Part shown: positions 1 through 48,530 of the stretch, one piece after another | Layout: every line of letters starts with the position of its first letter | How positions within the stretch are numbered: position 1 is the stretch's first letter | NCBI GenBank assembly: GCA_003151335.1 | Contig: PLXE01000111.1 | Location: 1-48,530 of the forward strand | DNA length: 48,530 nt | From: Acidobacteriaceae bacterium | Lineage (GTDB): Bacteria > Acidobacteriota > Terriglobia > Terriglobales > Acidobacteriaceae | Reading direction: 5' to 3' | Position numbers and translations under genes: made by a program | Notes under the pieces: model-generated | The model's input: the letters and a program-made list of their open reading frames with translations, nothing else | What the model was told of the DNA's origin: nothing | The model's database searches: none

Positions 1-1
1 C

Positions 2-832
2 ATCAAGCCGCTCTATGGCAGGTTTGATCTCGATATTGCCGAAGCGAACATTCGTGCTCTAGAGCAAAATCCCCCGATTGAGCAGTTGGGTAATCAGATT
101 CGCATCGTATTTTTGAAAGATCCGGCCCTACTAAGAGCTGTCACAATACGCTTTGAGATCGCAACACCACGCGCAACTCAAGTGCGGGCCCATACAGAAT
201 CGGGTGGAATCTCTATCGATGGCATCGCCGGACCAGCCGAGACGGTCACGTCCTCGGGACGGACCGAGATTAGCAATGTCGAAGGTGAACTCAAGGTAAC
301 GGGTCATTCGGGAGCCATCATCATTCGTGATACAGGTGGCCATGTCTCCGTTCACAATGGATCGGGCGGCCTACAGCTTTACGGCATTCACGGAGCCGTC
401 GAAACAGAAACGACAAGCGGGCGAACAGAGATCAGCGATGTTTCAGGTGATATTCGCGCAATGACGCATTCCGCAAGTATCCGTATCGACAAGGCGAAAG
501 GCGCTGTAGAGGCTCACAATACATCAGGAAGCATTGATGCCCTTCAGTCGAGTGGCTCCGTTCATGCCGAGACGACCTCTGGCGCAATCCGAATATCTCA
601 AGTGAGCCCAGCCCCCATTCGCGCTTTGACAAGGTCAGGTGCAATCAAGGTGGAGCTTGCGAGCGGGGGAGGATACCTGCTCGACGCTCAATCGGCCTCT
701 GGAAAGGTCTCAGGCCTGAGTACGAGTACGCTTGCGCGGACGAAAGATGCTCATAGTCTGAAGGGGCAAATCGGATCCGGGGGACCGCTCGTTGATCTGG
801 ACACTCATTCGTCGAAGATCGAGATCGAATAG
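2..832 (+). CDS. DUF4097-like beta-strand repeat protein (5' partial)
   Basis: The reading frame is open from base 2, so the gene enters from the left edge and 276 C-terminal residues are seen. The protein is a run of about 20-residue units rich in Ser, Gly and Thr with recurring TSGRTEIS, HSGAI and TSGSI patterns and alternating hydrophobic residues. This is what DUF4097/adhesin-like right-handed beta-strand repeats look like. No catalytic motif is seen. Such proteins are usually exported or membrane-anchored, and any signal or anchor here would lie in the missing part. A TTG at 86 could serve as a start, but the upstream codons read naturally into the protein, so I prefer a truncated longer gene. 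Function is unknown. Confidence 0.8.
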   Translation: MKPLYGRFDLDIAEANIRALEQNPPIEQLGNQIRIVFLKDPALLRAVTIRFEIATPRATQVRAHTESGGISIDGIAGPAETVTSSGRTEISNVEGELKVTGHSGAIIIRDTGGHVSVHNGSGGLQLYGIHGAVETETTSGRTEISDVSGDIRAMTHSASIRIDKAKGAVEAHNTSGSIDALQSSGSVHAETTSGAIRISQVSPAPIRALTRSGAIKVELASGGGYLLDAQSASGKVSGLSTSTLARTKDAHSLKGQIGSGGPLVDLDTHSSKIEIE

Positions 833-1229
833 CAACGCAGTTGAATCGTTAGAACCACTTCCTGGGCGCATTAGCGGCGGCTAGATCAGCAGCTCGTCAG
901 CAGTTATCATCCGCCCGAGTTCCGCAGTTTGAAACTCCCCAGAAGTCGGCTTCTGGGAAGTCTGCCCCTGACAACCACTGAGATTCTCCCCGAGCGACGC
1001 GCAATACAGAAGTTGGCTGCGTTTTCGGGATTCGTACCGACAAACGCGGTTGTGTCCACGAATGGAGTAGTTCCCGGTTTGTCGACAATCCGGAAGTTGA
1101 AACATCGAGGCTGTTGCGCTACTCCAGCGGACGTCCGCCTGAAAGCTGGCTCTACCCCGTCTGCGCCAGCCCTGAAACCGCTCCAAAATTTCCTCTTTCC
1201 CCCTCCCGTAGTAATCTAATGACAACTAG
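833..1229. other. Intergenic region with hairpin and palindrome, no gene
   Basis: No convincing gene is seen in these 397 bases. An 8-bp perfect hairpin (CCCAGAAG, loop TCGG, CTTCTGGG) lies at 938-957 without a T-run, so it is not a classic terminator. A 12-bp palindrome GCGGACGTCCGC lies at 1127-1138, about 90 bases before the NtrC-type gene, and could be an operator. Open frames here lack ribosome binding sites and family resemblance. Confidence 0.5.
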
Positions 1230-2702
1230 ATGCCCTCGGAAAAAGTGTTAATTGTCGACGATGAGAAGCTGGTTCGTTGGTCGCTCCGGCAAAAGTGCGA
1301 AGAGTGGGGTTATCACGTACTGGAGGCTGACAACGGCTCGGCCGCGTTGCGCGTGGCCCGCAACGAGTCCCCCGACCTCGTGCTGCTCGACGTTCGCCTG
1401 CCCGACTCCAGCGGCATCGAAATCCTGGAGCAACTGAAGAAATCCAACGACGCGCGCGCCATCATCATGATCACCGCCGATCCGCAGCTTGAGGACGTGA
1501 AGACGGCGCTCAAGCTGGGGGCCTACGACTTCGTGGGCAAGCCGCTGGATTTCGACGAACTGGCGGTGGCGGTGAAGAACGCGCTCGAGACCACCCGCCT
1601 GCGTTCCGAGGTTGAGTCACTGCGCGGCGAGGTCCGCCGTCGCGCCGGCTATCACAATGTGATCGGCGTCTCTCAGAAGATGTCCGAGTTGCTGGGTTTC
1701 GTCAGCAAGATCGCCACCAGCGAGGCGACCACCATTCTGGTGCAAGGCGAGAGCGGCACCGGCAAAGATCTCATCGCCAAGGCCATCCATTATCAGAGCC
1801 GCCGCCAGGACAAACCGTTCGTCGCCATCAACTGCTCGGCCATTCCCGAGACCCTGATGGAAGCCGAACTCTTCGGGCACGAGCGCGGCGCTTTCACCGA
1901 TGCTAAGGCCATGAAGAAGGGCCTGTTCGAGATGGCCGATGGCGGCACGCTCTTTCTCGACGAGATTGGTGAGCTGTCGCCGCTGTTGCAGGCCAAGTTG
2001 CTGCGCGTGCTGGAAGACCAGGTCATTCGCCGCGTCGGTGGGGTGCGCGATATGCAGGTCGATGTGCGCGTCATCGCCGCCTCCAACCGCGATCTGGAGC
2101 GGGCGGTCCGCGATGGCCAGTTTCGCCAGGACCTGTATTACCGGCTGGCCATCATCTCCATCTTCCTGCCCACCCTGCGTGAGCGCAAAGACGACGTTCT
2201 GCCGCTGGTGGAATACTTCATCGCCCGCTACAACCGCAAGTTCCGCAAAGCGGTGAAGGGCATCACCGACGAAACTCGCAAGCTGATGCTGAAGTACGAC
2301 TGGCCGGGCAATGTGCGCGAATTGAAGAATGCCGTGGAGCGCGCCATGATTCTGGAAGACCGCGACGAACTTCATCCCGAGTACATGCCGTTCGCCGTGG
2401 CCCAGCAGCAGTCTGCCTATACTGCCTTTGAGCTCTCCTCAGCCAACAACGGCAGCAGCATTGCCGGCAAGCAGTTGCCCGATGGCCGCAGCTTGCCCAA
2501 GCTGGAGATTCCCGAGGGTGGCACTTCGCTGGAAGAGGTGGAGCGCGAGTTGGTGGACATGGCCATGGCGCAAGCTAATGGCAACCAGACCCATGCCGCC
2601 CGCCTGCTCGACATCAGCCGCGACGCGCTGCGCTACAAGCTGAAAAAGTTCGGCCTCATCCGCGCCGAAGAAGACGAGCCGACCACCACTACCACCTCGT
2701 AG
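1230..2702 (+). CDS. NtrC-family sigma-54 dependent response regulator
   Basis: A two-component activator of sigma-54 promoters, 490 residues. Domains in order: receiver (about 5-120) with acidic pair D10/D11, phosphoacceptor D54 in LLDVRLP, T82 and K104; AAA+ domain (about 143-380) with Walker A GESGTGKD at 173-180, sigma-54 contact loop GAFTDA at 220-225 and Walker B LFLDEIGE at 241-248; and a C-terminal Fis-type helix-turn-helix around NQTHAARLLDISRD. The contact loop is GAFTDA rather than the textbook GAFTGA, a variant also found in working activators. No histidine kinase is adjacent, so the partner and target genes are unknown. The gene stands alone and ends in a clear terminator. Confidence 0.95.
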   Translation: MPSEKVLIVDDEKLVRWSLRQKCEEWGYHVLEADNGSAALRVARNESPDLVLLDVRLPDSSGIEILEQLKKSNDARAIIMITADPQLEDVKTALKLGAYDFVGKPLDFDELAVAVKNALETTRLRSEVESLRGEVRRRAGYHNVIGVSQKMSELLGFVSKIATSEATTILVQGESGTGKDLIAKAIHYQSRRQDKPFVAINCSAIPETLMEAELFGHERGAFTDAKAMKKGLFEMADGGTLFLDEIGELSPLLQAKLLRVLEDQVIRRVGGVRDMQVDVRVIAASNRDLERAVRDGQFRQDLYYRLAIISIFLPTLRERKDDVLPLVEYFIARYNRKFRKAVKGITDETRKLMLKYDWPGNVRELKNAVERAMILEDRDELHPEYMPFAVAQQQSAYTAFELSSANNGSSIAGKQLPDGRSLPKLEIPEGGTSLEEVERELVDMAMAQANGNQTHAARLLDISRDALRYKLKKFGLIRAEEDEPTTTTTS

Positions 2703-2792
2703 GGGCACACCCGACCTCCAGGAGCGCTCGACCAATTGCTGGGCCCGAAAAAGAAACCCTGAGAAGAACAATGATCTGCGGAGAAAAATAGG

Positions 2793-2829
2793 AGAGCCCA
2801 AGCCGTTTAGCCTGGGCTCTTCATTTTTC
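2793..2829 (+). terminator. Rho-independent terminator after the NtrC-type gene
   Basis: Stem AGAGCCCA (2793-2800) pairs with TGGGCTCT (2813-2820) around a 12-base loop and is followed by TCATTTTT. It lies about 90 bases after the stop of the response regulator and fits its transcript end. Confidence 0.8.
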
Positions 2830-2932
2830 GCTTGGGTCCGCGGGCCGTGCGTCTAGTTTCTGGCGTGGCCCGCGTTCCGTTCCATTTAAGGTTGAGCGAA
2901 TCTTGTCACCGTCAATCCGCCGCTACATGTCG

Positions 2933-3160
2933 TTACATCATGAGCGCAATGCTCTCCAGCTCTCGTTGGAAGGTCTCCAAACTGCCACCCAGCATTCCCG
3001 CTCTGGCCACCGCACTGCGGGCTTCCTCGGCCGAGACACCATAACCGTGTCCGGCGAGGAACATCTGGATCAGCTCGGCCGCATCCTTCGAGTCAAATCC
3101 CTGGAGCAACTCGCTCCTCAGCGCCGATAGTTCCGGGACGGAAAATTTCTCTGCCATCAT
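2933..3160 (-). CDS. Small conserved-looking hypothetical protein
   Basis: A 75-residue, soluble, acidic, probably helical protein with no recognised motif. It begins Met-Met and is led by a very strong ribosome binding site: on the minus strand GGAGGTGAGGTGA runs directly into ATGATG (site at 3161-3173). That is the main reason to believe the gene. It converges with the NtrC-type gene across the terminator at 2793-2829 and has no operon partner. Heptad-like leucines suggest a helical bundle. Function is unknown. Confidence 0.7.
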   Translation of the reverse strand: MMAEKFSVPELSALRSELLQGFDSKDAAELIQMFLAGHGYGVSAEEARSAVARAGMLGGSLETFQRELESIALMM

Positions 3161-3565
3161 TCACCTCACCTCCGACCCCTTACGGGCGTTGCTACCTTAG
3201 ACGGATTAGACAGCTATTAAGTTGCAAGCAATCCGAGTGCCGAACTTGATAACCCGCCAGCCCTTGGGCCCGCTTTTTGTATGAATCCAACCCCTTCATG
3301 CCGCAATAGTTGCAGGTTGCCCTCCCGAAAAGGGTGCGGGGTTCCCATTTCTGCCACAAAAATGAGATGCACGGCATCCCGCCGCTGCAAGAATTTGCGC
3401 AGACGGGGAGGGGAAATACTCTTTGTAACCCTTGTGGTGAGTACTATTTCGGGAAAACTGAGCAATCTCTACCACTGCGTAAGCCTCTTTCGGGCTTAGG
3501 GTTCCGGCCGTACGGGACCCAGAGCACTCCATCTGCGGCTAAGAAACTCGCTCACCCTGGGAGGT
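3161..3565. other. Intergenic region without a recognisable gene
   Basis: About 400 bases between the small hypothetical gene and the Trm112-like gene. Several short frames overlap on both strands (about 3192-3532), but none has a ribosome binding site or looks like a known family. The base pattern suggests a decayed or dispersed intergenic sequence, which cannot be shown from one copy. Confidence 0.4.
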
Positions 3566-3739
3566 TCAAAGCTGCTCGATGGTGGCTTCCGGTTCCAGCA
3601 GAATTGGAATGCCATTGCGAATGGGATAAACGCGCTTGCACTCGTTGCACTTCAGGCTGTCTTCGCCGCGCAGCACCAGCGGCTTGCGGCAAACCGGACA
3701 GGCGAGGATTTCCAGCAGGTCTGGGCTGATCATGACCAT
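3566..3739 (-). CDS. Trm112/YcaR-family zinc-ribbon protein
   Basis: A 57-residue protein of the Trm112p-like (UPF0434/YcaR) family. It opens MVMISPDLLEILACPVC, continues with LKCNEC and ends with a PIRNGIPILL segment, all typical of the family. The CPVC and CNEC pairs would form one zinc-ribbon site. I start at 3739, where GAGG lies about 10 bases upstream; the frame continues 14 codons further up, but those residues do not fit the family. Bacterial members are small accessory proteins of uncertain role, and eukaryotic Trm112 activates methyltransferases. The gene is divergent from sppA with about 100 bases between. Confidence 0.9.
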   Translation of the reverse strand: MVMISPDLLEILACPVCRKPLVLRGEDSLKCNECKRVYPIRNGIPILLEPEATIEQL

Positions 3740-3843
3740 CGATTCTAGCAGCCTCGGCTGGTCCGCGATCAACCGCCCCAATTGCTTCCGACCGCTCCGG
3801 CGGATGTCCTGCGCTCCGTTCTGCTAAACTTTACTCTTCCCCT

Positions 3844-4755
3844 ATGACGGAACAATCGCGTTCTCGCGTGTTTCTCTGGGTCCTGCTGGGTGGCGGGGCC
3901 TTCTTCCTATTCTTCATTGGCATCTTCGCATTGGTTTACTTCACGGTGCGCTCGCAGCAGAAGACAACCTTCAGCGGCTTCGGTGACAAGATCGCCGTAG
4001 TTGATTTGGAGGGCGTCATCCTCAGTCCAAAGGATACGGTCGAGCAGCTCAAGAAGTTTGCCGACGACGGTTCGGTAAAAGCCATCGTCCTGCATGTGAA
4101 CTCTCCCGGCGGAGGGGCGGCAGCCTCGGAAGAAATCTATCGCGAGGTGCTGCGCATACGCGACGAGAAGAAGAAACCGATTGTGGCGTCCATCGAGACG
4201 GTGGGCGCCAGCGGCGCCTATTACGTGTCTTCGGCGACCAGCAAAATCTTCGCCGATCAGGCCAGCATCGTCGGCTCCATCGGCGTGATCGCCGAATGGT
4301 ACAACTACGAAGAGCTGATCAAGTGGGCCAAGCTGAAGGCCATCACGCTGAAGGCGGGCGAATTCAAGGACACGGGATCGCCCACGCGCGACATGACCCC
4401 GGCCGAGCGCGCCTACCTGCAGTCGCTGATCGACAACATGCACACCCAGTTCATCCACAACGTGGCCACCGGACGGCACCTGAAGGACGACCAGGTGCAG
4501 GAGCTGGCCAACGGCAAGGTTTGGACGGGAGAGCAGGCGCTGCCGCTGAAACTGGTGGACCAGATTGGCGACTTCCGCACAGCCATTGCAGACACCGCGA
4601 AATCGGTCGGCATTAAGGGCGAGCCCACGCTGGTGCGCCCCGAAAAAGAGCACAAGACCGTGCTCGACCTGCTCTTCGGGGATGTTTCCGAATACCTGCC
4701 CAGCCGGGCGAAATTGATGGAAACCAACGTCGGGTTCTATTACCTTTGGAAGTAA
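3844..4755 (+). CDS. sppA: Signal peptide peptidase SppA (S49, short type)
   Basis: A membrane-anchored serine protease that degrades signal peptides left after secretion. At 303 residues it matches the short 36-kDa form with one protease domain. One transmembrane helix is seen at about 9-33, so the active site faces outward. The catalytic serine is S123 in GASGAYY and the general-base lysine is K175 in GEFKDTGSP. The 52-residue spacing equals that of the Bacillus subtilis Ser/Lys dyad. The oxyanion segment NSPGGG is at 86-91. An HU/IHF gene follows 129 bases downstream on the same strand. Confidence 0.95.
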   Translation: MTEQSRSRVFLWVLLGGGAFFLFFIGIFALVYFTVRSQQKTTFSGFGDKIAVVDLEGVILSPKDTVEQLKKFADDGSVKAIVLHVNSPGGGAAASEEIYREVLRIRDEKKKPIVASIETVGASGAYYVSSATSKIFADQASIVGSIGVIAEWYNYEELIKWAKLKAITLKAGEFKDTGSPTRDMTPAERAYLQSLIDNMHTQFIHNVATGRHLKDDQVQELANGKVWTGEQALPLKLVDQIGDFRTAIADTAKSVGIKGEPTLVRPEKEHKTVLDLLFGDVSEYLPSRAKLMETNVGFYYLWK

Positions 4756-4884
4756 GCGGTCCTGTCGTCTATGAAAACTTGGAAGTGCAACGAAAACTTA
4801 GGCTTGCCAAGCCCGCGACAAATCTGAGAGTATCCGTGGTGCGGGCTGGACAAGCGATTGGTTTCGCGATAAGGGGCGTGCGAG

Positions 4885-5220
4885 ATGACCAAGGCAGACT
4901 TGATCGATGAAGTTTCCCGGCTGGCCGAGCTCACTCGGAAGGACAGCGAGGTCATTGTAGAGACCATCTTCGAGAGCGTGGTGCGTTCGTTGCGCGCCGG
5001 CGACAAGATCGAGATCCGGGGATTCGGCAGCTTCCGCACACGCCAACGTAAATCCCGCGTGGGTCGCAATCCCAAGACCGGAGAGCGCGTCGAGGTCCCC
5101 GCCAAGAAGATTCCGTTCTTCAAGCCCAGCAAAGAGCTGAAGGACATGGTCAACAGCTACGTCGAGCAGCGCCCCCACGTGCAGGCCGCCGCGGAAGGCC
5201 TCCCCGAGCCGCAAGCATAA
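4885..5220 (+). CDS. HU/IHF-family DNA-binding protein
   Basis: A 111-residue histone-like protein that bends DNA as a dimer. It has the family layout: helical N-terminus MTKADLIDEVS, the turn IEIRGFGSF, the DNA-contacting arm signature GRNPKTGE around residues 60-67, then IPFFKPSKELK. The final 17 or so residues (after KDMVNSYV) form a short family-foreign tail rich in Ala, Glu and Pro. The sequence resembles the IHF-beta/HU group, and I cannot assign HU or IHF firmly. It follows sppA on the same strand at 129 bases and may have its own promoter. Confidence 0.93.
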   Translation: MTKADLIDEVSRLAELTRKDSEVIVETIFESVVRSLRAGDKIEIRGFGSFRTRQRKSRVGRNPKTGERVEVPAKKIPFFKPSKELKDMVNSYVEQRPHVQAAAEGLPEPQA

Positions 5221-5361
5221 ATCCTCGCTGAAAAATTCAAGATTGCATTGTTTTGAAAGGGCGCACGTTCAAAACCCGTCCTGCGACCGCCGAGGCTGCG
5301 CCGTTGCTAGGGCCATCTTGGCCCACTCTCTGCGATTTTGTTGATTGCCGTGACAGGGCTC

Positions 5362-6249
5362 CTATTCCAGAACACTTCCGTTCTCGCATCCGACCAGGGC
5401 GTGGATATCGGGGATGTAAATAGAACAACTCACGGTGTGTCCTTGGTGCTTGAACACGTCGAGGTAATCAATCACGGCCACGGCGTACAGAAATTTAGTC
5501 CCGGCGTTGATGGCATTAAATTCATCGCTGTTGAGAAGCCTATTCCTGTTGCCGTCCAGCCACGCTTCGTTAGGGCGGGAATTGGGCTGTTGTGCGCCGA
5601 GGAATGTGGTGCTGAACGGAGTCCTGGAGTCGGACGGGGCCTTGCCAATGGCGGTCAACTTAACTAATTTTCTGTCAGTGATGAAGACCTGAAAGGCGAA
5701 GTGGATGTCTGTGGCTGGTGTCGGCCCAGAATTCTTGATGGTCAATATCGCCCTAACTGGATGATTCGGCTGAAGGGGTTCAGGAATATTAAAGTCGTAA
5801 GTCGTGAGGTAGGCTCGCTGACTAACGTGTACTTGCTCTACGGTTATTCCGAGGCCGTCTCTTGCCGTTTTAGCAGCGCTCTCCGCAGCATTGGCCGCTT
5901 TTCTGTTGGCACAGTACATAAGGATGGTTACGAACGTATAGGCGACGAGAGCCCAAAGCGTGAGCCTCGCCCAAAAAAGCTGTTTATTGTCATGGGTGGT
6001 GCGCTCCTCATGTTCGGCTTCGTACTTAGTTCCAAGATTCTGAGAAAGGTCTATTTCGACCCCGCCACGGATGGAAACATTACAGTTTTTGGGGTGTCCC
6101 TCTCCGCCTTGATGATTGTTGGGGGGTTGGCGATTTTGTGTGGATTTGGGGTTGCGCCGTGACATAGTGGCATCAGGTGGAACATGAAAGCAGAATACAA
6201 AGAAGGCCCAGAAGCAAGGAAAAACTTCGAGCGGGCTTGTTCCGCTCAA
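5362..6249 (-). CDS. Hypothetical protein with one membrane helix
   Basis: A 295-residue protein of unknown function. A transmembrane helix is clear at about 90-112 (LFWARLTLWALVAYTFVTIL), followed by an Ala-rich coiled-coil-like stretch with repeated AA-ES-A spacing and then a beta-rich C-terminal part (TIKNSGPTPATDI) that looks like an extracellular sandwich. Two starts compete. TTG at 6249 has GGGAGG seven bases upstream; ATG at 6165 (MSRRN) lacks a good site but skips an unusual hydrophobic N-terminus. Base composition is lower in GC than the flanking genes, which hints at acquisition. A frame on the opposite strand (5701-6162) is judged a shadow because it lacks this domain logic. Confidence 0.7.
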   Translation of the reverse strand: MSGTSPLEVFPCFWAFFVFCFHVPPDATMSRRNPKSTQNRQPPNNHQGGEGHPKNCNVSIRGGVEIDLSQNLGTKYEAEHEERTTHDNKQLFWARLTLWALVAYTFVTILMYCANRKAANAAESAAKTARDGLGITVEQVHVSQRAYLTTYDFNIPEPLQPNHPVRAILTIKNSGPTPATDIHFAFQVFITDRKLVKLTAIGKAPSDSRTPFSTTFLGAQQPNSRPNEAWLDGNRNRLLNSDEFNAINAGTKFLYAVAVIDYLDVFKHQGHTVSCSIYIPDIHALVGCENGSVLE

Positions 6250-6292
6250 CGGCAGAACCTCCCGCTTACATCATGCGCTTTAGCGGCGAGTC

Positions 6293-8089
6293 GTGATGCC
6301 TCCCCCTCGGGTTTATGATGACGGCATCACCGAGATGCAGTTGAGCCATCGACAATCTATTGTGTCCTGTAAACAGCAGTCTCCTACCTGTTGCTGCGCC
6401 AACCTGAGCCTCTGCCGGCCTGCGCTGCTGGGCAGGCGACGGTCCCTGCTGTGGCTTGTCTTCAGTTGGAGTTTGACTTTGAGTTTGATCTGGTGGGCCG
6501 TCTTGAGCGGAACCGCGATTGCGCAGATGTCTGCATCGCACTCGGCCACAAGCGACGCCAGCTTTACGCTGAGTGGCTCGGTCATAAACTCCGTCACTGG
6601 CGAGTCCGTTGGACACGCGCTGGTCCGGATAGCGGGCAGTTCGCAACGCACGGTTTTTTCTGACGGCGAAGGGCACTTCCAGTTTGAGGGGCTGACGGCC
6701 GGAAGGGTGATGCTCACCGCGCAGAAGCCGGGCTACTTCAGCCAGCAGGAGTTCAGAGGCAGCGCCAACAAGCTGGTGAACGTCGGTCCCGGCACCGACT
6801 CGACTGTGCTGAAGCTCACTCCGCAAAGTGCGATCTCGGGCCGGGTCACGGACGCCACGGGCCAGCCAATCGAGCATGTGCCGGTCCATTTGACGGCCAA
6901 GGCGGTGCGTGACGGCCGCAAACATTGGGAGGCGCGGGGTCAGCAGCAGACCGATGAAGATGGCCGATATCGCTTCGCCAACTTGATGCCGGGGACGTAC
7001 TACCTCGCCGCTGGACCCGCTCGGGATGAAACCCGCATTCTGCCCGGAGCCGAGAAGCCCAAGACCGGCTATCCCAGCATGTATTACGCAGGGGTGCCCG
7101 ATTTGGCGTCAGCGTCGCCGATTCAGCTTGCCGCAGGCCAGCACGCACAGGCCGATTTCTCCATGACCGCAGGCCCGGTGTACCACGTCTCCGGCAGCGT
7201 CAGCGGCCATCCTCCGCAGCAGGGCGTGGGATTTCAATTCTTGAGCCAGTCGGGCGATGACTTGTCCCTCCCCATCAAATTCAACATGGAAGCCGGACGC
7301 TTTGATGTGGACAGCGTACCCCTGGGCAGTTACGTAGTGAAGGCATTTTCCCAGGCAGGCCCGGACCAGCCACTTCGCGGGGAATTGCACCTGAACGTCG
7401 TTGCCAGCGTCGAGAACCTGCACCTGGTTCTCGGACCGGCCATCTCCATTCCGGTGGTTGTGCGGATGGAGTCGCGAGCGTCTTCGAACCAAGGTACTGC
7501 GGCGGAAGGAATTCAGCCTGCGCCGATCGCCGTGCGTTTGATTTCCTCGGAGCCGACCACTGCGGAATCCTACTCGACCGCCGTACGCGGCAGCGCGGGA
7601 GCCTATTCTTTGGCGCTGCAGAACGTGGAGTCGGGGAAGTATTCGGTTGATCTGATAGCGCACGGCGGGTGGTACGTGCAGTCTGCCCAGTATGGACAGA
7701 CGAACTTGCTCAATGACGATCTCGCCATTGCATCGGCGGGACAAAGCTATGCCATGGAAATCGTCTTGCGCGACGATGGCGCGACCCTGACGGGAACGGT
7801 GAAATCCCCTGATGGAACGGCGGCCCAAGCAACCGTGGTGGCGGTGCCCGAACCGGCTTCCAAGGTGGCCGCCAAGGTCGCGTACTCGTTTGCACAGAAC
7901 GGCTTCACCTTCAGTGGGCTTGCTCCCGGCGAGTATCTGGTTTACGCCTTCGACTATGCCGAGGGCATTGAGTATTCCAATCCTGATGTCCTGCAAACTT
8001 ATGCGTCGCAAGCCGCGCACGTCGCCCTGGCGGCAAATCAGAAGACGCAAGTCGCGCTCGATCTGATACGCACCGGGGATGGAGACTGA
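6293..8089 (+). CDS. Secreted carboxypeptidase-regulatory-like domain protein (first of pair)
   Basis: A large secreted protein of Ig-like beta-sandwich repeats (carboxypeptidase D regulatory-like fold). Typical cores are seen: SGSVINSVTGESVGHALV, then a SDGEGHFQFEGL core, then SGRVTDATGQPIEHVPV with DEDGRYRFANLMPGTYYL, and a later TLTGTVKSPDGT copy. These domains bind no metal and have no protease site; they are structural or binding modules. A hydrophobic segment around residues 50-78 ending AIAQ looks like a signal peptide behind a long N-region, so the true start may be ATG at 6335 or later rather than GTG at 6293. The next gene starts five bases after the stop and encodes a paralogue. 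Confidence 0.85.
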   Translation: MMPPPRVYDDGITEMQLSHRQSIVSCKQQSPTCCCANLSLCRPALLGRRRSLLWLVFSWSLTLSLIWWAVLSGTAIAQMSASHSATSDASFTLSGSVINSVTGESVGHALVRIAGSSQRTVFSDGEGHFQFEGLTAGRVMLTAQKPGYFSQQEFRGSANKLVNVGPGTDSTVLKLTPQSAISGRVTDATGQPIEHVPVHLTAKAVRDGRKHWEARGQQQTDEDGRYRFANLMPGTYYLAAGPARDETRILPGAEKPKTGYPSMYYAGVPDLASASPIQLAAGQHAQADFSMTAGPVYHVSGSVSGHPPQQGVGFQFLSQSGDDLSLPIKFNMEAGRFDVDSVPLGSYVVKAFSQAGPDQPLRGELHLNVVASVENLHLVLGPAISIPVVVRMESRASSNQGTAAEGIQPAPIAVRLISSEPTTAESYSTAVRGSAGAYSLALQNVESGKYSVDLIAHGGWYVQSAQYGQTNLLNDDLAIASAGQSYAMEIVLRDDGATLTGTVKSPDGTAAQATVVAVPEPASKVAAKVAYSFAQNGFTFSGLAPGEYLVYAFDYAEGIEYSNPDVLQTYASQAAHVALAANQKTQVALDLIRTGDGD

Positions 8090-8094
8090 CTCGA

Positions 8095-9765
8095 ATGTTT
8101 GCGCGTGCCGCTTTCGTCGTGCTTTTCGCCGTGGGATTGTCTGCGCAATCGGATCAGCCGCCCCATGCGCCATCAATCCAGCAGGGCTACCGGATTGCGG
8201 GAGTCGTGGTGAACTGGGCGACCGGACAACCGCTGGCTGGAGCTTCGGTCGCGATCGCTCCAACTACGCAAGGCACAGAACGAGACATATCACGCTCAGT
8301 GACCACTGGCGCCGACGGCCGCTTCGCCTTCGCCGGCCTGAGTCGCGGCAAGTACTCGCTGATGGCGGCCGCACATGGATTCATGTTGCAGGGCTTCGAG
8401 CGCCATGGCATGTATGCCACGGCCATTGTGGCCGGCCCCGATCTCGATTCGGAGCACCTGGTCTTCCGGCTGCAACCGGACGCTGCGGTTGAAGGCCAGG
8501 TCACCGACGAGAACAATGACCCGGTGCAGAACGCCATGGTGCGCCTCTTTCAGCAATCGACGGAAGATGGACGGCAGCGGACCATTCCAACGAACCACGG
8601 GCAGAGCGATGATCAGGGCCAGTTCCACATCGGCCATCTGGCGCCGGGAACGTATTATCTCGCCGTCTCGGCGCGTCCCTGGTATGCACAAAACAGTCGT
8701 GTGATTTTGCGCCGGAAATCGAACAATCCCGACGCCGAGGCGCGAGCGGCGCAAGAGGCCGCTGCGCTCGACGTGACCTACCCTCTCACCTTCTACCCTG
8801 ACTCCCCGGATTCGGCGGGCGCGAGTCCGATCGTGCTGCATCCCGGTGAGCGGCTCACAGCGGGCGTGGTCCTGCGGGCCGTGCCGTCGCTGCATCTCAG
8901 AATCCGCACCAGCATTTCTGGCGCCGGCGATGCGGGGATGGTCGGGTTCCCGCGAGTGTTGCAGCGCATCTTCGATGGCTACCTGGACTCCGTATTCAAC
9001 GCTCCCGAGTCATCGGTGGAACCGGGCATAGTCGAGATCGCCGGCTTGGCGCCTGGGCACTACGTTATCGAGATGCCGAGTTCGAAGGGCGCCAACGACA
9101 AAGGCGCCAATCGCGAGGGATACCGCGAAGTTGATCTCGCCGGCGATCTCGAGGTGAATGCGAATGACAGCTCCGGCTTCGCTGCCGTTGCAGGCTCCGT
9201 ATCGTTTGAGGGCGCGCAGCGCGTCCCGACGGGGTTGGCCATGCAGCTCTCCAATCAGGAGACCAGCGAAAATTTCGCCAGCGAAATCCGGGATAAGGGG
9301 CAGTTCGAGTTCGAGGGAATGAAGCCGGGACGTTATACCGTGGGCCTTCAGGGCAGCGGCGGATATTTCCTGAGGAAAATGTCGGTGACCGGGGCAAAGC
9401 TGACGGGGCGCACGCTGGAGATCGGCAGCAGCAGCGTCCATATTGCCGCAACGGTAGGGCGTGGTGTCGCGCAGGTGGATGGAATTGCACTGCGCGGCGG
9501 CCAGCCGTTTGCTGGCGCGATGATTGTGCTGGTTCCCCGGGATGCCGCCAACAATTCGCCATTATTCCGCCGCGATCAGAGCGACAGCGACGGCACCTTC
9601 ACGCTGCCCAACGTTATTCCCGGCCAGTACACCGTGCTCGCGCTGGCCAATGGCTGGGACCTGGAGTGGGGCAATCCGGCGGTGTTGCAGCCCTACTTGC
9701 AAGGCGGAGAAGCCGTCCAGATTACCGGCGACGGCAAGCTGCAAATCGAAGTGCAGGTGCAATAA
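8095..9765 (+). CDS. Secreted carboxypeptidase-regulatory-like domain protein (second of pair)
   Basis: A 556-residue paralogue of the preceding protein. It starts with a short clean signal peptide (residues 1-17, cleavage after GLSA). Regulatory-like sandwich domains follow: GVVVNWATGQPLAGASV with DGRFAFAGLSRGKYSL, then EGQVTDENNDPVQNAMV with DQGQFHIGHLAPGTYYL, a region with FEGMKPGRYTV, and a final copy with SDGTFTLPNVIPGQYTV. No enzyme motif is seen. The five-base gap to the upstream gene indicates one transcript. Together they look like a duplicated pair of cell-surface or periplasmic binding proteins; substrate is unknown. Confidence 0.88.
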   Translation: MFARAAFVVLFAVGLSAQSDQPPHAPSIQQGYRIAGVVVNWATGQPLAGASVAIAPTTQGTERDISRSVTTGADGRFAFAGLSRGKYSLMAAAHGFMLQGFERHGMYATAIVAGPDLDSEHLVFRLQPDAAVEGQVTDENNDPVQNAMVRLFQQSTEDGRQRTIPTNHGQSDDQGQFHIGHLAPGTYYLAVSARPWYAQNSRVILRRKSNNPDAEARAAQEAAALDVTYPLTFYPDSPDSAGASPIVLHPGERLTAGVVLRAVPSLHLRIRTSISGAGDAGMVGFPRVLQRIFDGYLDSVFNAPESSVEPGIVEIAGLAPGHYVIEMPSSKGANDKGANREGYREVDLAGDLEVNANDSSGFAAVAGSVSFEGAQRVPTGLAMQLSNQETSENFASEIRDKGQFEFEGMKPGRYTVGLQGSGGYFLRKMSVTGAKLTGRTLEIGSSSVHIAATVGRGVAQVDGIALRGGQPFAGAMIVLVPRDAANNSPLFRRDQSDSDGTFTLPNVIPGQYTVLALANGWDLEWGNPAVLQPYLQGGEAVQITGDGKLQIEVQVQ

Positions 9766-9986
9766 GAACTGATCCGCAAAGGCGACGATCGCCTTATCGC
9801 AACAGGCGGTCGAAAACGAAGTGCCGATTTCGTGGAATTCCTGTTTGCCCGTCTCACAATAATCCGTGACCTGGCTCACTGCGTTGCGCGGCGGTTCGCG
9901 CTGCAATACAGATGCCTGCTGGGGAGTAGGTTCGCCCCTCCGAGCGGTTTTCATATCCGGCTCTATGCCGGGAGGTCGGAATCATC

Positions 9987-10193
9987 ATGCAATCGGAAAA
10001 AGACGAAGTCCTCTGCCCGCTGTGCCACGGCCACGGCCGCGCACACAAAGAGGTTCTGGTGGTGCGTTGGCGCAGCCACGAGTTCGAACTGGCGCTGCAG
10101 AACATTGCCGACGAAGCGTCCTTTGGGACCACTGGCGGCCTCGACAGTCCGTTTGAGACTAAAGAGCCCGTTTACAGCAACGAATCTGACTAG
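9987..10193 (+). CDS. Small CxxC protein, unknown
   Basis: A 68-residue protein beginning MQSEKDEVLCPLCHGHGRA. The CPLCHGHG stretch could bind zinc or form a DnaJ-type Cys-Gly turn, but only one CxxC pair is present, so a full zinc site would need the histidines or dimerisation. GGAGG lies 11 bases before the ATG (9971-9975), supporting translation. The stop codon overlaps the outermost strand of a predicted RNA structure that leads glutamate dehydrogenase. I do not recognise the family. Confidence 0.6.
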   Translation: MQSEKDEVLCPLCHGHGRAHKEVLVVRWRSHEFELALQNIADEASFGTTGGLDSPFETKEPVYSNESD

Positions 10194-10260
10194 CTGCCTC
10201 CCGACGTCTGCTGCGGCGGACGCCGGAGCCAGTCCTTTGGCTAGTCGCAGACGGACAGCT
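10192..10260 (+). promoter_or_regulatory. Candidate structured leader RNA upstream of glutamate dehydrogenase
   Basis: Nested helices can be drawn by eye: AGCTG (10192-10196) with CAGCT (10256-10260); CGTCTGC (10205-10211) with GCAGACG (10247-10253); inside that, CGGC-GGAC-GCCG (10214-10225) and AGCCA-GTCCTT-TGGCT (10227-10242). This makes a three-way junction capped on an outer stem. I cannot match it to a named riboswitch. Folding was not computed and covariation was not tested. Confidence 0.4.
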
Positions 10261-10265
10261 CACAG

Positions 10266-10294
10266 GATCCACCTGGGCCCGATCACGGTGGGTC
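10266..10294 (+). promoter_or_regulatory. Second leader hairpin before gdhA start
   Basis: GATCCACC (10266-10273) pairs with GGTGGGTC (10287-10294) with one G-U pair around a 13-base loop. It ends about 20 bases before the ATG and just before the weak GGAAAGG ribosome site, where a helper or anti-terminator stem could act. Confidence 0.35.
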
Positions 10295-10315
10295 GCACCG
10301 GAAAGGCCAGTAACC

Positions 10316-11593
10316 ATGCCTGCCACTGCTTCCGCTAGAAAAATTCTGGAAGATCTCAATCCGTTAAACATTGCCGCCCAGCAATTCGAAATTGCCGCCG
10401 ACTACCTGCAACTCGATGCGGGATTGCGTGAGACGCTGCGCCGTCCCCGCCGCTCCATTGCGCTGACGCTTCCCATCAAGATGGACGACGGCGCCATCCG
10501 CGTCTTCGATGCCTACCGCGTGCAGCACAGCAACATCCGCGGACCGTGCAAGGGTGGAATTCGCTATCACCCCAACGTCACCTTCGACGAGATGTCGGCC
10601 CTGGCGGCCTTGATGACATGGAAGTGTGCGCTGGTGGACGTGCCCTTCGGCGGCGCCAAGGGCGGTATTGCCTGCGATCCCAAGCACCTGTCGCGGGACG
10701 AACTGGAGCGCCTCACTCGCCGCTATACCTATGAGATCGCGGCGCTGATCGGCCCCGACCAGGACATTCCCGCGCCCGATGTGAATACCGACGCGCAAAC
10801 CATGGCGTGGATCATGGACACCTACAGCATGACTACGCGTCACGCCACTCCCGCTGTAGTCACTGGCAAGCCGACCGTCCTCGGCGGTTCTCTGGGCGGC
10901 TTCGAAGCCAGTGCAAGGGGATGTCTGTTCGTCCTCCGCGAAGCCGGCAAAGTTGCGGGCGTCGACTTGAAGACGGCCACCGTCGCCATCCAAGGTTTCG
11001 GAAACGTGGGCAGTGTGATGGCGCGACTGCTTTGGGAGGAAGGCGCCAGGGTGATCGCCGTCAGCGATTCGAAGGACGGCATACTCAACAAGCAGGGCAT
11101 CGACATTCCCGCCTTGTTGCGCTTCAAGGCAGCGACCGGCAGCGTCGAAGCTTTTCCCGGGTGCAGCCCAATCCCCAGCGACGAAGTGTTGAAGGTGCAA
11201 TGCGACATTCTCATTCCGGCAGCTTTGGAGAACCAGATCACGATTGAGAATGCGGGCTACGTCCGGGCAAAGATCGTCGCCGAAGCCGCCAATGGACCGA
11301 CCACACCGGAAGCCGACCTCATGCTTGGCCGCAAAGAGGTGATGGTGCTGCCCGACATTCTCGCCAACGCCGGCGGTGTGACCGTCTCCTATTTCGAATG
11401 GCTCCAGGATCTGCAGCAACTCTTCTGGGACGAGGCCGAAGTAAACCGCAGGCTGGAGCAGGTGATGGTGAAGGCGTTTCACGAAGTGCACGACACCACC
11501 AAAAAGTACGGCTGTGACTATCGCGCTGCGGCGTACATTGTCGCCATCGGCCGCGTGGCCCAGGCGGTCATCGAGCGCGGCATCTGGCCGTAA
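10316..11593 (+). CDS. gdhA: Glutamate dehydrogenase (Glu/Leu/Phe/Val family)
   Basis: Catalyses reversible oxidative deamination of glutamate to 2-oxoglutarate and ammonia. At 425 residues it is the normal length for the hexameric family. The substrate domain shows GPCKGGIRYHP (K79), TWKCALVDVPFGGAKGG (K103, catalytic K115) and the conserved Asp in the DVNTDAQTMAW region. The C-terminal Rossmann domain has the dinucleotide turn QGFGNVGSVMARLL. NAD or NADP preference cannot be read reliably. The gene follows a structured leader and is 60 bases upstream of lutC on the same strand, suggesting joint expression of amino acid and lactate oxidation. Confidence 0.96.
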   Translation: MPATASARKILEDLNPLNIAAQQFEIAADYLQLDAGLRETLRRPRRSIALTLPIKMDDGAIRVFDAYRVQHSNIRGPCKGGIRYHPNVTFDEMSALAALMTWKCALVDVPFGGAKGGIACDPKHLSRDELERLTRRYTYEIAALIGPDQDIPAPDVNTDAQTMAWIMDTYSMTTRHATPAVVTGKPTVLGGSLGGFEASARGCLFVLREAGKVAGVDLKTATVAIQGFGNVGSVMARLLWEEGARVIAVSDSKDGILNKQGIDIPALLRFKAATGSVEAFPGCSPIPSDEVLKVQCDILIPAALENQITIENAGYVRAKIVAEAANGPTTPEADLMLGRKEVMVLPDILANAGGVTVSYFEWLQDLQQLFWDEAEVNRRLEQVMVKAFHEVHDTTKKYGCDYRAAAYIVAIGRVAQAVIERGIWP

Positions 11594-11653
11594 AGCAGGT
11601 GCGGTTATTCCGTGCTTTTGACCTCCATTCGTTATAAGCTGCGAGGTTCCCGG

Positions 11654-12202
11654 ATGCAGTCGCTTATGATTTTGGAATCTTCTTCTGTCCTACAGTTCGT
11701 CGAGAACGCCGTCAAAGCGGCGGCCACGGTCGAAGTTATCGATCGCTCCCCGCTTACCTTGCGCGATGCCATCCTGCGCGAAGTGGGAAACGTGACCCGC
11801 ATCCTGTTTGCTCCGCCGCAGGAACTTCCGATTGCACTGTTCAGCGAGTTCTTAAACGATGCGCGAGTGGTGGCAGATCCAACTCCCGACGAGATGGTCC
11901 ACTCAGCAGCGGGAGTGACCGAGGCCTTCGCCGGGGTCGCCAGTACGGGCTCGGTCTGCATCGATGTCAGCTACCAACGCACGGGTATGGTGAGCCTGCT
12001 GGCCCCACTGCAAATCGCCGTGGTCGCGGCTGAGACCATCGTGCCCAAACCGCGTGACCTGTTTCGCGCCGACATGCTTGGCGGTAAAGGGCTGTGGCGG
12101 GACTTTGTGTTCGTCACCGGCCCTAGCGCCACCGCGGACATGGGCCCGCTGGTGCGTGGCGTACATGGGCCACACAAGCTGCACATCATCGTGGTGAGGT
12201 GA
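11654..12202 (+). CDS. lutC: LutC-type lactate utilization protein (LUD domain)
   Basis: A 182-residue LUD-domain protein of the LutC/YkgG group, part of the LutABC iron-sulfur complex that oxidises L-lactate to pyruvate. The C-terminal family block is present: GSVCIDVSYQRTG, then ETIVPKPRDL and VTGPSATADM, followed by GVHGPHKLHIIVV. I start at ATG 11654, which has GAGG seven bases upstream; a GTG at 11612 in the same frame would add 14 residues without family support. Its stop lies three bases before the lutB-type start, so the two genes are translationally close. Confidence 0.9.
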   Translation: MQSLMILESSSVLQFVENAVKAAATVEVIDRSPLTLRDAILREVGNVTRILFAPPQELPIALFSEFLNDARVVADPTPDEMVHSAAGVTEAFAGVASTGSVCIDVSYQRTGMVSLLAPLQIAVVAAETIVPKPRDLFRADMLGGKGLWRDFVFVTGPSATADMGPLVRGVHGPHKLHIIVVR

Positions 12203-12205
12203 GCC

Positions 12206-14467
12206 ATGGCCGCGCCCTTGAATTCCGCGGAGATCCAACCGCGCCAGGTAGCGAACAAGAGCAATAAGAAAGCCCTGCTCGACGCCATCCGCATGACGCT
12301 CGATGTGCAGAGCGCCGCTGTCCGGCACAATACCCAGACCTTTAACCGCAACCGTTACGCCGCGACTGCGCTGATCGGCGATTACGACGAACTGAAAGAC
12401 CGCGCGCGCCTGATTAAAGAGAATGCGCTCGCCAACCTTCCCGAACTTCTGCAGCGGCTGGAAGCCAGCGTGCAAGCCAACGGCGGCCATTTCTACCTGG
12501 CGAAGACTGCAGCCGACGCCAACCAGTACATTCGCGACGTGCTGGTGCGGCACCAGGTCAAGCGGGTAGTAAAGGGCAAGAGCATCACCTCGGAAGAGAT
12601 TAAGCTGAACCACGCCATCGAAGCTGCCGGCATTGCCGTCGCCGAGACCGACCTGGCGGAATTCATTCTGCAGGTCGCCGACGAGCAGCCGTCGCACATT
12701 ATCGCGCCGGCGTTGCACTATTCCCGCGAACGCATTACCGCGCTGTTCAAACGCAAGTTCACTACCGATCTGCCGCTCGACACCGGCGAAGAACTCACGC
12801 GATTCGCCCGCGAGAAATTGCGCGAACAGTTCATCGCCGCCGACGCAGGCATCTCCGGCGCGAATCTGATTGCCGCCGACAGCGGCTCGCTCATGCTGGT
12901 GGAGAGCGAAGGCAACATCCGCATGACGATGACCCTGCCACCGCTGCACATCGCGATTGCCGGCATCGAAAAGGTAGTTCCCTCGCGCACCGACTTCGGC
13001 CCATTTCTTGAGTTGCTACCGGCCAGCGGCACCGGGCAGCCGCTGACGTCCTACGTGAGCATCCTGCATCCGCCCTTGCAGGCGCCCCCGTTTGTCGCGC
13101 CGGGCGGGACCGGCAAGCCGCGCGAGTTCCACCTGGTGCTGATCGATAACGGACGCAGCCGCATGCGCGAAGATCCGGTGCTGCATGAAGCGCTCTACTG
13201 CATCCGTTGCAGCGCCTGCCTGAACTCCTGCGCCAACTTTGAAACGGTGGGCGGGCATGCCTTCGGCGGCGAAACTTATTCCGGCGGCATCGGCGGTCCG
13301 TGGGAAGCCGGCACCGGTACGCTGATGAACGCGCGCTTCAGCGAACTGTGCACTGCCTGCTCGCGTTGCGTGCCGCAGTGTCCGGTGCGCATCGATATTC
13401 CGTGGCTCAACGAGAATTTGCGGCAGCGCATGAATCGGGAGGAACCGCCGTCCGCCGCCAAGGCCGCATTTGGTGCCATGACCGGCAGCGCGGAGCAGGA
13501 CCGGGTTGCACCGCTGCAGAAGCAGTTCTTCGGCAACTATCACAGCCTTGGCAAGTGGGGCACGCGCTTCGCTGCGCTGGCCAACGCGTCCATGCGCCTG
13601 CCGGGAGCGCGTGGCCTGATGGAGAGTGCGTTTGGCGTCGACCGCAGGCGCAAGCTGCCGCTGTTCCCCAAGAAAACCTGGGAGCAGTTGTACCACGAAG
13701 AGCGCGGCGTGAAGCCCGGCGCTATCGACCCCGGCGTGGTGATGCTGGCAGATGTGTTCACCAACTACGGCGCGCCGGAACGCGGGATGGCGGCGATCCA
13801 GGTGTTGCGCGCGGTTGGCCTCGACGTGGCCCTCAGCCCGGTCATGGCGGATGGCCGCGCTGCCATGTCGCAAGGCATGATGGAGACCGCGCAGCGACAG
13901 GCGCGCGCGCTAGCCCCAGTGCTCAAGCGCTACTTGGACGAAGGCAGGAAGATCGTCGTGCTTGAGCCCAGCGTGCTGGCCATGCTGCGCTTCGACTTCA
14001 AGCATCTGCTCGACGATCCGGGAACGCAGGCGTTGCTCGCGCAGAACAGCTTTGAGCCGCTGGAAGTGCTATGGGGAGTCGCGCAGGAGATGCAGCTCAA
14101 CTTGGGACAGATTTTTTCCGCAAGCAAGTGTCCGCAGGGCACGCGGCTTTTCTACCACTCGCATTGCCAGCAGAAGACGTGCAATTCCGCGACGCAAACC
14201 GTCGAAGTGCTGCGCGCAGCGGGCTTCGATGTGGCGACATCCTCGGTGGAATGTTGCGGCATGGCCGGCAGCTTCGGGTACAAGCGCGAGTATTACGAGT
14301 TGAGCATGGCGGTTGGCGAAGACCTGTTTGCGCAAGTGCGTCGCGCCGAAGCGGAGAGCGGACCGCGGACCCTGGTCGCGAGCGGGATTTCCTGCCATGA
14401 GCAGTTGTCGGCAGGATTGGGACGCGAGGTCTTTCATCCCGCGGAATTGCTGGCCAGCACACTCTGA
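12206..14467 (+). CDS. lutB: LutB-type iron-sulfur protein fused to a CCG (LutA/YdiJ-tail-like) domain
   Basis: A 753-residue fusion. Residues about 1-310 are a LUD domain. Two 4Fe-4S motifs follow: CIRCSACLNSC (C332, C335, C338, C342) and CTACSRCVPQCP (C382, C385, C388, C392), as in LutB. From about 500 on it resembles the C-terminal CCG domain of FAD/Fe-S oxidoreductases such as YdiJ, with YHSHCQQK, ECCGMAGSFGY (C683, C684) and SGISCHEQL. In the first half of that domain the usual CCGRP and EPSC cysteines are replaced (A548-D549-G550-R551 and V590). No separate LutA gene is seen, so the tail may supply the LutA role. It would pass electrons from lactate oxidation to an unidentified carrier. 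Confidence 0.88.
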   Translation: MAAPLNSAEIQPRQVANKSNKKALLDAIRMTLDVQSAAVRHNTQTFNRNRYAATALIGDYDELKDRARLIKENALANLPELLQRLEASVQANGGHFYLAKTAADANQYIRDVLVRHQVKRVVKGKSITSEEIKLNHAIEAAGIAVAETDLAEFILQVADEQPSHIIAPALHYSRERITALFKRKFTTDLPLDTGEELTRFAREKLREQFIAADAGISGANLIAADSGSLMLVESEGNIRMTMTLPPLHIAIAGIEKVVPSRTDFGPFLELLPASGTGQPLTSYVSILHPPLQAPPFVAPGGTGKPREFHLVLIDNGRSRMREDPVLHEALYCIRCSACLNSCANFETVGGHAFGGETYSGGIGGPWEAGTGTLMNARFSELCTACSRCVPQCPVRIDIPWLNENLRQRMNREEPPSAAKAAFGAMTGSAEQDRVAPLQKQFFGNYHSLGKWGTRFAALANASMRLPGARGLMESAFGVDRRRKLPLFPKKTWEQLYHEERGVKPGAIDPGVVMLADVFTNYGAPERGMAAIQVLRAVGLDVALSPVMADGRAAMSQGMMETAQRQARALAPVLKRYLDEGRKIVVLEPSVLAMLRFDFKHLLDDPGTQALLAQNSFEPLEVLWGVAQEMQLNLGQIFSASKCPQGTRLFYHSHCQQKTCNSATQTVEVLRAAGFDVATSSVECCGMAGSFGYKREYYELSMAVGEDLFAQVRRAEAESGPRTLVASGISCHEQLSAGLGREVFHPAELLASTL

Positions 14468-14648
14468 TGTGGACACAATTGTGGTGTGGCCCTTGAATCC
14501 TCGAAAGCCGTGCCAGAATGGGATTCCGGACGACTACTATCTGTCACGTCGATCACCTAATTATTTACCTGAGATGTATTTACAAATTGAGAGTTTCGCG
14601 GCACAATTCAATCTGTAGTCAGGCAGTTCTGGGGGAGGGCTGCCTTCC
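14468..14648. other. Intergenic region after lutB fusion
   Basis: AT-richer 180 bases between the lutB fusion stop and the terminator at 14649. No gene or clear promoter is seen. Confidence 0.4.
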
Positions 14649-14688
14649 AGGCGCTCGGCGTTCACACGCTGAGCGCCTCTGATTTTTT
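14649..14688 (+). terminator. Strong Rho-independent terminator after gdhA-lut genes
   Basis: AGGCGCTCGGCG (14649-14660) pairs with CGCTGAGCGCCT (14667-14678) over 12 positions with a single G-U, loop TTCACA, followed by CTGATTTTTT. It fits the end of the gdhA-lutC-lutB transcript. Confidence 0.85.
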
Positions 14689-14875
14689 GGCACAATTTTC
14701 TATTTCTTCCCCAACGGCAGCGTTTCCCGCGTCGGGCTACTCTGGAGTTACCAAACGGCGGCTTGCGTCCACAAGCGGGCGCCAGCATCTAATGTAAGCC
14801 GGAATGTTACGATGAATTGCTGGCTTGGCCGCCACGGCGGGCTGGGCTGAAAACCGGCGACCCTCAGGAGGATAA

Positions 14876-15205
14876 ATGGCAAGTGACGCAATTGTAGAGG
14901 TAACGGACGCCAATTTTGACCAACTGGTGCTGAAGTCAGAGCAGCCGGTCATGGTGGATTTCTGGGCGGCCTGGTGCGGCCCCTGCCGGGCGCTGGCTCC
15001 CATCGTGGATGAAGTGGCGCAGAGCTATAACGGCAGGGTCACATTTGGCAAGATGGATGTGGACAAAAACGCTTCCACTCCACAACGCTACGGAGTGCGC
15101 GGCATTCCCACCTTATTGGTCTTCAAAGGCGGCCAGGTGCGCGAACAGATCGTCGGCTATGTTTCGCGCGAGGTCATCGAAAAAGCGCTGGACAAGAGCC
15201 TGTAA
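14876..15205 (+). CDS. trxA: Thioredoxin
   Basis: A 109-residue cytoplasmic thioredoxin that reduces disulfides in client proteins. The redox motif WCGPC has C34 and C37, and VDFWAAWCGPC plus the cis-proline loop GIPTLLVFKGG are complete. AGGAGG lies a few bases before the ATG. The gene stands alone after a terminator. It is a plausible reductant for peroxiredoxins in the same cell, including the selenocysteine candidate at 32186, but nothing in the sequence proves that link. Confidence 0.97.
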   Translation: MASDAIVEVTDANFDQLVLKSEQPVMVDFWAAWCGPCRALAPIVDEVAQSYNGRVTFGKMDVDKNASTPQRYGVRGIPTLLVFKGGQVREQIVGYVSREVIEKALDKSL

Positions 15206-15251
15206 ATGGCAACGGTTTCCTTCTGGGCATTTCTTAACGCACAGAGAGAAA

Positions 15252-16070
15252 TCATCGTACGCGCCACCTTATCGTGATGGACGGCACGCCCGTCTCCGCC
15301 GGATAGGAACGCGCTTCGACCGCGAGCTCAACTTCCTTCGCAAATAACGCCGGCGAAAGTACAAAAGCTGCGCCCTGTAACTGCAAGCGGACCGTCTCGC
15401 CTTTCGGTCCGATGCGCTGCGGAAATTCGACGCTCTCCTTCGAGCCGCAACACAGATAGAGCGACAGCAGATCGCAAAATTGCAGCACGTCCGTCCAGTA
15501 CTGCACTTCGCTTTCCGCGCGGTCTTGCAGGCGAAGCCAGCGGCGCTGGCGCTGCTCTTCAGACGCCAGAAATTCGCGCACGTGCTGTGTATCTTGGACA
15601 GGATATGTGCCCAAGCTGATCCCAAACTCGCCCAGCCGGCAGAAGTGCCCGCTGACGATCAGGGCGGCGATGGGCGCGACCGCTTCGGCGGAATCAATTG
15701 AGCCTCGCCAGGCCCGCAGGAAATCACCCGCCTTGATATCGAGAAACGACAGCGGTCTGCCTTCTGCGTTCAGAGCGATATTTTCGCCGGAATAGATTGC
15801 GGGAGTCGCGCTCAGCCGCTCGCTTCCGTTGTCGAAATCTTTCCAGCCCTCATCGTGCAGGCTCATGCCGCGTACGATGTCGTCGTCCACCGCAGGCGCA
15901 CCCGCAATCGCAAGCTGCTGGGCTATATCGCCGGAAACCCGCGCGTGATCGGGCTGGCGTACCAGATGATACTTTGCCGAACTGGTCTTCTCGGCGCGGG
16001 CCAAGGCATCCCAGGCGGAGCCGAACCCGTTATCGGCGTGGGCAGGTTGGGTTTCAGGTTGGAGGACCAT
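15252..16070 (-). CDS. DUF3891-family protein
   Basis: A 272-residue soluble protein of the DUF3891 family, whose function is unknown. Features that fit are the HXXXSGDIAQQLA segment near residue 45, VRGMSLHDEGW near 70, and VSGHFCRLGEF near 140, with conserved His and Asp that resemble a metal-binding hydrolase pocket. The gene begins five bases after the stop of the DUF488 gene on the same strand, so both are probably made from one transcript. It converges with trxA. Confidence 0.8.
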   Translation of the reverse strand: MVLQPETQPAHADNGFGSAWDALARAEKTSSAKYHLVRQPDHARVSGDIAQQLAIAGAPAVDDDIVRGMSLHDEGWKDFDNGSERLSATPAIYSGENIALNAEGRPLSFLDIKAGDFLRAWRGSIDSAEAVAPIAALIVSGHFCRLGEFGISLGTYPVQDTQHVREFLASEEQRQRRWLRLQDRAESEVQYWTDVLQFCDLLSLYLCCGSKESVEFPQRIGPKGETVRLQLQGAAFVLSPALFAKEVELAVEARSYPAETGVPSITIRWRVR

Positions 16071-16075
16071 GGAGC

Positions 16076-16504
16076 TTATCTCGGCCGCGCGGCGCGGCCG
16101 CGCTTGGTGGCCGCGGCGCGAATCGGCCCAGTTCCGGTTGGAGGTTTGCGTTCGCCGTCGATCAGTTGTTTCAACACCAGCGCGTTATTGTGCTCTTCGT
16201 TCTTGGAGGCGAACAACAACGTCAGGCGGCGACGTTTCTTCTGTAAGTCATAAAGCTGCTGCAGCGCTGCATTCGCTGCCTCGGTCGTAAGCTCCTTGAG
16301 ATACCTTTCGCGAAACTTGCTCCACCGCTGGGGATGAGCGTGAAACCACTTGCGCAACTCATTCGAAGGAGCCAGGTCCCTCAGCCAGGCATCGAGCGCA
16401 GCGTCGGCCTTTGTCAACCCCCGCGGCCACAGCCGGTCCACCAGTACGCGCGTGCCATCCTGCGGCGATGGCTCGGCGTAAACCCGTTTGAGAGCAACCG
16501 TCAT
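16076..16504 (-). CDS. DUF488-family protein
   Basis: A 142-residue protein of the DUF488 family (YeaO-like group). The signature RVLVDRLWPRGLTKADAALDAW is near residues 19-40, followed by LAPSNELRKWF and a C-terminal LLFASKNEEHNNALVLKQ block, both usual for the family. Biochemical role is unknown. The C-terminal 20 residues are a basic Ala/Arg/Pro tail outside the family core. It is the first gene of a two-gene unit with the DUF3891 gene and is divergent from the cytochrome gene, about 66 bases apart. Confidence 0.87.
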   Translation of the reverse strand: MTVALKRVYAEPSPQDGTRVLVDRLWPRGLTKADAALDAWLRDLAPSNELRKWFHAHPQRWSKFRERYLKELTTEAANAALQQLYDLQKKRRRLTLLFASKNEEHNNALVLKQLIDGERKPPTGTGPIRAAATKRGRAARPR

Positions 16505-16570
16505 GCGAGGTGTATTCTAACTCTGCCGGGGCCGCAGTGCCGGCACAGATTTGCCCGGACACCTGGAAAA

Positions 16571-16945
16571 ATGCCGAGACCAAAACCCGCGCCCTTTGCC
16601 CTTTTGACTGCAATTATTCTGATCGTGATCACGATCTTTCTGGCCTGCGATTCCGAGCCCCGCAAGAGCGACGCCGAGCTCGGGCTGACTCCGCAGCAGG
16701 CGCAAGGCCGGCGCGTTTACGACGCGCGTTGCGCCGAATGCCATTACGCCTACAGTACACATGACCTGCGCGCACCCAGCCTGAACGGGTTGTTCAAAAA
16801 GCCATTCATGAAGAACGGCATTCCCGCCAATGACGACAGGGTCACCGACATCATCCTCCTGGGCCGCGCCAAGATGCCGGCCTTCCAGCAGAAGTTGACC
16901 CAGCAGCAAATGGATGATCTGATGGCCTACCTGCATACGTTGTGA
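16571..16945 (+). CDS. Small membrane-anchored c-type cytochrome
   Basis: A 124-residue exported monoheme cytochrome c. A hydrophobic segment at 8-26 ends in FLACDS, which could be a lipobox (C26) or an uncleaved anchor. The heme motif is CAECH (C54, C57, H58), and a distal methionine is likely in GRAKMPAF near 100-106. The C-terminal helix QQMDDLMAYLHTL is typical of class I cytochromes. An in-frame extension upstream (from 16334) runs antisense through the DUF488 gene and is rejected. The electron partner is unknown. The stop is followed at once by a 7-bp repeat and then lipA. Confidence 0.9.
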   Translation: MPRPKPAPFALLTAIILIVITIFLACDSEPRKSDAELGLTPQQAQGRRVYDARCAECHYAYSTHDLRAPSLNGLFKKPFMKNGIPANDDRVTDIILLGRAKMPAFQQKLTQQQMDDLMAYLHTL

Positions 16946-16964
16946 AGAGCGAAGAGCGGCTCCC
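16944..16964. repeat. Heptamer repeat GAAGAGC
   Basis: Two exact copies of GAAGAGC (16944-16950, 16951-16957) followed by a diverged unit, beginning in the cytochrome stop codon. One of several 7-bp tandem repeats at gene ends in this window. Confidence 0.55.
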
Positions 16965-16988
16965 GTCCTTGTACAATAGTCACGTCCC

Positions 16989-17900
16989 ATGGCTACCGCT
17001 CCCGACCTGATCCAGATCGAGATTGGCCCGCGCCGTCCGGCGCCCAAGCCGGAATGGCTGAAGGCGCGCGCGCCCATGGGCGAGAACTACCACAACCTCA
17101 AGACCCTGGCGCGCAACCTGGAGCTGCACACCGTCTGCGAGTCGGCGCATTGTCCCAACATCGGTGAGTGCTGGAACCATCGCACCGCGACCTTCATGCT
17201 GCTGGGCAACCTGTGCACCCGCCGCTGCGGCTTTTGCGCCGTACCCAAGGGCCGCCCGCAGCCGATCGATTTCGAAGAGCCTCGCCGGGTCGCCGAAGCG
17301 GTTGAGAAATTAGGACTGAAGTTCGCCGTCGTCACCAGCGTCAATCGCGACGACGACAACGTCGGTGGGGCGCGCGTCTTCGCCGACACCATCCGCGAAA
17401 TCCGGCAACGCGTTCCCGGATGCCGCGTGGAAGTGCTGATTCCCGACTTTCAGGGATTGGAAGAGCCGCTGCGCATCGTGATGGACGCCAGGCCCGACAT
17501 TCTCAATCACAACACCGAGACAGTACCTCGCCTGTATCGCGTCGCCCGCTCCGGTGCGCGTTACGAGCGCACGTTGCGGCTGCTACAGCGCGCCAAGGAA
17601 ATGAATCCGGCGATTCCGACCAAAAGCGGCGTCATGGTCGGTCTGGGCGAGAGTGCCGGCGAACTCCTCGAAGTCTTCCGCGATCTCGCAGCCCACAACG
17701 TGGACATCCTTACCATCGGCCAATACCTGCGGCCGTCGAAGGACCACCTTCCCGTGGCGCGCTTGTACACCCCCGACGAGTTCCGCTTCCTCAAAGAAGA
17801 ATCCCTGCAGATGGGTTTCCGCCATGTCGAGTCCGGCCCGCTGGTGCGCTCCAGCTATCACGCCGACGAACAGGCCGACGCGGGAACGCGGATCGTATAG
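16989..17900 (+). CDS. lipA: Lipoyl synthase
   Basis: A radical-SAM enzyme that inserts two sulfur atoms into octanoyl groups on lipoyl-dependent proteins. It is 303 residues, the usual length. The auxiliary cluster motif is C50-x4-C55-x5-C61 ([12 protein letters not shown]), the radical-SAM cluster is C76-x3-C80-x2-C83 (CTRRCGFC), and the C-terminal VRSSYHADE holds the serine that ligates the auxiliary cluster. No lipB or lplA is adjacent, so lipoate attachment genes lie elsewhere. Confidence 0.97.
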
Positions 17901-17924
17901 TCCGCGTGGCGGTAATATAACCTC

Positions 17925-18104
17925 ATGTCTCAAGAAGTTTCTGAATTGTTGAAAAAGGCGCTTGCCGCTCTAGACAGACCCCTGCTGACAAGTCTGGAGC
18001 GCACCTCCGTGACGGATGCCTTCATCGAAAGCATGCGTGGGAGCCTCGCCCAGCGAGGCATGCCATCGGAGTTGGAGCGTGATCCGGATCGTGAGTTCGG
18101 ATAA
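17925..18104 (+). CDS. Possible small hypothetical protein (59 aa)
   Basis: An ATG-started frame of 59 codons directly after lipA, reading MSQEVSELLKKALAAL at its start and ending in a charged tail. The composition is helical and coding-like. The ribosome site is weak (GGCGG about 14 bases up). It sits in the 224-base gap between lipA and the convergent hflX. It may be real or chance; I recognise no family. Confidence 0.4.
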   Translation: MSQEVSELLKKALAALDRPLLTSLERTSVTDAFIESMRGSLAQRGMPSELERDPDREFG

Positions 18105-18124
18105 AAAGCCAGCGGTTGAACCGT

Positions 18125-19579
18125 TCACTCCACGACAAAGCTCTTCATCTTGCGCAACAGCGATTCCGGGGCTTGTACTTCGAGTTCAACGTTGCCGTCG
18201 CGATACTCCCGTGCAAATATAACGGACTTAGCGTCGAGCGCAGCCAGCGCTTTGCCTTCCGACTGGGGCACGCGCAAATGCACCCGGCGCACCGGATCCT
18301 CGGCGATGAGTTCGTCGATACGCTCCAATAAACTGTCGAGTCCAAACCCCTTCGCGGCCGAGACGTGGATCACGCTCGCCGTATCGCGCAGGCTCTCGCG
18401 TTTCTTCTCCGGCAGCAGGTCCACTTTGTTCATCACGTAGAACCGCGGCTTGTCCTGGGATTCCAGCTCACGCAGCACTTCTTCGACCTGCGCCTGCTGC
18501 TCAGCCGCCGTTGGACTGGTGACGTCGGACACAAGCAATAGCAGCGACGCGCGCTGTACCTCTTCCAGGGTGGCGCGAAACGCCGAAACCAGCGTGTGCG
18601 GCAGGTTTCGGATGAATCCCACAGTGTCAGACAGCAGGACTTGCCGCCGTGAAGGCAGGGTCACGCTACGCAGCGTCGGATCGAGCGTGGCGAACATGCG
18701 TGCGCTTTCCAGCACCCCGGCCTGGGTGAGCGCATTGAACAAGGTTGACTTCCCCGCATTGGTGTAGCCGACCAGCGCCACCGTCGCAATGGGGACCGAC
18801 TCGCGCCGCTGCCGCTGCTGTCCGCGGATGCGGCGAACATTTTCCAGTTGCTCTTTTACGTGGCGAATGTGCCGGTAGATTTTGCGCCGGTCCGTCTCCA
18901 ACTGGGTTTCGCCGGGGCCACGGGTCCCAATGCCGCCGCCGAGCTGCGACATCTGCACGCCGCGTCCCGCCAGTCGCGGCAGCAGGTATTGCAGTTGCGC
19001 CAGTTCCACCTGGAGCTGTCCTTCGCGGGTGCGCGCATGGCGGGCAAAAATGTCGAGGATGAGCTGGGTGCGATCGATCACCCGCAGGTCGAGCCCGCGC
19101 TCCAGATTACGCTGCTGCGAGGGCGTGAGGTCGTGATCGAAGATGACCAGATCGGGCGAACTGGAAGCGACCGCGCCTTTCAGCTCCTCCAGTTTTCCGC
19201 TGCCAATGAGAGTAGCGGGGTCCGGCTTTTGGCGCCGCTGCTGAAATTCGCCGATGACAGCCGCTCCCGCGCTGGTGGCCAACTCGCGTAATTCAGCCAT
19301 GGACTCTTCGGAGGAGAATCCGCGATGCTCCGGACCTTCTGCGTTCAGATGAGAGGTGGCCACACTGCGCGCCACGCGCGCGCTGGGTGGAACTTTGCCA
19401 GTAGATTGCTGCCGAGGAAGCAGCGGCGTATCGGGTTCCCCTGGCCGGGCCTGCGAGCCACGGGTTTGGGTATCGCGGGCCGCCGCCGACCGGGAAGAGA
19501 ATTCCACCCCCACCAGGAAGACGCGTTCCGGCTGGCTCTGGCCGGTTTGCCATGAGCGGCCATTCGTTCGGGAGTTCAT
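18125..19579 (-). CDS. hflX: Ribosome-associated GTPase HflX
   Basis: A GTPase that splits stalled ribosomes and is linked to stress recovery. It is 484 residues. The N-terminal HflX domain holds GSGKLEEL and the glycine-rich segment [20 protein letters not shown]; the G domain has G1 [10 protein letters not shown]3 DTVGF and G4 NKVD. Between ERVFLVGVE (about 18-26) and the SMAELRELA helix (about 93) lies roughly 60 residues of Arg/Ser/Pro-rich low-complexity sequence not usual in HflX, possibly an acidobacterial insertion. It is 21 bases downstream of hfq, the same order as in enterobacteria. Confidence 0.95.
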
Positions 19580-19600
19580 TCCATCGGCGCGGGAAATAGA

Positions 19601-19912
19601 CTAGCCCTCGGAGGTCGTGTTCGCGGTCTCGGCGTCCGCGGGAGCCACTGGAGCCACCGGTTCCGCTGGCGCGTGCTGTTCAAGGTGACGTTCCGAATAA
19701 GGGGAACGCGACATAACCACGGTGGAAATGGCGTGCTTAAAAATCAATTGCTCCTGGTTGTTGGTGTCCAGAACGATAGAGTACTTGTCGAAGGAGCGGA
19801 TTCTTCCGGTCAGTTTCACCCCGCTGAGCAGGTAAATGGCAACTACGAACTTGTCTTTACGGGCAGTATTTAGAAATCCGTCCTGTATGTTCTGTGCTGC
19901 CTTGTTTTCCAT
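19601..19912 (-). CDS. hfq: RNA chaperone Hfq
   Basis: A hexameric Sm-like RNA chaperone that pairs small RNAs with mRNAs. I start at ATG 19912, with AGGAGGG four bases upstream, giving 103 residues; the longer in-frame extension is unsupported. The Sm1 region ([29 protein letters not shown]) and Sm2 motif (IFKHAIST, here in place of the usual YKHAIST) are complete. The C-terminal tail of about 30 residues is rich in Ala, Pro and Glu, unlike the tail of the E. coli protein. hflX follows on the same strand. Confidence 0.96.
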
Positions 19913-20166
19913 ACGTCCCTCCTGGCAATATGCAAAAAACAGCACAGCCCCAGATTCGCACCCCTTACGATTCCGAGCCTGTAGAAATCCGTCCGCAGCC
20001 GAATATGCCACGGCCGCAGAAGCAATCATAAGCCACTTTTACGATAAGGCGGCGACAGCGCGATTTCAACTAAAACAACCACTCGGGCCTGTGATGTAGA
20101 ATTCGCCCACTGCTCCGAATCCCAAAGCATGGCGCGGGATACCGGTTCAACATAGGTGACCAAGAG

Positions 20167-20940
20167 ATGACTTCCTGGCTAGTGGCGCTACTCCTCTCGC
20201 CCGCAATCCAATTCCCCGGCGGCGCAGCAACCGCCCTGATGGTGCTTCGCTGGATCCACTTTGTCGCCGGCATCACCTGGGTCGGGCTGTTGTACTTCTT
20301 CACCCTTGTGGGTGTGCCCTTCGTACAGGAGCTGGACGCAAAATCGCGGGGAATCGTCGTCCCCAAGCTGATGCGGCGGGCCTTGTGGTGGTTTCGCTGG
20401 AGCGCGGTGGTGACCGTGCTGGCTGGCATCGCCTACTGGATGCACATCGTGGCCAGCGACGTTCGCAATGCGGTGTCGGCGGGCGAGCCGGCCTCCGCTG
20501 GGATGATGTTCGGCGCCTTCTTCGGACTCTGGACGCTGGCGTTCGTCATCGAGATGGGAGCGCTGATGTCCCCGGCCGAGGTGCTGAGGAAGGGCCCCGT
20601 GCTGGGAGCCATCGTTGGGCTCGCGGTGGTTGCAGCGGCGTACATTTTTCTGAGCCTGAACCAGCACGGCTGGGAGAGCAATCACGCCTTGGCGATCGGC
20701 ATTGGCGGCGGACTGGGCTGGTTCATGCTGCTGAACGTTTGGGGCGTGGTGTGGCGCATGCAGAAAAAGATGATCCGCTGGACCGAGGCTAACGTCAGCC
20801 AGGGAACGGCAATGCCGCCCGAGGCGCCCAAGGTGGCGAGAATCGCGCTGCTGTGTACCCGCCTGAATTTCTGGTTGTCGTTCCCCATGCTGTTCTTCAT
20901 GGGCGCGGCCAGCCACTACATCCTGTTTGCGGGGAAGTGA
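20167..20940 (+). CDS. Urate-oxidase N-terminal-domain-like membrane protein
   Basis: A 257-residue integral membrane protein with about six helices (about 23-50, 71-95, 112-134, 143-164, 173-196, 226-253). The RWIHFVAGITWVGLLYFF start and the LNFWLSFPMLFFMGAASHY end resemble the urate-oxidase N-terminal (PuuD-type) membrane domain. Full PuuD urate hydroxylases carry a C-terminal cytochrome c domain; there is none here, and no purine genes are nearby. Conserved histidines such as H31 could bind heme. The role is therefore uncertain, and a membrane redox function is only an inference. Confidence 0.8.
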   Translation: MTSWLVALLLSPAIQFPGGAATALMVLRWIHFVAGITWVGLLYFFTLVGVPFVQELDAKSRGIVVPKLMRRALWWFRWSAVVTVLAGIAYWMHIVASDVRNAVSAGEPASAGMMFGAFFGLWTLAFVIEMGALMSPAEVLRKGPVLGAIVGLAVVAAAYIFLSLNQHGWESNHALAIGIGGGLGWFMLLNVWGVVWRMQKKMIRWTEANVSQGTAMPPEAPKVARIALLCTRLNFWLSFPMLFFMGAASHYILFAGK

Positions 20941-21049
20941 AGAGCGCGTCCGTCGTTGAGCAATCGCCGACACAGGAACCGATTCAGCGGGTCAGTTTTC
21001 AGGCTTACTTGTGATATCGCCTGATTTCAACAGTTATCCCTTATTCTGT

Positions 21050-21280
21050 TCACAGTAGGCCGAGTTTCCTTAGGTGCGCCAGTTGATCAGCCGTTAGTTC
21101 CCCGCGATCTTTTTCCTCAAGGAAGGTTTGAAACTCGTGATGGTGGCGCATCGTGACAAATGCCAGCGCCCATCCAGCACGCTCCAACGCGACGAACTCT
21201 GGGGTGTTCGTTTCAAGAGTGTTGGCGATCTTCTCCAACCACTGCGCGTGCTTCTCGTAATCGTCAAAGTGGGTAGGCAT
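21050..21280 (-). CDS. Small hypothetical protein
   Basis: A soluble, mostly helical protein of 76 residues from ATG 21280 (or 84 from GTG 21304), ending in LTADQLAHLRKLGLL. Aromatic and charged residues (FVTMRHHHEFQTFLEE) are distributed as in a real helical protein, but no family is recognised and no clear ribosome site is found at either start. It lies alone between the urate-oxidase-like gene and the DegT aminotransferase. Confidence 0.5.
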   Translation of the reverse strand: MPTHFDDYEKHAQWLEKIANTLETNTPEFVALERAGWALAFVTMRHHHEFQTFLEEKDRGELTADQLAHLRKLGLL

Positions 21281-21494
21281 AGTGAGCGTTTGACGGTCTA
21301 CCACGCGCCAATATTGTAGCCGATGACTGCGTTCCGAACGTGCCTTTGGATGGTTGGCGTAAAATCCCCATTACACTCACAATCTCTGGAACGCCGATTG
21401 CGGTGAATAGTCGGCAGTTCGGGAACTGAGCCACTACGCGCCGCTTCACTCTGCGTACATCAACCGAGAATTCGCTATAGAATCATGTTTCGTT

Positions 21495-22706
21495 ATGCCA
21501 TCGACCTCGCCGCAATCGTCTGTTAGTTCGGGTTCCATGACCCAGCGCGATCCCGTCCCCATGCTTGATCTCACTCGTCAGTACGAGACCATCAAAGACG
21601 ACGTTCACGCAGCCATCGAACGGGTGCTGACTACCCAACACTTCATCGGGGGCCCTGAACTCGACGGCTTCGAACGGGAGTCTGCAGACTACCTGGGGGT
21701 GAAAGAGAGTGTTGGCTGCGCGTCTGGAACTGACGCCTGCTGGCTGGCGCTGGCGGCCGCCGGTGTTGGGCCGGAGGCGTGCGTGGTCACCACCCCGTTC
21801 AGTTTCTTTGCCACGGTAAGCTCGATCGTGCGCTGCGGCGCCACTCCAATTTTGGCCGACATCGATCCGGCAACGCTGAACCTCGATCCCGAAGCGACCG
21901 AGAGGGCGCTGCAGCGTGCGCGTTCGTACAAGCTCCGCGCGGTGATGCCGGTGCACCTGTACGGGCAATGCGCCAACATGGACAAATTCGGCCGCCTCGT
22001 CGAGCAGTACGACGCCAGCCTTGTCGAAGATGCGGCGCAGGCTTTCGGCGCCAAATGGCGCGACAAGAAAGCAGGAGCGCTGAGCAAGGCCGCCGCTTTC
22101 AGCTTTTATCCCACCAAGAACCTGAGCGCCTATGGCGATGGCGGATGCGTCACCACCAATGACGAGGAGCTGGCGGCGCACGTTCGCCGTTTGCGCAATC
22201 ACGGTAGCCGCCATCGCTATTACCACGAAGAGATTGGCTGGAACAGCCGCCTCGATGCCATGCAGGCAGCGGTGCTGCGGGTGAAACTGAAGCATATTGA
22301 CGACTGGAACCAGGCGCGCCGAATGCTGGCTCGTCGCTATCACGGCCTATTCATCGGTGCCGGCGTGGTGCAAAGCGGCGAGCAGTCAGTCAGCACGCAG
22401 GCGCCCATCACGCTGCTGGCGACGGTGCCCGAGGCTTATCACATCTATCACCAGTACGTGGTGCGTGCCTTTCGGCGGGATGAACTACGGGCCTTTCTGA
22501 CCCAGCAGGGAATCGGAACAGAGATCTACTATCCCGTTCCGCTGCACTTGCAGGAATGCTTTACTTACCTGGGCTATAAAGTGGGCGACCTTCCCGAGTC
22601 GGAGCGCGCGTCAAGAGAAGTGCTGGCGCTGCCCATGTTTCCTGAACTGCGCGAGGACGAGCAGCAACGCGTGGTGGCCGCCATCACCGAGTTCTACAGC
22701 CGATAG
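21495..22706 (+). CDS. DegT/DnrJ/EryC1/StrS sugar aminotransferase
   Basis: A PLP-dependent aminotransferase of the DegT family, 403 residues from ATG 21495 (389 from ATG 21537). The PLP lysine is K208 in SFYPTKNLSAYGDGG, preceded by VEDAAQAFGA with the cofactor-binding Asp and by the substrate-loop GTDA near 79. These enzymes usually aminate nucleotide-linked keto-sugars for surface polysaccharide or antibiotic synthesis. No nucleotide-sugar enzymes or glycosyltransferases are adjacent, so the substrate cannot be named. A CACGGAG-type inverted repeat follows the stop. Confidence 0.93.
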   Translation: MPSTSPQSSVSSGSMTQRDPVPMLDLTRQYETIKDDVHAAIERVLTTQHFIGGPELDGFERESADYLGVKESVGCASGTDACWLALAAAGVGPEACVVTTPFSFFATVSSIVRCGATPILADIDPATLNLDPEATERALQRARSYKLRAVMPVHLYGQCANMDKFGRLVEQYDASLVEDAAQAFGAKWRDKKAGALSKAAAFSFYPTKNLSAYGDGGCVTTNDEELAAHVRRLRNHGSRHRYYHEEIGWNSRLDAMQAAVLRVKLKHIDDWNQARRMLARRYHGLFIGAGVVQSGEQSVSTQAPITLLATVPEAYHIYHQYVVRAFRRDELRAFLTQQGIGTEIYYPVPLHLQECFTYLGYKVGDLPESERASREVLALPMFPELREDEQQRVVAAITEFYSR

Positions 22707-22751
22707 AACGGCTAAGCATTGGGGTAGCAGCCAAGAACCAGAAAATCGTTC

Positions 22752-22824
22752 ACCACGGAGACACGGAGGACACGGAGTTTTTGATTGCTATCGAGTCTCC
22801 TCCGTGATCTCCGTGCCTCCGTGG
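22752..22824. repeat. CACGGAG-type inverted repeat between convergent genes
   Basis: The left arm (about 22752-22778) carries three staggered CACGGAG units; the right arm (about 22797-22824) carries the complement CTCCGTG three times. The arms can fold into a long imperfect hairpin between two convergent genes and could end both transcripts. The motif style is that of dispersed genomic repeats. Confidence 0.65.
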
Positions 22825-22846
22825 TTATTCATTCCTGTAGGTGGAC

Positions 22847-24055
22847 TCACTTGTGCTTGTGGCGCGGATGCGCTGGCGCCTGTTTCTTGCGCTGCGCGTA
22901 GTAAGCGGCCAACGCTGCCCCATGCCTGGCTTTTTCCGCAGCCTCTTCTTCCGGGGTCATGACCCGCCGCACGATGGGGCCGTTCAATTTGTAGGTGATG
23001 TCCACCATCTGCCCATCGTCGGTTTTCTTGCGGATGGTGAAGGTCGGCAGGTCGCCTTCTTTTCCGAAATCCTGGTGCCCAGTCTTCACCGGAAAATAGC
23101 CCTCAAGATTGCGTTCGCGATAAGCGGTTTCATAGCGATGCTTGGCGCGGTTCCGGGTGAAAATTCGAATCTGATTGAAGTCCCAGGGCAATCCGTCCTT
23201 GGGCTCGTTCAACAGCACCAGGTACTGCGGCACCTGCTTGTCCTCCTCCTGCACCGTGTTCAGCACGAAGTAGCCCATGATGCGCTGCCCCTCGGCATAT
23301 TGCGCAACCTCCAGCGGGATATCGAGGTCGATCATGCGCAGCAGCACCCAGCCGACATGCCCGGCAGAGTTGCGCACCAGATACCAGTCTTCCATCACAG
23401 GCTTGGGAGGCTCCGGAGGCTTACCTGGGGCGCTGGAGGGCGCGGCTTTGGCGGAAGCAGCTTTGGCGGAAGCAGCCGGCTTAGCTGGCACAGGTGTGAT
23501 CTTCGGTTGCGATTGAGTCGTGGCGGCACTCTTCGGATTTTGTGCGGTCGTCGTGGCTGGGGACTTCGGCGGGTTCTTCTCCGCCGTAGCGCGCTTCAGG
23601 ACCTCAACTTTCTCGCCATCCTTGAGTTGGTAGAGGTGGTCGCCTTCGCGCGACGGAGTGACGTGGATGTTGAGGTCGGAGCGAGCCGTTCCGTGGGCTT
23701 GCACTTGCTGGCTGGCATTGTCGCTGGCCAGCTTCTGGAAGGCATCGTAAACGTCCTGAGGAACCAGGCTGCGCTCCTCGATCCAGCCTTCCTGTCCGCT
23801 GTCCGTGCGCACGCGCAGGAAACGCCGCTGCTTCTCCAGAACTTCCACGCGATCGCCGCCATGCACCGTGCCGATCTTGTTGTACATGGTGGCCACCCGG
23901 TCGCGCAGGCTGGTCTCCTGTGCCGAGACGTACATGTACTCGTGCTTGGCGAGGGCTCCACGCTTGCAGGCGCAGCCCAGCACTAGCAAAACCAGCGCGA
24001 GGGCGAACAGCGAAATGCGAGTATTGCGAGAAGAGGAAGATTTCACCGGCAGCAC
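22847..24055 (-). CDS. SH3-domain lipoprotein
   Basis: A 402-residue exported lipoprotein with N-terminal hydrophobic segment and lipobox LVLGC (C28). A bacterial SH3-like domain follows (HEYMYVSAQETSLRDRVATMYNKIG, then GWIEERSLVP), a second SH3-type region starts near 124 (DLNIHVTPSREGDHLYQL), and a Lys/Ala/Pro low-complexity linker joins it to a further folded part with the phrase EDWYLVRNSAGHVGWVLLRMI. The C-terminus is very basic (AHPRHKHK). Such proteins often bind cell wall or act in envelope assembly; function here is unproven. The start is GTG. Confidence 0.85.
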   Translation of the reverse strand: MLPVKSSSSRNTRISLFALALVLLVLGCACKRGALAKHEYMYVSAQETSLRDRVATMYNKIGTVHGGDRVEVLEKQRRFLRVRTDSGQEGWIEERSLVPQDVYDAFQKLASDNASQQVQAHGTARSDLNIHVTPSREGDHLYQLKDGEKVEVLKRATAEKNPPKSPATTTAQNPKSAATTQSQPKITPVPAKPAASAKAASAKAAPSSAPGKPPEPPKPVMEDWYLVRNSAGHVGWVLLRMIDLDIPLEVAQYAEGQRIMGYFVLNTVQEEDKQVPQYLVLLNEPKDGLPWDFNQIRIFTRNRAKHRYETAYRERNLEGYFPVKTGHQDFGKEGDLPTFTIRKKTDDGQMVDITYKLNGPIVRRVMTPEEEAAEKARHGAALAAYYAQRKKQAPAHPRHKHK

Positions 24056-24065
24056 AGACCACTAT

Positions 24066-24112
24066 AAACCAGTGGTCAGTGATTAGTGGTTGTTAGTGGT
24101 TAGTGGCTAGAA
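24066..24112. repeat. AGTGGTT-type heptamer tandem repeat
   Basis: About six units of a 7-bp repeat (AGTGGTC, AGTGATT, AGTGGTT and variants) fill the gap between the SH3 lipoprotein gene start and the dppC-like gene end. Confidence 0.6.
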
Positions 24113-24137
24113 TCCATCGATGGCCTCCAGCGAGCCA

Positions 24138-25001
24138 CTACAGCCCAACCTCGATCCTGGAGCGGGGATCGAGATAATCGCGCAGGCCGTCGCCAATAAA
24201 GTTGAACGATAGCACCGCCAGCATGACGGCGACAGCGGGAAACAACACGAGGTGCGGCGAATCGAACAGGTGGGAGCGCCCGTCGTTCAGCATCGAACCC
24301 CAACTTGCCGACGGAGGCGGCACGCCCAGTCCGAGAAAGCTCATGGTGGCTTCGGCCAGGATGGCGCCCGCCATTCCAATGGCCGCCTGCACGATAACGG
24401 GCTGAATGATGTTGGGAAGAATGTGCCGCACGATGATTCGCAAGTCACTTGCGCCCAGGGCGCGCGCGGCTTCCACGAATTCGCGTTCACGGACCGCCAG
24501 CACCTGAGCGCGGACCAATCGGGCGTAGCCCACCCATCCGCCAATCGAGAGCGCCAGGATCAGATTGAAGATGCCCGGACCGAGAAACGCTACAAACGCG
24601 ATTGCCAGAAGAATTCCGGGGAACGACATGAAAGCGTTCATCACGATCACGTTGAGCACGCGGTCGGTGACTCCGCCGTAGTAGCCGGCGATGGAGCCGA
24701 AGATCAGTCCCAGGGTGAGCGAGGCTGCGACCACGCAACTGCCCACCAGCATGGAGATGCGCGCTCCATAGATGATGCGCGAGAGGATGTCGCGTCCCAG
24801 TTCGTCGGTGCCAAACCAGTGTGAGGCCGACGGCGCCATCAGTCGCGCCGGCAGGTCGATCTGCGCGGGATCCCGAGGGGCGATCCAGGGCGCGAACAGA
24901 GCGCACAACAAGAAGATGGCGACCATTACGAGGCCCGCAGTGGCGAGCAGGTTATAGCCGGCAGCCCGACGCAGCGTGACCAGTTGAGCAGTGGACGCCA
25001 T
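24138..25001 (-). CDS. DppC/OppC-type ABC transporter permease
   Basis: An inner-membrane permease subunit of a peptide/nickel-type ABC importer, 287 residues with about six helices. The N-terminal ALFAPWIAPRDPAQIDL and HWFGTDELGRDILSRI are hallmarks of DppC/OppC, and the EAA loop reads EAARALGASDLRIIVRHILPN. The usual partners (DppB permease, two ATPases, binding protein) are absent in this window on both sides, so the gene is solitary here. It may pair with subunits coded elsewhere, as happens in acidobacterial genomes, or be the remnant of an operon. Confidence 0.92.
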   Translation of the reverse strand: MASTAQLVTLRRAAGYNLLATAGLVMVAIFLLCALFAPWIAPRDPAQIDLPARLMAPSASHWFGTDELGRDILSRIIYGARISMLVGSCVVAASLTLGLIFGSIAGYYGGVTDRVLNVIVMNAFMSFPGILLAIAFVAFLGPGIFNLILALSIGGWVGYARLVRAQVLAVREREFVEAARALGASDLRIIVRHILPNIIQPVIVQAAIGMAGAILAEATMSFLGLGVPPPSASWGSMLNDGRSHLFDSPHLVLFPAVAVMLAVLSFNFIGDGLRDYLDPRSRIEVGL

Positions 25002-25024
25002 GCAGCATCATGGTAAACGAATAC

Positions 25025-25050
25025 GGCGGCGTTCCTTCGAAAGCGCCGCC
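25025..25050 (-). terminator. Hairpin downstream of secreted hypothetical gene
   Basis: GGCGGCG (25025-25031) pairs perfectly with CGCCGCC (25044-25050); the inner TTCGAA can extend the stem. On the minus strand it follows the stop of the gene at 25078 but has only a broken T-run, so terminator function is tentative. Confidence 0.4.
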
Positions 25051-25077
25051 AAGCAATCGTAATTTTGGCTCAGGTAG

Positions 25078-25521
25078 CTACTTCAACGTGATTTCCCGGG
25101 TCAGATAGCTGGCGACCGTTCGTGCGTGCTCGACTCGCTTGTCGATCACCTGCTGCTCTTTTTTCTTGTCGCCATATTGTTTCATGCGCAGCTCCAGGAC
25201 CTTCATTCCAAGACCATCGAGAGCGGCCATGTTCTTGTAGGTGATCTCGAAACCAATGTCCCAGTCGTCCGCGCTGGCTTTCGTCTGGTTCAGGAAAATG
25301 CCATAGCCTTCGATGAGCCCGGCGCTCTTCTCGGTGTCCCAGATCGGCTTGATGTTGTTCTTTACGTCGTCCATGAACGCGTTGAAGTGCCCGGGAAGAA
25401 TATGGACGAGAACGACACGGTCCACCGGACCCTCGGTGTATTGGTCTTGCGCTGTCGCCGTCGCCAGAGACACGAGAGCGACACACAACGCTCCTAGTGC
25501 GAGCCGCAAAGCTTGCTTCAT
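25078..25521 (-). CDS. Secreted hypothetical protein
   Basis: A 147-residue exported protein. The start at ATG 25521 is fixed by AAGGAGG six bases upstream; the longer in-frame extension is not supported. A signal peptide covers residues 1-24 (MKQALRLALGALCVALVSL, cleavage near TATA-QD). The mature part has an alpha/beta pattern with the phrases VVLVHILPGHFNAFMDDV and WDIGFEITYKNMAAL, reminiscent of dimeric ferredoxin-like (ABM/NIPSNAP-type) folds, but I cannot assign the family. It lies upstream of the solitary permease on the same strand with a hairpin between. Confidence 0.8.
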   Translation of the reverse strand: MKQALRLALGALCVALVSLATATAQDQYTEGPVDRVVLVHILPGHFNAFMDDVKNNIKPIWDTEKSAGLIEGYGIFLNQTKASADDWDIGFEITYKNMAALDGLGMKVLELRMKQYGDKKKEQQVIDKRVEHARTVASYLTREITLK

Positions 25522-25779
25522 ATACAGCCTCCTTGTTTTGTGATCTGCGGAGTGTGCCCCATTCGCGGTCTCTCGTAAAGTAAAAACTGGCAGGCTGGCC
25601 GTATTCCCGCACTGCATGTGCTTTCGTCCAACCTTAATGGAGGACAACTCCATCACGAATTGGGTAGGGAGAGCATAGCCTTATGCCACGAAATGGCGAC
25701 ACACTCGCGGTATTCAGCGTCCAGGGAATAGAATCGTTGGTTCAGAGGCGTAGGTATTCGCGCCCCACATAGTCGGCTC

Positions 25780-26793
25780 ATGTTGCCTTTCAAGCTGGTC
25801 TATAGCGAAAAGTATTTCCTGCCCATCGGCGAGCACATTTTTCGCGCCGACAAGTTCCGCCTCATTCGCGAGCGCCTGCTTCAGCAAGGCGTCGCCGAAG
25901 ACGCTGACTTCGTGGTTCCACAAACGGCCACCGAAGCCGACGTCCTCCTGGTCCATTCGCCGCTTTATGTGAAGAAGTTGATGGAAGGCAGCCTGAGCGC
26001 GCGCGAGGAGTTGGAGATGGAGATTCCATACTCGCCGCAGGTGGTGGATGCCTTCATGCTCCACACCGGAGGTTCGATCCTGGCAGCGGAACACGCACTC
26101 GAAGATAGTGTCTGTATCAACATGGGGGGCGGATTTCACCACGCCTTTCCCGAACACGGAGAAGGCTTCTGCATGATCAATGATTTTGCCGTTGCCATTC
26201 GCGCCCTGCAGAAGCGCGGCAAGATTCTTCGCGCCATGACGGTGGATTGCGACGTACATCAGGGAAACGGCACCGCCGTTATCTTTGGAAGTCCGCGGCC
26301 CAAGCCGAACACTTTACCCTCTGGGCCGGCTGCGACCTCGGGAGCTCGACAACGGACCACCATGACCGAGGGCTCCAGCAATGATGTGTTCACCATTTCG
26401 CTGCATCAGGAGAACAACTATCCCTTCATCAAGCCACCATCTTCCATCGACGTCAACTTGCCTGATGGCTGCGGCGACGCCGAATACTTGGCCTGGCTCG
26501 ATAACGCTCTGAGTTCCGGCCTGCGGCAATTTGAGCCGCAACTGATCTGCTATGTTGCGGGCGCCGATCCTTATATGGACGACCAGCTTGGCGGCCTGAG
26601 CCTGTCCATTGCGGGCCTGAAGCAACGCGACGAGCTTGTCTTTCGCGTCGCCCGCGCTCGCGACATCCCGGTGATGGTCACTTACGCCGGCGGTTATGCG
26701 AACCATATCGAAGACACGGTGACCATTCACAGCAACACGGTGGTAGCGGCGGCCGAGGTTTACCGCACCGCTTCGAGCCGAACTTCGCGATAG
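25780..26793 (+). CDS. Histone-deacetylase-superfamily hydrolase (AcuC-like)
   Basis: A zinc-dependent deacetylase-fold hydrolase, 337 residues. The catalytic histidine pair is H120-H121 in GGGFHHAFP, zinc ligands are D158 and H160 in DCDVHQGNG and D263 in GADPYMDD, and the transition-state tyrosine is Y306 in YAGGY. All active-site residues are thus present. Between GTAVIF (about 164-169) and DVFTISLHQ (about 202-210) lie about 32 Pro/Ser/Thr/Gly-rich residues that are absent from typical members. Substrate is unknown; bacterial relatives act on acetyl-lysine, acetylpolyamines or acetoin-related targets. Confidence 0.92.
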   Translation: MLPFKLVYSEKYFLPIGEHIFRADKFRLIRERLLQQGVAEDADFVVPQTATEADVLLVHSPLYVKKLMEGSLSAREELEMEIPYSPQVVDAFMLHTGGSILAAEHALEDSVCINMGGGFHHAFPEHGEGFCMINDFAVAIRALQKRGKILRAMTVDCDVHQGNGTAVIFGSPRPKPNTLPSGPAATSGARQRTTMTEGSSNDVFTISLHQENNYPFIKPPSSIDVNLPDGCGDAEYLAWLDNALSSGLRQFEPQLICYVAGADPYMDDQLGGLSLSIAGLKQRDELVFRVARARDIPVMVTYAGGYANHIEDTVTIHSNTVVAAAEVYRTASSRTSR

Positions 26794-26850
26794 TGTCTGT
26801 GTCATAGCTGAAGTTTCGTGACAAAGTGGGATAGCAGCAATGATCGAGTC

Positions 26851-26936
26851 GCGAAGCGGCGACATTTGTGTTAGCCGTGGGCGTAAGTCCGCGATCCGGT
26901 GGGAAAACCATTAAGCCGCGCAGCGGCGGCACAAGC
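26851..26936. repeat. Dispersed GCGGC/TTAGCCG palindromic repeat (copy C)
   Basis: The core runs GCGGCGACATTTGTG, TTAGCCGTGGGCGTAAG, then AAGCCGCGCAGCGGCGGCA. The same core occurs at 39271-39353 and inverted at 39370-39464. It lies in the gap between convergent genes. Confidence 0.75.
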
Positions 26937-26959
26937 CACGACACAGACACCGACAGATC

Positions 26960-27262
26960 TTATTGCTGCACTTGCTCTCTAAGTCTCTTCGCCAGCTTCT
27001 CAATCTTCTTCAGGCGCTCGCCCAGGTCTTTGGAAATCACGCCTTGCGAGAGTTTCTGGATGTCATCCGGTATGGCGTCGCTCAAGTGCTTCATCTGGTT
27101 GGCTTGCTCCAGCATGACCTTCCGGTCGGAGCCGCGATGCAAGGCGGCAGGCGGGTGACTTTTGTCCCCAAAGTCAGGTGGACTGCCGTTATTGATTTGA
27201 GCCATGGAAGGCGCACAAAGCGTAGCGGCCGCGAGCAATAGGGAAAATGTGCGTGTCCTCAC
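26960..27262 (-). CDS. Small secreted hypothetical protein
   Basis: A 100-residue exported protein with a signal peptide at 1-21 (MRTRTFSLLLAAATLCAPSMA). The mature part ends in a charged helical region (DLGERLKKIEKLAKRLREQVQQ) that should form a coiled coil. The start is GTG with AGGAGGT ten bases upstream. It is divergent from ffh. Family not recognised; small helical periplasmic proteins of this sort are common in acidobacteria. Confidence 0.75.
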   Translation of the reverse strand: MRTRTFSLLLAAATLCAPSMAQINNGSPPDFGDKSHPPAALHRGSDRKVMLEQANQMKHLSDAIPDDIQKLSQGVISKDLGERLKKIEKLAKRLREQVQQ

Positions 27263-27429
27263 CGTAGCGGATACCTCCTGCTCAGCGCATTGTACTGCGC
27301 ATCGCAGAGGCTGTTTGCGAACACGTTATCACCGCAGCGTCAAAAAGCCGTGTCGCTGCGTGATATCCTGATTTCAGCGTGGAAACCGCAGGTTTCCGCC
27401 CACCCAGCCTGAGCTGTGGACTCCTGACA

Positions 27430-28791
27430 ATGTTTGAGAACCTTACCGATAAGCTGCAGCGTGCCTTTAAGAATCTGCGCGGACAAGGCACCCTGACGGA
27501 AGAAAACATCAGCGAAGCGCTGAAAGAAATCCGCATGGCGCTGCTCGAAGCCGACGTTAACTTCAACGTCGTCAAAGAACTGATCGAGCACATCCGCGAA
27601 AAGGCGCTGGGCCAGGAGGTGCTGACCGCGCTTTCTCCCGCCGAGCAGGTGGTCAAGATTGTTCGCGACGAACTGATCGCCGTCCTGGGCAAAGACGCGG
27701 CCAAACTGAAGTTCGCCTCCCAGCCGCCCACGGTTGTGCTGATGGCGGGTCTGCAGGGTTCCGGCAAGACCACCACTTCGGGCAAGCTCGCGAACTGGCT
27801 CAAGCAAGCCGGACACCGGCCCATGCTGGTCTCGGTTGACGTTTACCGCCCGGCGGCGCGCGAGCAGCTCAAGGTGGTTGCGCAGGCCATCAAGGCCCAT
27901 ATCTACGAAGGCAAGGTCGAGGAATCGAACACCGCGACTGTCGAACGGCTGGTGAAGGAAGCCCGGCGCGAGGCCATCAATAACGCCTGCGACGTGCTCA
28001 TCGTTGACACCGCCGGCCGGCTGCACATCGACGAGCAACTGATGGACGAGATGCAGTCGCTGAAGAAGATACTCAATCCGCAGGAGATCCTCTTCGTCGC
28101 CGACGCCATGACCGGCCAGGACGCGGTGAAATCCGCTGATGAGTTCCACAAAAAGCTGACGCTCACCGGCGTGATACTCACCAAGATGGACGGCGACGCC
28201 CGTGGTGGCGCGGCGCTTTCCATCCGCAAGGTCACCGGGCAGCCCATCAAGTTCATCGGTATGGGCGAAAAGTACGATGCGCTGGAGTTGTTTCATCCCG
28301 ACCGAATTGTGGGGCGGATTCTGGGGATGGGCGACATTCTGTCGCTGATCGAGAAGGCCGAAGCCCATCTCGACAAAAAGAAGTCGGAAGAGTTTGCCCA
28401 GAAGGCGCTCAGCGCCGACGGCTTCTCGCTGGCGGACTTTCGCGATCAGTTGCGGCAGGTGAAGAAACTGGGCTCACTGCAGAGCATCATGGGCATGATG
28501 CCCAAGATCGGGCCGTTCGCCAACCTGCAGAAGTCGGGGGCGGACAAAGTGGACGAAAAGCAACTCGGCCGCGTGGAGGCAATTATCAACTCCATGACGC
28601 CGTACGAACGCGAGCATCATGAGTCGATCAATGGCAGCCGGCGCAAGCGCATCGCCCGCGGCTCGGGGACCAGCGTCCAGGAAATAAACCAGCTGCTGCG
28701 CCAGTACGCGCAGATGCGAAAGATGTTCAAGAGCATGGGCAAGCCCAGCTTCGCTCGCCGGCTGGCAGGGATGAAGATGCCGGGGATGTAG
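27430..28791 (+). CDS. ffh: Signal recognition particle protein Ffh
   Basis: The SRP GTPase that targets nascent membrane proteins to the translocon together with 4.5S RNA. It is 453 residues from ATG 27430, where the family N-terminus MFENLTDKLQ begins; an upstream in-frame ATG at 27379 adds unsupported residues. The NG domain has P-loop GLQGSGKT (107-114), DTAGRLHID and TKMDGDARGGAAL; the methionine-rich M domain covers the C-terminal 120 residues (SIMGMMPKIGP, RMKMPGM-type end). No 4.5S RNA gene was seen nearby. Confidence 0.97.
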   Translation: MFENLTDKLQRAFKNLRGQGTLTEENISEALKEIRMALLEADVNFNVVKELIEHIREKALGQEVLTALSPAEQVVKIVRDELIAVLGKDAAKLKFASQPPTVVLMAGLQGSGKTTTSGKLANWLKQAGHRPMLVSVDVYRPAAREQLKVVAQAIKAHIYEGKVEESNTATVERLVKEARREAINNACDVLIVDTAGRLHIDEQLMDEMQSLKKILNPQEILFVADAMTGQDAVKSADEFHKKLTLTGVILTKMDGDARGGAALSIRKVTGQPIKFIGMGEKYDALELFHPDRIVGRILGMGDILSLIEKAEAHLDKKKSEEFAQKALSADGFSLADFRDQLRQVKKLGSLQSIMGMMPKIGPFANLQKSGADKVDEKQLGRVEAIINSMTPYEREHHESINGSRRKRIARGSGTSVQEINQLLRQYAQMRKMFKSMGKPSFARRLAGMKMPGM

Positions 28792-28803
28792 CAAGGGCCG
28801 CCG

Positions 28804-28824
28804 TTCGCTCTTCGCCGTTCGCCG
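28804..28824. repeat. TTCGCCG-type heptamer repeat
   Basis: Units TTCGCTC, TTCGCCG, TTCGCCG stand in tandem about a dozen bases after the ffh stop codon. Confidence 0.55.
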
Positions 28825-28922
28825 AGGCCGCCCCAAAAACGATGTTGGGACAGTCCGGCCTTTAGAGACTGTGTCGCAGTTTCGCATCGGTTTGTCGCAA
28901 TGGAGGGCAGCACACAAAAACA

Positions 28923-28979
28923 GCCCCGAATGGGGCGAAAGAGCTTAGCCCAGCACGGAGCCGCAGGCGGAGTGCTGGG
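28923..28979. repeat. Palindromic intergenic repeat between ffh and hslU
   Basis: Two hairpins stand in a row: GCCCC-GAAT-GGGGC (28923-28936) and CCCAGCAC (28949-28956) with GTGCTGGG (28972-28979). The style matches dispersed acidobacterial intergenic repeats. Further short palindromes (AGGGACGG, CGGCCTTCCGGGCCG) continue to about 29055. Confidence 0.55.
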
Positions 28980-29070
28980 TAGAGTGGGGAAAATCGAGGA
29001 GTCCCTTCAGGGACGGCACAATTCTCACGCACTGTAGTCCCGGCCTTCCGGGCCGCAAGAGGTATATTCA

Positions 29071-30516
29071 TTGGCTATTTATCTTCCCGCAACCGCAGAT
29101 GAGGAACACGTCGCACTCGACGAATTGACCCCGCGCGAAATCGTGCGCGAACTCGACAAGTATGTTGTCGGGCAGAACCAGGCGAAGCGCGCCGTGGCCA
29201 TCGCCCTGCGCAATCGCATGCGCCGCCAAAAGCTCTCGGCCGAACTTGCGGAAGAAGTCATCCCCAAGAACATCATCATGATTGGACCCACGGGCGTGGG
29301 CAAGACTGAGATCGCGCGCCGGCTGGCCAAGCTGGCCAACTCTCCCTTCATGAAGGTGGAGGCTTCCAAGTTCACCGAGGTCGGCTACGTGGGACGCGAT
29401 GTCGAGTCCATGATCCGCGACCTGGTGGAGATTGCCATCGACATGGTGCGCGAAGAGAAGCTGGAAGACGTCGCCGACAAGGCCGAACTCAACGCGGAAG
29501 AGCGCCTGCTCGACCTGCTATTGCCGGCGATGCCGGCTCCGGTGCAGACCCGTCCCGCCGCGCACGACTCGCAGCAGATCGGATTCAACCTTGGAATGGG
29601 CATCGGCGGCGAACCCTTGCTGGCCGGCGAGCCCGGCTCGCGCACCCGCGAAAAATTTCGCCAGCAGTTGCGCGAAGGCAAGCTCGACGAGCGCATCGTC
29701 GAACTCGACGTCCGCGAAAAATCGATGCCTGCGTTTGAGATCATCACCAATCAGGGCGTCGAGGAGATGGACGTCAACATGAAAGACATGTTGCCCAACA
29801 TCTTCGGCCAGCGCACCAAAAAGCGGAAGATGAAGGTCAGCGAGGCGTTCGAGTACCTCATCCAGGAAGAAGAGCAGCGCCTGATTGACATGGACCAGGT
29901 CACGCGCATCGCCGTGGAGCGCGTGGAGAACTCGGGCATCATCTTCCTCGACGAGATCGACAAGATTGCCGGGCGCGAAGGCGGGCACGGGCCTGACGTT
30001 TCGCGCGAAGGCGTGCAACGCGACATTCTGCCCATCGTCGAAGGCACCACGGTGAACACGCGCTACGGCATGGTGCGCACCGACCACATCCTGTTCATCG
30101 CCGCCGGTGCATTCCACGTCTCCAAGCCCAGCGACCTGATCCCTGAATTGCAGGGGCGCTTCCCCATCCGCGTCGAGCTACAGTCGCTGACGGTCGAAGA
30201 CTTCATCAAGATCCTCACCGAGCCCAAGTCGTCGCTCACCAAGCAGTACATCGCGCTGCTCGACACCGAAGGGCTGAAGCTCGAGTTCACTACTGAGGCG
30301 TTGGCCGAGGTGGCAAACTTCGCCTTCCGCGTGAACGAAGGGACGGAGAACATTGGCGCACGTCGCCTGCACACCATCATGGAACGGGTGCTGGACGAGA
30401 TCAGCTTTGAGGCTCCGGACATGAAAGAGAAGAACGTGACCATCGATGCCGACTACGTACGCAAGACCCTCACGGACATCGTGAAAGACCAGGACTTGTC
30501 GCGCTACATCCTGTAG
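29071..30516 (+). CDS. hslU: HslU ATPase of the HslUV protease
   Basis: The AAA+ unfoldase that feeds substrates to the HslV peptidase. It is 481 residues with a TTG start preceded by AAGAGG eight bases up. The Walker A motif is GPTGVGKT (72-79), the gate loop region GYVGRD follows, and Walker B is [11 protein letters not shown]. The C-terminus DLSRYIL is the conserved tail that inserts into HslV, so an active HslV partner is expected. Unusually, hslV is not upstream; that gap holds only repeats. The intermediate domain (about 110-240) is complete. Confidence 0.95.
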
Positions 30517-30644
30517 TTCAGAGCGGCACCACAACAGCTGTGTCCGGTTTGCACGGGTAGTGCGGGCGCATACACGAGAGTCGTTCCGGGCGCGAACAAA
30601 AGCAGATTCCTCGCTTCGCTCGTAATGACAATTTCAGAGGACCC

Positions 30645-30665
30645 ACTGGCAACTGACAACTGCTT
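30645..30665. repeat. ACTGACA-type heptamer repeat
   Basis: Units ACTGGCA, ACTGACA, ACTGCTT run up to the stop codon of the minus-strand secreted protein gene. Confidence 0.55.
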
Positions 30666-32196
30666 ACATCCCGGCCCCGCCTTCGAAGATCTTCTCCATC
30701 TGGTAGGGGAACACGCGATAGAGAGCGTAGCTGATGGCGGTATCCGAATACTGGCGAAAGAGCAGGTCGCCACGGCCGTTGGCGTCGGCATCGATCGCGT
30801 CGATGATCTGCATGCGCGGGAAGGCATCGAGGTGGTTGCGATCGGTGACCACGCTGAAGATCTTCTGCGGCGTGCCGTTGAGATCAACCCTGGCAACCAC
30901 CGTGACGAAGTAGTCGAACTCGCCTCCGGGAGTAGTCTTTGCGGGCGCAACCGGCAGTTTGGCACTGAGCACTAGCGTGGGCGAGTTGCTGTAGTCGAGA
31001 TCGAAGCCACGCAGATCGTAGTCGGTGACGGCGGCTGTCTTGGGCACCGCCGGACCGTTGTGTTTGCTGGCATACTTGCGCACCTCGTCCATCGCCATTC
31101 TCGACATCGGATCGCCCAGGCTTTGTCTTTCGCTGGCCGCCATCCCATACAGCAGCGACCGAGTTTGGTAGTCGCCCGCATCGGAGATCGCCGCATAGGC
31201 GCGCGGCGCCTGTGTGGCTTTGGCCGAAGTTCCGGGAGTGCTGGTTGCAATACCCCCTGCGGCTGGGCTGCCTGCCTTGCTCGCACTTGCATTGGAGTCG
31301 GCTGTATCGGGAAGGCCTGGCTGCGTGACCGGCTTGCCACGCCGCAGTACTGGACGGTTGGGATCGTCTTCATCGGGTGACGCCGCTGACGGCGCATTTG
31401 AAGCTGACGTCTGCGCTTTCGCTTGCTGAGTATTGTCGCCGAGGGTCGGCTTGGAATTCGAAGGCGCAGACGACGAGGCGGGCGGCGCGGCTTTTAGCGT
31501 GGGCCGGTCGGAATCGTCGTCCGATTTCGGCGGAGCATTGCTGTTCGCAGTTGAAGTCCCACCGTCGGACGGAGTCGAATTTCCACCCGAGGTGGAAGCT
31601 GGCGCGCTGGTCTGTCCACTGCTCGGAGACGCCGTATCGCTTGCTCCCGGGCGGCGCAGCACTGGCGGCCCTTGATCGTCGCTGAGCACGTCCCGCCCCT
31701 TCGGCTCCGGCTTAGGCTGCTTCGCGGCCTGCTGAGCGATCCGGGCTTCGACCGGCGTTTCAGGCTTCCATTGCCCCTCCGCAACCCAGTTGCCGTTGAG
31801 GTCTCGGGGCGTCGTCACCGTAAACCATCCCGCAGGCTCTCCGTAAGCCAGCGCTTGGTACAGGGTTTCGGGCTGCAGCGCCATGGGCTCGGGATTTGCG
31901 CCGTAAAGGCTGGCATCGTAGAAGTGCCCATCGAGCCATAGCGCAATTGGCACCAGCCGCGTGCCGCCGCCGGGCAGAAACTCGACCACGGCGATGGCGC
32001 GCGGGCCGCGCTTGCTCTTCTTGTCTTGCTTCTTGTCTTGCTTCTTCGCTTGCTGCTGGTCCTGGTCAGTGGGCTTGTGCTCGGTTCGGTCGCGAATCTG
32101 CGCAGCGACGAAAGTTGGCAGCAACAGGACTGCAAGCAGCCCCGCGGTGGCCCATTTGCCGGATTTGCGGTATAGATAGTGCAATATGGAAATCAA
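30664..32196 (-). CDS. Secreted protein with low-complexity linker
   Basis: A 510-residue exported protein of unknown function. A signal peptide spans about 13-32 (ATAGLLAVLLLPTFVAAQ). The N-terminal folded part (about 55-155) is followed by about 180 residues rich in Ser, Ala, Pro, Asp and Thr with the recurring phrase (D/G)xPVLRR or RPTLK, then a C-terminal part with DYDLRGFDLDYSN and DADANGRGDLLFRQYSD, an FG-GAP/VCBS-like calcium-type motif. The TTG start at 32196 has GGGAG nine bases upstream. It overlaps the divergent peroxiredoxin start by about 11 bases, so each promoter must lie within the other gene. Confidence 0.8.
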   Translation of the reverse strand: MISILHYLYRKSGKWATAGLLAVLLLPTFVAAQIRDRTEHKPTDQDQQQAKKQDKKQDKKSKRGPRAIAVVEFLPGGGTRLVPIALWLDGHFYDASLYGANPEPMALQPETLYQALAYGEPAGWFTVTTPRDLNGNWVAEGQWKPETPVEARIAQQAAKQPKPEPKGRDVLSDDQGPPVLRRPGASDTASPSSGQTSAPASTSGGNSTPSDGGTSTANSNAPPKSDDDSDRPTLKAAPPASSSAPSNSKPTLGDNTQQAKAQTSASNAPSAASPDEDDPNRPVLRRGKPVTQPGLPDTADSNASASKAGSPAAGGIATSTPGTSAKATQAPRAYAAISDAGDYQTRSLLYGMAASERQSLGDPMSRMAMDEVRKYASKHNGPAVPKTAAVTDYDLRGFDLDYSNSPTLVLSAKLPVAPAKTTPGGEFDYFVTVVARVDLNGTPQKIFSVVTDRNHLDAFPRMQIIDAIDADANGRGDLLFRQYSDTAISYALYRVFPYQMEKIFEGGAGM

Positions 32197-32647
32197 ATCG
32201 AAAGCTCCCGACTTTACCCTGCCCGACGAAAACGGAAACCCGGTTTCGCTCGATCAGTTCCGCGGCAAGACCGTGGTCCTGTTCTTCTACCCCAAAGCCG
32301 ACACGCCCGGTTGAACCATAGAGGCGTCCGGGTTCCGTGACGCATACAGCAAATTGCAAAAGGCCGGACTGGTGGTGCTGGGCATCTCCGGCGACACGCC
32401 GAAGGCACAGTTGAAGTTTAAAGAAAAATACGGCCTGCCGTATACCTTGCTGGCCGACGACAAGAGGGAAGTCGCCAAGAAGTTCGGCGTCCTCAAAGAG
32501 AAGAACATGTATGGCAAGAAGGTGATGGGCATCGCCCGGACCACGTTCCTCATCGGGCCGGACGGCAAAATCGCGCATATCTTCGAGAACGTCAAGCCCG
32601 ACGGCCACGCGGAAGAGGTGCTGGCGGAGGCGAAGAAGAGGGGATAG
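32186..32647 (+). CDS. bcp: Selenocysteine peroxiredoxin, BCP type (in-frame TGA read as Sec)
   Basis: A thiol-type peroxidase of the BCP/PrxQ family, 153 residues if the TGA at 32312-32314 (codon 43) is read through. The frame is MEIKSKAPDFTLPDENG, then VVLFFYPKADTPG-TGA-TIEASGFRDAY, then the complete rest of the fold ending HAEEVLAEAKKRG. The TGA lies exactly where the peroxidatic cysteine stands in TPGCT. A hairpin with a GUU loop follows 9 bases on. No other cysteine exists: the usual resolving position (EACG-like) is Ser in EASGF. I infer a one-selenol peroxiredoxin reduced by thioredoxin or a similar thiol. A nonsense mutation is the alternative, but the intact downstream frame argues against it. 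SelA, SelB, SelC and SelD must be coded elsewhere. Confidence 0.85.
32324..32343 (+). promoter_or_regulatory. SECIS-like hairpin after the Sec codon
   Basis: GCGTC (32324-32328) pairs with GACGC (32339-32343); above it CGG (32329-32331) pairs with CCG (32335-32337) with U32338 bulged, leaving apical loop GUU. The loop starts 17 bases after the TGA, its first base is G, and the bulged U recalls the E. coli fdhF element, where it lies on the other strand of the stem. Drawn by eye. Confidence 0.65.
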
Positions 32648-32667
32648 GGGATAGTTGGTCAGTGGTC
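32640..32667. repeat. GGGGATA/AGTGGTC heptamer repeat
   Basis: GGGGATA twice (32640-32646, 32647-32653), then GTTGGTC and AGTGGTC. The first unit overlaps the peroxiredoxin stop codon and the last overlaps the HicB-like stop. Confidence 0.6.
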
Positions 32668-32844
32668 GGAAGACCTCCTCTCCACAAGTCCTCGCTGGCA
32701 GTCCAGCACCAGTTGGAGCGCGTCGCGAAGGTTCGCCTTCGCTTCTTCGAGGGTCTCTCCCTGCGAAACGGCGGCAGGAATCTCTCCCACGAAGCAGGTG
32801 TATCCACCCTCTTTGGCTGGTTCAAACACCGCAGTCAGTTTCAC
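32659..32844 (-). CDS. HicB-like protein without a HicA partner
   Basis: A 61-residue protein of the HicB fold. It has the beta-strand MKLTAVFEPAKEGGYTCFVGEIP, the AVSQGETLEEAKANLRDALQL helix, and a short C-terminal tail. No DNA-binding extension or HicA toxin gene lies on either side, so it is not a complete toxin-antitoxin pair. Solitary HicB-like proteins are common and may be regulators of unknown targets. The start is GTG, and a heptamer repeat block separates it from relA on the same strand. Confidence 0.82.
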   Translation of the reverse strand: MKLTAVFEPAKEGGYTCFVGEIPAAVSQGETLEEAKANLRDALQLVLDCQRGLVERRSSDH

Positions 32845-32872
32845 GAGGATGACAGCTCGATTTTCATTTCTT

Positions 32873-32921
32873 GCGAAAAGCGAGTAGCGAATGGTGAATA
32901 GCGAAGAGCGAAAAGCGGCCC
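32873..32921. repeat. GCGAAAA-type heptamer tandem repeat
   Basis: Seven units in phase: GCGAAAA, GCGAGTA, GCGAATG, GTGAATA, GCGAAGA, GCGAAAA, GCGGCCC, ending exactly at the relA stop codon (32922-32924). Confidence 0.75.
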
Positions 32922-35147
32922 CTAGATTTTCTGCATGCGCTGCACGTCGCGCACCCCGGGGATCTTACGCACGCCGGTGACGATGCGCTCCAGGTGCTTG
33001 AGGTCGGCGATGTCGGCCACCAGGTCAACCGTGGCGTGGTCTTCGGCGGTTTTGGCTTCGATGTTGCGGATGTTGGTGTTCGCGTCGCTGATAACCGTCG
33101 CGATTTGTTTCAACATGCCGGGACGGTTATCGCAGTGCACCGCCAGCTTTACAGAATAACCAGCTTGCCAGTTTGCCGAAGCGGCATCCTTCCCCCACTC
33201 GACGGCGATGCGACGGTCCGGTTCATACATCAGGTTGGTGACGTTGGGACAAGCCTTGGAGTGCACCGCCACTCCTTTGCCCCGGGTGACGTAGCCAACA
33301 ATCTCTTCGCCGCGAATCGGATTACAACACTGCGCACGGTACACCAGCAGGTCGTCGTGTCCAGTTACCATGATGGCCGACGTTTCCGAGCCAAACACGC
33401 GACGGATAACGCTGGTAAATCCCCCCGTCGGATCTTTGTCCGGTTCGCCTGCGCCTGATATCCCAGACGAGGCGTTGGCGGGGAGTACGCGTGCCAAAAT
33501 GCTACGCGCCGAGTACTTGCCGTAACCGATAGCGGCCAGCAGGTCGTCGGGCTTGGCCAGCCCATTTTCGCCGGCCACCCGCGTCAGCTCCGCTTCGCTC
33601 AGATTTTTCAGAGCAATGCGATATTTGCGCGCCTCTTTTTCGATCAGCTTGCGGCCGATTTCGATGGCGCGTTCGCGCTGATGCACGTTCAGCCAGTGCT
33701 TGATCTTCTGGCGGGCGCGCGGCGATTTCGCCAGTTGCAGCCAATCCCGGCTGGGATGGTGGCCGGGCGAGGTTTGAATTTCCACGATGTCGCCGGAGCA
33801 CAACTTGTAACGCAAGGGCGCCATGCGCCCGTTTACCTTGGCGCCTACGCAGGTGTGGCCGACCTCGGTGTGGACGGTATAGGCAAAGTCAATCGGCGTG
33901 GCATCCTGCGGCAGGATGACGATCTTGCCCTTGGGGGTAAACGTATAAACCTCTTCCGGATAGAGGTTGATCTTCAGCGTGGAGAGGAACTCGTCGGAGC
34001 TCTTCATGTCGCGCTGCCACTCCACCACCTGGCGCAGCCAGGCCAGGCGCTGCTCGTCGCGCGCCGACACCGGCCCATCTTTGTACTTCCAGTGCGCCGC
34101 AATGCCTTCCTCGGCCATCTTGTGCATTTCTTCGGTGCGGATCTGCACCTCGAAGGCATGGCCCTTCTCGGAGATGACGGTGGTGTGCAGCGACTTGTAG
34201 AAATTATTGCGCGGGATGGCGATGAAGTCCTTGATTCGTCCCGGCACTGGCCGCCATTGATTGTGGATGATGCCCAACACCGCGTAGCAATCGGATTCCG
34301 ATTGCGTAATGATGCGCAACGCCAGCATGTCGTATATCTGGTCCACCGAAATGCGCTGCCGCTGCAGCTTCTGCCAGATGCTGTAAAGGCGCTTGATGCG
34401 GGCTTCCACCTTGGCCTGGATCTTGGCTTCCTTCAGCTTCTGCCCGATGACGGTCTGCACCTCGGCCAGGAAAGCCTCGCCCTCTTTGCGGCGTGACTCC
34501 ATGGCTTCCTTGACCTGGTTGTAGGAAATGGGATCGACGTACTGGAAGGCCAGGTCTTCCAGTTCGCCGCGGATCTTTCCCATTCCCAGGCGATGCGCGA
34601 TGGGAGCGTAAATTTCCAGCGTCTCTTTGGCGATCTTGAACTGCCGCTCCGGCGAGAGAAACTTCAAGGTGCGCATGTTGTGCAGACGGTCGGCCAGTTT
34701 GATCAGCACCACGCGGATGTCATCCATCATGGCCAGCACCATCTTGCGCACGTTTTCGGCCTGCGCCTCTTCCGACGACGCGAAGTCGATCTTGCTGATC
34801 TTGGTGACGCCTTCGACGATGTGGGCGACCTGCTCGCCGAACTCAGCCGTGATCTCTTCGATGGTTACCGAGGTGTCTTCCACTGCGTCGTGCAGCAAGC
34901 CGGCGACAATGGCGGTGGGGTCGAGCCGCATCTCCGCCAGCAGGGTCGCAACCTCCAGAGGATGCGTCAGGTAAGGTTCTCCCGATTCGCGGGCCTGTCC
35001 TTTGTGATGTTCCAGAGAGAATTCGTAGGCCTTCTTGATCAGGGCCTGGTCGTCGTCGGGCCGGTAGGAGCGGACCTTGCGCAGCAGATCGCGAAAACGT
35101 GTAACCGTCAAAACATTGGTCGCGATGTGCTGGCGCAAAGTCGCCAT
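32922..35147 (-). CDS. relA: Bifunctional (p)ppGpp synthetase/hydrolase (RelA/SpoT)
   Basis: Makes and degrades the stringent alarmone. It is 741 residues. The hydrolase HD motif is LLHDAVEDT (H86-D87), the synthetase domain includes RIKDFIAIPRNNFYKSLHT and VQIRTEEMHKMAEEG, the TGS domain starts EVYTFTPKGKIVILP with YTVHTEVGH, and a C-terminal ACT domain (VKLAVHCDNRPGMLKQIA) closes the protein. Both activities look intact, so it is the single Rsh-type enzyme rather than a mono-functional RelA. Its stop is bordered by the heptamer repeat. Confidence 0.96.
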   Translation of the reverse strand: MATLRQHIATNVLTVTRFRDLLRKVRSYRPDDDQALIKKAYEFSLEHHKGQARESGEPYLTHPLEVATLLAEMRLDPTAIVAGLLHDAVEDTSVTIEEITAEFGEQVAHIVEGVTKISKIDFASSEEAQAENVRKMVLAMMDDIRVVLIKLADRLHNMRTLKFLSPERQFKIAKETLEIYAPIAHRLGMGKIRGELEDLAFQYVDPISYNQVKEAMESRRKEGEAFLAEVQTVIGQKLKEAKIQAKVEARIKRLYSIWQKLQRQRISVDQIYDMLALRIITQSESDCYAVLGIIHNQWRPVPGRIKDFIAIPRNNFYKSLHTTVISEKGHAFEVQIRTEEMHKMAEEGIAAHWKYKDGPVSARDEQRLAWLRQVVEWQRDMKSSDEFLSTLKINLYPEEVYTFTPKGKIVILPQDATPIDFAYTVHTEVGHTCVGAKVNGRMAPLRYKLCSGDIVEIQTSPGHHPSRDWLQLAKSPRARQKIKHWLNVHQRERAIEIGRKLIEKEARKYRIALKNLSEAELTRVAGENGLAKPDDLLAAIGYGKYSARSILARVLPANASSGISGAGEPDKDPTGGFTSVIRRVFGSETSAIMVTGHDDLLVYRAQCCNPIRGEEIVGYVTRGKGVAVHSKACPNVTNLMYEPDRRIAVEWGKDAASANWQAGYSVKLAVHCDNRPGMLKQIATVISDANTNIRNIEAKTAEDHATVDLVADIADLKHLERIVTGVRKIPGVRDVQRMQKI

Positions 35148-35252
35148 GTCCGATTATACGACTTCTTCGCACCAGCCCCGATGCGGCGTGGGTTTTCGAT
35201 TTTGCCGTAGATGTGTTACAGCTAACTGCAAACCTCGCTTGCAGGAGTGGAC

Positions 35253-36152
35253 GTGCGAGTACTGATTAGCGGCGCTTCGGGATTGATAGGCCGGGCACTT
35301 ACCCCCGCTTTGATTTCTGCTGGCCACACGCCGGTCGCTCTGGTTCGGCGAGCGCCGCGCGAGAACGAGGTGCAATGGAATCCGGGCGAGCGGCTCGATG
35401 CGGAGAAACTTGCGGGCGCGGATGCCATCGTCCACCTGGCGGGCAAGAACGTCGCTGGCCGTTGGACGGAGAAATTTAAGCAGGAAGTGCTGGAGAGCCG
35501 CGCGCAGGGAACTCGAACTCTGGCGAACGCGGCCGCCGAATCGTATCGCCAAAGCGGACGGCCGCGTATTTTCATTTCAGCCGCCGGGGTCAATTACTAC
35601 GGAGATCGTGGCGACGAACTGCTGACCGAACAGAGTTCTTCGGGCAAGGGGTTTCTCGCGGAGGTCAGCCGGCAATGGGAGGCCGCGACCGCCCCCGCGA
35701 GTGAAGCTGGACTGCGGGTCGTAAACCTTCGCATTGGCGTGGTGCTTGCCCATGATGGCGGAGCGCTTAAACCGATGCTATTGCCATTCCGACTGGGGCT
35801 TGGCGGACGGATCGGCAGCGGAAAGCAGTTCTGGAGCTGGATCGCGTTTGACGATGTGATCGGTGTGGCGCTATTCGCCTTGCACTGCGATACCTTGCGG
35901 GGGCCGGTGAACACGGTTGGACCCGAGCCAGTTCGCAATGCGGAGTTTGTGCGCGCGCTGGGCAAGGAACTCCACCGTCCCACGATCTTCCCGTTGCCAG
36001 CCTGGATTGTGCGGACACTTCTCGGCGAGATGGGAGAGGAGTTGCTGTTGACCTCAATTCGCGCCGAACCCGTGAAACTGAAGGCCGCCGGATATAGCTT
36101 CGCTCATCCGGAGTTGAGGGACGCCATCCACGCCGCCATACGCGGGAAGTGA
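35253..36152 (+). CDS. TIGR01777-type NAD-dependent epimerase
   Basis: An extended SDR-family protein of the TIGR01777 (YfcH) group, 299 residues. The nucleotide-binding turn SGASGLIGRAL is at 5-15, VHLAGKNVAGRW is near 60, and the variant active-site region SAAGVNYYGDRGDE is followed by LRIGVVLAHDGGALKPML. The exact substrate is unknown. I start at GTG 35253 because AGGAG lies five bases upstream; GTG 35247 adds two residues. It is divergent from relA with about 105 bases between. Confidence 0.92.
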   Translation: MRVLISGASGLIGRALTPALISAGHTPVALVRRAPRENEVQWNPGERLDAEKLAGADAIVHLAGKNVAGRWTEKFKQEVLESRAQGTRTLANAAAESYRQSGRPRIFISAAGVNYYGDRGDELLTEQSSSGKGFLAEVSRQWEAATAPASEAGLRVVNLRIGVVLAHDGGALKPMLLPFRLGLGGRIGSGKQFWSWIAFDDVIGVALFALHCDTLRGPVNTVGPEPVRNAEFVRALGKELHRPTIFPLPAWIVRTLLGEMGEELLLTSIRAEPVKLKAAGYSFAHPELRDAIHAAIRGK

Positions 36153-36233
36153 CGCCGATGGGTTTGCATATCAAAGAAGAGCGGTTGGGCGGGCCGCAAG
36201 AGGATGGGTGGGAACTGTGCCGTCCCTCAACCA

Positions 36234-36266
36234 CCCCAACAAGCGCAAAGGCGGCGCTCGTTGGGG
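36234..36266. repeat. Imperfect hairpin in a 270-base gap
   Basis: CCCCAACAAGCGC (36234-36246) pairs with GCGCTCGTTGGGG (36254-36266) over 13 positions with one mismatch. About 50 bases later GGGCACGGCTTCACAGG resembles the repeat at 48453-48470. The stretch 36153-36426 holds no gene. Confidence 0.5.
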
Positions 36267-36426
36267 ACCCCGGTAAGGGACTCGAATCTATTTTCCACTT
36301 TACCCAGCACTCACAGGGCACGGCTTCACAGGCTGCTGAAAAACAGTTTAGCGGAAGGGCGGCGAAGCGAACAGTTACAGCGTGGTCCGGTAGTGGAGAA
36401 GTTTGAAATTAGGTGTGCCGGAGGAG

Positions 36427-36768
36427 TCAGGGCTGGTGAGCTTTCACGAGGTGTTCGGCAAAGGCCACGCTCACGGAAGGGTGTACGCCCGCAGGAAACG
36501 GATATCCGCAAACCGAACACCTCTGGAGGTTTCCGTCCGGGATCAGACGCGGTTCCGATTCTTGCTTCCCTGCAGTGTCTTCGCATGTTGACAGGCTGTC
36601 AAATTCACGGGGATTCAGACCTGCTGCAATTAACGTCTGAGCCATCGCCCTCTGTTGTGCTTTGTAATGTTCGCTTGGAACGAACTGTTCGGAAATGAAG
36701 TCGCTCTCTGCCCCCATACCTCGGCGGTCGGGATAACCTCTGGGTTTAACCGTTCCCCGTTTAGCCAT
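36427..36768 (-). CDS. Small zinc-finger-like hypothetical protein
   Basis: A 113-residue protein starting MAKRGTVKPRGYPDRRG. Near the C-terminus RCSVCGYPFPAGVH and AFAEHLVKAHQP give a Cys2-His2-like set (CxxC, then HxxxxH) that could bind zinc. The middle part (ESDFISEQFVPSEHYKAQ) is helical. An in-frame TGA lies 18 bases upstream of the ATG, so the start is limited to this or a later Met; no good ribosome site is seen. Related frames on the same strand (to 36848) look like shadows. Function is unknown. Confidence 0.5.
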   Translation of the reverse strand: MAKRGTVKPRGYPDRRGMGAESDFISEQFVPSEHYKAQQRAMAQTLIAAGLNPREFDSLSTCEDTAGKQESEPRLIPDGNLQRCSVCGYPFPAGVHPSVSVAFAEHLVKAHQP

Positions 36769-36892
36769 AGCGCAGCTTGGTCGTCAATTATACGACGGGC
36801 AAATAGAAAGGGATTCTGGTCCACCAGATTCTTTTCCACCAGTTCCAAGCCGGCCCACCGCCCTGATACACTTGGTCGGCTAATTCTCCTAA

Positions 36893-39169
36893 ATGAGTCA
36901 TAACGGTTCCCCGAAGATCCGGTTGGTGCTGCTCTGGCACATGCACCAGCCTTTCTACAAAGACATGGTCACCGGCGAGTATCGCCTTCCCTGGGTGCGC
37001 CTCCACGGGCTCAAAGACTATTACGGGATGGTGAAACTGCTGGACGAGTTCCCCCAGGTCCATCAGAACTTCAATCTTGTGCCTTCGTTAGTGGCCCAGA
37101 TCCAGGATTACGTCTCGGGCCACGCGCACGACCCATTTTTCGATCTGGTGTCAAAGCCTGCGGCCGAGCTAACGCCATCCGACCGGCACTTTGCGTTGCA
37201 ATATCTGTTTCAGGCCAACCCGGTCAACATGATTGGGCGCTATCCGCGCTATCGCGAGTTGTGGGAGCGCTATCGCGCAACCTGCGAGCGCCCTGAAGGG
37301 CCGGAGGGCTACTTTGGGACGCGCGATTACGCCGATCTCCAGGTACTTTCGCAACTCGCCTGGTTCGACGAATACCTCCTGGAGGAAGCGGATGTCGCCG
37401 CGCTGGTGCAAAAGGGCGAGGACTTCAGCCGCGCCGACCAGCAACTGGTGATTGCCAAAGAACGCGAGATCCTCGCCAAGGTGCTGCCCGCCTACGCCGC
37501 GGCGGCGCAGCGCGGATCGATCGAGCTTTCGGCTACGCCGTACTATCACCCTATCCTGCCGCTGTTATGCGATACCAGCGTGGGCGAGCAGTCGACGCCC
37601 GGACTGAGTCTGCCAACCCGGCATTTCCGCCGTCCGGAAGACGCCAGTCTCCAGATCGAACGCGCCCTGGATTCGCACCAGGCGCTGTTCGGGGTCCGCC
37701 CCAAGGGACTCTGGCCCTCGGAGGGAAGTGTCTCGGAGGAGGCCGTGATGCTGGCGGCCCGGCAGGGAATCGAATGGATGGCAACCGATGAAGGCGTGCT
37801 GGGACGCTCGCTCGATTTCAATTTTGCGCGCGAAGGTAATGGCCATCTTTCCGCCGACGCCGCGGAACGCCTGTACGGCATTTACCACTACCAGAAGAAC
37901 GACACGCGGATGCATATGGTGTTCCGCAACCATCGCCTTTCCGATCTCATCGGGTTTGTGTACTCGGGGATGCCCGCGCAGGAAGCTGCCCATCACCTGC
38001 TGGAGAACATCAAGAGCTCCGCGCGGCCGGTCCTCGAGCGGGGGAAAGATCCCGTGGTTTCGATCATCCTCGACGGAGAAAACGCGTGGGAGTATTACCC
38101 GAAATCAGGCCGCGAATTTCTGCGCCGCTTCTACGATGCCTTGCAGCATGACTCGGAAATGGAAGCGGTTACCATCGGCGAAGCCATCGCCCGGCACAAA
38201 CCCGATGACTTCAAGCCCTTGCAGCGGCTGGTCCCAGGTTCGTGGATCAATGCCAACTTCAACATCTGGATTGGCTCTCCCGAAGATAATCGCGCCTGGG
38301 ACTTGCTCTCCGAAGCCCGCGATTATTACGACCGCCATGCGCAAAAAGTTTCTGCGGCGCAACGCAAACTGGCGTGGGAAGAGTTGCTCATCGCCGAGGG
38401 CAGCGACTGGAACTGGTGGTACGGGCCGGAGCATCACTCGGCCAACGATCGCGACTTCGACGAACTCTATCGCCGGCATCTCTCCAACGTGTACCACGCC
38501 CTCGAAGGAGTTCCGCCGGAAGAGTTGAACACCCCGATCATCAGCGGAGTTGTGCGCCCCAGCTATATTCCGCAGACGGCTTATGTGCGCGCCCGGGTGG
38601 ACGGATTGGTCAGCGGATACTTCGAGTGGATGGGCGCGGCCAGCTACACTTCGGACCAGCGCACCGGCGCCATGCACGGCAGGCAGTTTCTGCTGGACGC
38701 CGTTTTCGCTGGACTGGACGCGGATTCCGTATCGGGTCGTTTGGACTTCCAGCATGGCGTGCCCGAAGGGGCCTATCGCCTGATGGTGAACTTGGAAGTT
38801 CGCCGCGACGAGCGTGACCGCAAGTCGCCGATGGAGTCGTACCGGCTGGCCGTGGATGTGCACGGACACACGCTGCAAAAGTGGGTATTGAGTAACGGAC
38901 AAGAGCGTCGTAAGCTCGCGAGCTTTTCTTCTGATCGTCGCAACTCAACCAGCAACGGCGTCGAGGTGGCGCTGCGCGAGATTTTCGAATTCCGTGTTCC
39001 CTTCGCCCTGCTGGGCGCGCAGCGGGGAAGCCGCATCCGTTTGCGTTTCGCCATCTGGCGCGATCACCTGCCGGTGGACTCGTTGCCGCTGGAGGGCTGG
39101 ATCGATCTGTTTGCGGTTCCCGAGGAAGAACTGGAGAACAACCTCTACAGCTTTGCCCCGCACGAATAG
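36893..39169 (+). CDS. Glycoside hydrolase family 57
   Basis: A 758-residue GH57 enzyme, acting on alpha-glucans such as glycogen or starch-type chains. The family opening LLWHMHQPFY is at 13-22, the nucleophile glutamate is E277 in LWPSEGSVSEE, and the acid/base aspartate is likely D299 in WMATDEGVLG. The catalytic barrel covers about 1-400, a helical and beta-rich part follows, and the C-terminal 200 residues form a sandwich that may bind glucan. No signal peptide is seen, so a cytoplasmic role is likely. The gene stands alone, followed by a palindromic repeat cluster. Confidence 0.95.
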   Translation: MSHNGSPKIRLVLLWHMHQPFYKDMVTGEYRLPWVRLHGLKDYYGMVKLLDEFPQVHQNFNLVPSLVAQIQDYVSGHAHDPFFDLVSKPAAELTPSDRHFALQYLFQANPVNMIGRYPRYRELWERYRATCERPEGPEGYFGTRDYADLQVLSQLAWFDEYLLEEADVAALVQKGEDFSRADQQLVIAKEREILAKVLPAYAAAAQRGSIELSATPYYHPILPLLCDTSVGEQSTPGLSLPTRHFRRPEDASLQIERALDSHQALFGVRPKGLWPSEGSVSEEAVMLAARQGIEWMATDEGVLGRSLDFNFAREGNGHLSADAAERLYGIYHYQKNDTRMHMVFRNHRLSDLIGFVYSGMPAQEAAHHLLENIKSSARPVLERGKDPVVSIILDGENAWEYYPKSGREFLRRFYDALQHDSEMEAVTIGEAIARHKPDDFKPLQRLVPGSWINANFNIWIGSPEDNRAWDLLSEARDYYDRHAQKVSAAQRKLAWEELLIAEGSDWNWWYGPEHHSANDRDFDELYRRHLSNVYHALEGVPPEELNTPIISGVVRPSYIPQTAYVRARVDGLVSGYFEWMGAASYTSDQRTGAMHGRQFLLDAVFAGLDADSVSGRLDFQHGVPEGAYRLMVNLEVRRDERDRKSPMESYRLAVDVHGHTLQKWVLSNGQERRKLASFSSDRRNSTSNGVEVALREIFEFRVPFALLGAQRGSRIRLRFAIWRDHLPVDSLPLEGWIDLFAVPEEELENNLYSFAPHE

Positions 39170-39519
39170 CGCTACAAGTCATCTGGCCTTGTTGACATCC
39201 TGTTGTAGTAGCGCAGAGGTTCGTACGCCACAAACCAACGTCTCACTCGCGTTCGCAGGGAGACCAGCCCGAAGGGCGGCATTTGTGTTAGCCGAGGGCG
39301 TGAGCCCGCGGTGAGCGTCTGTCTCACCGCATCCGAGCCGCGTAGCGGCGGCAGCATTCCATGATTTCTTGTGCCGCCGCCGGCGCGGCTCCAGTTTCTC
39401 TGCGGGCACCGAACCGCGGGCTTACGCCCACGGCTAAGGCAAATATCGCCGCTACGCGGCTCCCTGAGGCTCAGACCGTTTCGGACCATGCCTGGGATAT
39501 CAACAGAGCCAAATAGGCC
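39170..39519. repeat. Inverted pair of GCGGC/TTAGCCG repeats
   Basis: Copy A (39271-39353) reads GGCGGCATTTGTGTTAGCC, then GGGCGTGAGCCCGCG, then GAGCCGCGTAGCGGCGGCA. Copy B (39370-39464) is the reverse complement: GTGCCGCCGCCGGCGCGGC, ACCGAACCGCGGGCTTACG, CCCACGGCTAAGGC. The two face each other and match copy C at 26851. No gene is seen in the 350-base gap. Confidence 0.75.
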
Positions 39520-40251
39520 CTAACCCTGTGGCTGGCCCTGACGTTTGCTTCCCGCCGGCCAATAGACAGGCCATCCGCGCTCCCGCGCAAGCTGCTCCAG
39601 ATCGTCGTTGGGATTGACGCAGACGGGGTGCCTTGCCATCTCCAGCATAGCTTGGTCGTGCACCGAGTTGCCCACCGCCACGTCTATAGGTTGGCCAATG
39701 TGTTTGCGAATTGCCACCACTTTCAGTTCGTCGGTCGGAACGCGAACCAAGCGATCGCTGGCGCATCCCCCCTCCACCTGAACGCATGCCGCCAGCACGC
39801 GCTGGCGTGCAATGCCGAACTGCCTGGCGGCATGTTCCACCAGCCAGTTGTTGGTTGAGGAAACCGCCCAGAGAGTGCACCCCTGCGCCGCCAGCCGGCG
39901 AGTCAACTCTTGCATCTCCGGAAAGACCCGCGGGGTGACCACCTCGGTGAAAAACTCTCTCGCCGCCCGCCGCAACAGCCGGCAAGAGACACCGTGATTC
40001 ATGGTGACCATTTCACCGCAGATTTGTTCTTCGCTGACTCTGCCCGCTTTGTACTGCTTGTAGCGCGCCAGAGCCCACTGCGCAACGTCGCGGCTGATAA
40101 TGCCACGCTCGATCTCCCAATAGAAGAAATCGGCCCCGGCGTCGCCGCTCCACAGGGTTCCGTCGCAATCGAAGACCGCGATGGCCGGCCGCAGCGCCAG
40201 TACTGACTCAATAAACTGCAAGGCAGCGCTGCGGCATTCCGTTTCGCTCAA
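39520..40251 (-). CDS. HAD-superfamily phosphatase (SerB-like)
   Basis: A 243-residue HAD hydrolase. The nucleophile motif FDCDGTLW has D28 and D30, motif II is WAVSSTNNW, and motif III/IV is in VAVGNSVHDQAMLEM. The HAD-IB style (cap with ISRDVAQWALARYK) resembles phosphoserine phosphatases, but the substrate is not certain. The start ATG overlaps the upstream nucleotidyltransferase stop by four bases (ATGA), a sign of translational coupling. The gene converges with the GH57 gene across the repeat cluster. Confidence 0.88.
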   Translation of the reverse strand: MSETECRSAALQFIESVLALRPAIAVFDCDGTLWSGDAGADFFYWEIERGIISRDVAQWALARYKQYKAGRVSEEQICGEMVTMNHGVSCRLLRRAAREFFTEVVTPRVFPEMQELTRRLAAQGCTLWAVSSTNNWLVEHAARQFGIARQRVLAACVQVEGGCASDRLVRVPTDELKVVAIRKHIGQPIDVAVGNSVHDQAMLEMARHPVCVNPNDDLEQLARERGWPVYWPAGSKRQGQPQG

Positions 40252-40913
40252 AACTGCTTCTCCGAGGAGATCATGTCCGATCGCGACAGGCGTTCATAAT
40301 CTTCGGGCGTGTCAATGTTGGTGACGGCCCGCGCGTCTTCCACCGGCAGGTACTTGATGTGCCGTTGCTGCTGGTGCTCGAGATCGCGGGCGGTCGCGTC
40401 GAGCGGAGCGCGGAGGAAGGCTTCGATCAGCTCCCGGCCGATCAAGATGGGATGCCCGTGCACCCGCTCCGCCCCGCGTTGCACTTCGGGTACGACGGCC
40501 CACACCTCTGGATCCGCGCTCAGAAAAGCGTCGTGCAGTTTTTGCAGCGTAGCGGGCAACACCGGAGGGCGGTCCGTCAGCGCCAGGAAGGCGGCATCGC
40601 GGCCGTGATTCAGCACTTCCCGCACGCCCAGCCGCAGCGAACTGAACTGCCCCCGCTCGGGAGTGGGATTCACCACCAGAAACGCTCCGTGCGCGTAGGT
40701 GACCGGCCCAATGGCCGGTGCGTTCTTCCCAGCCACCACGATGACCAGATCGGTCATGGGCTGAAGCAGATCGATGGTAGCTCCGAGAAAGGTGTTAGCC
40801 GCCGGCGTTCCTTCGGCCACGGGCGGCCACGGCAGAAGCGCTTTGTCGCGGCCCATGCGCGTGGAAAAACCGGCCGCCAGGACCACTCCGCAGATACTGG
40901 GAGACATCGCCAT
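40248..40913 (-). CDS. MobA/MocA-like nucleotidyltransferase
   Basis: A 221-residue enzyme that transfers a nucleotide to a phosphorylated substrate. The signature VLAAGFSTRMGRDKALLPW is at 11-29, and FLALTDRPPVLPATL and GAERVHGHPILIG near the middle fit the family closely. MocA makes CTP-linked molybdopterin; substrate here is open, because no molybdenum cofactor gene is adjacent. Its stop overlaps the start of the HAD phosphatase, so the pair is probably one unit, such as a nucleotidyl transfer followed by a dephosphorylation. Confidence 0.88.
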   Translation of the reverse strand: MAMSPSICGVVLAAGFSTRMGRDKALLPWPPVAEGTPAANTFLGATIDLLQPMTDLVIVVAGKNAPAIGPVTYAHGAFLVVNPTPERGQFSSLRLGVREVLNHGRDAAFLALTDRPPVLPATLQKLHDAFLSADPEVWAVVPEVQRGAERVHGHPILIGRELIEAFLRAPLDATARDLEHQQQRHIKYLPVEDARAVTNIDTPEDYERLSRSDMISSEKQF

Positions 40914-41012
40914 GCCACGAAGATATCAAAGCGCAGTTGCAGAAACCAGCCAATACCGTGGCGATGCCGTTATACTTCTGCAACGACGCGATTGCTTTTG
41001 CATCGAACCTGC

Positions 41013-42008
41013 ATGGCGACCCGAACACAAACTCTGAGCGAACAAGACCTTCGGGACCTGGGCTTCGGCTCGGTGGTGTCGCGGGAAAGCCACCAGCGCC
41101 TGCTCAATCGCGACGGCAGTTTCAACGTCGAGCGACGCGGATTGCACTTCTGGTCGTCCTTCAGCCTCTATCACGCGCTGCTAACCATGCCCTGGTGGCA
41201 GTTTCTGCTGGTCGGGGTGGGCTGGTACGCGCTGGCGAACACCGTGTTTGCATTGGCTTACGTGGCTTGCGGTCCCGCAGCGTTGGCCAGTACCACTCCC
41301 GGTATCGAGCACGATCCGTTCTTGCGCGCGTTTTTCTTCAGCGTGGAGACGCTCTCCACCATCGGCTACGGAAATATCGTGCCCACTGGCGTGGCCGCAA
41401 ATGTGGTGGTCACCATCGAGGCGCTGGCCGGACTGGCCGGGTTCGCCATCGTGACCGGACTTCTATTCGCGCGGCTTTCGCGGCCCACGGCGAAGGTGCT
41501 GTTCAGCCATCACGCTGTCATTGCGCCTTACCGCGACATCACCGCGTTCGAGTTTCGCGTGGCCAATGCGCGTTCCAGCGAATTGATCCAGGTCTCCGCC
41601 ATCGTGCTGCTCAGCCGCTTCGAACAGATTGGCGGCGTGCATACCCGCCAGTACTACCCGCTGCCACTGGAACGGGAGAAGGTCGTATTTCTGCCGCTAA
41701 CCTGGACGGTCGTGCACCCGATCGACGAAACCAGCCCGCTGCATGGCGAGACGCAGGAGTCGATGCGCAGATCGCAATCGGAATTTCTGGTGCTGCTCAG
41801 CGCTTTCGACGAGATTTTCTCGACCACCGTCCAGACGCGCACCTCTTACACGCCCCACGAGATCATCTGTGGGGCCCGCTTCGCCAACGCTTTCATGCTG
41901 GATGCCGCGCAACAATTTACCGACGGCGCGGGCAAGAACAGGAAGGTTGCGGTGGACATGCGCCTGTTCGACAAGGTGGAGACAGTTGCCGAAATGCAAC
42001 GGCGTTGA
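41013..42008 (+). CDS. Inward-rectifier-type (Kir) potassium channel
   Basis: A KirBac-type channel, 331 residues from ATG 41013; an upstream in-frame extension runs antisense through the nucleotidyltransferase and is rejected. The two transmembrane helices are at about 60-87 and 127-152, with pore loop and selectivity filter TIGYG (116-120) between them. The cytoplasmic domain starts near 158 (RPTAKVLFSHHAVI) with the Kir immunoglobulin-like fold (ISAFEFRVANARSSELIQ-type stretch). It would let potassium pass under gating by lipids or ligands, as known for the family. The gene is alone and divergent from the nucleotidyltransferase. Confidence 0.94.
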   Translation: MATRTQTLSEQDLRDLGFGSVVSRESHQRLLNRDGSFNVERRGLHFWSSFSLYHALLTMPWWQFLLVGVGWYALANTVFALAYVACGPAALASTTPGIEHDPFLRAFFFSVETLSTIGYGNIVPTGVAANVVVTIEALAGLAGFAIVTGLLFARLSRPTAKVLFSHHAVIAPYRDITAFEFRVANARSSELIQVSAIVLLSRFEQIGGVHTRQYYPLPLEREKVVFLPLTWTVVHPIDETSPLHGETQESMRRSQSEFLVLLSAFDEIFSTTVQTRTSYTPHEIICGARFANAFMLDAAQQFTDGAGKNRKVAVDMRLFDKVETVAEMQRR

Positions 42009-42108
42009 TTGTTCTGAGACGAGTGGACTGTATGCCCGGAACAATCCTGGACGTACTGCAACAATAGGGGTCCTTCGCTTCGCTCAGGATGACAGCACGG
42101 AGCTCGGG

Positions 42109-42158
42109 ATGACAGCGCTGACCTCAGAATGACAGCGCTGACCTCAGAATGACAGCGC
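42109..42158. repeat. 20-bp tandem repeat
   Basis: ATGACAGCGCTGACCTCAGA occurs twice exactly (42109-42128, 42129-42148), then a 10-base partial copy follows. It lies just before the amidase stop and contains the common intergenic phrase CTCAGGATGACA immediately upstream. Confidence 0.7.
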
Positions 42159-42168
42159 CAAGATTGAC

Positions 42169-43527
42169 TCACTCGTTCGGCACCCGCTTGTGCCACTGTG
42201 TCGCCTGCTCGTAGGCATGAGCGAGCCGCAGCACGGTCGCATCGGCTCCGGGCTTGCCGGAAATTTGTAATCCCACGGGCAGTCCTTCCCGCTGGAATCC
42301 GCAGGGCACCGAGACGCTGGGCCAATAGAGCACGCTGAAGGGCGAAGTGTTGCGCAGCAGGTATCTCGTCTCGAATTGCCGCAGGTCATTGATAGCCAGC
42401 GATTGGAGCTCCGAAATTCGCGGTGCTGCCACTGGAACCGTGGGCGTGATGACCACGTCCACCTGCTGGAATAGCTCTTCGGCTCTGTTCCTCTCCTCGT
42501 TCAGGCTGCGCCAGTCGCGAATGTAATCGCTCGCGCTAATACTGGCGCACTTTAGAATTCGAGGCAGAGTCTGCGGCTGGTAGAGTTCCGGAGTCTTAGT
42601 CACCATGGCTTCGTGATACTCGTAAATCTCGGCGTTGAAGATGCTGCGGTGTCCACCGGCTTCGAGCTCCACATCTGCAACCTGCGCCACCAGCGTCTTG
42701 ATGGCTGCGATGGCCTCCTCCATGCAGGTGGCCACCTCGGGCTGCATATCGAAGAAGAAATTCTTGCGAGCAACTCCGACTCTTAACCCGGCCACGCTGT
42801 CGTCGAGCGCCGCCCAATCGTTTGGGGCAGAAGAGCCTGCATCGGCTACCAGCGCGCCGAGCAGAAGCGCCGCGTCGCGCACCGAACGTGTCATCGGCCC
42901 CGGCGTGTCGAACGATGTCGAGAGCGGCACCACTCCTGTGCAACTCAGCCAACCCGCGCTGGGACGGTGTCCGACAATTCCGCATAGCGCTGCGGGACAG
43001 CGAATCGAACCCGCCGTGTCAGTCCCAATCGCTGCGATGCAAAGCCCCGCCGCAACCGACGCCGCAGAACCGGACGACGATCCTCCCGTGATGCGTTGCA
43101 AATCCCACGGATTGTTCACCGGCCCAAACGCACTCACGATGCCGCTGCCGCCAAACGCGAACTCATGCAGGTTCAGTTTGCCGACCAGCACGGCGCCCGC
43201 CTGCTTCAACTGACGGACCAATACAGCGTCTTGCGTGGGAACCCGTTCGCGGAACTGATTGCTGGCCGCCGTGGTACGAACGCCCGCCGTATCGAGCAGA
43301 TCCTTCAAGCCGATCGGAATGCCGTGCAGCGGTCCTCGCCAGTGGCCCGCCATGACTTCTGTTTCAGCCTGGCGTGCTTGTTCCAGCGCAAGTTCTGCCG
43401 TGACCGTGATGAAAGCATTGAGAGCGGGATTCAGCCGCTCGATGCGCGCCAGACATTCGCGAGTGAGCTCCAGCGGAGAAAGTTGGCGGGTGCGAATCTG
43501 TTGCGCGGCTTCGGTGAGGGTGAGCAT
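42169..43527 (-). CDS. Amidase-signature-family amidohydrolase
   Basis: A 452-residue amidase of the amidase-signature family, related to GatA. The Ser-cisSer-Lys triad can be placed: K75 in GIPIGLKDLLDT, the serine-rich GGSSSGSAAS at 148-157, and nucleophile S174 in GTDTAGSIRCPA (usually DTGGSIR). Substrates range from small amides to acyl-glutamine. There is no gatB or gatC here, so a tRNA amidotransferase role is unlikely. The APC permease lies nine bases upstream on the same strand, suggesting uptake and hydrolysis of an amide or amino-acid derivative. Confidence 0.92.
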   Translation of the reverse strand: MLTLTEAAQQIRTRQLSPLELTRECLARIERLNPALNAFITVTAELALEQARQAETEVMAGHWRGPLHGIPIGLKDLLDTAGVRTTAASNQFRERVPTQDAVLVRQLKQAGAVLVGKLNLHEFAFGGSGIVSAFGPVNNPWDLQRITGGSSSGSAASVAAGLCIAAIGTDTAGSIRCPAALCGIVGHRPSAGWLSCTGVVPLSTSFDTPGPMTRSVRDAALLLGALVADAGSSAPNDWAALDDSVAGLRVGVARKNFFFDMQPEVATCMEEAIAAIKTLVAQVADVELEAGGHRSIFNAEIYEYHEAMVTKTPELYQPQTLPRILKCASISASDYIRDWRSLNEERNRAEELFQQVDVVITPTVPVAAPRISELQSLAINDLRQFETRYLLRNTSPFSVLYWPSVSVPCGFQREGLPVGLQISGKPGADATVLRLAHAYEQATQWHKRVPNE

Positions 43528-43536
43528 GGAATTCGC

Positions 43537-44970
43537 CTACTCGAACTCCTTCAATTCTCCCGGATTCCGCTTCAACTGCAAACGCCAGAGGAAATAGAAC
43601 GGTGCGCCGAGAAAAACGATGGCAATGCCGATCAGCGTTTCCTTGGGACGCGTGACCACCGAGTTGAGCGCCCAGGCTCCCGCCACCAGCACGTAGAGCG
43701 CGGGCAGATAGGGATAGCCGGTGCAGCGATACGGACGCGGCAGATCGGGGTGGGTGCGCCGCAGCACGAACAGTCCCGCCACCGCCGCGGTGTACGACAG
43801 CACCATCATGAACATCACGTAAGTGTAGAGCTGATCGAAGCTGCCGCTGAGGGCCAGCACCGCCGCCCACGCGCTCAGCGAAATCAGGCTGAAGGCCGGC
43901 GTGCGGTAGCGGCGGTGCACGCGCCCCATGGCGTGAAAGAAGGCGCCGTCGCGCGCCATGGCAAACGAGACCCGCGCGCTGCTGAGGATGGCGCACGACA
44001 TCGCTCCGAAGCACGAGAGTGCGATCACTGCGCTGAGCCAGCGCGCGGCACTCCCTCCTAAGAGCACAGCCGCAGCAGCGTGTGCGACGGTTTCTTCCTT
44101 GGCCACGGCAGTGATCGGCAGTGCGTAAAGATAAACCGCGTTCACCGCCAGATAGATGACGCCAACTACGAGCACGCCCATCACCATGGCACGCGGCAGC
44201 ACGCGCTGCGGATTCTTGATTTCGCCCGCCACCCACGTGATGTAGACCCAGCCATCGAACGCCCAGAAGACGCCGATCAGTGCGACGCCAAAGCCGGAGA
44301 TCACGGCGCCCAACGACATCGGCTGGCTAGCGGGAATGCTGACGGCATAGTTCGACCAATGGCCGTGGCCAATGGCAAGGCCGAGCGCAATGAAGAGCCC
44401 GATGGCCGCGAACTTTGCCCAGGTCGCCACGTTGATCAGCGCCGAGCCGCGCTTCAGCCCGAGCACGTTGATCGCGGTCAGCAGAACAATCGCGCAGATG
44501 GAGACAAGGTGCCCGCGCGTCAGCGCCCATCCAAAAATCGTCGCAACGGGAACATGAGCCGACGCAAACGGCAGCACTGCGCCGAAGTATTCGGCGAAGC
44601 CGACGGCGAGCGCGGCGATGGTGCCGCTCTGGCCGACGGTGAAGATCATCCATCCGTACAGAAATGCGGGAAACTCGCCGTAGGCCTCGCGCAAATAAAC
44701 ATATTGCCCGCCTGCCTCGGGAAACATCGCTCCCATCTCAGCGAAGGCGAAGCACGCCAGCAGCGAGATCAGCCCGCCTGCCAGCCACACTCCCAGGAAG
44801 AACCACGGCGTGCGCACGGCAGAGGCAATCGGTCCGGCGGTGAGAAAGATGCCAGAGCCGATGATGCCGCCGGCCAGCAGCATCACGGAATCGGTCAGGG
44901 AGAGGCCGCGCACCAGCGACGGCTCCCGATGGGCCGCGACGGCGGGCTGCGCTGTGGTGGGCTGCGCCAT
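43537..44970 (-). CDS. APC-family amino acid permease
   Basis: A 477-residue integral membrane transporter with 12 predicted helices. The family motif LLAGGIIGSGIFLTAGPIA near residues 31-49 forms the first helix break where substrate binds. FAFAEMGAMFPEAGGQYVYLREAYG follows in helix 2 and loop, then the usual alternating hydrophobic segments to the end. It is coded between the zinc-ribbon gene (3-base gap) and the amidase (9-base gap), so the three are one operon. The exact amino acid carried is not readable from sequence. Confidence 0.93.
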   Translation of the reverse strand: MAQPTTAQPAVAAHREPSLVRGLSLTDSVMLLAGGIIGSGIFLTAGPIASAVRTPWFFLGVWLAGGLISLLACFAFAEMGAMFPEAGGQYVYLREAYGEFPAFLYGWMIFTVGQSGTIAALAVGFAEYFGAVLPFASAHVPVATIFGWALTRGHLVSICAIVLLTAINVLGLKRGSALINVATWAKFAAIGLFIALGLAIGHGHWSNYAVSIPASQPMSLGAVISGFGVALIGVFWAFDGWVYITWVAGEIKNPQRVLPRAMVMGVLVVGVIYLAVNAVYLYALPITAVAKEETVAHAAAAVLLGGSAARWLSAVIALSCFGAMSCAILSSARVSFAMARDGAFFHAMGRVHRRYRTPAFSLISLSAWAAVLALSGSFDQLYTYVMFMMVLSYTAAVAGLFVLRRTHPDLPRPYRCTGYPYLPALYVLVAGAWALNSVVTRPKETLIGIAIVFLGAPFYFLWRLQLKRNPGELKEFE

Positions 44971-44973
44971 GAA

Positions 44974-45144
44974 TCAGCCGATGCCGAGGTCCTCGGGCAT
45001 TTCCAGCGGCGTGCCGCACACCCGGCAGATCACCGCCGAGCAGTCGCCGCAGGTGAGCGGATCGTCCACCTCGCGCGCACAGTTGGGACAATACAGGTCG
45101 GGGGAATGCGCCGAGCCGTTCGTGGGTTCGGGAGTTTGAGCCAT
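44974..45144 (-). CDS. Small zinc-ribbon protein
   Basis: A 56-residue protein with three CxxC pairs (CPNC, CGDC, CRVC) that can build a zinc ribbon, ending PLEMPEDLGIG. ATG 45144 (MAQTPEPTNG) is chosen over a TTG ten codons upstream because the latter has no family support. No enzymatic domain is seen. It begins the operon with the APC permease, separated by three bases. Confidence 0.72.
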   Translation of the reverse strand: MAQTPEPTNGSAHSPDLYCPNCAREVDDPLTCGDCSAVICRVCGTPLEMPEDLGIG

Positions 45145-45249
45145 ATGTTCCGGAGACTGTAGCAGATGGGTCAACGGAAAAACAATTCGGCGGGCTGGTA
45201 GCGGCTCAGTTTCCCGGATTGCCGACCGGGCGATTCTTCACTTCCGGAC

Positions 45250-46050
45250 TTATCTCAAGCCAAGTTCGCCATCGTACTGTTGGATGACCCCGTAGCACTC
45301 GCAGGCAGCGTCTTCAAGTTTTTTGCGGTGCACGATCTTCACTGCACCCCGGGTGTACTCGATGAGCTTCTTCCTCTGCAAAACACCAGCCGCCAAGCTC
45401 ACGGTAGGTCTATCTGTCCCTAACATGGTTGCGAGAAAATCATGAGTGATGGGCAGCGACTCAGAATCCACTCTATCCTGAGCCATTAGCAACCACCGCG
45501 CCAGGCGCTGCTCAATACCGTGCAGCCGATTACACGCAGCCGTTTGTGCAACCTGCATACTCCGAACTGCAGCATAGCGGCCCAACATCAATTGAAGGTG
45601 GGGAGCGGATTGCAAAGTGTTTTGCAAAGCCCCGATCTCCACCCGAAACCCATCCCCCGTGATTTGTACCACCGCTTGAAACGGACTCATGCTCAGGCCA
45701 ACCGCCGCCAGGGTCCCTGTAAAGCCTTCTTTTCCAACTATGCCAGCTTCGGCCGTTTTTCCATCTTTCATTACGGCGACAAGAGAAATCAAACCTCGAT
45801 TCGGGAAGTATGCAAATTCCAGCTTTCCACCCGCCTCGTGGAGGACTAGATGGTTTGGCAAGCTGACGTATTCGAGATGAGGACGAAGTGAGCTGTAGTC
45901 GCTATCGGAGATTGATAAAAGGATTATGTTGCTGACGGGTTTCCCGTCGGTATTAGTCCGCTCGCCGGACCGCGCGACTTGGAGGTTTTTGCGTGCCACA
46001 AACCAGAACCGAAAACCATCCCAGATGGGAAAGTGAACTAGTCGTGGCAT
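45250..46050 (-). CDS. Crp/Fnr-family regulator (acidobacterial type)
   Basis: A 266-residue regulator. The cyclic-nucleotide-binding-like barrel covers about 45-170 (LRPHLEYVSLPNHLVLHEAGG, AYFPNRGLISLVAVMKDGKTAE, GIVGKEGFTG), and a C-terminal winged helix-turn-helix (ITHDFLATMLGTDRPTVSLAAG) follows. The effector-contact residues of true cAMP-Crp are not obvious, and there is no FNR cysteine cluster. The start is uncertain: ATG 46050 has no ribosome site and a hairpin abuts it. It is divergent from another Crp/Fnr gene (46435). Confidence 0.88.
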   Translation of the reverse strand: MPRLVHFPIWDGFRFWFVARKNLQVARSGERTNTDGKPVSNIILLSISDSDYSSLRPHLEYVSLPNHLVLHEAGGKLEFAYFPNRGLISLVAVMKDGKTAEAGIVGKEGFTGTLAAVGLSMSPFQAVVQITGDGFRVEIGALQNTLQSAPHLQLMLGRYAAVRSMQVAQTAACNRLHGIEQRLARWLLMAQDRVDSESLPITHDFLATMLGTDRPTVSLAAGVLQRKKLIEYTRGAVKIVHRKKLEDAACECYGVIQQYDGELGLR

Positions 46051-46076
46051 GCGAAGCAGGAAGCCTGCTTATTCGC
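46051..46076. promoter_or_regulatory. Palindromic hairpin abutting the Crp/Fnr start
   Basis: GCGAA-GCAGG (46051-46060), loop AAG, CCTGC-TTA-TTCGC (46064-46076). On either strand it could be an operator or an RNA hairpin that blocks ribosome entry at the 46050 start. Confidence 0.4.
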
Positions 46077-46434
46077 TCCACGCGGAAAATTATACAGTGC
46101 CCCTACCGAATGCTTCTGTAGGATGCCCAACAGTGGCTTTACCGCTGGTACGCGCAAGTATCGCGACGCACGAAACGTGACCCACGCTTAAGCGATTCCG
46201 CCACTTCAAAAGAAGGCCCCGAAATCGGGTATGCGAACCAACAAGAATCTTCTGCGTATGTAAGATGCCCAACCGACCAGCAAAATTGGCATGTGATATT
46301 ACCGCAACAGGGGGAAGTAACATGGGTCCCCGTGGTTATCGCCTGGCCGGGTCGTCACGGGAATCCCATTTTGTTTCAGCGCCTCCAACAGGTCTGATGT
46401 CGAAGTGCAAGCGCTGCCCCTTCGGAGGTAGGAA
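46077..46434. other. Divergent promoter region of two Crp/Fnr genes
   Basis: About 360 bases with no gene. It must hold promoters for both divergent regulators, but no box clear enough to place was found. Short frames here are judged chance. Confidence 0.4.
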
Positions 46435-47217
46435 ATGAGCGCCAGGGGCATTCCGACCCGCAGCCAGGGCCGTCCAGCCGAACGGGTTGATTCGCTGCGG
46501 TCTGCAAAACTGGCCACCGGCGAAATTGCAAAGCCTTCCCGGCTTCAAACCCCCAAGCCACAACCAACCAATGGCGATACGGTCTTCGATCCCGAGGCCT
46601 TCCTGGCGAGAGCTGGGTTGGGCAGGAAGATTCTCAATCTGAAAAAGAATGACACGGCGTACGCGCAAGGCGACCCTACCGATGCGATCTTTTACGTGCA
46701 GACGGGTCGACTGAGAATAACGGTCACCTCCGCAAACGGAAAAGAAGCGACGCTTGCCTTGGTGGGCGCCGGGGAATTCGCGGGGGAGGATTGCATGGTC
46801 TCAGCTCATCCTCTTCGACTCGCGACGGCTACCGCGATGACCGAGTGTGCACTGCTCAGAATTAGCAAAGCAGAAATGGTCCGCGCACTTCATCAAGAAC
46901 CCGCATTTTCGAATGTGTTCGTCTCCTTTCTGCTTACCCGCAACGCTCGCATCCAAGCGGACCTGGTCGATCAGCTTTTTAATTCCAGCGAAAAGCGGCT
47001 GGCGAGGATTCTGTTACTGCTCGCCCAGTTCGGCAAGGAGAGCAAACCCGAGACGGTGGTTCCGAAGGTCAGCCAGGAAATTCTGGCGGAGATGATTGGG
47101 ACAACCCGGTCACGAGTGAGTTTTTTTATGAATCGCTTTAGGAAACTGGGGTTCATCGAATATAACGGCGAGATTCGGGTTCACAACTCCCTCCTCAACA
47201 TCTTTCTGAATGAATAA
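46435..47217 (+). CDS. Crp/Fnr-family regulator
   Basis: A 260-residue regulator with N-terminal unstructured stretch (about 1-45), nucleotide-binding barrel (about 55-165: IFYVQTGRLRITVTSANGK, GAGEFAGEDCMVSAHPLRLA) and a C-terminal helix-turn-helix (SQEILAEMIGTTRSRVSFFMNRFRKLGFI). GGAGGTAGGAA directly before the ATG is a near-perfect ribosome site, which fixes the start. No FNR cysteine set is present, so a small-molecule or redox-independent effector is likely. Divergent to the other Crp/Fnr gene. Confidence 0.9.
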   Translation: MSARGIPTRSQGRPAERVDSLRSAKLATGEIAKPSRLQTPKPQPTNGDTVFDPEAFLARAGLGRKILNLKKNDTAYAQGDPTDAIFYVQTGRLRITVTSANGKEATLALVGAGEFAGEDCMVSAHPLRLATATAMTECALLRISKAEMVRALHQEPAFSNVFVSFLLTRNARIQADLVDQLFNSSEKRLARILLLLAQFGKESKPETVVPKVSQEILAEMIGTTRSRVSFFMNRFRKLGFIEYNGEIRVHNSLLNIFLNE

Positions 47218-47450
47218 AGGCGCTGTAGTTTTTGCGCAAGCCTCCATGTGAAACGTCCCTCCCTTACAGGCCTCCAGGTTCAGCAGTTGGGAAACGGCTA
47301 AAGCGCGTTTTCCGGGTGCACTATCTTCCCACTTGGGCACGCCGTAGCCTTTGAAATCCCGGTTTGTGCATAATTGACCAGACATCCGAACGTAGGGCGG
47401 AATATCGTCAGAATGAAGTCCCCTTCTTAGGGGATAATTTAAGTGGCACA
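47218..47450. other. Intergenic region after the Crp/Fnr gene
   Basis: No gene found. CCCCT-TCTT-AGGGG (47420-47433) can form a small hairpin just before the terminator at 47451. Confidence 0.4.
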
Positions 47451-47492
47451 GAAGCCGCCCCTGGCTGAGTCCCGGGTGGCTTCTCTTTTTTT
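47451..47492 (+). terminator. Rho-independent terminator
   Basis: GAAGCCGCCC (47451-47460) pairs with GGGTGGCTTC (47474-47483) with one G-U, followed by TCTTTTTTT. It points in the plus direction, about 230 bases after the Crp/Fnr stop, so either the transcript has a long 3' end or a short RNA ends here. Confidence 0.85.
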
Positions 47493-47642
47493 GCAGATGC
47501 TCACGTCGAGGGGCACCTTGGCGATTGCCCCGGACTGACGAGGTATTCGGAAACCGATCCACTGCCGACAGGTCACAGGACATCTCTGGTGGCACGAGCG
47601 AGTTATTCTTGCAAGTGTACATTCGAAATTCCCGAGGACCTC

Positions 47643-48392
47643 ATGATCGATAAGAAGACCATTGCCGCGGACGAGCGTTTGCGCCAGGAGTTCAACCAGT
47701 GGGCCGAGCAGGGCCGCGGCGAGGAGATGGAGAACCATCACATCAGCATCACCCAGCAAACGCTGGCGCGGATGGAACTGAAGCCGGGCGACCGCGTGCT
47801 CGACCTGGGCTGCGGCGCGGGATGGGCGAGCCGCCTGATCGCGGATGCCGTGGCGCACGGCGACAAGCCCGGTCAGGTGATCGGGCTCGACGTGTCGGAC
47901 GAAATGATTCGGCGCGCGCGCGCCGGCTCGACCGCCTATGACAACCTGATGTTCGTCATCGGCTCCGCCCAACAAATTCCCTGGGAGGAGAACTTCTTCG
48001 ACAAGGTGCTGTCGGTAGAAAGTTTTTACTACTATGCCGACCAGGACCGCGCGCTGGCCGAACTCTTCCGCGTGCTGGCGCCGCACGGCGAGCTGTTTAT
48101 CCTGATCAATCTTTACAAGGACAATCCCTACTCGCTGCGCTGGGTCGAGGAGCTGAAAGTGCCAGTGCAGGCTCGCTCGGAGCAGGAGTACATCCAGCTA
48201 TTGAAGGCGCACACCTTTGAGGATGTGCAGGCGGCGCGCATCCCCGATCTGACTCCGACGCCGGAGGAGTACAGCGGCAAGTGGTTCAACAATGCCGAAG
48301 AGTTGCGCGAGTTTAAGCGCATTGGCGCGTTGCTGTTGACGGCGCGCAAACCCGGCTTCCACTCGCCGCCACCGGGATATGAGGTGTACTGA
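47643..48392 (+). CDS. Class I SAM-dependent methyltransferase
   Basis: A 249-residue methyltransferase. The SAM-binding motif VLDLGCGAGWASRL is at 53-66, followed by VIGLDVSDEMIRRARAG and the post-motif FDKVLSVESFYYY region. The start is ATG 47643, with GAGG six bases upstream; the in-frame extension to 47589 lacks support. Substrate is unknown; resemblance is to UbiE/sterol-type methyltransferases in the core only. It lies between a terminator and a hairpin repeat. Confidence 0.88.
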   Translation: MIDKKTIAADERLRQEFNQWAEQGRGEEMENHHISITQQTLARMELKPGDRVLDLGCGAGWASRLIADAVAHGDKPGQVIGLDVSDEMIRRARAGSTAYDNLMFVIGSAQQIPWEENFFDKVLSVESFYYYADQDRALAELFRVLAPHGELFILINLYKDNPYSLRWVEELKVPVQARSEQEYIQLLKAHTFEDVQAARIPDLTPTPEEYSGKWFNNAEELREFKRIGALLLTARKPGFHSPPPGYEVY

Positions 48393-48530
48393 GGGGCGGA
48401 GGCAGTGTATCCGGCATGTATGGGTGGTGCGGGCCTTCAGGCCCGCCTTGAAAGGGCACGGCTTCAGCCGGGCCGTTAGCTGTGCGTGGGGAGTTGGGCT
48501 TTAGCTGTGATGTTTCAATAGGTTGTTGTC
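48393..48530. repeat. TTCA-loop hairpin repeat
   Basis: GCGGGCC-TTCA-GGCCCGC (48429-48446) and CGGC-TTCA-GCCG (48459-48470) stand in a row. The phrase AGGGCACGGCTTCA also occurs near 36315. This is a short dispersed repeat filling the space after the methyltransferase gene. Confidence 0.6.

Follow-up and report, generated by a model that had tools for sequence, protein, structure and literature searches.

The classic peroxiredoxin that uses selenocysteine (Sec) is reportedly PrxU of Eubacterium acidaminophilum, said to have been described by Soehling in 2001 and to carry Sec in a TxxU motif. In cysteine peroxiredoxins of the BCP type, a resolving cysteine typically, though not universally, lies five residues after the peroxidatic one. 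A Bcp that carries Sec in a TxxU motif has been described before: Table 1 of a review, as far as the consulted part goes, lists a Sec peroxiredoxin under COG1225 (Bcp), with the TxxU motif and WP_011365628.1 as the example (PMC9312934), and the word "Acidobacteria" has no occurrence in the searched part of that article. The accessible part of a 2006 survey counts four selenoproteins from three families in Acidobacteria (PMC1794560), one of which may be a Sec-peroxiredoxin gene. A literature search, judged by listings and the opening lines of abstracts, returned no published acidobacterial Sec-peroxiredoxin. Here, we analyzed a contiguous stretch of 48,530 nucleotides from an Acidobacteriaceae bacterium (hereafter, the window), in which the original prediction had placed a BCP/PrxQ-type frame with an in-frame TGA exactly where the peroxidatic cysteine should be.

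A BCP/PrxQ frame with TGA at the peroxidatic position

The predicted frame was recovered in full. It opens with ATG at 32186, reaches TPG after 42 codons, meets its single in-frame TGA at 32312-32314, continues with T-I-E, and closes with TAG at 32645-32647. The features of the locus are:

32186-32647, plus strand: predicted gene for a BCP/PrxQ peroxiredoxin of 153 residues that contains Sec43 (from the BCP model, the fold, and the PDB match)
32312-32314, plus strand: in-frame TGA, codon 43, at the position of the peroxidatic cysteine (TPG-U-T; from the sequence and 150 family loci)
32324-32343, plus strand: SECIS-like hairpin of 8 bp with one bulged U and the loop GUU at 32332-32334 (from folding and the bacterial SECIS criteria)
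32327-32329, plus strand: codon 48, TCC (Ser), replacing the BCP resolving cysteine, inside the hairpin (from alignment)

When translated through the TGA, the product matched the Pfam family AhpC-TSA (E 7.4e-43) and, over residues 5-149, scored 161 bits with the NCBIfam model for the thioredoxin-dependent thiol peroxidase BCP (PRK09437, cut-off 140). The likeness to PrxU that had been drawn beforehand holds for a Sec peroxiredoxin in general but not for the kind of enzyme: the NCBIfam PrxU model (NF040737) gave 49.7 bits, below its cut-off of 270, and membership in PrxU was rejected in favor of BCP/PrxQ. The active site, PKADTPGU, follows the PxxxTxxC/U pattern and is accompanied by the conserved Arg; Pro36, Thr40, residue 43, and Arg118 are invariant among 30 aligned relatives. 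The AlphaFold model of the read-through product has a mean pLDDT of 93.5, and the best PDB match of the predicted fold is the BCP chain 9a4d_B (TM 0.97). A search of the window's genome for further BCP copies gave a single match at E 1e-30, and the idea of a second copy was rejected.

It had also been foreseen that a usual gene call would cut this gene, and the mechanical list of open reading frames indeed breaks it into 31896-32321 and 32354-32647. This splitting is what a plain nonsense mutation would give, in a gene that is decaying or yields only a 42-residue fragment. Against such a mutation stand the whole fold, which is predicted at high confidence, the lack of any further stop ahead of or inside the read-through match, and the recurrence of the same TGA in relatives (see below). 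Selection after the TGA is purifying, with dN clearly lower than dS in each of the nine pairs compared, of which eight were TGA-TGA pairs (for example, dN 0.030 and dS 0.281 for L102 and L104). We therefore regard the nonsense mutation as almost certainly the wrong explanation.

Upstream of the gene, TATAGA lies at 32171-32176 (plus strand), 9 nt before the ATG, and a ribosome-binding site is not evident by eye; it is possible that the transcript is leaderless. Just behind the peroxiredoxin, on the minus strand, is a 61-residue frame (32659-32844) that by eye looks like a HicB-type antitoxin, and a RelA/SpoT-type (p)ppGpp enzyme adjoins the peroxiredoxin (32922-35147, minus strand). Elsewhere in the window, a 549-residue frame (40359-42008, plus strand) encodes a bacterial inward-rectifier potassium channel with IRK_C and Ion_trans_2 domains.

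TGA and cysteine codons alternate in relatives

Of 200 genomes searched, 196 had a match, and 150 of these, which belong to the window's family and have one locus each, were read at the codon level. Codon 43 was TGA in 56 loci and a cysteine codon in the other 94 (88 TGC and 6 TGT), and nothing else occurred there. Among the best 80 of 558 relatives from a genome collection, codon 43 was TGA in 23, TGC in 56, and TGT in 1; the titles in this set, which shares species with the family set, are nearly all Acidobacteriaceae, Acidobacteriales, Acidobacteria/Acidobacteriota, or Terriglobia/Terriglobales, and the titles of the nearest relatives in it, such as Acidobacteriaceae bacterium bog_382 (95% identical), suggest that the window comes from an acidobacterium of soil or peat. 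Chance or a local sequencing error at the TGA was rejected on these two sets of counts. Three of the remaining 46 matching genomes (L257-L259) were read later and also have TGA. No stop precedes codon 43 within the match in any of the 56 TGA loci; the frame ends at a normal stop in 55 of them and reaches the contig end in the last (L248). Both the TGA/TGC alternation and the absence of decay in relatives, named in advance as checks on the original prediction, thus turned out in its favor.

A phylum-wide search covered 396 genomes, of which 246 had a match among the matches listed. Outside the window's family, five rows among the matches listed contained an in-frame TGA; in four of them (L252-L255, acidobacterial family f29) it stands at codon 43, and the fifth (L256) has TGC there. 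The four f29 TGA genomes all have selA (4/4) and a tRNA-Sec above the cut-off (4/4). On the best FastTree phylogeny, which was built from few columns, there are at least 10 changes between Sec and Cys, 4 of them forced by well-supported (starred) branches, and the direction of change is not readable from this count.

Selenocysteine machinery in the window's genome

The window's genome (G000; 4.65 Mb in 121 contigs) contains the genes for Sec insertion that the original prediction had proposed to look for, all above curated cut-offs: selA (559 bits), selB (398 bits), selD (370 bits), and a tRNA-Sec (66.6 bits, cut-off 47), which ARAGORN also calls as tRNA-SeC with anticodon tca. The selD match has an in-frame TGA of its own:

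G000:C41:49821-50753: selD (L018), with one in-frame TGA directly before ASKLSP

We take this TGA to stand at the place of the active-site residue, and selD is probably a selenoprotein gene as well. Across the 150 family genomes, selA was found above the cut-off in 55 of the 56 with TGA vs 43 of the 94 with Cys (Fisher p 1e-12, with shared ancestry ignored); well-supported branches of the tree provide only 4 independent Sec/Cys pairs, too few for significance on selA.

The one TGA gene whose genome lacks a selA match (G120) would suit a suppressor tRNA that reads UGA as Cys or another ordinary amino acid, such as selC* tRNA-Cys or the allo-tRNAs. The consulted part of PMC7609411 records allo-tRNAs from Acidobacteria and an opal selC* tRNA-Cys from certain phyla, and it places the latter in other phyla than the Acidobacteria. 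G120 has a tRNA-Sec of 63.1 bits, and its missing selA is likely due to an assembly gap. The window's genome itself has one tRNA-Sec above the cut-off together with selA, selB, and a selD containing TGA, and the hairpin next to the UGA, described below, is expected for SelB and not for a free suppressor. Taken together, these results make a suppressor very unlikely, and the reading of the TGA as Sec is supported at the level of sequence.

A SECIS-like hairpin downstream of the TGA

Bacterial SECIS elements are expected to have a loop of 3-9 nt, a stem of 4-16 bp, a G within the first two loop positions, a distance of 16-37 nt from the UGA, and an MFE of at most -7.5, according to a figure legend in the accessible part of a recent review (PMC13188914, Fig. 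2). The window hairpin lies within all of these limits, with a TGA-to-loop spacing of 17 nt and -10.2 kcal/mol when folded alone. Its fold is unexceptional in a shuffle test (z -1.48; 17 of 200 shuffles fold as well or better), and three stretches folded singly gave z-scores of -0.55, -1.00, and -1.48. The evidential weight of the hairpin comes from the comparison across genes and not from a single-sequence fold.

In that comparison, the bacterial SECIS model fits 51 of the 56 TGA genes vs 14 of the 94 Cys genes, and the identical loop and spacing occur in 48/56 vs 2/94. Over nt 10-39, the MFE averages -11.0 in 63 TGA rows vs -6.8 in 95 Cys rows, and four control stretches show little or no difference between the two. 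The codons are constrained over the same region: where the amino acid is the same, the identity of the codons over 47-54 reaches 0.77 for TGA rows vs 0.60 for Cys rows, and in the flanks it is 0.50/0.47 and 0.45/0.45 (TGA/Cys). Gly49 is encoded by GGG in 49 of the 56 TGA rows and in 3 of the 94 Cys rows.

Three versions of the hairpin occur, and each goes with a single residue at position 48. When codon 48 is TGC (Cys) or CGC (Arg), codon 51 is always CGC; when it is TCC (Ser), codon 51 is CGT in seven of eight cases. In the TCC form, the Asp codon contributes the G that pairs with the C of TCC, and a U is left bulged. RNAalifold detected next to no covariation inside the TGA sets because the helices hardly vary, and on the whole TGA set it returned a consensus of only three pairs, owing to the three versions of the hairpin.

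A covariance model of the hairpin, searched against the window's genome, returned only the window site at E up to 10, a sequence on which the model had been trained. Over the 150 loci, it separated TGA and Cys genes only in part: the TGA genes L195, L186, L220, L225, L228, and L243 scored 26-36 bits, among the Cys-gene scores, and the TGC gene L103 scored 60.4. Five of the 56 TGA genes do not fit the SECIS model, and four of these are from genus g55. The g55 TGA genes (L186, L220, L225, L228, and L243) form one well-supported clade without the usual hairpin, in which four do not fit the model and one fits through a different hairpin 32 nt away; selA is present in 5/5 of their genomes.

Loss of the resolving cysteine and a predicted one-Sec mechanism

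The position of the resolving cysteine is occupied by Ser48, and no cysteine was found anywhere in the 153-residue window protein, which is therefore probably a one-Sec enzyme with an outside thiol as the reductant. In the family set, 17 of the 56 Sec forms lack Cys48 (9 have Ser and 8 Arg) vs 2 of the 94 Cys forms, and among the best 80 of 558 relatives the loss is seen in 12/23 vs 0/57; these counts are of kin sequences and not of independent events, with 4 comparable pairs on starred branches, again too few for significance.

A Sec enzyme could still work with two residues if the resolving thiol came from a second subunit or a fixed partner protein. Two-residue chemistry appears to be normal in this family, as Cys48 is kept in 39 of the 56 Sec forms, and some Sec forms without Cys48 carry Cys97, Cys96, or Cys90. 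The window protein, by comparison, has no cysteine, so a second copy of it would supply no thiol, and 7 of the 56 Sec forms likewise have none at all. We consider a two-residue enzyme unlikely here and favor the one-Sec mechanism.

In the scheme that the frame, the machinery genes, the codon alternation, the constrained hairpin, the purifying selection, and the absence of cysteine suggest, SelB would bring Sec-tRNA-Sec to UGA codon 43 under the guidance of the downstream hairpin, and the UGA would therefore be read as Sec and not as a stop. The Sec selenol would then reduce peroxide and become a selenenic acid. With Cys48 changed to Ser and no other Cys present, a selenenylsulfide could not form within one chain, and so an outside thiol, either thioredoxin or a small thiol, would probably return the oxidized Sec to the selenol. 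We consider it very probable, judging from sequence, that the gene makes a Sec-containing BCP/PrxQ thiol peroxidase of this kind, with UGA 43 read through SelB and the hairpin and an outside thiol as the reductant.

Cysteine genes that retain the hairpin

A genome of the window's genus (G115) has TGC at codon 43 together with Ser48. The 37 nt after this codon are identical to those of the window, and the sequences differ at 8/126 and 21/285 sites on either side; G115 also retains selA and tRNA-Sec. This is most simply read as a recent change from Sec to Cys, after which a one-Cys enzyme and a fossil SECIS would have remained. Two Cys genes keep the hairpin, L103 and L247; the latter (genome G028, TGT) is the second with the same hairpin and adjoins a Sec gene in the tree. 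In the consulted part of the 2006 survey, the table has no entry for a Sec-to-Cys change in peroxiredoxin, and remnant hairpins are reported in other families (PMC1794560). According to the accessible part of a 2026 review, Sec-to-Cys changes are rare and concern mainly FdhA and SelD (PMC13188914).

These observations suggest a tentative account of the cysteine-free one-Sec PrxQ, to which we give slightly less than an even chance. Sec at the peroxidatic place may have freed Cys48 to change, and since the SECIS hairpin includes codon 48, base pairing in the RNA may have helped to choose the replacement, either TCC (Ser) with the bulged-U hairpin or CGC (Arg) with a straight six-pair stem; a one-base fallback to Cys, as in G115, would then yield a PrxQ that is truly one-Cys, along with a fossil SECIS. 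If this account is true, the genes form a natural series showing how selenium use reshapes an enzyme mechanism.

Comparison with known systems

Gene callers cut or miss this gene, and 56 of the 150 examined BCP genes of the family (over a third) would look broken. The family supplies closely related enzymes of both the Sec and the Cys type, some having the resolving cysteine and others lacking it, as well as two Cys genes that bear the hairpin. Such natural comparisons allow direct tests of what selenium use costs and gains, and of whether a resolving cysteine is needed.

The Cys-type PrxQ of Xanthomonas campestris (5iiz) has the same fold as the window protein (TM 0.91), and both it and 9a4d_B carry Cys at the peroxidatic position, where the window protein would carry Sec. 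The PDB entries of X. campestris PrxQ include C48S and C84S mutants, which point to what is presumably a two-cysteine enzyme; by spacing, its Cys84 matches Lys79 of the window protein. PrxU of E. acidaminophilum likewise has Sec in a TxxU motif, yet it belongs to another subfamily, as the PrxU model score indicates. To the known Sec-containing Bcp, the present locus and its relatives add a cysteine-free form, the spread of Sec within the family, and fossil hairpins, none of which was found in print within the scope of our literature search. The nearest described counterpart is the Bcp entry of PMC9312934, with which the window protein shares the BCP domain, the TxxU motif, and predicted Sec at the peroxidatic position, and from which, on a comparison by description only, it differs in having no cysteine besides the Sec.
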